41,559 bases of DNA from an uncultured Erysipelotrichaceae bacterium (GTDB taxonomy: Bacteria > Bacillota_I > Bacilli_A > Erysipelotrichales > Erysipelotrichaceae), in NCBI GenBank assembly GCA_946537255.1, contig CAMNFS010000013.1, forward strand, positions 1 through 41,559. Direction: 5' to 3'. The notes under the pieces are model-generated. The model searched no databases, was not told the DNA's origin, and saw nothing but the letters and a program-made list of their open reading frames with translations. Below, one piece after another: positions 1-41,559 of the stretch (position 1 is the first letter of the stretch; each line of letters starts with the position of its first letter). The position numbers and the translations under genes are program-made.

Positions 1-47
1 ACCCCCTGCTTGCAAAGCAGGTGCTCTCCCAGCTGAGCTAAAACCCC
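1..47 (-). tRNA. tRNA-Ala(TGC), partial at window edge
   Basis: Read on the minus strand, the 5' end GGGG is followed by a D-arm TTAGCTCAGCTGGGAGAGC and an anticodon arm with stem CTGC/GCAG and loop TTTGCAA, giving anticodon TGC (alanine). The variable loop, T-arm and 3' acceptor strand lie beyond the left edge. It follows tRNA-Ile on the same strand, with 27 bases between them, and probably shares its transcript. Confidence 0.9.
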
Positions 48-74
48 ATGTATATTTAATCCGGAGAATGACAG

Positions 75-148
<74 letters not shown>

Positions 149-170
149 ATCTCTCTCCAGATGCTCAATC

Positions 171-199
171 ATATTACCTCGCCAATAAAATAAAGTCAA
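171..199 (-). promoter_or_regulatory. Strong promoter for tRNA-Ile/tRNA-Ala
   Basis: On the minus strand TTGACT (199-194) and TAATAT (176-171) are separated by 17 bases. The predicted start is near 164, about 16 bases before the tRNA-Ile 5' end, which suits a stable-RNA promoter. Confidence 0.85.
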
Positions 200-437
200 C
201 AATAAATTTTCAAAAAATGAAAAAATTCGAAATTATTTCTGCGTTTCTTTTTCGGCAGTTTTTTGGATGGAGTAACGCGGATCCAGAGTCTTCGGAAAGA
301 AGAAATTCCGTACATGGCATCTGCTCTCTGGCCTGGAAACCTGTCCTGAGGAAACAGAATCCGGTTTTAATGCAGGAAAAGGGAATGTGACGTGAAAAAG
401 ACGACCGGAGGATGGATTCCATCAATGGAAAATCCGG

Positions 438-466
438 TTTACGGTCGAAATCCCGTGGGTTACAAT
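438..466 (+). promoter_or_regulatory. Promoter for the small multidrug-export family gene
   Basis: TTTACG (438-443) and TACAAT (461-466) with a 17-base spacer lie 19 bases before the ATG. The GGAGA ribosome binding site at 475-479 lies just after the predicted start, so the untranslated leader would be very short. Nothing else convincing was seen in the gene-free stretch 200-437; its short ORFs look random. Confidence 0.6.
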
Positions 467-485
467 AGGTATTCGGAGAAAAAAT

Positions 486-980
486 ATGGAAAGTTTTATT
501 ACCTGGTTTATGTCTACGATCGGAAGATTCATATCACCTGAACTGTCGGTCTTTCTTGTCAGTATGGTTCCATTGGTTGAGGAAAGAGGCGGTCTTTTGC
601 TTTCAAGCATGCTGGGAATACCGATTTGGAAGGCAATCATACTCTGTGTCTGCGGAAACATTCTGCCGATTCCTTTTATTCTTCTGTTCATCAAAAAGAT
701 TTTTCACTGGATGGCAGATCATCACATGTCCTCTGTCGTAGAAAAAATGGAAGAAAAGGCCGCGAAAAACAAACCGAAGATCGATCGCTATGGATTCTGG
801 GGTCTGACTCTGTTTGTAGGTATTCCTCTGCCCGGGACCGGCGCATGGACGGGATCTCTGGTAGCGGCGCTGTTTGATATGGATCTTAAAAAAGCGAGTC
901 TCTCGATTCTGCTGGGTATTTTCCTTGCGGCTGTCATCATGACCGCAGTATCATATGGTGCCTTGGGACGACTGTTCTGA
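486..980 (+). CDS. Small multidrug-export family membrane protein (COG2426-like)
   Basis: This 164-residue integral membrane protein resembles the small multi-drug export family (COG2426, Pfam Sm_multidrug_ex). It shows the two signature motifs: PLVEERGG at about 29-36 and GIPLPGTGAW at about 112-121. Hydrophobic segments lie near 20-30, 37-46, 50-70, 104-116 and 138-157, and a basic cytoplasmic stretch (EKMEEKAAKNKPK) sits mid-protein. The family name implies drug export, but its substrate is essentially unproven. The start is set by GGAGA six bases upstream. It appears monocistronic. An 8-bp inverted repeat (CCTTGGGA 961-968, TCCCAAGG 981-988) spans its stop codon but has no T-run. Confidence 0.88.
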   Translation: MESFITWFMSTIGRFISPELSVFLVSMVPLVEERGGLLLSSMLGIPIWKAIILCVCGNILPIPFILLFIKKIFHWMADHHMSSVVEKMEEKAAKNKPKIDRYGFWGLTLFVGIPLPGTGAWTGSLVAALFDMDLKKASLSILLGIFLAAVIMTAVSYGALGRLF

Positions 981-1119
981 TCCCAAGGAATGAAATGCAT
1001 GGGACATCCCTTTGATGACTTGGAATCGGAATCATTTCAGGTAGGATGAATCACAGTAAAACGCATACAATTTTAAAAGCATCCTGTAAATAAGCCAACA
1101 ATACATCCTATTAATATTG

Positions 1120-1177
1120 AAAATGTTTACATTTTTAATAAATTCATTCCCTTTTTCAGAAGAAAACGGAATGAATT
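1120..1177. repeat. Two adjacent inverted repeats in the 981-1349 intergenic region
   Basis: A perfect 16-base palindromic element, AAAATGT-TT-ACATTTT (1120-1135), is followed by a longer inverted repeat, AATTCATTCC (1141-1150) and GGAATGAATT (1168-1177). Inside the latter is a second stem, TTTTC-AGAA-GAAAA. These could be an operator plus a stem-loop, or a weak AT-rich terminator region for the upstream gene. No known family motif was recognised. Confidence 0.5.
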
Positions 1178-1210
1178 GTATGGTAAATTGGACAAACAGG
1201 ATTTAAAGTA

Positions 1211-1335
1211 AAGATGCAGCCGGGACGCCGGCTCAGCAACTTCAGCAGGAGTACCTGCCTGATAAAAACAAAACCTATAATTTCGGATTCGGGAATAAGC
1301 TGCTTGTGGTAGGGCGGCTTTTTCTTTGTTTTTCA
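1211..1335 (+). ncRNA. Candidate structured RNA ending in a terminator
   Basis: Two GC-rich hairpins occur in tandem: AGCCGG-GACG-CCGGCT, then GCAGG-AGTA-CCTGC. They are followed by an unstructured A-rich linker and an intrinsic terminator (1297-1335). There is no ORF with a good start in the interval. The fold matches no riboswitch class that I recognise. It could be a short independent RNA or just the 3' end of an upstream transcript; the promoter is unclear. Confidence 0.3.
1297..1335 (+). terminator. Intrinsic terminator upstream of ispD
   Basis: AAGCTGC (1297-1303) pairs with GCGGCTT (1314-1320), including one G-T pair, and is followed by TTTTTCTTTGTTTTT. It ends only 15 bases before the ispD ATG, so ispD needs its own promoter after or inside the terminator. 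Confidence 0.75.
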
Positions 1336-1337
1336 AG

Positions 1338-1349
1338 TACAATGAAACT
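1338..1349 (+). promoter_or_regulatory. -10 element of a probable leaderless ispD promoter
   Basis: TACAAT (1338-1343) lies 6 bases before the ATG at 1350, so transcription would begin at or next to the start codon. No Shine-Dalgarno sequence precedes the ATG. No good -35 box was found; the -35 position falls inside the terminator stem. Confidence 0.45.
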
Positions 1350-1994
1350 ATGAAATATACAGCACTGATTGTCGCGGCGGGCAGCGGAAGCCGTCTTGGC
1401 CTGGGATACAACAAAGCATATTACCTTCTGGATGAGAGAACGATACTTGAACATTCCATGGAGCTTTTTGTTCAGGATCAGGATTGTGAGGAGATCGTGG
1501 TGGTGACGGATCCCGCCGAATACTTCAGAAAAGTGAGCCGGGACACAACGGGCCGGATTGTATTTGCGGCAGGCGGAAAGACCCGTCAGGAAAGTGTCTG
1601 GAACGGACTCCAGGCGGTGATCAGCAATACGGTGCTGATTCATGACGGCGCCCGTCCCTACCTTTCGAAGGACTGTCTTGAAGCGATCAAGAAAGCAATG
1701 GAAACAGAAGATGCCGCATGTCTTGCAGTTAAGTGCAAGGATACCGTCAAGCTTACGGAAGACGGATACTTCGTACAGACGCTGCCCCGTGAAAAACTGA
1801 TGGCCGCGCAGACACCGCAGGCGTTTCGGACCGAACTGATTCTTACGGCCATGCACAGGGCATTTCAGGCAAGGGCGGAGCTTACGGATGACTGTTCTGC
1901 CGTGGAACAGTTTACAGACACAAAGGTAAGAGCGGTAACGGGAAGCTATGGCAATTTCAAGATTACAACCGCCGAGGATCTGAAAGGGGCGTGA
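1350..1994 (+). CDS. ispD: 2-C-methyl-D-erythritol 4-phosphate cytidylyltransferase
   Basis: IspD transfers CMP from CTP to 2-C-methyl-D-erythritol 4-phosphate in the cytoplasmic non-mevalonate isoprenoid pathway. The 214-residue protein starts MKYTALIVAAGSGSRLG, the nucleotide-binding glycine-rich loop. It also has NKAYYLL, VHDGARP-like HDGARP, and a C-terminal TDDCSAVEQ and KITTAEDL typical of the family. An upstream in-frame ATG exists at 1326, but it would start inside the upstream terminator's T-rich tract and adds residues the family lacks, so 1350 is preferred. Neither start has a ribosome binding site. The gene stands alone; the usual partner ispF is not adjacent. Confidence 0.93.
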   Translation: MKYTALIVAAGSGSRLGLGYNKAYYLLDERTILEHSMELFVQDQDCEEIVVVTDPAEYFRKVSRDTTGRIVFAAGGKTRQESVWNGLQAVISNTVLIHDGARPYLSKDCLEAIKKAMETEDAACLAVKCKDTVKLTEDGYFVQTLPREKLMAAQTPQAFRTELILTAMHRAFQARAELTDDCSAVEQFTDTKVRAVTGSYGNFKITTAEDLKGA

Positions 1995-2121
1995 CACGCA
2001 TGAGGCTGTCTCTTTCCCTGAAGGAAGATACAGAATTGGAATCCCAGGGGAAACAGCGGACAGGCCATGCACGCATGAGATTCAGGAAAGACAACGGTCT
2101 TTCTGAAACGATTGTTTACGG

Positions 2122-2162
2122 ACACTTCGGAAAACTTTCGAAGTGTTTTCTTTTCTTTTTTG
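2122..2162 (+). terminator. Intrinsic terminator after ispD
   Basis: ACACTTCG (2122-2129) pairs with CGAAGTGT (2139-2146) and is followed by a long T-rich tract, TTTTCTTTTCTTTTTT. Just upstream, GAAAGAC-AACG-GTCTTTC forms a second hairpin. The 127 bases between the ispD stop and this point contain no supported gene. Confidence 0.85.
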
Positions 2163-2231
2163 GAGAGTCCCTTCTTTTTTTACTAAAGGATAAGCAGGAA
2201 GTCTTTGCGAAGGTAAAAAAGGAGGAAAAGA

Positions 2232-3374
2232 ATGAAATGTCCAAGATGTCTGAATACTGACAGAAGGTATTTCTATAAAGGTTCGAAGGGATGGTACTGC
2301 CGCCGGTGCATCTCCTTCGGCAGGATCCTGATTCAGGAGGAGCGGACACCGGCTCAGACGCCGAAGCTTCATGAGGGCGCGGAGGAATACATTCTTGCTT
2401 ATCCATTGACACCGGCTCAGAAACGAATCGGTCATGAAGCTGCCATAGCGCTGGAGAAACAGGATGTCCTGATCGAAGCAGTATGCGGCGCCGGCAAGAC
2501 GGAAATGACCATTGAGGCGATCGCCCGGACACTTGCACAGAAGAAAACGGTATGTTTCGCGATTGCCCGCAGACAGGTGGTGCTGGAAATCCGGGATCGT
2601 CTGGCCGGACTGTTTCCCGGCGCCAGGGTAACCGCGGTATGTCAGGGATTTACTTCCGTGACGGAGGGAGACATTATTGTCGCAACGACCCATCAGCTGT
2701 ACCGCTACGAAAAACGGTTTGATCTTCTGATTCTTGATGAGCCGGATGCCTTTCCTTTCCGGGGCAATCCGGTTCTGCATGGCATCGCTGAAACAGCCTG
2801 CCGGGGCCATCGTCTGTTTCTGACCGCTACTCCGGATGCGGTTCTGAAAAAGCGGACAGCAGATGGGAGTCTTCTTTGCCTGTATCTGAACCGGCGTCCG
2901 CATGGCCATGATCTGCCGGAGCCGGTACTGTTTGCTTCGGTTCTTCCGGTGCTGATGATCCGGCTTCTGCACTGGCTTAAAACGCATCCGGGCCCGCGCA
3001 TGGTGTTTGCTCCGACGATCCGGGAAGCACGGCTTCTGAGTCTTTTCCTTTCTCTGTTTTTTCCATGTTCATGCTGTACATCCAAAACAGAGAACCGGGA
3101 TGAAGTCATTGAAAACTTCCGGAAAAGGAAAAACGGCGTAATCGTTGCGACGACCGTACTTGAAAGAGGAGTGACGATTCCGGGTGCTGATATCTGCGTG
3201 TTTCATGCGGATCATGGCGTGTTCGACGAAGCCAGTCTGATCCAGATGGCAGGACGGGCCGGCCGTTCCTTTTCCAGTCCGGACGGATCTGTTCTGTTTC
3301 TGCTTATGAAAAGAAGCCGGACGGCGGAAGAATGCCGCAGCCGGATCAAAGAGGCGAACCGATGCGCTGCCTGA
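2232..3374 (+). CDS. comFA: Competence DNA-translocating helicase ComFA
   Basis: ComFA is the cytoplasmic ATP-driven helicase thought to pull transforming single-stranded DNA inward through ComEC. This 380-residue protein has an N-terminal four-Cys zinc site (C3, C6, C23, C26), Walker A AVCGAGKTEM (83-92), a DEPD box (169-172) in place of DEAD/DEAH, motif III TAT (198-200), and motif VI QMAGRAGR near the C-terminus. The start has a perfect AAGGAGG site. It overlaps comFC by 13 bases, the classic comF operon arrangement. Other competence genes are not in the window, apart from a ComEC-like beta-lactamase fold protein far away at 35.5-36.4 kb. Confidence 0.94.
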   Translation: MKCPRCLNTDRRYFYKGSKGWYCRRCISFGRILIQEERTPAQTPKLHEGAEEYILAYPLTPAQKRIGHEAAIALEKQDVLIEAVCGAGKTEMTIEAIARTLAQKKTVCFAIARRQVVLEIRDRLAGLFPGARVTAVCQGFTSVTEGDIIVATTHQLYRYEKRFDLLILDEPDAFPFRGNPVLHGIAETACRGHRLFLTATPDAVLKKRTADGSLLCLYLNRRPHGHDLPEPVLFASVLPVLMIRLLHWLKTHPGPRMVFAPTIREARLLSLFLSLFFPCSCCTSKTENRDEVIENFRKRKNGVIVATTVLERGVTIPGADICVFHADHGVFDEASLIQMAGRAGRSFSSPDGSVLFLLMKRSRTAEECRSRIKEANRCAA

Positions 3375-3964
3375 TGTGTGACAGGACGATCACGGAGGAG
3401 TCCCTGGCTGATTTTTTCCGGGAAACGGACGTTCTCTGTACGGAGTGCAGATCCAAATGGAAACGGATCGGCCGCCGGACCAGGTTTGCGGGTGTTCCGG
3501 CTTTTCTGCTTTATGAATACAACGAAGCGTTTTCTGACTGTCTGATTCAGTTCAAGGAATGCAAGGATGAAGCACTGAAGCCGGTGTTTCTTTATCCGGA
3601 CCGAAGAAGGCTGCGCTGGATGTTCCGCGGGCGTACCTTGCTGCTGCTTCCAAGCAGCCGGGAAAAAAGGGAGGAACGGGGATTCTCCCATCTCAGAGAA
3701 ATGTTTGAAATTCTTCGTCTTCCGATGATGGAGCCGTTTGAAAAGCGGGAGGATCGGAATCAGAAGCAGTCCAGCCGGAAAGACCGGTTGAAAATGGAAA
3801 GGAATCTTGTTCTTAGGTCCGATGCGTCCATTCCGAAAAAAGTGGTGCTTGCGGATGATGTCATCACAACCGGTGCCACGATGCGCGGTGCTCTGGCATG
3901 CCTTCCGCGGGATTGTGATGTTATGGTATTTGCCTGTGCACTGACTCCTGGAAAAGAGAAATAG
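3362..3964 (+). CDS. comFC: ComFC, competence-associated phosphoribosyltransferase-like protein
   Basis: This 200-residue ComF/GntX-family protein begins with a zinc-finger-like part (MRCLMCDRT at 1-9, then LCTECRSKW) and ends with a PRPP-binding loop, VVLADDVITTGATMRGA. In naturally competent bacteria ComFC works with ComFA in DNA uptake; its chemistry is not settled. I chose the ATG at 3362 because the protein then starts directly at the CxxC motif, and GAGG lies a suitable distance upstream. It overlaps the end of comFA, implying translational coupling. Length is near the family norm of 200-240 residues. Confidence 0.9.
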   Translation: MRCLMCDRTITEESLADFFRETDVLCTECRSKWKRIGRRTRFAGVPAFLLYEYNEAFSDCLIQFKECKDEALKPVFLYPDRRRLRWMFRGRTLLLLPSSREKREERGFSHLREMFEILRLPMMEPFEKREDRNQKQSSRKDRLKMERNLVLRSDASIPKKVVLADDVITTGATMRGALACLPRDCDVMVFACALTPGKEK

Positions 3965-3992
3965 AAAAAAAGAAGGAAACGCCGTTTCCTTC
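3965..3992 (-). terminator. Terminator of the aspartate aminotransferase gene
   Basis: GAAGGAAAC (3972-3980) and GTTTCCTTC (3984-3992) form a 9-bp stem with a 3-base loop. On the minus strand it is followed by TTTTTTT, so it mainly serves the minus-strand gene. It may also slow transcripts from comFC. Confidence 0.85.
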
Positions 3993-4008
3993 TGTAGTCA
4001 CGCACTTT

Positions 4009-5307
4009 CTACTGGGCAGCTTCTTTTTCTGCGATCAGTTTTTTGGCACTGGCGATTTTTACGCACAGAGCGAAGACGGTCATGGCCTTCTTCAGATCGT
4101 CAAGACCCGGGTAGGTCGGGGCAATCCGGATATTGGAGTCGTTGGGGTCTTTTCCATAAGGCCAGGTGGCTCCGGCAGGAGTGATGATGACACCGGCTTT
4201 CTTGGCTCTTGCGACAATGTCCTTTGCACATCCGGGCAGAGAATCAAACAGGATGAAGTATCCGCCCAGCGGCTTGGTCCAGGAGCCGATTTCCAGTTCT
4301 CCGAGTTCCTTTTCAAGAATCTCTTCCACCGCTTCGAATTTCGGACGGATGATGTCCGCGTGCTTGCGCATATGTTCCACCATACCGTGGATATCACCGA
4401 AGAAGCGCACATGCCGCAGCTGGTTGACTTTGTCATGACCGATGGTCTGTCGGCGCAGGTGCGACAGGAAATCTTCCATGTTATTCGGGCTGGTCGCAAC
4501 CGCGGCGATACCGCTTCCCGGGAAAGTAATCTTGGAAGTGGAGGAAAACTTGTATACAAGATCCGGGTTGCCGGCTCTCTTGCATTCCGCAAGAATTTCG
4601 ATCAGATAGTCCTGGTGATCATCATAGAGGTGATGGATGCCATAGGCGTTGTCCCAGAAAATCCGGAAATCGTTCGCGGCCGGTTTCAGACGGGCAAAAC
4701 GGCGGACCGTTGTGTCTGAGTAGGAGATTCCCTGCGGATTGGAATACTTGGGGACGCACCAGATGCCTTTGATGGAGTCATCTTCAGAAACATATTTCTC
4801 CACCAGATCCATGTCCGGTCCGGTCGGAGTCATGGGAACTGGAATCATTTTGATTCCGAAATATTCCGTGATTGCAAAGTGACGGTCATAGCCCGGAACC
4901 GGACACAGAAATTTGACTTCCGGAAGCCTGCACCAGGGCGTACTGCCCATGATTCCGTGGGTCCATGCTCTGCTGATGGTATCGAACATGACATTCAGTG
5001 AGGAGTTTCCGTAGATAATGATGTCCTTGGGGTTGTTTTCCATCATGTCGCCGAGCAGCTGTCTTGCCTCAACGATACCGCTGAGCTGTCCGTAATTGCG
5101 GCAGTCCGTGCCGTCTTCACAGGTCAGATCGGAAGAAGAATCCAGAACGTCCATCAGTCCCATGGAAAGGTTCAGCTGTTCGATACTGGGTTTGCCTCGG
5201 CTCATGTCAAGATGAATATCCTGGGCCTGAACCGCCTGATACTGTTTCTTCAGTTCCGCAAGTTCGCTTTTCAGCTCTTCGATGCTCATTTCCGCATAGG
5301 TTTTCAT
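4009..5307 (-). CDS. Type Ic aspartate aminotransferase (PLP-dependent)
   Basis: This 432-residue fold-type I aminotransferase resembles the Pfam Asp_aminotransf (PF12897) subgroup, which interconverts aspartate/2-oxoglutarate and oxaloacetate/glutamate in the cytoplasm. Visible are IYGNSSLNVMFDT (98-110), YSNPQG (188-193), PLP-binding Asp in FWDNAYG (D219), and Schiff-base Lys259 in SSTSKITFPGSG. The longer frame extends upstream to 5469, but GGAGGC sits just ahead of MKTYAEMS, which fixes the start. The leader RNA can form a 7-bp stem (5343-5349 with 5361-5367). The gene is divergent from secA, with both promoters in the shared gap. Exact substrate preference is inferred. Confidence 0.9.
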   Translation of the reverse strand: MKTYAEMSIEELKSELAELKKQYQAVQAQDIHLDMSRGKPSIEQLNLSMGLMDVLDSSSDLTCEDGTDCRNYGQLSGIVEARQLLGDMMENNPKDIIIYGNSSLNVMFDTISRAWTHGIMGSTPWCRLPEVKFLCPVPGYDRHFAITEYFGIKMIPVPMTPTGPDMDLVEKYVSEDDSIKGIWCVPKYSNPQGISYSDTTVRRFARLKPAANDFRIFWDNAYGIHHLYDDHQDYLIEILAECKRAGNPDLVYKFSSTSKITFPGSGIAAVATSPNNMEDFLSHLRRQTIGHDKVNQLRHVRFFGDIHGMVEHMRKHADIIRPKFEAVEEILEKELGELEIGSWTKPLGGYFILFDSLPGCAKDIVARAKKAGVIITPAGATWPYGKDPNDSNIRIAPTYPGLDDLKKAMTVFALCVKIASAKKLIAEKEAAQ

Positions 5308-5381
5308 TTTTGCCTCCATTTCATGGCACTTCCTGCCGCAGTCTTCTAAAACAGGATCTCTTAGAAGCTGTGAATGGAAAA

Positions 5382-5411
5382 AGTATAATATCAATTCCGC
5401 GTGGAAAACAA
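5382..5411 (-). promoter_or_regulatory. Promoter of the aspartate aminotransferase gene
   Basis: On the minus strand TTGTTT (5411-5406) and TATACT (5387-5382) are 18 bases apart. The untranslated leader would be about 68 bases. Confidence 0.6.
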
Positions 5412-5471
5412 GGGTCCTCTTGATCTGCGGATGATCTTTGGAAAAGCAGGTTTTCCTCGGAATGTGCACGC

Positions 5472-5500
5472 TTGAATGCCTTTTTTCGGCAATGTATAAT
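5472..5500 (+). promoter_or_regulatory. secA promoter
   Basis: TTGAAT (5472-5477) and TATAAT (5495-5500) have an ideal 17-base spacer. They lie about 35 bases ahead of the secA start codon. Confidence 0.8.
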
Positions 5501-5534
5501 GGACACGCTGATGAAGAGTCAGGAGGTTTTTATT

Positions 5535-7931
5535 ATGGGAACGATATTTGACAAACTGTTTAACGTTGATGGAAGACGTCTGAAGGAAACAGAAAAAAAG
5601 ATCAAGCCAGTACTTGCACTGGAAGAAAAATATGCCGGAATGAGCGATGAGGAGCTTAAGGCGGAAACACCGCGGCTGCGTCAGCTTCTTGCGGAGGGAA
5701 AGACACTGGATGACATTCTTCCTGAGGCATTCGCAACTGCCCGCGAGGCATGCCGAAGAGTCATCGGGGAGTTTCCTTATCCGGTGCAGCTGATGGGCGC
5801 TGCAGTCATGCAGGGCGGTGACATTGCGGAAATGAAAACCGGTGAGGGAAAGACGCTCACCTCCGTCATGGCCGTCTATCTGAACGCATTGGAAGGAAAG
5901 GGTGTACATGTAGTCACCGTCAATGAATATCTGTCGGAACGAGACAGTGAGTGGATGGGACAGATTCACCGGTTTCTGGGTCTTACCGTCGGTCTGAATC
6001 TTCGCTCCATGTCGCCAGCGCAGAAGCGCGCCGCCTATAACTGTGATATTACCTATACAACCAACTCCGAGCTTGGCTTTGACTACCTGCGCGACAACAT
6101 GGTCAAAAATGCCAGAGACCGGGTTCAGAGAGGTCTGAACTTCGCGCTGGTTGATGAAGTGGACAGCATTCTGATTGATGAATCCAGAACACCGCTGATT
6201 ATTTCCGGCGGTATGCGTCAGACTGCGAATCTCTACCTTCAGGCAGATCGTTTTGTCAAACGCCTCAAGGAACAGGTAAGCGAAGGAGATGAGGTTGTGA
6301 CCCCGGGCGATTATGAAATCGATGTCAAGGCCAGAACCGTACAGCTGACGGAGCAGGGCGTTGCCAAAGCGGAAAAGGTATTCCGGATTGAAAACCTCTA
6401 TAATCTGGAGCACACCCAGCTTCTGCACCGGATCAACCAGGCCCTCAAGGCGAATTACATCATGATGAAGGATGTGGAATATGTCGTGGATACGGAAAAC
6501 GATGAAATCGATATCGTCGACCCGAATACCGGACGTCTTATGAAAGGACGGGAATGGTCCGATGGTCTTCATCAGGCAGTATGTGCGAAGGAAGGTATTT
6601 CCATCCGTCAGGAAACAACCATTCTCGCAACGATTACCTATCAGAATTTCTTCCGTCTTTACAATAAGCTCGCCGGCATGACCGGTACCGCAAAGACCGA
6701 AGAAGAGGAATTCACTGAGATTTACAACATGCTCGTCTATGAGATTCCTACCAACCGCCCGGTGGCGAGAATCGATCATCCGGACGCGATTTTCGGAACC
6801 AAGGATGCCAAGTTCAAGGCTCTGGTTGAAGAAGTCAGAGCCCGGCATGAAAAGGGCCAGCCGGTACTGGTCGGTACGATTGCGGTTGAGACTTCGGAGC
6901 TGATCCACGAGATGCTGAAGAAGGAAAAAATCCGCCATGAGGTACTGAACGCGAAGAATCACGCAAGAGAAGCGGAGATTATTGCCAAGGCAGGTCAGAA
7001 AGGCGCGGTCACGATCGCTACCAACATGGCCGGCCGAGGAACCGACATCAAACTCGGAGAGGGCGTACGGGAACTCGGAGGCCTCTGTGTTCTCGGTAGT
7101 GAACGGCATGAGTCGAGACGTATTGACAATCAGCTCCGCGGCCGTTCCGGACGTCAGGGAGATCCGGGAGAGTCCAGATTCTATGTCAGCGTACAGGATG
7201 ATCTGATGGTACGCTTCGGATCGGAGCGTCTGGAAGGAATCTTCAAATCTCTGGGCGATACCGCCGTGGAATCGAAAACAGTCACCAAGTCCATCAACAG
7301 TGCCCAGAAGCGGGTTGAAGGCGTAAACTTCGACGCTCGAAAGACGCTGCTTCAGTATGATGATGTTCTTCGCCAGCAGCGTGAGGTCATGTATGATCAG
7401 AGAAACTATATTCTTGATCATGATGATGTGCACAGTGTCATCAGACAGATGTTTGAACGGGTGATCTCAGATACCGTAGGAGCTCATATCAATCCTGAAT
7501 CAAGAAGCGGTGAGCTGTTTGTTCCGGAACTCGTGGAATCATTGAAGAAACTTGGTTTCGGAGGACTGGTGACAGAAAACGATCTGAATGGAAAGACAGC
7601 GGAAGAAGCAGCGGCACTGATCAATGAAAAAGCATGGACTGCCTATGATCAGAAGATTGATCCGGTACGGGAGCAGATCCGTCATTATGAACGCGACATG
7701 TCGCTTCAGGTCATCGACCGGGCGTGGGTCGGACATATTGACATGATGTCCAAGCTCAGAGACGGAATCGGACTCAGAAGCTATGCTCAGGATAATCCGC
7801 TGCAGGCCTATGTTCAGGAAGGCTTTGCCATGTTTGAGAATATGATGAGCAATATTGCCCAGGATATCGTCAGCTACTGCATGCGTCTGAATGTGGTAGT
7901 CCGCCGTCCGGCAGAAACGCAGAACGCGTAA
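5535..7931 (+). CDS. secA: Preprotein translocase ATPase SecA
   Basis: SecA drives secretory proteins through SecYEG using ATP. The 798-residue protein has Walker A MKTGEGKT (100-107), the Asp box VDEVDSILIDE, the TTNSELGFDYLRDN motif, and the second RecA-like domain with NMAGRGTDIKLGEGV and RGRSGRQGDPG. The start is fixed by AGGAGG before MGTIFDK; an upstream in-frame ATG at 5472 lies within the promoter. It ends after the helical scaffold domain (RLNVVVRRPAETQNA) and lacks the Cys-rich metal-binding tail present in many SecA proteins. prfB follows 14 bases later, the common secA-prfB pairing of Bacillota. Confidence 0.97.
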   Translation: MGTIFDKLFNVDGRRLKETEKKIKPVLALEEKYAGMSDEELKAETPRLRQLLAEGKTLDDILPEAFATAREACRRVIGEFPYPVQLMGAAVMQGGDIAEMKTGEGKTLTSVMAVYLNALEGKGVHVVTVNEYLSERDSEWMGQIHRFLGLTVGLNLRSMSPAQKRAAYNCDITYTTNSELGFDYLRDNMVKNARDRVQRGLNFALVDEVDSILIDESRTPLIISGGMRQTANLYLQADRFVKRLKEQVSEGDEVVTPGDYEIDVKARTVQLTEQGVAKAEKVFRIENLYNLEHTQLLHRINQALKANYIMMKDVEYVVDTENDEIDIVDPNTGRLMKGREWSDGLHQAVCAKEGISIRQETTILATITYQNFFRLYNKLAGMTGTAKTEEEEFTEIYNMLVYEIPTNRPVARIDHPDAIFGTKDAKFKALVEEVRARHEKGQPVLVGTIAVETSELIHEMLKKEKIRHEVLNAKNHAREAEIIAKAGQKGAVTIATNMAGRGTDIKLGEGVRELGGLCVLGSERHESRRIDNQLRGRSGRQGDPGESRFYVSVQDDLMVRFGSERLEGIFKSLGDTAVESKTVTKSINSAQKRVEGVNFDARKTLLQYDDVLRQQREVMYDQRNYILDHDDVHSVIRQMFERVISDTVGAHINPESRSGELFVPELVESLKKLGFGGLVTENDLNGKTAEEAAALINEKAWTAYDQKIDPVREQIRHYERDMSLQVIDRAWVGHIDMMSKLRDGIGLRSYAQDNPLQAYVQEGFAMFENMMSNIAQDIVSYCMRLNVVVRRPAETQNA

Positions 7932-7945
7932 CAGGAGAATACAGT

Positions 7946-9047
7946 ATGGAACTTTATGAAATGAAACAGGGCATCGCCCGCTGCCAGGCCAAATTGGAGC
8001 AGCTTGGCTCCTCTCTTTGACCTGGCCGGAAAAAAAGAGCAGATTGCACAGAATGAAGAGGCGATGAACGCGGCGGATTTCTGGAATGACCAGAAAAAAG
8101 CCCAGGCACTCATCCGCTCCAACAACGCGCTGAAGGAACTGGTGTCTTCCAGCGAGAAACTGACCGGCGAGCTGAATGATCTGTCGGAATCAGTAGCTGA
8201 ACTGAATGAGTCCTTTGATCCGGATCTCGCGGAACTGGTGGAAGAGGAATACCGTTCGGTCATGAAGGACTTTGAAGCGTATGAGATTCAGGTGCTTCTG
8301 AGCGGTCCTTATGACAACCATAACGCCCTTCTCGAAATTCATCCGGGAGCGGGCGGAACGGAAGCGATGGACTGGGCCGGCATGCTTTACCGCATGTATG
8401 TCAGATGGGCTGAACGGCGCGGATACAAGGTTACCGTACTTGATTATCAGGATGGGGAAGAAGCGGGAATGAAATCCTGCAGCCTGCAGATCAGCGGTCC
8501 GATGGCTTATGGATATCTGAAGGCAGAGAGCGGCGTACACCGGCTGGTGCGCATTTCGCCGTTTGACTCAAACGCCAGACGTCATACCAGCTTCGCCAGT
8601 GTGGAAGTCATGCCGGAATTTGAGGATGATATTGACATTGAGATTGATGAAAAGGATCTTGAGGTCATCACCATGCGTTCCTCCGGAGCCGGCGGCCAGC
8701 ATATCAACAAAACCGACAGCGCGGTACGTATGACCTACAAGCCGCTGAACATTACAGTATTCTGTCAGACCCAGCGTTCTCAGCTTCAGAACCGGGAAGC
8801 CTGCATGAACATGCTGAAATCAAAACTGCTTCAGATCAGAATTCAGGAACAGGCAAAAAAGATGGCGGAAATCAAAGGTGAGGTCAAGGCAAACGAATGG
8901 GGATCCCAGATCCGTTCCTATGTCTTTCAGCCTTATACCATGGTCAAGGATCTTCGTACCGGTCATGAGGCCGGAAATATTCAGGGCGTCATGGACGGAG
9001 ATCTGGATGAGTTTATCTACAGTTATCTGCGTCAGCAGATTGCCTGA
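7946..9047 (+). CDS. prfB: Peptide chain release factor 2, +1 programmed frameshift
   Basis: RF2 reads UGA and UAA stop codons and triggers peptide release on the ribosome. Codons 1-24 run from the ATG at 7946 to CTT (8015-8017), where an in-frame TGA (8018-8020) follows. Skipping one base (8018) joins the main frame at GAC 8019, giving join(7946..8017,8019..9047), 366 residues, the normal RF2 length. The SPF stop-recognition motif (ISPFDSNARRHTS) and the catalytic GGQ in SSGAGGQHINKTDS are present. GGAGA precedes the ATG. The gene ends TGA TGA. The purine-rich stimulator usually just upstream of CTTTGAC is not evident here. Confidence 0.95.
8015..8021 (+). promoter_or_regulatory. prfB autoregulatory +1 frameshift site CTTTGAC
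   Basis: The slippery CTT codon is followed by in-frame TGA and C, the canonical RF2 shift heptamer. When RF2 is scarce, the ribosome pauses at TGA and slips from CTT to TTT. The bases immediately upstream, GGCTCCTCT, are not Shine-Dalgarno-like; the nearest purine run, GGAG, is about 15 bases away. Confidence 0.93.
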
Positions 9048-9050
9048 TGA

Positions 9051-9070
9051 CAGGCGGATTTTTCCGCCTG
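9051..9070 (+). terminator. Stem-loop between prfB and the fusion gene
   Basis: CAGGCGGA (9051-9058) and TCCGCCTG (9063-9070) pair perfectly around a TTTT loop and are followed only by ATTTATTGCGAG. It is a strong stem with a poor T-tract, so it may be a partial terminator or a structure controlling the next start codon 14 bases downstream. Confidence 0.5.
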
Positions 9071-9083
9071 ATTTATTGCGAGT

Positions 9084-11615
9084 ATGAAAAAAGAGATCAA
9101 CTATACCCTCCGGCTTCAGGACTGGCCGGTCACTGACAGCGGCAGTGTAAAGCGGGTCATGACCCGGGAGCTGAACCTGTCCAGAAAGGAAATCTCACGT
9201 CTGAAATTCGACGGCGAGATTCTTTTGAACGGCAGATCGGTAAAGGTAAATGATCACATGCGGATCGGAGATACCCTGACGCTTCGTTTTCCGGAAAGCG
9301 AGACCGGTCCGATTCCCGCCGTCAGTATGAGACCGGATATTCTGTATGAGGATGAGGATGTTGTCGTGGTGAACAAGCCTTCCGGGATTGTCAGTCATCC
9401 GGTGCACGGACATCTGAATGACTCCATGGGGACGATTCTTGCGGCGCATTACGCGGAAAGCGGAGGAGATTTTGTCATCCGTCCGATCGGACGGCTGGAC
9501 AAGGATGTCAGCGGTGTGGCGGTTTATGGAAAAAACCGGCCGGGAGCCGCAAGGCTGTCCAGAGATCTTTCTGAAGGGAGATTTCAGAAACACTATACTG
9601 CGTTTGTCGGCGGCGTTCTTGAAACAAGGGCAGGGATGATCGATGAGCCGATTGAAAAGGAAGATGGGGAAAGACGCCGGGTAGTCGGCACGGAAGATGG
9701 CAAACCGGCCAGGACTTTCTACCGCGTGACGCATGAATTCCATGTCGGAGACAAATCCATCTCCGTTCTTGCGGTGGAGATTGATACCGGCAGAACCCAT
9801 CAGATCCGCGCGCATCTTGCGTCAATCGGGTTTCCGATTCTCGGGGATGAGCTGTATGGCGGAGATATGTCTCTGATTCAGCGGCCGGCCCTTCACTGCG
9901 CAAGAGCGGATTTTCTGACTCCGTTTACAAGGCTGCCGGTAGTGGTGGAAGCACCGATTCCGAATGATATGAAAAATCTGCTTTCGGCAAGCGCTTCGGA
10001 AAAGGAAAATGTTCTGAGTCAGAAGCCCGCTTCCGAAAATGATTCCGATAATGTTCCTTCCGCTGTAAAAAAAGAAGACAGTCCGCCGGTACGCCGGGAA
10101 GCACCGGTTTCAATGGAACGGACGATGATTGAGGAGCCGGCTGTCATGGATGAGGGAACAGACCGGGCGGATCGTGTAAAAAGGACTGTGGGCATCTGTC
10201 TTCTGGTCGCTGCGGTGATCGGCGGCGTTATTCTTCTGTTTCTGGGAATTCAGAACAGACAGCGCAGAAAAGCGGCGGAGGCTGCAGAGGAAGCCGCGAT
10301 CTATGAATTCCTGGACATTCAGTTCCGGGATGAGACAACGGTGGAATACGGCGGTGATTTCCGTCCGGAAGACTATGTTGTTTTCGCAAACGGCACTCTG
10401 ACGGTCAATGGAACCGTGGATACGATGAAGCTCGGAAATCAGGAAGTCGTTTATATTCTGACGACGGAATCAACCGGCGGCGTTCAGGTCAAAAAGGATT
10501 TCACCCACACATTTACCGTCAAGGATACGGTGGGACCGGAGATTCTGCTCAGGGAAAAAGAAATCGAAATCGATCTGAATCAGGAGTATGATCTGCGACA
10601 GAATGTCATTTCCGCAAAGGATCCGGTAGATGGAGATGTGGAATTTGAAATAGATGAATCTGAATTCGTCAACAATACTCCCGGTACCTATACGGTAACT
10701 GTTACTGCATCTGACCAGTTTGGAAACAGAACGGAAAAAACCTTTCAGGTGACAGTGAAGGAAAAAGCTTCCCTGGCTGCGGCAGATAAAAAGGAAGAAA
10801 AGAAAACAAAGACCGACGCGTCTCCTGCTCCATCCCCCACACCCGCTCCAAGCGCGGCGCCTTCCGATGTGAAAGCTCCGGTTATTGAGCTTGGCTCTGA
10901 TAAGGTAACGATTACTGTCGGCGACAGTTTTGCGGCAGGAACCTATATTTCCTCAGTCAGTGATGAGACAGACGGAGCGCTCCGGTATTCGGAGGAACTG
11001 AAGGAAGGAACCTATACCGTTGCGTCCAATGTCGACCCGAATGCGGCTGGATCCTATGAGGTAAGTGTGACTGCCCTTGATAAGGCAGGCAATCGGGCTT
11101 CTGCTCTTATGGCAGTGACGGTCGAGGAAAAAAAGACTGAAAGCAAAGCCGAAGACAGGACGGAAGAAAAGACCGTGCATTCCGTTCCGGATTCATCCGA
11201 TCCCAAAAGACAGATCTATGAGTTTCTGGTGAATGAAATGAGCTTCAGCCATGCCCAGGCCTGTGGAATTCTTGCCAACATGCACCGGGAATCGCGATTT
11301 AATCCGACCGCGGACAATGGGCTTGGATATTTCGGACTCTGTCAGTGGGGGTATGAGCGAAAGGACAATCTGATCAGCTGGTGTGAGGAAAACGGATATG
11401 ATTATAAAACCATTGATGGCCAGCTTCATTTTCTGAAGTACGAAATGCCTCTGTTCTATCCCAACACCACGGCTCAGCTGCGGGCCGCGTCCGATGATGA
11501 GGAGGGCGCACGCCGGGCATGCTGGGTATTCTCCATTGGATATGAGGTCTCGGGTGAGGAAATCGCGGAAATGTCAAAAGACAAGGCTGTGGAGTATTTC
11601 AATGAGCTTGCCTGA
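9084..11615 (+). CDS. Pseudouridine synthase - TM - Ig-like - phage-tail lysozyme fusion protein
   Basis: One uninterrupted 843-codon frame. Residues 1-70 form an S4 RNA-binding domain. Residues 85-295 are an RluA/RluD-type 23S rRNA pseudouridine synthase, with IGRLDKDVSG (catalytic D139) and RTHQIRAHLASIGFPILGDELYGG-like motif III (237-260). Residues 296-365 are a charged Ser/Glu/Lys-rich linker. A single hydrophobic helix follows at about 369-389, flanked by basic residues. Residues 405-560 and 597-681 look like two to three bacterial Ig-like/DUF5011 modules, separated by a Pro/Ala/Ser linker (580-594). Residues 705-843 match the phage tail lysozyme type (Phage_lysozyme2), with GILANMHRESRFNP and probable catalytic E736. 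Topology would put the synthase in the cytoplasm and the muramidase outside. No ribosome binding site is visible at the ATG. An internal in-frame ATG at 10146, with GAGGAG nine bases upstream, could give the membrane-lysozyme half alone. Confidence 0.85.
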   Translation: MKKEINYTLRLQDWPVTDSGSVKRVMTRELNLSRKEISRLKFDGEILLNGRSVKVNDHMRIGDTLTLRFPESETGPIPAVSMRPDILYEDEDVVVVNKPSGIVSHPVHGHLNDSMGTILAAHYAESGGDFVIRPIGRLDKDVSGVAVYGKNRPGAARLSRDLSEGRFQKHYTAFVGGVLETRAGMIDEPIEKEDGERRRVVGTEDGKPARTFYRVTHEFHVGDKSISVLAVEIDTGRTHQIRAHLASIGFPILGDELYGGDMSLIQRPALHCARADFLTPFTRLPVVVEAPIPNDMKNLLSASASEKENVLSQKPASENDSDNVPSAVKKEDSPPVRREAPVSMERTMIEEPAVMDEGTDRADRVKRTVGICLLVAAVIGGVILLFLGIQNRQRRKAAEAAEEAAIYEFLDIQFRDETTVEYGGDFRPEDYVVFANGTLTVNGTVDTMKLGNQEVVYILTTESTGGVQVKKDFTHTFTVKDTVGPEILLREKEIEIDLNQEYDLRQNVISAKDPVDGDVEFEIDESEFVNNTPGTYTVTVTASDQFGNRTEKTFQVTVKEKASLAAADKKEEKKTKTDASPAPSPTPAPSAAPSDVKAPVIELGSDKVTITVGDSFAAGTYISSVSDETDGALRYSEELKEGTYTVASNVDPNAAGSYEVSVTALDKAGNRASALMAVTVEEKKTESKAEDRTEEKTVHSVPDSSDPKRQIYEFLVNEMSFSHAQACGILANMHRESRFNPTADNGLGYFGLCQWGYERKDNLISWCEENGYDYKTIDGQLHFLKYEMPLFYPNTTAQLRAASDDEEGARRACWVFSIGYEVSGEEIAEMSKDKAVEYFNELA

Positions 11616-11660
11616 AGCGGAAAAGATCCCTTCATCCCAACAGAATTCATAACAGAAAAA

Positions 11661-11690
11661 AGACTTAAGGTTCAGGCTTAAGTCTCTTTT
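11661..11690. terminator. Bidirectional terminator between the fusion gene and the Nif11 gene
   Basis: AGACTTAAG (11661-11669) and CTTAAGTCT (11677-11685) form a 9-bp stem. On the plus strand it is followed by CTTTTATTT and on the minus strand by TTTTTTCTG, so it can stop both convergent transcripts. Confidence 0.9.
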
Positions 11691-11715
11691 ATTTCCTGCT
11701 CTGACAAACCCCCGG

Positions 11716-12174
11716 TCACTTGCTCTCGGGATTATTATCCGCCGCAAAAGGAGGGTCATCGTGATCATCATCGTTTTGCCAGTTGGTATCGCCACCGCCG
11801 CCGCCGATCGCGCAGCAACAACGTGAGACAGTGACCCACCAGCCATGAATGCCGTTATTCCAGCATCTTTTATCGTAAAAGCCGTCTCCGACAAGCGGGC
11901 ATGCACAGATTCCCTGATGATCCAGTGATGCCTCTCCGCCGCCGCCGACGACACAGACGCAGGTCTTTCCGCCGGCAACCGCAGCCATTTCATCTTCACT
12001 GAGGTTCTGCGGTTTCGAGTTACTCAAATCATTGAAATCCTCTTCTGTAAGCGTGATGTCATACTTCTTCGCGAGTTCAATCAGCTTTTCCTTTTCCGTG
12101 CATGTGGTGATCTCTTCACGGGCCTTTTCGTCTTTTGATATCAGTTCATAAAGCTTCTTAATGTTTTCTGTCAT
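11716..12174 (-). CDS. Nif11-leader RiPP precursor peptide with Cys/Gly-rich core
   Basis: This 152-residue peptide has an N-terminal leader (1-69) of the Nif11/TIGR03798 type: an amphipathic helix MTENIKKLYELISKD, the LIELAKKYDITLTEEDF segment, then NLSEDEMAAVAGG ending in a double-Gly cleavage site (G68-G69). The 83-residue core holds eight Cys (72, 74, 90, 92, 104, 119-121, including a CCC run), two oligo-Gly runs, aromatic residues and an acidic tail, DDDHDD. Such precursors are normally modified and exported by a lanthionine, radical SAM or other enzyme plus a C39-peptidase ABC transporter. None is in this window, so it is an orphan here. The start is fixed by AGGAGG eight bases upstream of MTENIKK. 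It lies downstream of nudC on the same strand, with a 128-base gap. Confidence 0.85.
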   Translation of the reverse strand: MTENIKKLYELISKDEKAREEITTCTEKEKLIELAKKYDITLTEEDFNDLSNSKPQNLSEDEMAAVAGGKTCVCVVGGGGEASLDHQGICACPLVGDGFYDKRCWNNGIHGWWVTVSRCCCAIGGGGGDTNWQNDDDHDDPPFAADNNPESK

Positions 12175-12195
12175 GATATTCCTCCTGTATGATAC

Positions 12196-12229
12196 GGAAT
12201 GTTCCATTCCTATATACGATTCAATTGAA
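12196..12229. promoter_or_regulatory. Two palindromes upstream of the Nif11 precursor gene
   Basis: GGAATG-TTC-CATTCC (12196-12210) and TTCAATTGAA (12220-12229) lie 22 to 55 bases upstream of the start codon, where operators would be expected. TATATA sits between them. No clean -35/-10 pair could be assigned, so the regulatory role is inference. Confidence 0.4.
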
Positions 12230-12302
12230 CATTTCTCTCGCAAAAATCTGTATTTTTCTGAATATCCGTCTTTTTTTGTGCGTAAACCAGCAAAACAGGT
12301 GC

Positions 12303-13127
12303 CTACCCGCCGAATTTCACTTTTCCATCCCGGAACATCTGAATCATTTCAGCGGTCAGAGAAGCATTTCCCGGGACATCGAACGAGTCGTCAGGATTCT
12401 TCCAGACAGCGGATTTCAGTTCTCTGCGGTCAAGCTTGATCAGCTCACCGCCCTCCTGGTCACAGAAGAAGCCGAACAGAAGGGATTCCGAAAAGGGCCA
12501 GGGCTGGGATTTGTAGTAGCGGAGATTTCCGACACTCAGCCCGGTTTCTTCCCGTACTTCCCGGCGGACACAGTCTTCAATGTCCTCACCGATTTCACAG
12601 TATCCTGCGACAAGCGCGTCATGGCGGTATTCCCCGTGACGGATGGCATACTGGGTGATCAGCAGCTGGTTGTCAGGATTGAGTATGCCGACAATGACAG
12701 CTGGATTGATCCGCGGATAAATCAGGTTTCCGCAGTGAGGACAGCGCAGTGCCCGTTCCTTTCCATCCATCATCATCTGATGGCCACACGCCCCGCAGTA
12801 ACGGTTGATGCGCATCCAGGAATAGAGATGCCATCCGACAGCGCATGCATAGCCAAGCCAACGCGGCTCATAGGTCCGAGTAAAATTGATGTTCAGAGAG
12901 ATCGCCTGATCCATGACAGGGATTTCGGTCAGAAAGAAGGCAGTGTCATCGATGGAAAAAAGATAGACATATTCATGGGCGGAACCGAGATCCTTCCATC
13001 GGAAAAAGGTCTGATCACTGCGGAGAATGGCATTGCGGCGGTCGTAGCCGAATACAATATCATCCCCGGATGGTCTTCTCGGGGACCAGTCATTGTGAAA
13101 TTCATGTGGTTCAATGTTCTGTATCAT
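12303..13127 (-). CDS. nudC: NudC-type Nudix hydrolase (NAD(H) pyrophosphatase / RNA deNADding)
   Basis: NudC enzymes cleave the pyrophosphate of NAD(H) and can remove NAD caps from RNA. The 274-residue protein has a four-Cys zinc ribbon (RYCGACGH, then CPHCGN), a Nudix box GYCEIGEDIEDCVRREVREE, and the diagnostic SQPWPFSESLL motif downstream of it. The N-terminus MIQNIEPHEFHN resembles close family members, which supports the ATG at 13127 even though only a GGGG run precedes it and no AGGAGG is present. A stem-loop with a T-run stands directly upstream of the start. Cytoplasmic. Confidence 0.93.
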   Translation of the reverse strand: MIQNIEPHEFHNDWSPRRPSGDDIVFGYDRRNAILRSDQTFFRWKDLGSAHEYVYLFSIDDTAFFLTEIPVMDQAISLNINFTRTYEPRWLGYACAVGWHLYSWMRINRYCGACGHQMMMDGKERALRCPHCGNLIYPRINPAVIVGILNPDNQLLITQYAIRHGEYRHDALVAGYCEIGEDIEDCVRREVREETGLSVGNLRYYKSQPWPFSESLLFGFFCDQEGGELIKLDRRELKSAVWKNPDDSFDVPGNASLTAEMIQMFRDGKVKFGG

Positions 13128-13172
13128 AATAAATAAAACCCCGGTTTTCCGGGCTCCAACAATATTATTATA
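13128..13172 (-). promoter_or_regulatory. nudC promoter -10 and a terminator-like hairpin in its leader
   Basis: On the minus strand TATAAT lies at 13172-13167, with the start predicted near 13160. The leader then folds CCCGG-AAAA-CCGGG (13153-13140), followed by TTTTATTTATT directly against the ATG. This is terminator-shaped yet sits between the promoter and the gene, so attenuation is possible. No good -35 box was seen. Confidence 0.4.
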
Positions 13173-13264
13173 ATGAAAATTTTTTTCTTGAGAAGACTGT
13201 TCAGGAACGAAATTCTGATTATATTGTAGGTATACAAAGAAAAAAAGAAACGAGGTAAACAGAC

Positions 13265-13291
13265 ATGAAGAAGGTGTTACTCGAATATTAA
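13265..13291 (+). CDS. 8-codon micro-ORF MKKVLLEY with a ribosome binding site
   Basis: ATG at 13265 with GAGG nine bases upstream encodes MKKVLLEY and stops. It lies in a 467-base gene-free region (13140-13606) that also has a hairpin and a terminator at 13506-13538. It may be a leader peptide of a short transcript or the relic of a lost gene. I have no functional assignment. Confidence 0.25.
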   Translation: MKKVLLEY

Positions 13292-13419
13292 TACATGTTC
13301 TCTGATTCAGGCAGAAGTTTCAGGGAACGGTAAAATCCTCGAAGAATCAAAAAGAAAGTGATGTCTGCAATGAGGACAGACCAATGGCAGTATTTAACTG
13401 AAATCTGAATCAAACAATC

Positions 13420-13439
13420 TCCGGGGAGAATTCTCCGGA
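13420..13439 (+). other. Stem-loop in the pre-pepP intergenic region
   Basis: TCCGGGGA (13420-13427) and TCTCCGGA (13432-13439) form an 8-bp stem with one G-T pair and a GAAT loop. It has no T-run and is followed 67 bases later by a proper terminator. Confidence 0.4.
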
Positions 13440-13505
13440 ACACAAGAGACATGATGTCATTAAGCGGATGGTAATAAAAGCCGCTGAAAAAGAATTGAAT
13501 TTCAG

Positions 13506-13538
13506 AAAGATCCCGATGTCAAAGGGGTCTTTTCTTTT
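13506..13538 (+). terminator. Intrinsic terminator upstream of pepP
   Basis: AAAGATCCC (13506-13514) pairs with GGGGTCTTT (13524-13532), with one T-G pair, and runs into TTTTCTTTT. No annotated gene ends here, so a short untranslated or micro-ORF transcript may run through 13200-13538. A TATAAT at 13577-13582 then serves pepP. Confidence 0.7.
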
Positions 13539-13606
13539 CCTCCGGCTCATTCCGTGAAGGATGTCAGGGTTTTGAGTATAATGTTCTTCGTGAGGAAAAA
13601 GAAAAA

Positions 13607-15397
13607 ATGAATGTAAATGAACGTGTACGGCAGCTGCGCCGGCTGATGAAGGAAAAGAACATTGATGTGTATTATGTTCCGAACGAGGATGATCATCTTT
13701 CCGATGAATATACCGCTCCTTATTTTCAGTGCAAATCATTCCTGTCCGGCTTTACCGGTGATTCCGGATGTGTGATTGTCACCAAATCGTTTGCCGGTCT
13801 CTGGACGGATGGTCGTTACTTTACCCAGGCGGAGCAGGAACTGGAAGGAACCTGCTTCACTCTGATGCGTCTTCGTCAGGAGGGGGTTCCGGATCCGCTG
13901 GATTTTCTGATTCAGAAAACGCCGAAGAACGGCACACTTGGATTTGACGGAAGAGTGGTCAGCACCAATGCGGCAAAAAAACTCGCAAAAGGTCTTGAGG
14001 ACAAGCACGTCAGTTTCCGGATGGATGTTGATCTGGTCAGCCAGGTCTGGGGAAAGGACCGTCCGTACATGCCTTCTGACAGGCTGTTTGTGCTGGATGG
14101 AAAGTATACCGGTGAGGATATTCCGGATCGGATCGCAAGAGTACGGAAGGCGATGAAGGAAAAGAAGGCAGATACCCTGATTCTGACGGCTCTGGAAGAT
14201 CCCTGCTGGCTTCTGAACCTGCGCGGGAATGATATTCCATCCACACCGGTTGCCTACGCGTTTGCGATGGTGACAAATACAAAGGTGTTCTACTATGTCG
14301 CTTCCGAAAAGATCACCTCTGAGGTAAAGCAAGTTCTGAGCGAAAACCGTGTCAGTATCCGGCCTTATGCCATGCTTGCAAAGGATATAGAAGCTCTCAG
14401 AAACCGGACAATCTGGGCGGATCTCAATAAGCTCAGCGCCGCCCTTTATTCCCGTCTGGATGCGTCGAATACCGTTATTTCCGAACCGTCTCCGATTCTG
14501 AAATTCCGGGCGGTAAAGAATGATACGGAAATCAGAAATACCATCAATGCCCATATCAAGGACGGGGTGGCGATGGTGAAGTTCCTGTACTGGGTCAAGA
14601 AAGCGGTGAGCGAGGAAAAGCTGACGGAAGTAAGCGTGCAGAACTATCTTTATGAACTGCGCCGTCAGGGTGAGGATTATATCGAACCATCCTTTCCGAC
14701 CATCTGCGCCTATAAGGAAAACGGCGCCATGATGCATTACAACGCAACGGAAGAAAACCATGCCGAGATCAAAGACAGAAGCTTTCTTCTGGTGGATTCG
14801 GGCGGAACCTATAAAGACGGCACCACGGATATCACCCGTACGATTGCGATGGGAAAGCTTTCCGCGGAGGAGAAACGGATGTACACAAAGGTGCTCAAGG
14901 GACATCTTGCGCTGGCAAGAGCGAGATTTCTGAGCGGTACGGCCGGCAATAATCTCGATATTCTGGCAAGAACACCGATGTGGTCTGAGTATGTGGACTA
15001 TCAGTGCGGGACCGGACACGGAGTCGGTCATGTGCTTTCGGTTCATGAAGGACCTCACAGCATCAGCTGGGGCGGCCGCGGCAGTGTGCCGCTGGAGCCG
15101 GGAATGATTGTGACGGATGAACCGGGCATCTATCTTCCCGGAAAGATCGGCATCCGGATTGAAAATGAACTGCTTGTCGTAAAAGCGGAAAAGAATTTCT
15201 ACGGCCAGTGGCTGCAGTTTCAGCAGCTGACGTACTGTCCGTATGAAGTGGACGCAATTGACTGGAGTCTTCTTGACGGACAGGAGATCAGTCAGCTGAA
15301 TGAATATCATAAGATGGTCTATGAAACCGTCAGCCCTTATCTGAATGCGAAGGAAAAGGCGTGGCTGCGTACAGTAACAAAGGCGGTCAGAAAATGA
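13607..15397 (+). CDS. pepP: Aminopeptidase P family Xaa-Pro aminopeptidase
   Basis: An M24 metallopeptidase that removes an N-terminal residue preceding proline. The 596-residue protein has two creatinase-N-like domains, then the pita-bread catalytic domain, then a C-terminal M24_C extension (the longer three-domain form). The two-metal ligands are visible: two Asp in VDSGGTYKDGTTDITRT near residues 395-408, His in GTGHGVGHVLSVHE near 470, and Glu in TDEPGIYLPGKIGIRIENEL near 505 and 519. TATAAT at 13577-13582 and GAGG upstream support the ATG at 13607. It heads a tight run of six genes, and its stop overlaps the exonuclease start (ATGA). Confidence 0.94.
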   Translation: MNVNERVRQLRRLMKEKNIDVYYVPNEDDHLSDEYTAPYFQCKSFLSGFTGDSGCVIVTKSFAGLWTDGRYFTQAEQELEGTCFTLMRLRQEGVPDPLDFLIQKTPKNGTLGFDGRVVSTNAAKKLAKGLEDKHVSFRMDVDLVSQVWGKDRPYMPSDRLFVLDGKYTGEDIPDRIARVRKAMKEKKADTLILTALEDPCWLLNLRGNDIPSTPVAYAFAMVTNTKVFYYVASEKITSEVKQVLSENRVSIRPYAMLAKDIEALRNRTIWADLNKLSAALYSRLDASNTVISEPSPILKFRAVKNDTEIRNTINAHIKDGVAMVKFLYWVKKAVSEEKLTEVSVQNYLYELRRQGEDYIEPSFPTICAYKENGAMMHYNATEENHAEIKDRSFLLVDSGGTYKDGTTDITRTIAMGKLSAEEKRMYTKVLKGHLALARARFLSGTAGNNLDILARTPMWSEYVDYQCGTGHGVGHVLSVHEGPHSISWGGRGSVPLEPGMIVTDEPGIYLPGKIGIRIENELLVVKAEKNFYGQWLQFQQLTYCPYEVDAIDWSLLDGQEISQLNEYHKMVYETVSPYLNAKEKAWLRTVTKAVRK

Positions 15398-16155
15398 AGC
15401 TGATTTCATGGAACGTCAATGGTCTTCGGGCCTGTGAGAAAAAGGGATTCGCAGAGTTTTTCCACTCTCAGGATCCGGATTTCTTTGCGGTTCAGGAAAC
15501 GAAGATGCAGGAGGATCAGCTTCCTGACAGTCTGAAATTTGACGGATACTTCCGTTATATGAACAGCGCGGCCCGGAAGGGTTACAGCGGAACCATGGTA
15601 TACGCGAAAAAAGAACCGCTGTCCGTCTCTTTTGAAATTGAAGGAGATGAGACCCGGGAGGGCAGGGTAATCACTCTGGAATATGAGGATTTCTGGTTTG
15701 TATGTGCCTATGTGCCGAATTCCAAGGAAGGGCTTGTCCGGCTGAATTACCGGATGGAATGGGAAGATCTTCTCAGAACACATCTGAAAAAGCTGGATCA
15801 GACCAAACCAGTGATCTATACCGGTGATCTGAATGTGGCACATGAGGAAATCGATATCAGAAACCCTGCCGCAAACCGCAGAAATGCCGGCTTCTCTGAT
15901 GAAGAGCGGGCAAAGTTCACGGAACTGCTCGGTGCCGGTTTTTCCGATACCTTTCGGAAACTCTATCCGGAAACCGTTCAATACAGCTGGTGGAGCTACC
16001 GGTTTAAAGCCAGAGAACGCAATGCGGGGTGGCGGATTGATTATTTTGTGGTTTCAGATCGTCTCATGCCTGAAGTGAAAGACAGTATCATCTGGAGCGA
16101 TGTCACCGGAAGTGACCACTGTCCGGTTGGACTGGATATCGCCTTGAATGCATGA
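15394..16155 (+). CDS. xth: Exodeoxyribonuclease III / AP endonuclease
   Basis: This 253-residue ExoIII-family base-excision repair enzyme cuts at abasic sites and trims 3' ends. Motifs in order: SWNVNGLRA (5-13), QETKMQ, TGDLNVAHEEID, WRIDYFVVSD and SDHCPVGLD. The ATG at 15394 overlaps the pepP stop as ATGA and is preceded by AAAGGCGG. The longer frame from 15361 would add residues inside pepP and is not needed. It likely shares the pepP transcript. Cytoplasmic, Mg-dependent. Confidence 0.95.
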   Translation: MKLISWNVNGLRACEKKGFAEFFHSQDPDFFAVQETKMQEDQLPDSLKFDGYFRYMNSAARKGYSGTMVYAKKEPLSVSFEIEGDETREGRVITLEYEDFWFVCAYVPNSKEGLVRLNYRMEWEDLLRTHLKKLDQTKPVIYTGDLNVAHEEIDIRNPAANRRNAGFSDEERAKFTELLGAGFSDTFRKLYPETVQYSWWSYRFKARERNAGWRIDYFVVSDRLMPEVKDSIIWSDVTGSDHCPVGLDIALNA

Positions 16156-16158
16156 TTT

Positions 16159-16167
16159 TGGTAGAAT
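16159..16167 (+). promoter_or_regulatory. Extended -10 promoter before pepV
   Basis: TGG-TAGAAT has the TGn extension and lies 35 bases before the pepV ATG, just after the exonuclease stop. It could add a second transcript for pepV and the genes behind it. Confidence 0.5.
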
Positions 16168-16202
16168 AAAGAGGATGGTTTTTAGCATCGGAGGGTGATT
16201 TC

Positions 16203-17570
16203 ATGAATGTCAGAACACTGGTGACCGGATACAGGGATACTCTGGTCCACAGGCTGGGGAAACTGGTATCCATAAAAAGTGTGGAAGGAAAGCCGTATCC
16301 GGATGCGCCGTTTGGGCTTGCGCCGAAGGCTGCCCTTGAAACAGCACTGAATATGCTGAGGGAAGACCGCTTCAAAACGGTGAATCTGGATAATTACTGC
16401 GGCTATGCGGAATATGGGCAGGGAGATCAGGTGATTGGGATCATCGGTCATCTGGACGTTGTACCTGCCTCCAGAGAAGATGGATGGAATACGGATCCTT
16501 TCTGCATGACAGAAAAGGACGGTGTGCTGTACGGGCGCGGTGTCAGTGATGACAAGGGCGCGATCGTCGCAAGCATGATTGCGCTGAATGTACTCAGAGA
16601 TCTTCAGGTGCCCGTGAACAAACGGATCCGTCTGATTATGGGCTGCAATGAAGAGACCGGAAGCAGATGTCTGAAGCATTATGTCGAAAAGGAAGGACAT
16701 GTGGATTTCGGCTTTACTCCGGATGGATCATTCCCGGGTGTACATGGGGAAAAAGGAATGATTTCCGCGGTCTATCGCTCTGAGAATTCCAGACTGCTGG
16801 ATATCTACGGCGGCAGCGCGAAAAACATTGTCTGCCCGCGCTGTACCGTAAAGACAATGAGAAACTGCTATTCTTCCAAGAAGCTGGCGGATTTCTTCAA
16901 CAATAACTCCATTGAATATTCGGTTGAGGAACTGGAAGACGGAGATGTGATTACCGTCTATGGAAAAGCTGCTCACGCTTCCACACCGGAGCTTGGAATC
17001 AACGCGATTTCCTGGCTGCTGGTGGGGCTTAAGGAAGCTGGTATTCAGGATCCGTTCGTGGATTTTTACTGCAGCAGATTCGGCCTTGCGACAGACGGAA
17101 GCGGGCTGAACATCAAGCTGGCGGATGAATTCGGGGAACTGACGCTTTCCAACGGTATTATTTCGATGAGTCAGGACGGCATTATTCAGGGCACAACGGA
17201 TATCCGCTTCCCGGTTACGATGACCGCAAAAGCGGTTCTCAAGGCCATGGCTTTGAAGATGGAAGACGCGGGCGGATCCGTGGAAATAGTCAATACTGTG
17301 GAGCCGCTGTTTTTCCCGATGGATTCACAGCTGGTTTCCAGTCTTTTCGATGCCTATTCGGAAGTGACAGGCGACACGATTCACCGGCCTGAGACAATCG
17401 GCGGAGGAACCTATGCGAAATCCATTCATAACACGATTGCGTTCGGATGTGCTTTCCCCGGCAAGGATTATCATATCCATGACGCGAATGAATGGGTGGG
17501 AATCGATGAACTTCTTCTGCAGGCGGAGATCTATGTGCACGCGCTGATCAAGCTGCTGGAGATTGAATAA
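16203..17570 (+). CDS. pepV: PepV-type M20 dipeptidase
   Basis: This 455-residue zinc dipeptidase of the M20/PepV (Sapep) family hydrolyses dipeptides from peptide uptake or turnover. Metal-site motifs: GHLDVVPA near residue 80, GRGVSDDKGA near 116-125, CNEETGS near 148-154, and the lid-domain GKAAHASTPE near 256-265. A C-terminal HDANEW segment carries the last metal His. CGGAGGG precedes the ATG. It sits between repair and phosphatase genes. With pepP it gives a peptide-use theme in this run. Confidence 0.92.
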   Translation: MNVRTLVTGYRDTLVHRLGKLVSIKSVEGKPYPDAPFGLAPKAALETALNMLREDRFKTVNLDNYCGYAEYGQGDQVIGIIGHLDVVPASREDGWNTDPFCMTEKDGVLYGRGVSDDKGAIVASMIALNVLRDLQVPVNKRIRLIMGCNEETGSRCLKHYVEKEGHVDFGFTPDGSFPGVHGEKGMISAVYRSENSRLLDIYGGSAKNIVCPRCTVKTMRNCYSSKKLADFFNNNSIEYSVEELEDGDVITVYGKAAHASTPELGINAISWLLVGLKEAGIQDPFVDFYCSRFGLATDGSGLNIKLADEFGELTLSNGIISMSQDGIIQGTTDIRFPVTMTAKAVLKAMALKMEDAGGSVEIVNTVEPLFFPMDSQLVSSLFDAYSEVTGDTIHRPETIGGGTYAKSIHNTIAFGCAFPGKDYHIHDANEWVGIDELLLQAEIYVHALIKLLEIE

Positions 17571-17602
17571 AAGAGCTGCGGTGCAGCCAGGACAGAAAGC
17601 TT

Positions 17603-18439
17603 ATGAAAAAAGCGGCGATACTGTATGACTTTGACAAGACGCTGTGTGACCGCGACATGCAGGAATACAGTCTGATTCCCCGGCTTGGATATGACAGACC
17701 GTCTGATTTCTGGAAGGAAGTCGGGCGTCTTTCAGATTCCTGCGCAATGGATGGAATCAGCGCATATCTGTATATGCTGAAGCGCAGATTCGAAGAATCC
17801 GGACACCCTCTGAAAAGACAGGATTTTGCGGATCTTGGAAAATCAATTGAGCTTTATCCCGGCGTGGAGGATTGGTTTTCCCGAATCAATGACTATGGGC
17901 GAAGTGTCGGACTTGAGGTTGAACATTACATCATTTCGTCCGGCATGCAGGAAATTATCGAAGGGACCAGCATAGCGCATGAATTCCGCCGCATCTACGC
18001 ATGCAGATATTACTATGATGAAAATGATATCGCTCAGTGGCCGGCAGTGATTGTGAACTATACAACCAAGACGCAGTATATTTTCCGGATCAATAAGCAG
18101 GTGCTGGAAGAAAACAATGATGACGATCTTAATACCTGGGTGCCGATGGAGAAGCGGCCGGTTCCTTTCAGCCGGATGATTTATGTGGCGGACGGGATTA
18201 CCGATGTGCCGTGCATGAAGCTTGTAAAAAGCAATGGCGGTTATTCGGTGGCAGTGTATAATCCAAAGAGTGCGAAAGCCGGCTTTACGGCTCAGAAGCT
18301 TCTGAATGAAAAGCGGGCGGATTACATGGCGGCCGCGGATTACTCCAGCGGTTCCGCCATGGAAAAACTGATTCGTCTGATCCTGAACCGGATGAGTGCG
18401 GATGCGGCACTGGCAGAACTTGAGGGAACGGTGCAATGA
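17603..18439 (+). CDS. HAD-superfamily phosphatase, phosphoserine-phosphatase-like
   Basis: This 278-residue haloacid dehalogenase fold protein has nucleophile motif I LYDFDKTLCD (D9, D11), motif II IISSGM, a helical cap between them, and motif IV YVADGITDVP with the metal-binding Asp pair. It resembles SerB-like subgroups, but the substrate cannot be read from sequence. It follows pepV by 32 bases and overlaps the next gene as ATGA, so the two are co-translated. Cytoplasmic. Confidence 0.87.
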   Translation: MKKAAILYDFDKTLCDRDMQEYSLIPRLGYDRPSDFWKEVGRLSDSCAMDGISAYLYMLKRRFEESGHPLKRQDFADLGKSIELYPGVEDWFSRINDYGRSVGLEVEHYIISSGMQEIIEGTSIAHEFRRIYACRYYYDENDIAQWPAVIVNYTTKTQYIFRINKQVLEENNDDDLNTWVPMEKRPVPFSRMIYVADGITDVPCMKLVKSNGGYSVAVYNPKSAKAGFTAQKLLNEKRADYMAAADYSSGSAMEKLIRLILNRMSADAALAELEGTVQ

Positions 18440-19185
18440 CAAAGAGAAGGAAAAAACTGAGGGCAAAAAAACAGACGAAGATTCTTGCGGGAATCGTTCT
18501 GGTTCTGATTGTTGGAATTGCTGTGCTGACGGGATATCAGCTGATTACCGATCACCGCTCTTCGGGTTCTAAAATCCGGGTGGTTCTTGACAATGCCCAT
18601 GGCGGTGATGGGAGCGGCTATCAGGGGCTGTTTTCAGAAGATGAATACAATGAGAAGGTTGTCAGCGAGCTGGAGGCTCTGCTTTCTGCTCGTTCGAACT
18701 ATACCGTTACCCGTACCCACGCCCCATCTCAGCCGATGAATGCGGCCACGCGGGTGGAGGCGATCAACAGTGCCAGCGCGGATCTTGTTCTTTCCATAGC
18801 GTGCCATAACGGGGACAGCCCGAATATGACACATATGATGGTCTTTGCTCAGCCGTCTTCCATGAAAACACATAAGGACTCCGTGTCTTTTGCCGAAGCG
18901 ATAACAGCGGCGTTCAAGGAAAAAGGATATGAGGCGGACAGCGGATACTATTATTTCAAGCCGGAACGGGAAGGTCTGTTTCAGGAACATCTGGTTCCGC
19001 TCAGCGATGAAACGGATTATGGGGAGGAAACATTTGCCCTGATGTCCGCCAGGGCTCCGGTGGTGATCGCGTCTCTTCCGAATGTGGATTCTCAGGAAGA
19101 TATGGATAAGTGGAATACGGAAGAAGGAATCAAGGAAGCTGCGAACCTGTACTTCCTGGCCATTACGTCAATTTATGGGAAATGA
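18436..19185 (+). CDS. Membrane-anchored N-acetylmuramoyl-L-alanine amidase-like protein, catalytic Glu missing
   Basis: This 249-residue protein has a very basic N-terminus and one transmembrane helix (about 15-34), then an outside Amidase_3-like domain. The zinc ligands seem kept: H55 in LDNAHGGDGSGYQG, E73 in EYNEKVV, and H124 in SIACHNGD. The family's final Glu, normally in PAVLVEXGF, is replaced: the matching stretch reads PVVIASLPN, with Ser213 at that place. So it may bind but not cut peptidoglycan, or use another residue. The start overlaps the upstream stop (ATGA), and the next gene follows after 3 bases. Confidence 0.78.
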   Translation: MTKRRKKLRAKKQTKILAGIVLVLIVGIAVLTGYQLITDHRSSGSKIRVVLDNAHGGDGSGYQGLFSEDEYNEKVVSELEALLSARSNYTVTRTHAPSQPMNAATRVEAINSASADLVLSIACHNGDSPNMTHMMVFAQPSSMKTHKDSVSFAEAITAAFKEKGYEADSGYYYFKPEREGLFQEHLVPLSDETDYGEETFALMSARAPVVIASLPNVDSQEDMDKWNTEEGIKEAANLYFLAITSIYGK

Positions 19186-19188
19186 GAT

Positions 19189-19887
19189 ATGGTTGAAACG
19201 ACAGACAATGCTTTACGGTTTCTGAATGCCTATGCGTCCATTGAACGTTCACTGAACAGGATGCAGTGCCGGGCCGATTATCAGCCTTTTAAAAAACTGG
19301 TGCGGGCAGCCGCAAAGAAAAACCGCGTGGTTGCGAGACACGAAGAAATGCTGGTGGAGTATGCGGATCTGAGAAATGCAATTGTTCATCAGCGTGGGCG
19401 GCATGAGGAGATCATTGCCGAGCCGCTGGATTCCGTAACGGAAGATATTGAACGGATCGCAGTCCTTCTGGATTCTGATGAAACTGCACTGGCCTATTCG
19501 AGTCATCCGGTCGTGTCCGGAACGGACACAACTACCATAAGGGAAGCGTATGAACTTCTGAACAGTGTTTCCGGCGATAAACTGCCGATCTATGAAAACA
19601 GCCATTATATCGGTCTTGTGACGATGGAGTATATTGCCGGATGGCTTATCAATGGAGGTTCTGCCGACGCCAGGGCGAAGGAACTGATCCGTCAGGAGCA
19701 GGAGAAGGTTCTGTTCATGAATGAAAAAGATACGATCATGGACGCAGTTTTGTTTTTCGATGATGCAATGAGAGATTCCACCAGAGCTCCGGTCATTATT
19801 GTGACGGAACACGGCAGCCTGGATGAAGCCCCGAAGGGAATTCTTTCCTCCCACGATCTTTCCAGAATTCTTGCGGCAGTGATCTGA
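19189..19887 (+). CDS. HEPN-like helical domain fused to CBS repeats
   Basis: I do not recognise a named family for this 232-residue protein. The N-terminal 95 residues are helical and contain LRNAIVHQRG (61-70) with R62-x4-H67, the RX4-6H signature of HEPN domains, many of which are RNases. Residues 114-150 and 178-232 look like a pair of CBS motifs (KLPIYENSHYIGLVTMEYIA; APVIIVTE to KGILSSHDLSRIL), which usually bind adenine nucleotides. That suggests a nucleotide-sensing helical effector, but this is inference. It closes the pepP-led run, 3 bases after the amidase-like gene. Confidence 0.7.
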   Translation: MVETTDNALRFLNAYASIERSLNRMQCRADYQPFKKLVRAAAKKNRVVARHEEMLVEYADLRNAIVHQRGRHEEIIAEPLDSVTEDIERIAVLLDSDETALAYSSHPVVSGTDTTTIREAYELLNSVSGDKLPIYENSHYIGLVTMEYIAGWLINGGSADARAKELIRQEQEKVLFMNEKDTIMDAVLFFDDAMRDSTRAPVIIVTEHGSLDEAPKGILSSHDLSRILAAVI

Positions 19888-19944
19888 GTCCCCTTTGAAA
19901 AAGGCGGAAAATCGCATTTTAACGCGGAATTTCAAGGAGATTTG

Positions 19945-19978
19945 TTGATTTTGAGGAAATGGAATGTAAAAATAATAA
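19945..19978 (+). promoter_or_regulatory. Probable hup promoter region
   Basis: Overlapping candidates are TTGATT-N16-TAAAAA and TTGAGG-N16-TAATAA; neither is clearly best. The leader then carries GTCATC (19981-19986) and GATGAC (19994-19999), a 6-bp stem before the AAGGAG site. Confidence 0.35.
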
Positions 19979-20020
19979 CAGTCATCGAAAGCGGATGACG
20001 AGAAGGAGATAAATCTAATT

Positions 20021-20314
20021 ATGGCAAAAGAGGTTAAGATTCTTACAAAGAAGGCCCTCGCTGACGACATTGCTGAAAAACAGGGTCTCACAAAGAAGGC
20101 AGCTGCTGAAATCGTCAATTATGTATTTGATGAAGCCGCGAAGACTCTCAAGAAGGGCGGCGTAGTCGACATTAACGGTTTTGGAAAGTTCTCCATCAAA
20201 AAGAGAGCTGCCCGTAAGGGTATCAATCCCCAGACAAAGGAAGTCATCAAGATCAAGGCATCCAAGGTTCCTGCATTCAAGGCTTCCAAGACTCTGAAAG
20301 ATCTTGTTAAGTAA
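20021..20314 (+). CDS. hup: DNA-binding protein HU
   Basis: This 97-residue nucleoid protein binds and bends DNA as a dimer. The N-terminal helices (ILTKKALADDIAEKQGLTKKAAAEIVNYVFD), the GFGKFSIKKRAARKGINPQT arm with its Pro-tipped beta ribbon, and the C-terminal helix are all present. AGAAGGAG precedes the ATG. Codon choice is narrower than in the neighbours (AAG, GTT and CTC rich), as expected for a highly expressed gene. Six extra N-terminal residues (MAKEVK) precede the usual HU start. Monocistronic, with its own terminator. Confidence 0.97.
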   Translation: MAKEVKILTKKALADDIAEKQGLTKKAAAEIVNYVFDEAAKTLKKGGVVDINGFGKFSIKKRAARKGINPQTKEVIKIKASKVPAFKASKTLKDLVK

Positions 20315-20335
20315 TCTGTCTGATCATCAGAAAAC

Positions 20336-20365
20336 AGAGGGCTGTTCCGACAGCTCTTTCTTTTT
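20336..20365 (+). terminator. hup terminator
   Basis: AGAGGGCTGT (20336-20345) pairs with ACAGCTCTTT (20350-20359) around TCCG, with G-T pairs tolerated, and is followed by CTTTTT. Confidence 0.88.
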
Positions 20366-20380
20366 GGGTACCAGAAGAAA

Positions 20381-20395
20381 TGGTATACTTTCTCT
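20381..20395 (+). promoter_or_regulatory. Extended -10 promoter giving a probable leaderless transcript
   Basis: TGG-TATACT (20381-20389) ends 6 bases before the ATG at 20396, which is where transcription should begin. There is no Shine-Dalgarno sequence and no upstream gene close enough to supply one, because the hup terminator intervenes. Confidence 0.7.
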
Positions 20396-21328
20396 ATGGA
20401 CGAAAAGACAATCATTGCCGGAACCTATACAGATTCCGGAAGCAAAGGGATTTACAGATTCACACTGAAGGATGGAAAGCTTTCAAAGCCGGAACTGTTT
20501 GCGGAGGCAGACAGTCCGAAATATCTGGCTGTTTCGAACAGACTGACCGCATCCATCGGCAGATTCGCGGGTGCTTGCGGTGCCGGTATTTATGACGAAG
20601 ACGGGAAGCTCCTTGCTCAGAAGACTTTTGAAACGCGGACCTCATGCTGGATCGGATGGCATGATGGCGCCGTATACACCGCGAACTATCATCTTGGAAC
20701 CGTCACGAAACTGAGCTGGGACGGGGAGAATCTGAACGTTGTGAAAACAGCGGAGATTCAGGAAAAAGCCGGCTGCCACCAGGTTCTGTTCCATAATGGA
20801 CAGCTGCTGGTGCCGTGTCTGTTTCTGAACCGGATTCTGATTTTTGATGAAGATCTGAACTATCAGGGAGCCGTGATTTTCCCGGATGGGACCGGACCGC
20901 GTCATGGCGTGTTTTCGGCGGATGGATCCGCGCTGTATCTGGTCAGCGAACTGAGCAATGAACTGTTTGTACTGGATCCCGTGGACTGGGGTGTACGGAC
21001 AGTGCTTCCGGTACTGCCGTCGGGAGAAACCCATGTAAGAGGAACCGCAGCCGTACGATTGAGCGGGGATGGCACAATCCTCTATGTCAGTACCCGCGGA
21101 CAGGATCTTGTTTCTGTGATTGATCTTCAGAAAAACAGGGTCATTCAGGGTGCGTACAGCGGCGGAAGACATCCGCGGGACTTCATTCTTACGGACCGTC
21201 ATATCCTCTGCGCGAACCGGTACAGTGATACCGTTGTCTGTTTTGAAGTGAGAGACGATGGAACCATCGGCTTTGAGACAGACCGCATCACCATTCCTCA
21301 GGCAGTCAGCCTTGCCGTGCAGAAGTAA
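20396..21328 (+). CDS. Lactonase family beta-propeller protein (6-phosphogluconolactonase-like)
   Basis: This 310-residue seven-bladed propeller of the Pfam lactonase family (PF10282) resembles YbhE/YkgB 6-phosphogluconolactonases, which hydrolyse the lactone in the oxidative pentose phosphate route. Features are the N-terminal IIAGTYTDSGSKGIYRF, the conserved GTGPRHGVFS near 160-170, and the paired YLVSELSNEL and YVSTRGQDLVSVID blade motifs. No signal peptide is seen. The mRNA appears to be leaderless. Whether the substrate is truly 6-phosphogluconolactone is not proven; other carbohydrate lactones are possible. Confidence 0.83.
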   Translation: MDEKTIIAGTYTDSGSKGIYRFTLKDGKLSKPELFAEADSPKYLAVSNRLTASIGRFAGACGAGIYDEDGKLLAQKTFETRTSCWIGWHDGAVYTANYHLGTVTKLSWDGENLNVVKTAEIQEKAGCHQVLFHNGQLLVPCLFLNRILIFDEDLNYQGAVIFPDGTGPRHGVFSADGSALYLVSELSNELFVLDPVDWGVRTVLPVLPSGETHVRGTAAVRLSGDGTILYVSTRGQDLVSVIDLQKNRVIQGAYSGGRHPRDFILTDRHILCANRYSDTVVCFEVRDDGTIGFETDRITIPQAVSLAVQK

Positions 21329-21346
21329 AAGAGAGACCAGTTGAAA

Positions 21347-21376
21347 ACAGGCCGGATTCCGGCTTGTTTTTTTTTC
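21347..21376 (+). terminator. Terminator after the lactonase gene
   Basis: ACAGGCCGG (21347-21355) and CCGGCTTGT (21359-21367), with one G-T pair, are followed by an unbroken T-run. It abuts the end of the convergent nucleoside hydrolase gene. Confidence 0.92.
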
Positions 21377-22324
21377 TCAGATATACCATTGATCCATCTT
21401 TTTCAGAGTCTCAAAGAACAGCGAGGCAAGCTTTTCTCTGTCGACTGATAACAAGACCCGTTTGGTCTGTTCAGGTGCTTCGATATAAGCCGGCCCGCGG
21501 TCATCACACACTGTCATTCCGCGGGTGTAGACACCGTTCACTTCAATATCCACACGCATGTCGCGGTATTGAAACAGATCCGGGGCAAGCAGATATACAA
21601 CTGTTGTCAGATCATAGACGGCGGTTCTGTCCCAGCCGTTCCGCAGTGCATAACGGGAGTAGTATTTCAGAATGTCATAAACAAGCCGGCTTACCTTTCC
21701 GCCGTTTTTCAGCGTTTCCTGCTCTGTAAGAAGCAACGCTCCTGAATAACATGCCTCCATGGTCGCAAGGACAATGGATACGCCGCTGTCAAAGACGATT
21801 CTGGCGGATTCGGGATCCGCAAACATATTGAATTCACTTTTTGCCAGCATGTTGCCGGAGGAATAGCTTCCGCCCATCATGATGATTTCGCGGATCTTTT
21901 TCCTGAGATGGGGATAGGTCTTGAAAAAGACGGCGATATTGGTCAGTGGACCCATCGTTACAAGCGTTACCTCGTCTTCCATGGCAGAAACAGTATCTTT
22001 CAGGAATTCCACCGCATGCCGGGGATCCTTACGGGTGAATGCGTCAGGATAGGCAAGACAGCCGTCCAGTCCTGTTTCTCCGTGAAACTTTGCGGCGTTG
22101 TCAAGCGGGCGGCAGAGAGGCTCATTATATCCAGTCGCAACCGGATATGACAGGTTCAGATAATCCATGATTTTCAGAATGTTTTCCGTACAGTTGTCCG
22201 CGGAAGAATTTCCGGCTACTGTTGTAAAACCGCAGATCTCCACCTCTTCCGGATGTCCTGCCGCAGTCAGAAAGGCTATGACATCATCATGTCCGGGATC
22301 ACCGTCAAATAGTATTTTTCGCAC
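21377..22324 (-). CDS. Inosine-uridine type nucleoside hydrolase family protein
   Basis: This 315-residue protein of the IunH/Rih family cleaves N-glycosidic bonds of ribonucleosides for salvage. The calcium site FDGDPGHDDVIAF is complete, TMGPLTNIA and SEFNMFADPESA match the ribose-binding segments, and CDDRGPA lies near the C-terminus. The motif that normally carries the leaving-group His (HDPxAxAYL) reads YDLTTVVYLLAP, so the His is Tyr here. Base preference may differ, or activity may be reduced. The start is GTG, with GGAG upstream. It is divergent from the LysR gene; a TGA-TAAAGT extended -10 sits in the shared gap. Confidence 0.88.
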   Translation of the reverse strand: MRKILFDGDPGHDDVIAFLTAAGHPEEVEICGFTTVAGNSSADNCTENILKIMDYLNLSYPVATGYNEPLCRPLDNAAKFHGETGLDGCLAYPDAFTRKDPRHAVEFLKDTVSAMEDEVTLVTMGPLTNIAVFFKTYPHLRKKIREIIMMGGSYSSGNMLAKSEFNMFADPESARIVFDSGVSIVLATMEACYSGALLLTEQETLKNGGKVSRLVYDILKYYSRYALRNGWDRTAVYDLTTVVYLLAPDLFQYRDMRVDIEVNGVYTRGMTVCDDRGPAYIEAPEQTKRVLLSVDREKLASLFFETLKKMDQWYI

Positions 22325-22432
22325 TGATGTTTCTCCGTTTCTACTTCATCACTTTATCAGAAACTGGTTCATTCTGATACCGGTTCACGGAAAATGCGTT
22401 CACGCATGCCGGCCGCCGATTCTTTCACGCGA

Positions 22433-22441
22433 TGGTAAAAT
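22433..22441 (+). promoter_or_regulatory. Extended -10 promoter of the LysR gene
   Basis: TGG-TAAAAT lies 46 bases before the LysR start. No clear -35 was found, consistent with an extended -10 promoter. The leader has only a weak ribosome binding site. Confidence 0.5.
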
Positions 22442-22487
22442 GAAAAAGTGTGATTCTGAATTGGAAGAAAGGCAGAGCTGAACGATT

Positions 22488-23438
22488 ATGACCATACAGC
22501 AGATTTATTACGCGATTGTAATATCCGATACCGGTTCCATGAACAAGGCAGCCGAACAGCTTTATATTTCTCAGCCTTCTCTGACAAGCGCGATTCAGGA
22601 ACTGGAGAAGTCTGTCGGTATTACAATCTTCAACCGGAGCGGAAAAGGGGTAAGTCTTACCGGTGAAGGAAGGGAATTCATGGTGTATGCACGCCATGTT
22701 TATTCTCAGTATGCGGACCTTCAGGAAAGGTATGCGGACCCTGATCAGATCCGCAGGAAGTTTTCGGTTTCCACCCAGCATTATTCTTTTGCGGTGAAGG
22801 CGTTTATTGATCTGACCAGCTCCTATGATACCCGGAAATACGATTTTTCCATCATGGAAGAAAGGACCCGTGAGGTAATCGAAGATGTCGCGTCTCTGCG
22901 AAGTGAAATAGGGATTCTGTATCTTTCGGATTTCAACCGGACAGCTTTGATGAAGCTTTTTCGGACAGGGAATCTCGAGTTTCATCCGCTGATCCGCTGC
23001 CCGGCATATGTCTATCTGCACCGCAGCCATCCGCTCGCAAAAAAAAGGAAGATCCGCTTTGATCAGCTTACGGAATATCCATGTCTGCAGTTTGATCAGG
23101 GAGATAACGCATCCTTCTATTTTTCGGAAGAGATTCTCAGCACGAAGGAATACTCACGGATTATCAAGGCCAATGACCGTGCGACAATGCTCAATCTTAT
23201 GATCGGACTGAATGGTTATACACTCTGTTCCGGAATCATATCCGAGGAGATCAACGGCACAGACTACGCGGTGATTCCGTTTGAGGATGATTCAGACAGT
23301 CCCAACAGCATTATGGAAATCGGCTATATCATCAGATCCAACAGTCTTCTTACGGAAACCTGCGAGCAGTATATACAGTGCCTGAACAAGGTTCTGAAAC
23401 CTGGATCGAAAAAACACTCAAGACATGCAGGAAGGTAA
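22488..23438 (+). CDS. LysR-type transcriptional regulator, probably of sulfur amino acid genes
   Basis: This 316-residue LTTR has an N-terminal winged helix-turn-helix (YAIVISDTGSMNKAAEQLYI, SQPSLTSAIQELEKSVG, FNRSGKGVSLTGEG) and a C-terminal effector domain (about 90-300). It is immediately upstream of a metY-cysK pair in the same direction, so sulfur source or O-acetyl-serine/homoserine sensing is the natural inference; the ligand cannot be read from sequence. The gene has its own promoter and ends inside an 18-bp terminator stem that separates it from metY. Confidence 0.9.
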   Translation: MTIQQIYYAIVISDTGSMNKAAEQLYISQPSLTSAIQELEKSVGITIFNRSGKGVSLTGEGREFMVYARHVYSQYADLQERYADPDQIRRKFSVSTQHYSFAVKAFIDLTSSYDTRKYDFSIMEERTREVIEDVASLRSEIGILYLSDFNRTALMKLFRTGNLEFHPLIRCPAYVYLHRSHPLAKKRKIRFDQLTEYPCLQFDQGDNASFYFSEEILSTKEYSRIIKANDRATMLNLMIGLNGYTLCSGIISEEINGTDYAVIPFEDDSDSPNSIMEIGYIIRSNSLLTETCEQYIQCLNKVLKPGSKKHSRHAGR

Positions 23439-23480
23439 ATATCCGGTTATAGGGAAAACCTATAACCGGATATTTATTTT
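23436..23480 (+). terminator. 18-bp perfect hairpin containing the LysR stop codon
   Basis: The arms at 23436-23453 and 23459-23476 are fully complementary around a GAAAA loop and are followed by TTTT. The TAA stop forms the first three bases of the stem. The inner TTATAGG/CCTATAA also has the shape of a LysR box, so dual use cannot be excluded. Confidence 0.85.
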
Positions 23481-23536
23481 GCGTATTAGCATCTTTTTTC
23501 ATTGTGATTCAAAATGACACTGACAGGAGGACAGGG

Positions 23537-23623
23537 ATGATGAGAAAAGAAAGAAAACGCACGATTCACCTGACACTCGTGCTTCTGACTCCGAAGCGAA
23601 TGTGCCGCATTCCATACTGTTGA
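23537..23623 (+). CDS. 28-codon leader ORF with Cys-containing tail ahead of metY-cysK
   Basis: ATG ATG at 23537 with a strong AGGAGG seven to twelve bases upstream opens a 28-codon frame. It starts MMRKERKRTIHL, is very basic, and ends RMCRIPYC before TGA. It is the only reading frame in the 244-base LysR-metY gap and sits 59 bases before metY. Two Cys codons in the last seven residues, ahead of Cys/Met biosynthesis genes, suggest a leader peptide sensing Cys-tRNA supply. No obvious terminator/antiterminator pair was found between it and metY, so coupling through translation is an alternative. Homology unknown. Confidence 0.5.
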   Translation: MMRKERKRTIHLTLVLLTPKRMCRIPYC

Positions 23624-23682
23624 AGCTGATTCATGAAAGAAACAATACAGAATGCCATTGAGCACAAGGAAGGAGAAATAAC

Positions 23683-24987
23683 ATGACAGACATCAGAGAT
23701 CCGAAGAACTGGAGTATTGAAACAAAGCAGGTGCATATCGGGCAGGAATCTCCCGATCCATATACAGACGCAAGAGCGGTACCGATCTATGCCACAGCCT
23801 CCTATGTCTTCCACAATTCCCAGCATGCGGCAGATCGATTCGCCCTGAAGGACGCGGGAAATATCTACAGCCGTCTGACCAATCCGACGGAAAGTGTATT
23901 TGAGGAAAGAATTGCGGCACTGGAAAACGGAAGTGCAGCACTCGCGCTGGCATCCGGGGCAGCCGCGATCACCTATACCATTCAGGCCCTGGCAAAAGCC
24001 GGTGAACATATCGTCGCCTCACGCACGATCTATGGGGGAACATTCAATCTTCTGGAGAATACGCTTCCGCTCACAAGCAATATCACCACTACTTTTGTGG
24101 ATCCGGAAGCGGAAGGGGCGTTTGAAGCAGCCATTCAGGAAAATACCAAGGCGATCTTCATAGAAACACTGGGCAATCCCAATTCCAACATTATCGATAT
24201 TGAGTCGGTGGCACAGATTGCCCACCGCCATGGCATTCCCCTGGTTGTCGATTCAACCTTCGCAACCCCGGTTCTGGTAAGACCGATTGATTATGGCGCA
24301 GACATCGTGGTTCACTCTGCTACAAAGTTTATCAACGGTCATGGCACGGCGATCGGCGGAGTCATCGTGGAAAGCGGGAACTTTGACTGGAAGGCATCCG
24401 GGAAGTATCCGTGGATTTCCGAAGCGAATCCTTCCTACCATGGCGTATCGTTCACAGACGCGGCGGGGCCGGCAGCCTTCGTCACCTATATCCGGGCCAT
24501 CCTGCTCCGTGATACCGGAGCTACCCTGTCACCGTTTGCGGCATTCCTGTTTCTGCAGGGTCTGGAAACGCTGTCTCTGCGGGTGGAACGGCATGTGGAA
24601 AACGCCCTGAAGATTGTGGATTATCTGAGCCGCCATCCACTGGTGGAAGCTGTCCATCATCCTTCTTTGGAAAATGAACCCAGCCATCGGTATTATGCGA
24701 AATACTTTCCAAACGGCGGCGGATCCATTTTCACCTTTGAAATCAAGGGTGATGCGGATACCGCAAAGAAGTTTATTGATCATCTTCCGATCTTCTCTCT
24801 GCTCGCAAATGTCGCAGATGTGAAGTCCCTGGTGATCCATCCTGCAAGCACAACCCATTCCCAGCTTTCCGAAGAGACGCTTCTTGAACAGGGAATCAAA
24901 CCGAACACGATCCGTGTATCAATCGGAATTGAAAAGGCGGATGATCTGATCGCCGCGCTTGAAACCGCATTCGCGGCAATACAGTAA
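23683..24987 (+). CDS. metY: O-acetylhomoserine aminocarboxypropyltransferase / cysteine synthase family
   Basis: This 434-residue Cys/Met-metabolism PLP enzyme uses O-acetylhomoserine and sulfide (or methanethiol) to make homocysteine (or methionine). IYSRLTNPTESVFEERIAALE (61-81), the NPNSNIIDIE loop, and Schiff-base K215 in HSATKFINGHGTAIGG are clear. The insertion after the lysine (NFDWKASGKYPWISEANPSYHG) marks the MetY type rather than the shorter MetB. AAGGAAGGAG precedes the ATG. cysK follows after 30 bases. Cytoplasmic. Confidence 0.93.
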   Translation: MTDIRDPKNWSIETKQVHIGQESPDPYTDARAVPIYATASYVFHNSQHAADRFALKDAGNIYSRLTNPTESVFEERIAALENGSAALALASGAAAITYTIQALAKAGEHIVASRTIYGGTFNLLENTLPLTSNITTTFVDPEAEGAFEAAIQENTKAIFIETLGNPNSNIIDIESVAQIAHRHGIPLVVDSTFATPVLVRPIDYGADIVVHSATKFINGHGTAIGGVIVESGNFDWKASGKYPWISEANPSYHGVSFTDAAGPAAFVTYIRAILLRDTGATLSPFAAFLFLQGLETLSLRVERHVENALKIVDYLSRHPLVEAVHHPSLENEPSHRYYAKYFPNGGGSIFTFEIKGDADTAKKFIDHLPIFSLLANVADVKSLVIHPASTTHSQLSEETLLEQGIKPNTIRVSIGIEKADDLIAALETAFAAIQ

Positions 24988-25017
24988 GAATAGAAATCAA
25001 GAAAGAAGGATAACAAA

Positions 25018-25947
25018 ATGACAAACATAAGAAAAAATGCATCTGAGCTGATTGGAAATACACCGCTTCTTGAACTGACACATCTTGAAAAGGAATACGG
25101 ACTGAACGCGGTTCTTCTCGGGAAACTGGAATACTTCAATCTGAGCGGTTCCGTGAAGGACAGAATTGCCCGGGCAATGATTGAAGATGCCGAGCAGCGC
25201 GGTGTCCTCAGGGAAGGGTCCGTCATCATTGAACCTACCTCCGGCAATACCGGTATCGGTCTTGCGGCAGTCGGAACCTCCAAGGGATACCGGGTCATTA
25301 TTGTCCTTCCGGAAACATTCTCGGAAGAAAGAAGAAAGCTGATCCGGGCATATGGAGCGGAAATTGTTCTGACAGAGGGATCCAAGGGAATGAAAGGCGC
25401 CATTGCCAAGGCGAAGGAGCTGGCTGAATCGATTCCGGATTCCTTCATTCCTGGCCAGTTTGACAACCCGGCAAACCCGAAGGTGCACTATGAGACAACC
25501 GGACCGGAAATCTGGAAAGACACGGATGGAAAAGTGGACATTCTCGTATCAGGTGTCGGGACAGGGGGAACCATTACCGGCGCCGGCAGATATCTGAAGG
25601 AAAAGAATCCGGATCTCAAAGTGGTCGCGGTTGAACCGGAAGCTTCTCCGGTGCTCTCCGGCGGCGCACCCGGTCCGCATAAGATTCAGGGAATCGGGCC
25701 CGGATTTATCGCATCGGTTCTGGATACTTCTGTCTATGATGAAGTATTCACAGTGAAAAACGAAGATGCCCTGGCGACAGGAGCCAAGATCGGACACCTG
25801 GAAGGGGTTCTGACAGGAATCTCTGCCGGCGCGGCGGTCTATGCGGCAGTTCAGCTGGCGAAGCGTCCTGAAAATGCCGGAAAGAATATTGTCATTATTC
25901 TTCCTGATTCCGGAGACCGGTATCTCTCAACTGCGTTATTCGGCTGA
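25018..25947 (+). CDS. cysK: Cysteine synthase A (O-acetylserine sulfhydrylase)
   Basis: This 309-residue fold-type II PLP enzyme makes cysteine from O-acetylserine and sulfide. K47 in LSGSVKDRIA binds PLP, PTSGNTGIGLA holds the substrate carboxylate, GVGTGGTITGAG binds the phosphate, and PDSGDRYLST ends the protein. GAAAGAAGGA upstream sets the start. With metY it forms a two-gene sulfide assimilation operon under the upstream LysR regulator and leader ORF (inference). Confidence 0.95.
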   Translation: MTNIRKNASELIGNTPLLELTHLEKEYGLNAVLLGKLEYFNLSGSVKDRIARAMIEDAEQRGVLREGSVIIEPTSGNTGIGLAAVGTSKGYRVIIVLPETFSEERRKLIRAYGAEIVLTEGSKGMKGAIAKAKELAESIPDSFIPGQFDNPANPKVHYETTGPEIWKDTDGKVDILVSGVGTGGTITGAGRYLKEKNPDLKVVAVEPEASPVLSGGAPGPHKIQGIGPGFIASVLDTSVYDEVFTVKNEDALATGAKIGHLEGVLTGISAGAAVYAAVQLAKRPENAGKNIVIILPDSGDRYLSTALFG

Positions 25948-25955
25948 GGGAGAAT

Positions 25956-26002
25956 AAAAAAACAGCCATGGAGCGGGCCCATCTGTCCGTTTCATGGCTG
26001 TT
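25956..26002. terminator. Bidirectional terminator between cysK and the DUF1232 gene
   Basis: AACAGCCATG (25961-25970) and CATGGCTGTT (25993-26002) pair over 10 bp, with a small inner CGG/CCG stem. On the minus strand a long T-run follows; on the plus strand, TTATTC. Confidence 0.85.
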
Positions 26003-26017
26003 ATTCATGAAGAGGGT

Positions 26018-26497
26018 TCAGGCGTTCTGTTCCGTCTTCGCAGATTCAGCAGCTTCCGGTTCCGGTGCGGATTCCGTGCGCACCGCTGCCTGGGGCGCTG
26101 GCCGGTTTGCGTACCATTCTGAGAACTCCTTCAGTTCCGGCTTGACCATCTGAAGCGCAAGAGCGAATACAGCGATATCATCCAGCATACCGATCAGCGG
26201 GATGTCATCTGAAATCAGATCCTGCCGTTTGATCAGATAGATGAAGGCACCGACCATGGAGGCAATGACTTTCGGGGACACCTTGGGATACTCTTTGGTG
26301 ATATAGCATCTGACCATGTTGACCATGACAGGAAGGTCATTGGTCAGACTGCTGATAACGGGCAGTTTCTTCGCCTTGACGTTCACTTCATCCAGTACCC
26401 GGTTGATTTCTTCCGGATTATCAAGAATGGCTTCCGCAGATCTGATTCCTTCGTTCAGTTTTTCCTGTGCAGCTTTGGTATTGATTATGTCACTCAT
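26018..26497 (-). CDS. DUF1232 (YkvA-like) protein
   Basis: This 159-residue protein carries the DUF1232 signature FIYLIKRQDLISDDIPLIGMLDDIAVFALAL (about 87-117), a short hydrophobic hairpin with conserved acidic residues. The N-terminal half is helical and the last 30 residues are a low-complexity Ala/Glu/Pro tail. The family's function is unknown; some members are membrane-associated. GGAGG lies seven bases before the ATG. Monocistronic, convergent with cysK. Confidence 0.85.
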   Translation of the reverse strand: MSDIINTKAAQEKLNEGIRSAEAILDNPEEINRVLDEVNVKAKKLPVISSLTNDLPVMVNMVRCYITKEYPKVSPKVIASMVGAFIYLIKRQDLISDDIPLIGMLDDIAVFALALQMVKPELKEFSEWYANRPAPQAAVRTESAPEPEAAESAKTEQNA

Positions 26498-26629
26498 CGG
26501 TTTTCCTCCTTGTGATACATATCAATCATATACACAAAACCGACGAAAATGGGAACGGAACACTGGCTCTTTTTCGAAAATTGACTATAATCATAACGAT
26601 GCGCCATGCGCATCGAAATGGAGGAATAT

Positions 26630-27412
26630 ATGAAAACAACAAAGAGACTGATGGCAGCGCTCGCGGCATCCGGTCTGCTGTGCGCGTGCGGCGGAAGCTC
26701 CGGATCATACTCAAGCAAAATAAAAGAAAACGGAAGCGAAGAAGTCATCACCATTACGGCAGACAATGCCTCGCTGGACAATGACAGTGTCAATGACATG
26801 GAAATACAGAACGGAGATGAACTGGTTGTGGACGGTGATCTCAGCAAAGGCGCTGTTACGGTTACCGTGAAGAACAAAGGGGCAGAGGAATCCGCAAAGC
26901 CGGCCATTGAATGGGAATTTGAAGGTCAGGGAACTACCGAGTACATGGACATTGAACCAGGTTCCTACACGGTAACCTGCAAGGTTACCAAGGAAGGCGC
27001 AACCGGAACCCTGACCGTCACAAAAAAGCCGGGCCCGGTGAATACCGGAGCGGATGAATCCACCCAGAATCCGATTATGAACTTCGTCGGAAACTATGAA
27101 AACGATCCGTACAGTATTCTGGTTGAACCAAACGGCATGCAGGAATCCTCATTCACCGTTCAGATGAAAACCAGTGATTCCGAGTATACCGAATGGCATA
27201 TGACCGGGGTTCTGGATACATCATCGCTGACGGTTGACTACACGGATGGCACTAAGAAAAAAGTTGTGATGAATGGATCTGTCACCGAATCCGAGACGTT
27301 TGAATACCAGGATGGAACAGGATCCTTCCGGTTTGACGGAGGTTCCGGACTGAAATGGACTGACAACAAGGAACATACCGCAGACAGTCTGGAATTCGAG
27401 TATAAAAACTGA
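26630..27412 (+). CDS. Putative lipoprotein of unknown function
   Basis: This 260-residue secreted protein has a lysine-rich signal peptide and a lipobox-like LCAC with Cys20 as the probable lipidation site, followed by a Gly/Ser linker. A central Ig/beta-rich region (about 60-135, ending in repeated VTVTVKNKG- and YTVTCKVTKEG-like strands) precedes a second beta domain (about 152-260). The latter opens MNFVGNYENDPYSILVEPNG, a lipocalin-like style seen in small Bacillota lipoproteins. AATGGAGG upstream makes the ATG at 26630 the start, rather than 26606. No function is assigned. Confidence 0.8.
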   Translation: MKTTKRLMAALAASGLLCACGGSSGSYSSKIKENGSEEVITITADNASLDNDSVNDMEIQNGDELVVDGDLSKGAVTVTVKNKGAEESAKPAIEWEFEGQGTTEYMDIEPGSYTVTCKVTKEGATGTLTVTKKPGPVNTGADESTQNPIMNFVGNYENDPYSILVEPNGMQESSFTVQMKTSDSEYTEWHMTGVLDTSSLTVDYTDGTKKKVVMNGSVTESETFEYQDGTGSFRFDGGSGLKWTDNKEHTADSLEFEYKN

Positions 27413-27423
27413 ACCAGGGAATC

Positions 27424-27457
27424 AAAGCCAGAGCCTGAGCACTCTGGTTTTCTTTTC
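27424..27457 (+). terminator. Terminator after the lipoprotein gene
   Basis: AAAGCCAGAG (27424-27433) and CTCTGGTTTT (27442-27451) pair with one G-T, then CTTTTC follows. Confidence 0.85.
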
Positions 27458-27528
27458 GGGCAGGAAGCGGAAGTTCAGAAAATCCGACCTCGGAAAGCGG
27501 ATGGCTGTGGCTTTTTCGATCGGAAGAT

Positions 27529-27537
27529 TGATATACT
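27529..27537 (+). promoter_or_regulatory. Extended -10 promoter of the exported PLP enzyme gene
   Basis: TGA-TATACT lies 45 bases before the ATG at 27583. The -35 region has only CTTTTT. Confidence 0.55.
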
Positions 27538-27582
27538 GTTCCTGCAGAAAAACGGATTCTGTTTTTCAGAAGGAGTAATTGA

Positions 27583-29085
27583 ATGTATCAGATCAGAACC
27601 TGGCTTTGCCCTTTGCTTGTTCTCTGGATGGTGTTTTGCACGGGAGGCTGTGCCACCGCATCGCCTCAACCTTATTCACCGATTGAGATGGAAAGTCAGA
27701 CAATCGAAAGCCCTGAAGCCTCGGAAGTACCGGATGAAAAGGAAACTGCAGAGAAGAATCAGACGGTTTTCACAATTGAAACCATTCGAAATGAGATTGT
27801 CGGGATAGATGAACCGGTGGAACTGGAAGATGGTACCTCACAGCCGCTGATCAATTTTGACAACGCCGCGACGACACCTGCCCTGAAACCGGTCATGAAT
27901 GAGGTGGATCAGCAGCTGAAAATGTATGGATCCATCGGCAGGGGATTCTCACGCAAGTCGGACTACTCTACTGACCTGTACAACGCCGCCCGGGAAACTG
28001 TTCTGGATTTTGTCGGTGCTGACCCCACGACATATACCTGCGTTTATGTAAACAACACAACCGATGGACTGAACAAACTGGCATCCGCTCTGATTTCGGA
28101 TCAGAATGATCTGGTCCTGTCTACGCGCATGGAACATCACTCCAATGACCTTTCCTGGCGGGAAAGATGCCATGTGATCTATGCCGAGGTCGATGAAAAG
28201 GGACGGGTTGATTATGACGCGATCGAATCCATGCTGAAGGAAAACAAAGTCAAATATGTTGCGGTTACGGCCGCGTCCAATGTGACAGGCTATGTCACGG
28301 ATGTGCACCGGATTGCAAAGCTTGCCCATGAAAACGGAGCCAGAATTGTTGTGGACGGGGCTCAGATTGTGGCACACCGGAAGTTTTCCATGCTTGGAAA
28401 AACACCGGAGGAGAATATCGATTATTTTGTGTTCTCCGCGCATAAGATGTATTCTCCCTATGGAGGCGGAGCGATCGTTGGTCTCAGTGAAGAACTCAAT
28501 CAGCATATGCCGGAGTTTTACGGCGGCGGGACCGTGAAGATTGTTTCCGATTCCTGGCAGACTTATAAAGACGCTCCGGCAAGCTATGAAGCGGGATCTC
28601 CGAACTATCCCGGCGTCATTGGAATGAAAAAGGCAATTGAGGTTCTTCAGCAGGTTGGATTTGATCATATCGAAGCGCATGAGAAGAATCTGAATCAAAG
28701 ACTGATCAGCGGGATTCTGAAAATGGACAATGCGATTGTCTACGGAGATACGGAGAATACGGATGACCGGGTAGGCGTCGTTTCCTTCAATTTTTCAGAC
28801 GTCAATTCCTTCCTTCTTGCGACGACTCTTTCCGCAAAGGGAATCGCAACCCGGCGGGGTGCTTTCTGTGCCCATCCCTATGTCTGGAGACTGATGGGAA
28901 TCCGTGAGGAAACTCAGGAGAGTCTGGTGGACTGTCTTGACAGCAATACACCGGGCATGATCCGGGTCAGCTTCGGGGTCTACAACACCGAGGAAGAGGT
29001 GGATTCCTTCCTGAAGATTCTGGAGGCTGCCCACGCGGAGAGCGTGGAAAAAATGAAGAAAACCGCTTTTAACGAAGCATATTGA
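27583..29085 (+). CDS. Class V aminotransferase / cysteine desulfurase-like enzyme with lipoprotein-type signal
   Basis: This 500-residue protein has two parts. Residues 1-23 are a hydrophobic export signal (WLCPLLVLWMVF) ending TGGC, with Cys23 as a possible lipidation site, then an acidic Ser/Glu/Pro linker to about residue 62. Residues 63-490 are a complete fold-type I PLP enzyme of the SufS/Csd group: NFDNAATTP (91-99), MEHHSNDLSW (183-192), VDGAQ (257-261, PLP Asp258), SAHKMYSPYGGG (Schiff Lys288) and RRGAFCAHP with Cys429 where SufS enzymes carry the persulfide Cys. AAGGAG eight bases before the ATG fixes the start and so the signal. An exported PLP desulfurase is unexpected. The substrate is unknown. 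Confidence 0.85.
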   Translation: MYQIRTWLCPLLVLWMVFCTGGCATASPQPYSPIEMESQTIESPEASEVPDEKETAEKNQTVFTIETIRNEIVGIDEPVELEDGTSQPLINFDNAATTPALKPVMNEVDQQLKMYGSIGRGFSRKSDYSTDLYNAARETVLDFVGADPTTYTCVYVNNTTDGLNKLASALISDQNDLVLSTRMEHHSNDLSWRERCHVIYAEVDEKGRVDYDAIESMLKENKVKYVAVTAASNVTGYVTDVHRIAKLAHENGARIVVDGAQIVAHRKFSMLGKTPEENIDYFVFSAHKMYSPYGGGAIVGLSEELNQHMPEFYGGGTVKIVSDSWQTYKDAPASYEAGSPNYPGVIGMKKAIEVLQQVGFDHIEAHEKNLNQRLISGILKMDNAIVYGDTENTDDRVGVVSFNFSDVNSFLLATTLSAKGIATRRGAFCAHPYVWRLMGIREETQESLVDCLDSNTPGMIRVSFGVYNTEEEVDSFLKILEAAHAESVEKMKKTAFNEAY

Positions 29086-29140
29086 TTTTGAAAAGTGTTT
29101 CTGCTGAAACAGCAGAACCTGCAGAAAAAGGAGATCAGTT

Positions 29141-29824
29141 ATGAAATTCTGTATTGATGATGCAAATGTGGAAAAGATCCGCAGGATCCATGATCTGTTT
29201 CCGATAGACGGTGTATCCACCAATCCCTCGATTCTGGCAAAAACCGGCCGGTCTCCGTATGAGGTGCTCAGGGAGATCCGTTCCATTATCGGCTCTGACG
29301 GAGAACTTTTTGTTCAGGCGGTTTCACGGGACTGGGAAGGAGTGATCAGGGAAGCGCACCGGATCTGTGAGGAACTGGGTGATACGACGCTGATTAAAAT
29401 TCCCTGTACACCAGAGGGATTCAAAGCCATGAAGGAGCTCAGAAAGGAAGGCATCCGGTTTATCGGAACTGCCGTTTATACTCCGATGCAGGGGTGGATC
29501 GCGGCGAAGTGCGGAGCGGAATATGTCGCCCCGTATGTCAACCGGATTGACAACATGGGATTTGACGGCGTAAGGGTAGCCAAGGAAATCCATGATGCGA
29601 TTGTCGGCAGCGGATATGACAGCTACAGCGGGCTTCTCGCCGCAAGCTTCAAGAACAGCCAGCAGGTACTGGAACTGACACGGTATGGCGTCAAGGCAGT
29701 TACTGTGGCTCCCGATATTATTGAAGGCCTTGTGAAAAATGCCGCAATAGACGCGGCAGTGGATCAGTTTACGCATGATTTTGAAGGCCTGACTGGAAAA
29801 GGAAAAACAATGGCGGACTGCTGA
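29141..29824 (+). CDS. Transaldolase / fructose-6-phosphate aldolase family protein
   Basis: This 227-residue small transaldolase (TalC/FSA type) is an (alpha/beta)8 barrel that breaks or transfers dihydroxyacetone units via a Schiff base. GVSTNPSILAKTGR (24-37), the active Lys in DTTLIKIPCT (about residue 85), and FIGTAVYTPMQGWIAAKCGAEYVAPYVNRIDNMG are clear. AAAAAGGAG precedes the ATG. It follows the PLP lipoprotein gene by 55 bases, with a small 7-bp hairpin between (TTCTGCT/AGCAGAA), and may share its transcript. Transaldolase versus F6P aldolase activity is undecided. Confidence 0.9.
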   Translation: MKFCIDDANVEKIRRIHDLFPIDGVSTNPSILAKTGRSPYEVLREIRSIIGSDGELFVQAVSRDWEGVIREAHRICEELGDTTLIKIPCTPEGFKAMKELRKEGIRFIGTAVYTPMQGWIAAKCGAEYVAPYVNRIDNMGFDGVRVAKEIHDAIVGSGYDSYSGLLAASFKNSQQVLELTRYGVKAVTVAPDIIEGLVKNAAIDAAVDQFTHDFEGLTGKGKTMADC

Positions 29825-29843
29825 AGTCTCCGGAATCCTGTAT

Positions 29844-29874
29844 GAAAAAGCTCTGCTTTCCGCAGAACTTTTTC
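29844..29874. terminator. Bidirectional terminator after the aldolase gene
   Basis: GAAAAAG-c-TCTGC (29844-29856) pairs with GCAGA-a-CTTTTTC (29862-29874), with one mismatch. T-runs lie at the ends of both strands. Confidence 0.85.
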
Positions 29875-29876
29875 TA

Positions 29877-31703
29877 TCAATTCCGGGGGCCGTGATACTC
29901 TATGCACATCATGGTGATATCATCAAACTGATCTGCTTCCCCGACAAAAGCGTTGATGGAATCCGTGACTGAAAGAATCAGCGATTTCGGATCATCTGCT
30001 TTCGAACCGTTCAGCGCATCCAGCATCCGGCCGGTTCCGAACAGTTCCTTTTCTGAATTGGTTGATTCAGGAACTCCGTCCGTATATACAAACAGTTTCG
30101 TTCCTGGTTCAAGCTGAAGCGTGTAGTTTTTGTATTTCGTATCATAGAAACTTCCCGCAACCATGTGGTGACGGTCTTTCAGAAGTTCGAACGGTCTGCC
30201 GGGTTTCTGCAGGGCAGGATATTCATGGCCGGCATTGGAGGCGGTCAGAATACCGGTGGAAAGTTCGAGAATACCGATCCAGATCGTGATGAACATATCA
30301 TTTTTATTATTGTCACAGATCGCATTGTTGGCATTTTCCAGAATTTCGGCAGGGGACGACAGCACCTGCGCGCTGCTTCGCAGTGTCAGCTTTCCGAGCA
30401 TCATGAACAGCGCGCCGGCGATTCCTTTTCCTGAGACATCCGCAATTACAAGGCACAGATGATCTTCATCCATGAAGAAGAAATCGTAGAAGTCTCCGCC
30501 GACTTCAATTGCCGGATCCATGGAGGCGTAGATATCGAACTCTCTGCGCTCCGGGAAGGGAGGAAAGACGTTCGGCAGCATCGATGCCTGCAGGTTCTCC
30601 GCCAGACGCAGCTCAGTGGAGATTCTTTCGGTTTTCGCGGTCATCTCTCCGATTTCCTTGATATAGCTGTCAATTTCCGTCGTGAGGCCGGAGAAGTCCT
30701 GACAGAGCTGACCGATTTCGTTGTTCCGCACCATGAAGGCCCGGTAGTTTTCCGTGATGGCAGAAAGCTTTTTGTTTGCGTCCGCGCTGTCCTTGTTCTC
30801 TGTGTAATTCCGGATGATTTCAAGAACCTTTGTCAGAGGATGAATCATATACAGAAACAGCGCATTCAGAATCAGGGCAACCAGAAGGGCTTCATAGATG
30901 AAAGCGTTCCATGTGCCGGCTCTGGCCTGTTTCAGAATGGTTTCCTCCATCATCGTCTTGCTGTAGGAAACTCCGACCAGTACTGCGTGATTTTCGAAGG
31001 AATCGAGAAATGCGTAGTAATCCGCGAAGTTGCCGCTGTACTCAAAATGTCCTTTTTCGGAATCAGAGGCGAGAACAACCTGCCGCATCGAGTCCTGAAG
31101 GGTTCTGTTTCTCGGAACATGGATTACCTTTCCAAGCGGAAAGACATCATTGTCACTTCGCACAGAGTCAGGCTCTGAAGCACTCAGAAGAAAGAACTGG
31201 GTTTCATACGGGTGTTCACTTCCGTCGACATCTGTCACAACGCAGTAAAGATGATCGGTATTCATTCCCCGCTTGATCCGGTTGAGATCGGTTGTAATCC
31301 AGTTATAAGCGACTTCCGCAAACAGCTTCTGATCTTCTGAAGGAAGTGAAAGAAGCTGCTGTTCGGATGTATAGGGGAAATGCAGATCGGGCTGATGAGC
31401 GGTCAGAGTATTCAGCTGCTGCTTTGCCTGGATACTGGAAGAATAGTCCGTGTCATATTCGATCTCCATCTCATCCGCGTGTTCATACCAGTATTTCAGA
31501 AGCCAGTGAAAGGTTGGAAACTGACGGATACTGCTGAGAGCCTGGTCAGCGGTCTGACGGGCAATGTTCTCAGAACCTTCCTTGATGGAACTGTCTACGA
31601 TCTTCCGCTGGCTGGCGTAGGTAAAAACGGAAATAAAAAGCATGCCAAGCAGAGCGGTCAGACAGATCTGTAAAATGATTCCGGTTCGTTTCTGTTTTTT
31701 CAT
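29877..31703 (-). CDS. SpoIIE/RsbU-type PP2C phosphatase with extracellular sensor domain
   Basis: This 608-residue membrane protein has a transmembrane helix near 10-30, an outside sensor region (about 31-260, Cache-like), a second helix near 268-290, a HAMP-like and coiled-coil linker (290-365), then a PP2C SpoIIE-type phosphatase (370-608). Metal-site motifs EVGGDFYD, VIADVSGKGIAGALFMM, FVYTDGVPES and QFDDITMM are intact, so it should be active. Such enzymes dephosphorylate anti-sigma antagonists. No STAS or RsbW-type partner is adjacent, so the target is unknown. TATAAT lies 21 bases before the ATG. Confidence 0.9.
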   Translation of the reverse strand: MKKQKRTGIILQICLTALLGMLFISVFTYASQRKIVDSSIKEGSENIARQTADQALSSIRQFPTFHWLLKYWYEHADEMEIEYDTDYSSSIQAKQQLNTLTAHQPDLHFPYTSEQQLLSLPSEDQKLFAEVAYNWITTDLNRIKRGMNTDHLYCVVTDVDGSEHPYETQFFLLSASEPDSVRSDNDVFPLGKVIHVPRNRTLQDSMRQVVLASDSEKGHFEYSGNFADYYAFLDSFENHAVLVGVSYSKTMMEETILKQARAGTWNAFIYEALLVALILNALFLYMIHPLTKVLEIIRNYTENKDSADANKKLSAITENYRAFMVRNNEIGQLCQDFSGLTTEIDSYIKEIGEMTAKTERISTELRLAENLQASMLPNVFPPFPERREFDIYASMDPAIEVGGDFYDFFFMDEDHLCLVIADVSGKGIAGALFMMLGKLTLRSSAQVLSSPAEILENANNAICDNNKNDMFITIWIGILELSTGILTASNAGHEYPALQKPGRPFELLKDRHHMVAGSFYDTKYKNYTLQLEPGTKLFVYTDGVPESTNSEKELFGTGRMLDALNGSKADDPKSLILSVTDSINAFVGEADQFDDITMMCIEYHGPRN

Positions 31704-31723
31704 GGAAATGTTTTCTCATATCT

Positions 31724-31729
31724 ATTATA
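31724..31729 (-). promoter_or_regulatory. -10 box of the SpoIIE-type phosphatase gene
   Basis: On the minus strand TATAAT (31729-31724) is placed for a start near 31717 and a leader of about 14 bases holding GAGAAAA. No good -35 was seen. Confidence 0.5.
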
Positions 31730-31771
31730 AACAGAAAAGCCATTGCCGCATGTCTTACGATCACGGATGCG

Positions 31772-31800
31772 GGCAGAAAGAAAGCCTGCCGAAGCAGGCT
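31772..31800 (-). terminator. Terminator of the AI-2E permease gene
   Basis: AGCCTGC (31783-31789) and GCAGGCT (31794-31800) form a 7-bp stem with a 4-base loop. On the minus strand it is followed by TTCTTTCTG. Confidence 0.8.
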
Positions 31801-31806
31801 GAGGCA

Positions 31807-32940
31807 TCATGCCGGATGCTGTTGGGTATCTTCTGGATCAGAGGTGATAGGTTTTTTGGAGGCGATCCATTTTTCAAACTGCAGCTTCAGGAAGGCGCCG
31901 ACAGGCACTGCCAGCAGCATTCCCATGATTCCCCCGATCGCACCTCCCGCAAGCAGAGAGGCGACGACGAGAAGCGGATGAACCTGAATCGCTCCGGCCA
32001 GAAGCTTCGGGTTGATAATATTGCCGTCGATCATCATGATGATCTGAAGAATCAGAAGGCCGATTGCCATCATCCTGAGATCAAGCCCGTTCAGCAGGTT
32101 GACAAGGATAACCGCGATATATCCGAGGGTCGGACCGAAATAGGGAATGAGATTTCCGAACCCGGTAATGAAGCCGACGGCAGGGGCATATGGCATCCCG
32201 ATAATCTGAAATATGATTGTGACAACTACTCCGACCAGCACCGCGTCAATGGTCTGACCGCGGATATAGCCGGAGAAGCACCTGTCCGCATCCTGCAGCA
32301 GTTCCTTGCAGTGATTGATCGTTTTGGGGGACAGAAGTCTGTGAAGCACATTCTGCCAGTAATTGAACAGATTCTGGAAATCAATCATGTAATAGATTGC
32401 GAAAATCAGAGCGAACAGTATTGTGGAAAACCCGCTGGCGACAGAGCCGATGGCGCCGGTGAAGGTTTTGCCGATATTCGGCAGATCAATATTGAACTGT
32501 TCCAGATACTGTTTTGCCTTTTCAAGAAAGTCATTTACCTGATTCTGATAGTTTGCAAACAAACCCGTGATGCTTTCGAAATTGATCTGAGATACGGAAG
32601 TGACAAGATGCTGGGAAACCAGTACGAGAAACAGAAGGATCGCTCCGATGATGACTATCAGGCAGAGGAATACACTGACCGGTCTTGCCCATTTGGCATT
32701 TTTTGACGAGCCTTTGAACCATTTCTCAACACTGTGTACCATAGGATCAAGAAGGTAGGCGAACACCCCGCCCAGAAGCGCGGGTTTGCCGACCGCAAGG
32801 CACAGCTTCCAGAAATAACTCAGACTTGGAAGGGCATGATACAGCAGATAACCCAGAAAGCCGGTAACGAGTATACAGCCTCCCGCATATGTCGCGATCT
32901 TCAGATACCTGGCATCCAGATCGGAAAGAAAGTTTTTCAT
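31807..32940 (-). CDS. AI-2E family transporter (PerM-like)
   Basis: This 377-residue polytopic membrane protein has about eight transmembrane segments and the family C-terminal pattern: FGNLIPYFGPTLGYI (around 265-280), then GNIINPKLLAGAIQVHPLLVVASLLAGGAIGG-like segments. The long middle region (130-175) is the outside loop. Members export varied small solutes; some were linked to autoinducer-2, others to Na+/H+ exchange, so the substrate is not predicted. CAGGAGA sits upstream of the ATG. Monocistronic. Confidence 0.92.
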   Translation of the reverse strand: MKNFLSDLDARYLKIATYAGGCILVTGFLGYLLYHALPSLSYFWKLCLAVGKPALLGGVFAYLLDPMVHSVEKWFKGSSKNAKWARPVSVFLCLIVIIGAILLFLVLVSQHLVTSVSQINFESITGLFANYQNQVNDFLEKAKQYLEQFNIDLPNIGKTFTGAIGSVASGFSTILFALIFAIYYMIDFQNLFNYWQNVLHRLLSPKTINHCKELLQDADRCFSGYIRGQTIDAVLVGVVVTIIFQIIGMPYAPAVGFITGFGNLIPYFGPTLGYIAVILVNLLNGLDLRMMAIGLLILQIIMMIDGNIINPKLLAGAIQVHPLLVVASLLAGGAIGGIMGMLLAVPVGAFLKLQFEKWIASKKPITSDPEDTQQHPA

Positions 32941-33052
32941 AGACAGATTCTCCTGATCGTATTTATTTTACAGAATTGTTAGGAATTCACAACTGGAGGA
33001 TACTGAAAAGAGGTGAAAACAGGACTGAATCAGGGAAAGAGGCCGTTTTGTT

Positions 33053-33409
33053 ATGAATCAGATCGAGAACCAGTTTATTCACACTTTCATCAGAAAGAGC
33101 CGCCGGATCCGGCTGATCCATGAGTTTTCCGCTCCGGAAAAACGATATCGCGGCCTGAGCCGGTTCAATCATGAAGCAGAGAAACTTCTGGAGCCAACCA
33201 AAGTGCTCGTGAAGGGAGAGAATCTGAGCACCCGCCGGGAATATCTTGATTTCCTCGCTCAGAACGAGGAGGTCTGTGCGTTTTTTTCGCCGGATCCTTC
33301 ACTGGATGGGGTGGTACTCAGTCCCGAGGCTTATACTGCCAAGGCGGGAAGCGCGGTGATTCATCTTCTTCCTTCCTTGAAACTCTGTCAGCGGGAAGTC
33401 ATACGCTGA
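33053..33409 (+). CDS. Hypothetical 118-residue protein
   Basis: Not recognised. The product is basic at its N-terminus (FIRKSRRIRLIHEF), probably alpha/beta, with VLVKGENLSTRREYLDFLAQ in the middle, and has no signal or membrane segment. AGAGG lies about 12 bases before the ATG, a weak site. Codon use (CGG, GGA, CTG) resembles real neighbours. It is followed with a 1-base stop/start overlap by another small frame, and a terminator-like hairpin follows that, suggesting a small transcription unit. Confidence 0.5.
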   Translation: MNQIENQFIHTFIRKSRRIRLIHEFSAPEKRYRGLSRFNHEAEKLLEPTKVLVKGENLSTRREYLDFLAQNEEVCAFFSPDPSLDGVVLSPEAYTAKAGSAVIHLLPSLKLCQREVIR

Positions 33410-33675
33410 TGGCGGAATTCGATGACGGCGGAAGTGAAGCGGTTCTGTTCGCGGTAAGATCCCGGAAAAAGAAAGAACAGGATGAATCGAAGGATGACGA
33501 AAGTCAGGGTGATCAGCCGGTACAGCCGGTTCAGCGAAGTGAGAAGCCTGATGGAAGCCGGGTTGTAAACACCCAGGACAGAACGGATCCTGGTCTGTGG
33601 ACTGCTGTGTTCATCCGTTCTCTTCTTACATGCATGGCAGAAGAGCGTGATCTGACAAATCACGGACTGGAATAA
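33409..33675 (+). CDS. Hypothetical 88-residue ORF, doubtful
   Basis: The frame starts at the ATG overlapping the previous stop (TGATG) and is very polar in the middle (SRKKKEQDESKDDESQGDQP). A minus-strand frame covers the same span, and neither has recognisable similarity. It is kept because of the stop/start coupling and the hairpin 6 bases after its stop. It may instead be decayed sequence. Confidence 0.25.
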   Translation: MAEFDDGGSEAVLFAVRSRKKKEQDESKDDESQGDQPVQPVQRSEKPDGSRVVNTQDRTDPGLWTAVFIRSLLTCMAEERDLTNHGLE

Positions 33676-33681
33676 ACAGAT

Positions 33682-33722
33682 AGCCGGAGAAGTTCTTGAA
33701 GGAAAGACTTCTCTGGCTTTGT
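33682..33722 (+). terminator. Terminator-like hairpin after the small hypothetical ORFs
   Basis: AGCCGGAGAAG (33682-33692) and CTTCTCTGGCT (33708-33718) form an 11-bp stem with one G-T and a 15-base loop, ending in TTTG. The following stretch to 33890 holds nothing I can support. Confidence 0.55.
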
Positions 33723-33890
33723 CATCTGGTCTTCTTTCAGGGTTTTCCGGGAAATGGCAAGGCATGATTGCCTCTGCGGCAGGAGGAACCACATGTGAAG
33801 CGGTCTGAAGAGCTCTCTGTGTTTTCTGTGTCAGTGCGTTCAAAGGTGGGCCGTGTTCATACGGATGCGCCGTTTCCGGACAGGAGATTT

Positions 33891-33907
33891 TGCTAGAATA
33901 ATGTCAT
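33891..33907 (+). promoter_or_regulatory. Extended -10 promoter for the micro-ORF/DUF2252 unit
   Basis: TGC-TAGAAT (33891-33899) ends 8 bases before an ATG at 33908, so the transcript would start at or within a base or two of that ATG. Confidence 0.55.
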
Positions 33908-33988
33908 ATGGATGGTTCTGCGCTTTCTTCAGAAATGAATGAAGAATGGCTGCGGTTCATGAATAAGCAGGAACGATACAGGAAATGA
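33908..33988 (+). CDS. 26-codon ORF coupled to the DUF2252 gene
   Basis: The frame begins MDGSALSSEMNEEWLRFM and ends RYRK, overlapping the DUF2252 start as ATGA. It appears leaderless behind an extended -10 box. Its role may be to deliver ribosomes to the DUF2252 start, which has AGGAA nearby. Whether the peptide itself matters is unknown. Confidence 0.4.
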   Translation: MDGSALSSEMNEEWLRFMNKQERYRK

Positions 33989-35352
33989 AAACAGTCAAGG
34001 AAAGAAAAAAACAGGGAAAGCATTACCGGGAAACAACATCACGGAAGGATCTTGGTACATGGGAGGTTCAGACCAACCGTCAGCTTGTGGAACAGCTGAT
34101 TATCAGTCAGGAAGTGACAAGAGTTCTGGAACTGATCCCCATAAGACGGAAGCGCATGGCTGCTTCGCCATTCTCCTTTTTCAGAGGCGCTGCGATTCTT
34201 CAGGCACATGATCTCGCAAGTACACCGAAAACACCTTTTCTGGTACAGGCCTGCGGAGACGCGCACATCTCGAATTTCGGATTGTTTGCCTCGGCGGAAC
34301 GCCGGATAGTTTTCGATGTCAATGATTTTGATGAAACCCTTCCTGCACCGTTTGAAGTGGATATCAAGCGCCTTCTTGCCAGTATTGAAATCTGCGGACG
34401 GGATAGAAACTTCAATGCGGATCAGAGAAAGAAAGCGGTTTTCAAAGCGGCGGAAATGTATCGGAAGACCATGCGGGAACATTCGGATACCGGAAATATG
34501 GAAGTGTGGTATGAGCATCTGGATATCGAAAACTTCCTGAAGGATAAAAAGGATGAGATCAGCGAAGAGGAAGCAGCGCTGATCAATGATACCGTGAACA
34601 AAGCGCTTTCCAAAACGAGTGCAGGGGCCGTGTCAAAACTGATGGAAACAGTGGATGGAAAGATGCGGATCAAAAGCAATCCTCCGCTTGTGGTCCCGGT
34701 CCGGGAAATGACCGAAAAGGAGAAGGGATATTTTGATTTCCGTTTTGATCTGAACCGGACACTGGAGGACTATAAGAAAACCCTTCCGGATCATAGACGC
34801 AGGCTGCTGGATCAGTTTGAACCGCTTGAACTGGCTCATAAGGTGGTCGGCGTAGGAAGCGTCGGACGTCAGGCATGGATCCTTGTCATGATGGGAAGGG
34901 AGAACGGTGATCCGCTTGTGCTTCAGATCAAGGAAGCTGCCGGTTCCGTGCTTGAGGAATACTATGGACACAGTGTTTACAAAAACTGCGGACAGCGAGT
35001 TGTAGAAGGACAGCGTGCGATTCAGACAGCGGGAGATGTTCTTCTGGGATGGGTCAGGAAAGAGGCTTCCAATGGAAAAAGCAAAGACTATTATGTACGG
35101 CAGCTGTGGGATGACAAGGGAGCCTTTGATCTGAAAACGATTACCCCGGAAGGATATCATGGTCTTTCTCTTATCTGTGCGTGGACACTTGCCACGGCGC
35201 ACGCAAAAACGGGAGACCGTCACGCAATTGCGGGATATCTTGGAAAAAATGATTCCTTTGAAACTGCCATGGTCAGTTATGCCAGTGCCTATGCGGATCA
35301 GAATGAGGCTGATTATGAGATGTTCCTGAAGTTTTCGAAAGGAATGATTTAA
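33985..35352 (+). CDS. DUF2252 family protein
   Basis: This 455-residue protein has the DUF2252 hallmarks: FSFFRGAAILQAHDLAST near 53-70, QACGDAHISNFGLFAS near 87-102, and VFDVNDFDETLPAPFEVDIKRL near 109-130. These Asp/His clusters resemble a kinase-like or phosphotransferase-like active site, but the family is biochemically uncharacterised. There is no signal peptide. It likely begins at 33985, coupled to a 26-codon ORF. A bidirectional terminator lies 140 bases downstream; the intervening 35353-35490 has no gene. Confidence 0.85.
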   Translation: MKTVKERKKQGKHYRETTSRKDLGTWEVQTNRQLVEQLIISQEVTRVLELIPIRRKRMAASPFSFFRGAAILQAHDLASTPKTPFLVQACGDAHISNFGLFASAERRIVFDVNDFDETLPAPFEVDIKRLLASIEICGRDRNFNADQRKKAVFKAAEMYRKTMREHSDTGNMEVWYEHLDIENFLKDKKDEISEEEAALINDTVNKALSKTSAGAVSKLMETVDGKMRIKSNPPLVVPVREMTEKEKGYFDFRFDLNRTLEDYKKTLPDHRRRLLDQFEPLELAHKVVGVGSVGRQAWILVMMGRENGDPLVLQIKEAAGSVLEEYYGHSVYKNCGQRVVEGQRAIQTAGDVLLGWVRKEASNGKSKDYYVRQLWDDKGAFDLKTITPEGYHGLSLICAWTLATAHAKTGDRHAIAGYLGKNDSFETAMVSYASAYADQNEADYEMFLKFSKGMI

Positions 35353-35490
35353 GGATTGTCTTCTTTCTGATATTCAGCCCGGATCGTAAAATACCGGAAC
35401 CTTCGGGCGGGTGAAAGAATTCTCTGTCAGTGCCTGCCATATCATGACACGATCGATGTATTGATGCGGCTGGGCATCACTTCTGAAATC

Positions 35491-35513
35491 AAAAAACGGC
35501 TGAGGCCGTTTTT
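35491..35513. terminator. Bidirectional terminator between DUF2252 and the beta-lactamase fold gene
   Basis: AAAAACGGC and GCCGTTTTT pair over 9 bp around TGAG, with A/T tracts on both sides, serving both convergent genes. Confidence 0.9.
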
Positions 35514-35536
35514 AACATGGAAGATGCGCGGATCTG

Positions 35537-36361
35537 CTATTTCTGATGGATGGTCAGTCCGTTGGAATCAGAGATTACAGTGATGGTTCCGTCCTTTGTC
35601 TCATAGACAGATCCGGTATATTTGCTGATAAGCTTAAGGGTTGCCTTGTCTGCGGGATTCTTGGCGGAATCACAGATGGCGACATGTTCGGGCTGCAGCG
35701 CCTTCATCAGATCCCTGAGGCTTTTATCGTAGATGCCGTGATGCGGAAACTTCAGAAAAGTACATGCGGGTGGATTGGTTTTCAGCCATTCTCCGATCCG
35801 CTTTTTTTCTATGTCACCCGTAAAAACCAGACGGTTGTTTCGGTGGGTGATGGTAGTGATCAGTGAGAAATCATTGTCGTATTCGCCGCTGCCTTTGATT
35901 TCATAGGAAGCGGGCGGTTCAATCAGAATCCTCAGATCTTCATTGAGGATTTCACAGTTTTCTTTCAGAAGTTCCGGCCGGATCCCTTTCTGCTTCAGGG
36001 CGACGAAAAAAGCAACCGCATCCGGATGACTCGGCTCATATGCGGGAACGATCACGCGTTTGACGGGAATGCTGTTTATGATATCAATTGCTCCGCCGAC
36101 ATGATCCTTGTCATAGTGAGTGATGATCAGACAGTCCAGACTGTGATTCACTCTCTGTTTCAGATTCTGGGTGACCATTTTTCCATCCTGTTTTGTGCCG
36201 GCATCAATCACAAGTGAGTATCTGCCGCACTCACAGAGAATGGCATCCGCTTTTCCAACATTCAGAATGGAAACACAAAGATCGTTCCGGAGAGCTCCGG
36301 AATTACCGTTCCCGGTTATCTGTCTGAGGAAAGATTCAACGAAGGATTCGATTCCATCCAT
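35537..36361 (-). CDS. Metallo-beta-lactamase fold protein, ComEC C-terminal-like
   Basis: This 274-residue protein has the order of the soluble part of ComEC/Rec2: SILNVGKADAILCECG (QGDAxLI-like), VIDAGT, the metal motif ITHYDKDHVGGA (HxxxDH), VFTGDIEKK, and FPHHGIYDKS. ComEC nuclease-like domains degrade one strand of incoming DNA, but stand-alone versions are common with unknown substrate. The first His of the usual HxHxDH reads HYDKDH, as in other ComEC types. A longer frame from 36403 exists; CAGGAG before MDGIESF makes 36361 the better start. No transmembrane region is present. Confidence 0.85.
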   Translation of the reverse strand: MDGIESFVESFLRQITGNGNSGALRNDLCVSILNVGKADAILCECGRYSLVIDAGTKQDGKMVTQNLKQRVNHSLDCLIITHYDKDHVGGAIDIINSIPVKRVIVPAYEPSHPDAVAFFVALKQKGIRPELLKENCEILNEDLRILIEPPASYEIKGSGEYDNDFSLITTITHRNNRLVFTGDIEKKRIGEWLKTNPPACTFLKFPHHGIYDKSLRDLMKALQPEHVAICDSAKNPADKATLKLISKYTGSVYETKDGTITVISDSNGLTIHQK

Positions 36362-36584
36362 ATCTGTCTCCTGTAAGCATGTGTTTTTTGCTGGAACAAT
36401 CATATCTTTTCTTTCTGTATCAGAAAAGAATAATATTCAAAATTCTGTCTTTTTGATGACAGAAAAGGGAAATTGGGCTTTCTTGTGATGAATATCTGAA
36501 AAAGGATCAACGTTCCAAACGGATATAGGAAGTACGCCGGATTTTCTGTCTGCTTTGCAAAGAAAAGAAGGATGAATACCGAAT

Positions 36585-36625
36585 AAAAAGGAAAGACCTG
36601 CAGCAGGGGGCATGCAGGCCTTTCC
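36585..36625 (-). terminator. Terminator of the LytS-like kinase gene
   Basis: The arms at 36590-36602 and 36613-36625 pair as GGAAAG-x-CCTGCA with TGCAGG-x-CTTTCC. On the minus strand TTTTTATTC follows. The gap 36404-36584 holds no supported gene. Confidence 0.85.
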
Positions 36626-36689
36626 GTGTGCGGACTGTCCTGATGGCCTGCTGTGCATTCAGACTGTCAGGATGCCTCATGTATTTCGA

Positions 36690-37937
36690 TCATGGTATCG
36701 TGATCTTTACCATGGTTCCGCCTTTGTTATTGGCTGTAATCGTCATTTTCCCACGGCACATCATGTTCAGCCGCTGCTGTATGTTATCGAGAGCGATATG
36801 CGGTTCATTGTTTCCACCCGGATCAAAACCGGTCCCATTGTCTTCAACGGTTATTTCACTGCCGCTGTCTGTCTTTCGGGTTCTGATACTGATATGAAGC
36901 GGATCGGAGTCGGGATCCATTCCGTGTTTGATGGAATTTTCAACAATCGGCTGAAGGGTCAGCGGCGGCAGTAGAAAGTCCTTGTGCGGGGTGTCGTAAT
37001 CCACGAAAAGCGTGTCCTCAAACTGTGCCTGTTCTACTGCGAGATAAGCCCGGGCATGTTCCAGCTCTTCTGAAAAAGGAATCAGTTCCTCACTGGAAAT
37101 GGCTGTGAAATTCTTGCGCAGATAAGTTGTGAAGTCCAATGTGACCTTCTGGGCGAGGTCGGGATTCTGCTTGCAGAGATAATAAATGCTCATCATGGTG
37201 TTATAGATGAAATGCGGGCGCATCTGCAGGACCATGATGCTGGAGCGCTGATGGGCTATTTCCTGCTGCTGACGCATATACTGCTCGATCTGATCCGACA
37301 GAATAAAGTTGTACATTGCCAGAGTACAGATACAGATGCTGAGATCGAAGAGAAAGAACGCTTCGACAACTGCGTGGATCATTGTGGCGACTGTCAGAGG
37401 AATCAGGTAGATGAGAAAAGCAGAGAAGTATTTTCCGGACAGTCTGCGGCGCCTTTGAATCAGGACAATGAGAGAAATCATCTGAATAACGACCGGCGGA
37501 ATAAATAACAATGGATGCCATGGACCGCGGAAAAACAGATTCTCGGGGGTAATGTAGTAGAAACGATCCGTAAACTGAGCGGCGAACAGGATCATGAAAT
37601 AAACAATCCAGATAAAAAGCACGGAATAAAAAACCGGACTTTTTTTCCAGTCCTCTCCGCAGCAGTGCAGAAGATATGCTGTAAGCAGGGGTGGAAGTAA
37701 TGAGGGTACCAGATACCCAAGATAAGAAGAGATCCGCTCCAGCAGTACGAGACTTGGATTGCCATAGACCAAGAGATCCGCAAAAGAGACAACGATGGAA
37801 AGAATGATGATCAAATGAAAAACGATGAAGAATTCTTTGCTCCAGGGATCGATGCCCGGCATGATAAAAGCAATGGCCAGAGCCAGCACTGCCAGCGCCA
37901 GCATCGCTCCGACTACGATCAGAAGAGAATAATGCAT
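36690..37937 (-). CDS. LytS/YehU-family sensor histidine kinase
   Basis: This 415-residue kinase has about seven transmembrane helices in residues 1-215 (an integral 7TM-like input module), a short coil (215-235), then a His_kinase domain with phospho-acceptor H242 in QMRPHFIYNTMMSIYYL. The N-box LQPIVENSIKHGMD and G-box VEDNGTGFD lie in the ATP-binding domain. The ATG overlaps the regulator's stop by one base (TGATG) and has AGGAGG upstream, so the pair is coupled. The upstream in-frame extension to 38045 reads through the regulator gene and is rejected. The ligand is unknown. Confidence 0.92.
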   Translation of the reverse strand: MHYSLLIVVGAMLALAVLALAIAFIMPGIDPWSKEFFIVFHLIIILSIVVSFADLLVYGNPSLVLLERISSYLGYLVPSLLPPLLTAYLLHCCGEDWKKSPVFYSVLFIWIVYFMILFAAQFTDRFYYITPENLFFRGPWHPLLFIPPVVIQMISLIVLIQRRRRLSGKYFSAFLIYLIPLTVATMIHAVVEAFFLFDLSICICTLAMYNFILSDQIEQYMRQQQEIAHQRSSIMVLQMRPHFIYNTMMSIYYLCKQNPDLAQKVTLDFTTYLRKNFTAISSEELIPFSEELEHARAYLAVEQAQFEDTLFVDYDTPHKDFLLPPLTLQPIVENSIKHGMDPDSDPLHISIRTRKTDSGSEITVEDNGTGFDPGGNNEPHIALDNIQQRLNMMCRGKMTITANNKGGTMVKITIP

Positions 37938-38533
37938 CAGACAGTTCCTCCTGAAGGAAATGGATAACGCAGATTCTGAAGCTGTGTCCGGACTCCTTCT
38001 GAGGTAATCGGTTTGAGCATGAAGCCACTGGCGCCGGTGCTCCACGCATCCAGAGAATAATCGCTGTACGCGGTCAGATAAACAACATTTGTACGGGGAT
38101 TGATTGAAAGCAGGGTGCGGCAGAGATCGAAGCCGCTTGTCTTGCCGAGTTCAATATCCAGAAAAGCAAGCGAAACAGGGTTTGTTTCTGCATATTCGAT
38201 TGCTTCAGAGGGACGGGTGAACCCGGTAATCACCGCATGCGGCATGACTTCTTCCAGAATGGGAAGACCGCCTGAAAGAATGATTTTTCTGTCGTCCACC
38301 ATAATGACATGCGGAATCTCATCGCTTTCCGCGGCCGCATTGAGAAGGGCAGTGACATCCACCTCAAGGCATTTGGAAAGACGGGTTATCATTTTCACAT
38401 CCGGAAGCCGGCTTCCATTTTCCCATCTGGCGATCGTTGAGCGGGTGACAAAAACAAGGTCAGCCAGCTCGCGCTGGGAAAGACCTTTCTCTATTCTCAG
38501 TTTTTTCAGAGTTTCCGCAAAGAACAGTGTCAT
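37937..38533 (-). CDS. HTH(XRE)-receiver response regulator with reversed domain order
   Basis: This 198-residue protein has an N-terminal XRE helix-turn-helix (5-64: LKKLRIEKGLSQRELADLVF, TRSTIARWENGSRLPD) and a C-terminal receiver (74-190). Receiver residues are intact: D80-D81, phospho-acceptor D126 in LAFLDIELG, T154 in YLTAYSD, and K174 in MLKPI. Typical LytS partners use a receiver first and a LytTR domain last, so both order and DNA-binding type differ. AGGT lies before the ATG. It is the first gene of the two-component pair, read toward the kinase. Confidence 0.9.
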   Translation of the reverse strand: MTLFFAETLKKLRIEKGLSQRELADLVFVTRSTIARWENGSRLPDVKMITRLSKCLEVDVTALLNAAAESDEIPHVIMVDDRKIILSGGLPILEEVMPHAVITGFTRPSEAIEYAETNPVSLAFLDIELGKTSGFDLCRTLLSINPRTNVVYLTAYSDYSLDAWSTGASGFMLKPITSEGVRTQLQNLRYPFPSGGTV

Positions 38534-38604
38534 TTTCCGTACCTGGATTCTTCTGTACAGTTTTAGTTTCGCCTTGACACATACAAAAAAGCAAGGAGTA
38601 ATTC

Positions 38605-38658
38605 ATGCATTGGGGTGACATTCTGGAACCGCATCTTGAATGGGCTGAGCGAAAATAG
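38605..38658 (+). CDS. 17-codon micro-ORF MHWGDILEPHLEWAERK
   Basis: AAGGAG (38593-38598) lies six bases before the ATG, a better site than at many long genes here. The frame stops with TAG at the start of the GGDEF promoter spacer. It lies in the divergent gap between the response regulator and the GGDEF gene. A small protein or chance are both possible; homology cannot be judged. Confidence 0.25.
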   Translation: MHWGDILEPHLEWAERK

Positions 38659-38665
38659 GTAAATT
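38636..38665 (+). promoter_or_regulatory. Promoter of the GGDEF gene
   Basis: TTGAAT (38636-38641) and TAAATT (38660-38665) are separated by 18 bases, 57 bases before the chosen ATG. Confidence 0.5.
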
Positions 38666-38722
38666 ATTGTCATCCATCAGGCAATGCTGAACGGATGTGT
38701 GAATGGATATGGAGAACAGGAA

Positions 38723-39787
38723 ATGACGGAACTGAAGAAAGAACTGTTCTATGCAGGGCTTGAACCAGAGGAATACGCTGCGGTTGTTCCTGATGCAAGG
38801 AAGGAAAATCGAAAGCTGCTGCCGATTTATGCCGCGGCAGGAGCGGTTCTCTTTTCTTTTCTGTTTCTTATCAGTATGATTCCCGGAGGATGGTTTTCGG
38901 AGAATCGATGGGTGTACCTTGGAATGGTATTCATAGAATTCGGCTTTTATGTATGTGCGCGCATTCTGTCGGATAAACACCCGGATATTATAGATCCGCT
39001 GGCTATGGTCTTTATCGCCACACTGTATGTATTTTCGTTCTACATCTCTCTGAGTCATCCGGATCTGCCGGCAGTGACGCCGGTGGCTCTGCTTCCGCTG
39101 ATTCCCTATTTTTTCAATATCAGACCGATTTATGAGATTCTGCTGGCGTTCTGCGCCTGTGTGTTTTACTGTCTGCTTTCCTTTCAGATGAAATCCGGTT
39201 ATCTGGCAGTAAGCGACCTCTGGAATATGGGATCCTTTACGATTGTGACATTCATTGTCACAGTGGTTCAGGCACGGATGAAATACCAGCTCATGTATCA
39301 GTCCAGAAAAAACCGTTATCTTGGGGAAACGGATATTCTGACCGGAGTCAGAAACAGAAATGCGTATGAGCGCAATCTGTTCTATTATGGAAAAAACTGT
39401 GCCCGGAATGCGGCGTGTGTATATGTGGATGTGAACGGACTTCATGAAATGAACAATACGCATGGTCATGCGGCCGGTGATCAGATGATCCGTACTGTGG
39501 CAAATGCCATGAAGAAGCGGTTCGGAGATAAGAATATCTACCGGATCGGCGGCGATGAGTTTGTAGCTCTGCAGATGGATGTCTCACCTGAACAGCTGGA
39601 ACAGGATGTGAAGGCTGTAAGGGAGGAAATCAATGCGTCCGGATATGCGGCTTCTTTTGGTACTTCAGTACATGATCGGGAAGGAATCGACATGAAGAGC
39701 CTTCTGGAGAAAGCAGAAACGGAAATGTATAACGACAAGCGAAGATATTATTCTGAGAAATCCCACGACCGCAGACGCAGAAACTGA
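38723..39787 (+). CDS. Membrane GGDEF diguanylate cyclase
   Basis: This 354-residue protein has five or six transmembrane helices (about 35-190) and a GGDEF domain (about 200-345) with TDILTGVRNRNAYERN, VYVDVNGLHEMNNTHGHAAGD and the intact active loop YRIGGDEFVAL. It should make c-di-GMP. No EAL or PilZ partner is in the window. GGAG-N6 before MTELKKE at 38723 fixes the start; the in-frame ATG at 38684 has no site. It is divergent from the two-component genes, which may regulate or respond to it (inference). The last residues are a basic tail, SHDRRRRN. Confidence 0.9.
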   Translation: MTELKKELFYAGLEPEEYAAVVPDARKENRKLLPIYAAAGAVLFSFLFLISMIPGGWFSENRWVYLGMVFIEFGFYVCARILSDKHPDIIDPLAMVFIATLYVFSFYISLSHPDLPAVTPVALLPLIPYFFNIRPIYEILLAFCACVFYCLLSFQMKSGYLAVSDLWNMGSFTIVTFIVTVVQARMKYQLMYQSRKNRYLGETDILTGVRNRNAYERNLFYYGKNCARNAACVYVDVNGLHEMNNTHGHAAGDQMIRTVANAMKKRFGDKNIYRIGGDEFVALQMDVSPEQLEQDVKAVREEINASGYAASFGTSVHDREGIDMKSLLEKAETEMYNDKRRYYSEKSHDRRRRN

Positions 39788-39940
39788 TTCCATTTTCATT
39801 CGCATTGGAAAAACAGACTGAACTATTTCGGCTGCAGGAATACTGTCATTTCCGGTTCGTTCAGGATGTCCCTGCTTTTTCCTGATGTATAAGGGATGGA
39901 CATGTGAAAGGATTCGTTCGTACTCTTGAGAGAACAGCAT

Positions 39941-40558
39941 ATGATGAAAAATGAAAAAAGAAACTGGATTCTGATTCTTACGATTTTTTCGATCTTCTTT
40001 TTTACCGCCTGCACCCGCAGAAGTAAGGTAGATAGCAAAAAGGAAGACATACCTCGTGATACTTCCACCAATTATGTAGTATATGAAGGGGTCTTTCTGA
40101 ACAGTGAAGATGTATTGAAAATGCTGGAGGAGATCCGGGGACCGAAAGCACCTTATGAAAATGTATCAAAGGAGTATCACGTGACAACCATGTATAAGCC
40201 GGAAAAGGATTTCAGGGAGCTGTATGGGAGCGATGTGAACGTTCACATCATCGGCTACCTGAATGGTCAGGCCACTGCAGATGACGGAACCATTACCCAT
40301 AATGAAGCACTTGTCGCAGATCTGATCTCAGATGATCCGATCCTGGCAGATTATCTGTCTTCGAGTCAGGAGGGATGGCATATTACGTGTTCCTATGAAA
40401 CAAAGGCGTTTTATTCCAACCTGATGGATTATTCGAAAGCGCAGAAAGTGGATTATACTCTGTCGGGGAAATTCGGTGCATATATCAACGGAAACTTTGT
40501 TTCCTTTGACAGAAATGACGTAGATACCAAGATAGAAACGAATCAGAAGGTGCAGTAA
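39941..40558 (+). CDS. Putative lipoprotein of unknown function
   Basis: This secreted protein of 205 residues starts MMKNEKRNW, with a hydrophobic stretch ILILTIFSIFFF ending in TAC, a lipobox-like site. The mature part has repeated acidic and Tyr-rich segments (VYEGVFLNSEDVLKMLEEI; NEALVADLISDDPILADY) but no domain that I recognise. The longer frame starts with TTG at 39926; GAGAG lies 10 to 15 bases before the ATG pair. The 39788-39940 gap holds only a weak GCAGG/CCTGC hairpin before a T-run. Confidence 0.72.
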   Translation: MMKNEKRNWILILTIFSIFFFTACTRRSKVDSKKEDIPRDTSTNYVVYEGVFLNSEDVLKMLEEIRGPKAPYENVSKEYHVTTMYKPEKDFRELYGSDVNVHIIGYLNGQATADDGTITHNEALVADLISDDPILADYLSSSQEGWHITCSYETKAFYSNLMDYSKAQKVDYTLSGKFGAYINGNFVSFDRNDVDTKIETNQKVQ

Positions 40559-40581
40559 ACGGAAGAAAGCACATGGACTGC

Positions 40582-40645
40582 CAGACCCCGTCAAACATGA
40601 AAACCCCGTACAGTCTGTTTACGAATGTACGGGGTCTGTAATTTT
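40582..40645. terminator. Terminator with two alternative stems
   Basis: ACCCCGTACA (40603-40612) pairs with TGTACGGGGT (40626-40635). CAGACCCCGT (40582-40591) pairs equally well with ACGGGGTCTG (40629-40638). Both use the same 3' arm, so they exclude one another. T-rich tails exist on both strands, serving the lipoprotein gene and the minus-strand M13 remnant. Confidence 0.75.
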
Positions 40646-40701
40646 ATCCGTGAGGAATGGCCGCGGTGGTTTTTAAGCATCCATCATTGACTGACGCTGT
40701 T

Positions 40702-41540
40702 TTACCAGATAATCAGCCAGTCCTCCGGGGCAAGGTACATGCCATCTCCTTCCTTCACCCCAAAGGTCTGATAGAATTCCTCAAACTGCTGAGCAACCAC
40801 ATTACAGCGGAGGTAGTTCAGCGGGTGCACATCATAAAGCACTCTGCTTTCTGCTGACTGCAGAGATCCGGTTCGTGCCCAGAGAAACGCGTTGGCGCGG
40901 AAGAAGGTCTCATAATCAAAGTCCTCAATCTTCTCTGCCATTTTCTGCATGCACTGCATGCCGGTCATATCTGCGATTGCTTCCGTCTGAACAATCTTTC
41001 CTCTGACAGGGGTACCGTTGTCAAATGCTACAATCCCGTCATAGTAACGGATCAGTTTCTCTGCCCGCCGGTCGAACTCCGCCTTGTCCTTTTCCGTCCA
41101 CCAGTTCACGACATTTCCATCCTTGTCATACTGGGCGCCGTTGATATCGAACGCATGGCTGATTTCATGACCGATCACGGTACCGAGGGCGCCGTATTTT
41201 TCCTCAACGCTCATATCGCCGCGGTAAGTGATATCACAGAAAAAACCGAGCGAAGCTTTGCATTTACCAGCCAGTCATGATTGACGTTCAGGTACAGATT
41301 GTCTTTGGCCTCCGCAGTGGTTTCTTCTGTGACCATTCCCATCACTTCGGAGTTGATCCACGGTTTCATGACGGAGGCATCCATTGGCTGGGTTTTCTTT
41401 TCTTCAGATGATGAAATGACCGCTGGCTCAGAAGACGCAGAAGCGGCAGGTGTTTCCGCAGGACCAGAACTTCCACAGCCCGTCAGTAAGGCGTGCACAG
41501 AAGCATGAATTACCACGAGTGATTGCTGTTGCAATCTCAC
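40702..41540 (-). pseudogene. M13 (neprilysin/PepO) metallopeptidase lipoprotein with large internal deletion
   Basis: The N-terminal piece (41540-about 41265) has a signal-like LLTGCGSSGP lipobox and the M13 opening DNLYLNVNHDWLVNAK. The C-terminal piece has zinc motif VIGHEISHAFDINGAQYD, EAIADMTGM with the third ligand, and the family's terminal Trp (PEDWLIIW). At about 41260 the frame shifts: the second frame reads KASLGFFCDITYRGDMSVEEKYGAL, directly continuing M13 sequence just before the zinc site. M13 enzymes have about 650 residues, so roughly 400 codons between the two pieces are gone and the join is out of frame. A GTG at 41540 opens the first piece; the true start is uncertain. It cannot make an active enzyme unless this is an assembly error. 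Confidence 0.8.
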
Positions 41541-41559
41541 GTGGTTTCAAAAGAGTTCT
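41520..41559. other. Right-edge sequence, unassigned
   Basis: The last bases, read on the minus strand, include a frame encoding LLKPREIATAITRG that does not fit an M13 signal peptide and continues off the window. It may belong to a different upstream gene or to a rearrangement joined to the M13 remnant. Confidence 0.3.

Follow-up and report, generated by a model that had tools for sequence, protein, structure and literature searches.

A pseudouridine synthase and a membrane-anchored phage-tail-type lysozyme joined in one open reading frame in 22 species of an Erysipelotrichaceae genus

The window, by which we mean the whole 41,559-nt stretch of uncultured Erysipelotrichaceae DNA analysed here, carries on its forward strand secA (5535-7931), prfB (8004-9047) and, directly downstream of prfB, a gene at 9084-11615 that starts with ATG and encodes 843 amino acids plus a stop. 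The gap between the prfB stop codon and this gene is 36 nt, secA lies further upstream, and the synteny is repeated in relatives. As originally predicted, a single open frame without internal stops joins a pseudouridine synthase head, a disordered linker, a transmembrane helix, Ig-like modules and a lysozyme. On the far side, a small reverse-strand ORF with a Nif11-type leader (11716-12243, PF07862) sits between the fusion and a NUDIX gene and is possibly the precursor of a peptide natural product; the equivalent position in another genome (G023, L068) holds a gene for an alpha-amylase-domain protein.

Residues 1-296 (9084-9971, forward strand) form the synthase head. PseudoU_synth_2 (PF00849) matches aa 92-247 in Pfam (1.1e-28, 100.8 bits against a cut-off of 26.8), the NCBIfam RluA model TIGR00005 matches aa 22-302 (205.8 bits against 192.7), and a Foldseek comparison of the model with the PDB retrieves RluD (2ist, E 1.6e-23), RluA (TMt 0.87) and also RluC. 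The original description of an S4-RluA synthase stands for its RluA part, while the S4 domain (PF01479) gives a weak sequence match that falls below the cut-off (E 0.064, 13.4 bits against 22.8); in phmmer, aa 32-261 align with E. coli RluD over a stretch that takes in the N-terminal domain of the latter, and we describe this end of the head as S4-like. The catalytic Asp139 (codon 9498-9500), predicted to be intact, lies within GRLDKDVSG and aligns with its E. coli RluD counterpart.

The head stays below the curated cut-off of the RluD equivalog NF008385 (131 against 351 bits). The window's genome encodes five clear RluA-family members, one of them directly after lspA, a site that we take to be the usual place of a YlyB/RluD-type gene; since that gene is separate, the fused synthase is another paralogue. 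Of the B. subtilis RluA-family members, YjbO is responsible for tRNA pseudouridine 31/32 and YhcT acts on 23S rRNA, and which of the two RNAs is targeted was not predicted by sequence (PMC7408541). Given both the separate lspA-linked gene and this lack of predictive power, the earlier assignment of rRNA as the substrate is not established: the target of the fused head could be tRNA or 23S rRNA, and 'rRNA' would be too specific a label. In G060 and G066, small genomes of the genus (1.4-1.5 Mb) that are nearly complete, there are just two RluA-family matches, the best at ~34-35% identity, so that the secA-prfB-linked synthase appears to be absent from them and may be dispensable.

The head is followed by an acidic, proline-rich linker (aa 297-365, 9972-10178) and a transmembrane helix (aa 369-389, 10188-10250). 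AlphaFold (mean pLDDT 80) predicts the synthase well, leaves residues 306-367 disordered and models a helix at 366-409 that includes the membrane segment. The strongest hydrophobic stretch of the scanned region, with a mean hydropathy of 3.0, falls at 371-389, in agreement with the helix originally placed at 369-389, and a single hydrophobic helix is present in every one of 22 fused proteins recovered from the genus. Charges summed over these proteins amount to 78 K/R and 63 D/E on the N-terminal side of the helix (net +15) and to 59 and 46 on the C-terminal side (net +13). With the positive-inside bias nearly absent, the topology is argued from the position of the single helix, which comes after a folded cytosolic enzyme and ahead of a wall hydrolase. 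This architecture is expected to place the synthase inside and the lysozyme outside, as had been proposed, and most likely the fusion is a membrane protein of N-in/C-out orientation in which both enzymes work.

For the C-terminal half, AlphaFold models three beta domains followed by an all-helical lysozyme, and the Ig-like modules named in the original prediction are better described as three beta modules: a first extracellular domain with an EYG motif, recognised from alignment and the model (aa 412-480, 10317-10523), Ig-like domain 1 (aa 486-560, 10539-10763), within which Bact_surface_Ig-like scores above its curated Pfam cut-off at aa 491-558 (1.2e-11), and Ig-like domain 2, seen in the model (aa 600-681, 10881-11126). 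The phage-tail-type lysozyme (aa 707-842, 11202-11609) matches Phage_lysozyme2 (PF18013) at aa 709-840 (3.3e-26, 92.6 bits against 28.2) and is the only PF18013 protein in the window's genome. Its likely catalytic Glu736 (codon 11289-11291, in an RES motif) aligns with the Glu at position 45 of phi29 gp13 (3CSR), which we take to be the proposed catalytic residue of that enzyme; both the lysozyme type and the residue are as first predicted.

Free proteins with the same sequence of membrane helix, EYG domain and Ig-like domains, ending in a lysozyme or in other C-terminal domains, are common in the genus. The window's genome itself has a 368-aa TM-Ig protein (L165, contig G000:C27, 1550-2656, forward strand) with a different C-terminal domain that by eye resembles an L,D-transpeptidase, which suggests a general wall-enzyme chassis in the genus. 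In two genomes, a TM-Ig-lysozyme follows a different cytosolic head of ~190 aa (L141 in G025, 3354-5000, forward strand; L142 in G034, 5478-7142, reverse strand). Among the 70 genomes of the genus, this head is confined to these two, and it has no Pfam match, leaving a sigma-factor-like reading of it unsupported by Pfam.

One ORF encodes this arrangement of synthase, linker, membrane helix, Ig-like domains and lysozyme in each of 22 species of the genus, among them that of the window. All 22 fusions adjoin prfB, and secA as well wherever the contig reaches that far; two of them are cut by contig ends. Identity of the fused relatives to the window protein ranges from 38 to 66%, and two matches carry names in GTDB, both as 'Solobacterium sp.' MAGs of sheep duodenal origin. 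Invariant positions in the alignment of the 22 proteins include R137/L138/D139 and TGR.HQ.R in the synthase and R735/E736/S737 in the lysozyme. The linker varies from 24 to 96 aa, yet is in frame in 22/22, while the other frames contain stops in nearly all. Pooled over six close pairs, dN/dS amounts to 0.08 in the synthase, 0.35 in the linker (95% bootstrap interval 0.25-0.47), 0.17 in the membrane helix, 0.11 in the Ig-like region and 0.04 in the lysozyme. Synthase and lysozyme are thus under strong purifying selection and the linker evolves as protein, bearing out its conservation as one ORF. Constraint on the fused synthase (0.08) equals or exceeds that on the free synthase found in other species (0.12).

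Among the matches listed from 316 genomes of the order, spanning 80 genera, no full-length fusion was found outside the genus. Three candidates were set aside: in G264 and G272 the long frame extends upstream of the synthase, whose 3' end is bare, and in G129 the match is a synthase ORF of 303 aa.

A branch of the synthase tree (84/97) separates 38 bare synthases from a group of 23 fused proteins (the 22 plus one paralogue), six bare synthases and one two-gene case. The secA+prfB tree divides in largely the same way, G092 falling on the fused side, and its internal support is weak. The two-gene case, G064 (L111), lies at the same locus: the synthase gene ends within the start of the TM-Ig-lysozyme gene (8-nt overlap), the latter has AAGGAG upstream of its ATG, and the sisters of this genome (G005, G070 and G078) are fused. 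In G006, G019, G020 and G065 the TM-Ig-lysozyme is located elsewhere and nests among the fused ones in the lysozyme tree (97/94); in the last three of these a bare synthase is found with the lysozyme apart. Other species in the fused half have a bare synthase alone at the site, and near the bare synthases of this half we found no convincing remnants of the lysozyme half. The additional paralogue (L077, contig G003:C12, 6098-8401, reverse strand; G003b) lies away from secA-prfB and has an altered active-site motif in its synthase head (ALDSLGSTTSG as against GRLDKDVSG), a ~200-aa linker with repeats, and TM and Ig-like regions without a lysozyme.

The fused state requires four changes on the synthase tree. 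Since fusions are rare, we prefer a history of one fusion with several later losses and splits; repeated fusion of an adjacent gene pair is a possible alternative. Orthologues split into two genes around codon 300, which the original prediction had named as evidence against itself, do occur, although in a minority (G064; G019, G020 and G065) beside the 22 fused species, and these reflect later splitting or parallel histories rather than a sequencing error at this locus. Since some species of the fused half have the parts separate, the fusion, although long-lived, is not obligatory.

Taken on its sequence, the locus very probably represents a genuine, vertically inherited gene fusion, producing one N-in/C-out chain whose enzymes would probably act independently. 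An ancestral RluA-family synthase gene beside secA-prfB would have been extended in frame, at the 3' end, by a membrane-anchored Ig-lysozyme of the type common in the genus. Translation would yield one chain, and one polypeptide is the simplest reading of the gene, with a minor second product possible. The synthase head would fold in the cytoplasm and modify RNA (tRNA or 23S rRNA), the flexible acidic linker would act as a leash to a single signal-anchor helix inserted N-in/C-out, and the Ig-like stalk would take a presumably active lysozyme into the wall. The occurrence of split forms in relatives makes it probable that each enzyme works on its own, with tethering tolerated; a role for the joining in localisation, gating or dosage is possible.

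A less likely explanation, to which we give a minor share of our confidence, is that the chain functionally ties RNA modification or ribosome assembly to the envelope, for example if the head bound pre-ribosomes or RNA and so localised or gated the lysozyme, or if the membrane confined the synthase to membrane-bound ribosomes. Maintenance of the fusion over deep divergence, with both active sites and the linker under selection, would fit such coupling, as would the membership of E. coli RluD in a pre-50S particle (7bl5), and the G003b paralogue keeps the head-TM-Ig layout despite its altered synthase and missing lysozyme, which might suggest a use for the scaffold itself. The two genes of G064, the distant lysozymes of G019, G020 and G065 and the species of the fused half with a bare synthase only at the site all run counter to coupling; we argue from the splits in sister lineages that tethering is dispensable. 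The linker, weakly constrained in both length and sequence, also resembles a passive tether. The stronger proposal, of a transmembrane protein that physically couples cytoplasmic RNA modification or ribosome binding to wall cutting outside, for instance by directing wall cleavage to points of contact between ribosomes and membrane, or through RNA binding that gates the lysozyme, seems to us more doubtful still.

As unlikely as functional coupling, in our estimation, is the production of two proteins from the gene, either as the full chain together with a shorter lysozyme initiated internally just before the membrane helix, or through cleavage of the linker to free the synthase. The window's gene does have a possible internal start at ATG355 (10146-10148) with AGGAG 9 nt upstream, from which a separate lysozyme product could be made, G081 has TTG343 with AAGGAGG, and the predicted disorder of the linker would make protease access plausible. 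Such Shine-Dalgarno-like starts in the linker are absent from 17 of the 22 fused genes, however, and in the other five they occupy different, non-homologous places, with those of the window's gene and G081 the two to be taken seriously, leading us to reject a conserved internal start; ATG355 itself has no conserved counterpart in relatives. Finally, an assembly or sequencing error that joined neighbouring genes through an overlooked stop or frameshift around codon 300 might be entertained for sequences that are largely metagenome assemblies, with relatives whose genes are separate, at exactly this locus in G064, but it is ruled out, as is a chance open frame, by the recurrence of the identical join with different linkers in 22 species, each with its own assembly, and by selection on the linker, whose dN/dS is below 1.

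The clade in which the fusion occurs amounts to a natural experiment, since close relatives have the same two enzymes fused, split in place or relocated. This makes the effect of tethering on RNA modification or wall growth directly testable, and is of wider relevance to the origin, persistence and reversal of domain fusions. Within the open-access literature searched we found no described protein that pairs an RNA-modifying enzyme with a peptidoglycan hydrolase across a membrane; the protein combines known families in a new way.

Each of its parts can be set beside a known system. With the RluA family (E. coli RluD, RluC and RluA; B. subtilis YhcT and YjbO) the head shares the full catalytic domain, including GRLDKDVSG and TGRTHQIR. 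E. coli RluD is its nearest solved relative by sequence, while the fold match spans RluD, RluC and RluA, and what the fusion adds to this family is the C-terminal linker, the membrane helix and the wall hydrolase. With the N-terminal lysozyme of phi29 gp13 (PF18013) it has in common the lysozyme domain and the aligned catalytic Glu; the lysozyme of the fusion is however cellular and carried on a membrane-anchored Ig stalk instead of a phage tail tip, and the endopeptidase domain of gp13 is missing. The free TM-Ig proteins of the genus (L148, L151, L152 and L156; L165) show the same N-terminally anchored layout of membrane helix, beta/EYG domain, Ig-like domains and hydrolase. The lysozyme and Ig regions of the free TM-Ig-lysozymes are homologous to those of the fusion, and in the free proteins a short cytosolic tail takes the place of the synthase head.
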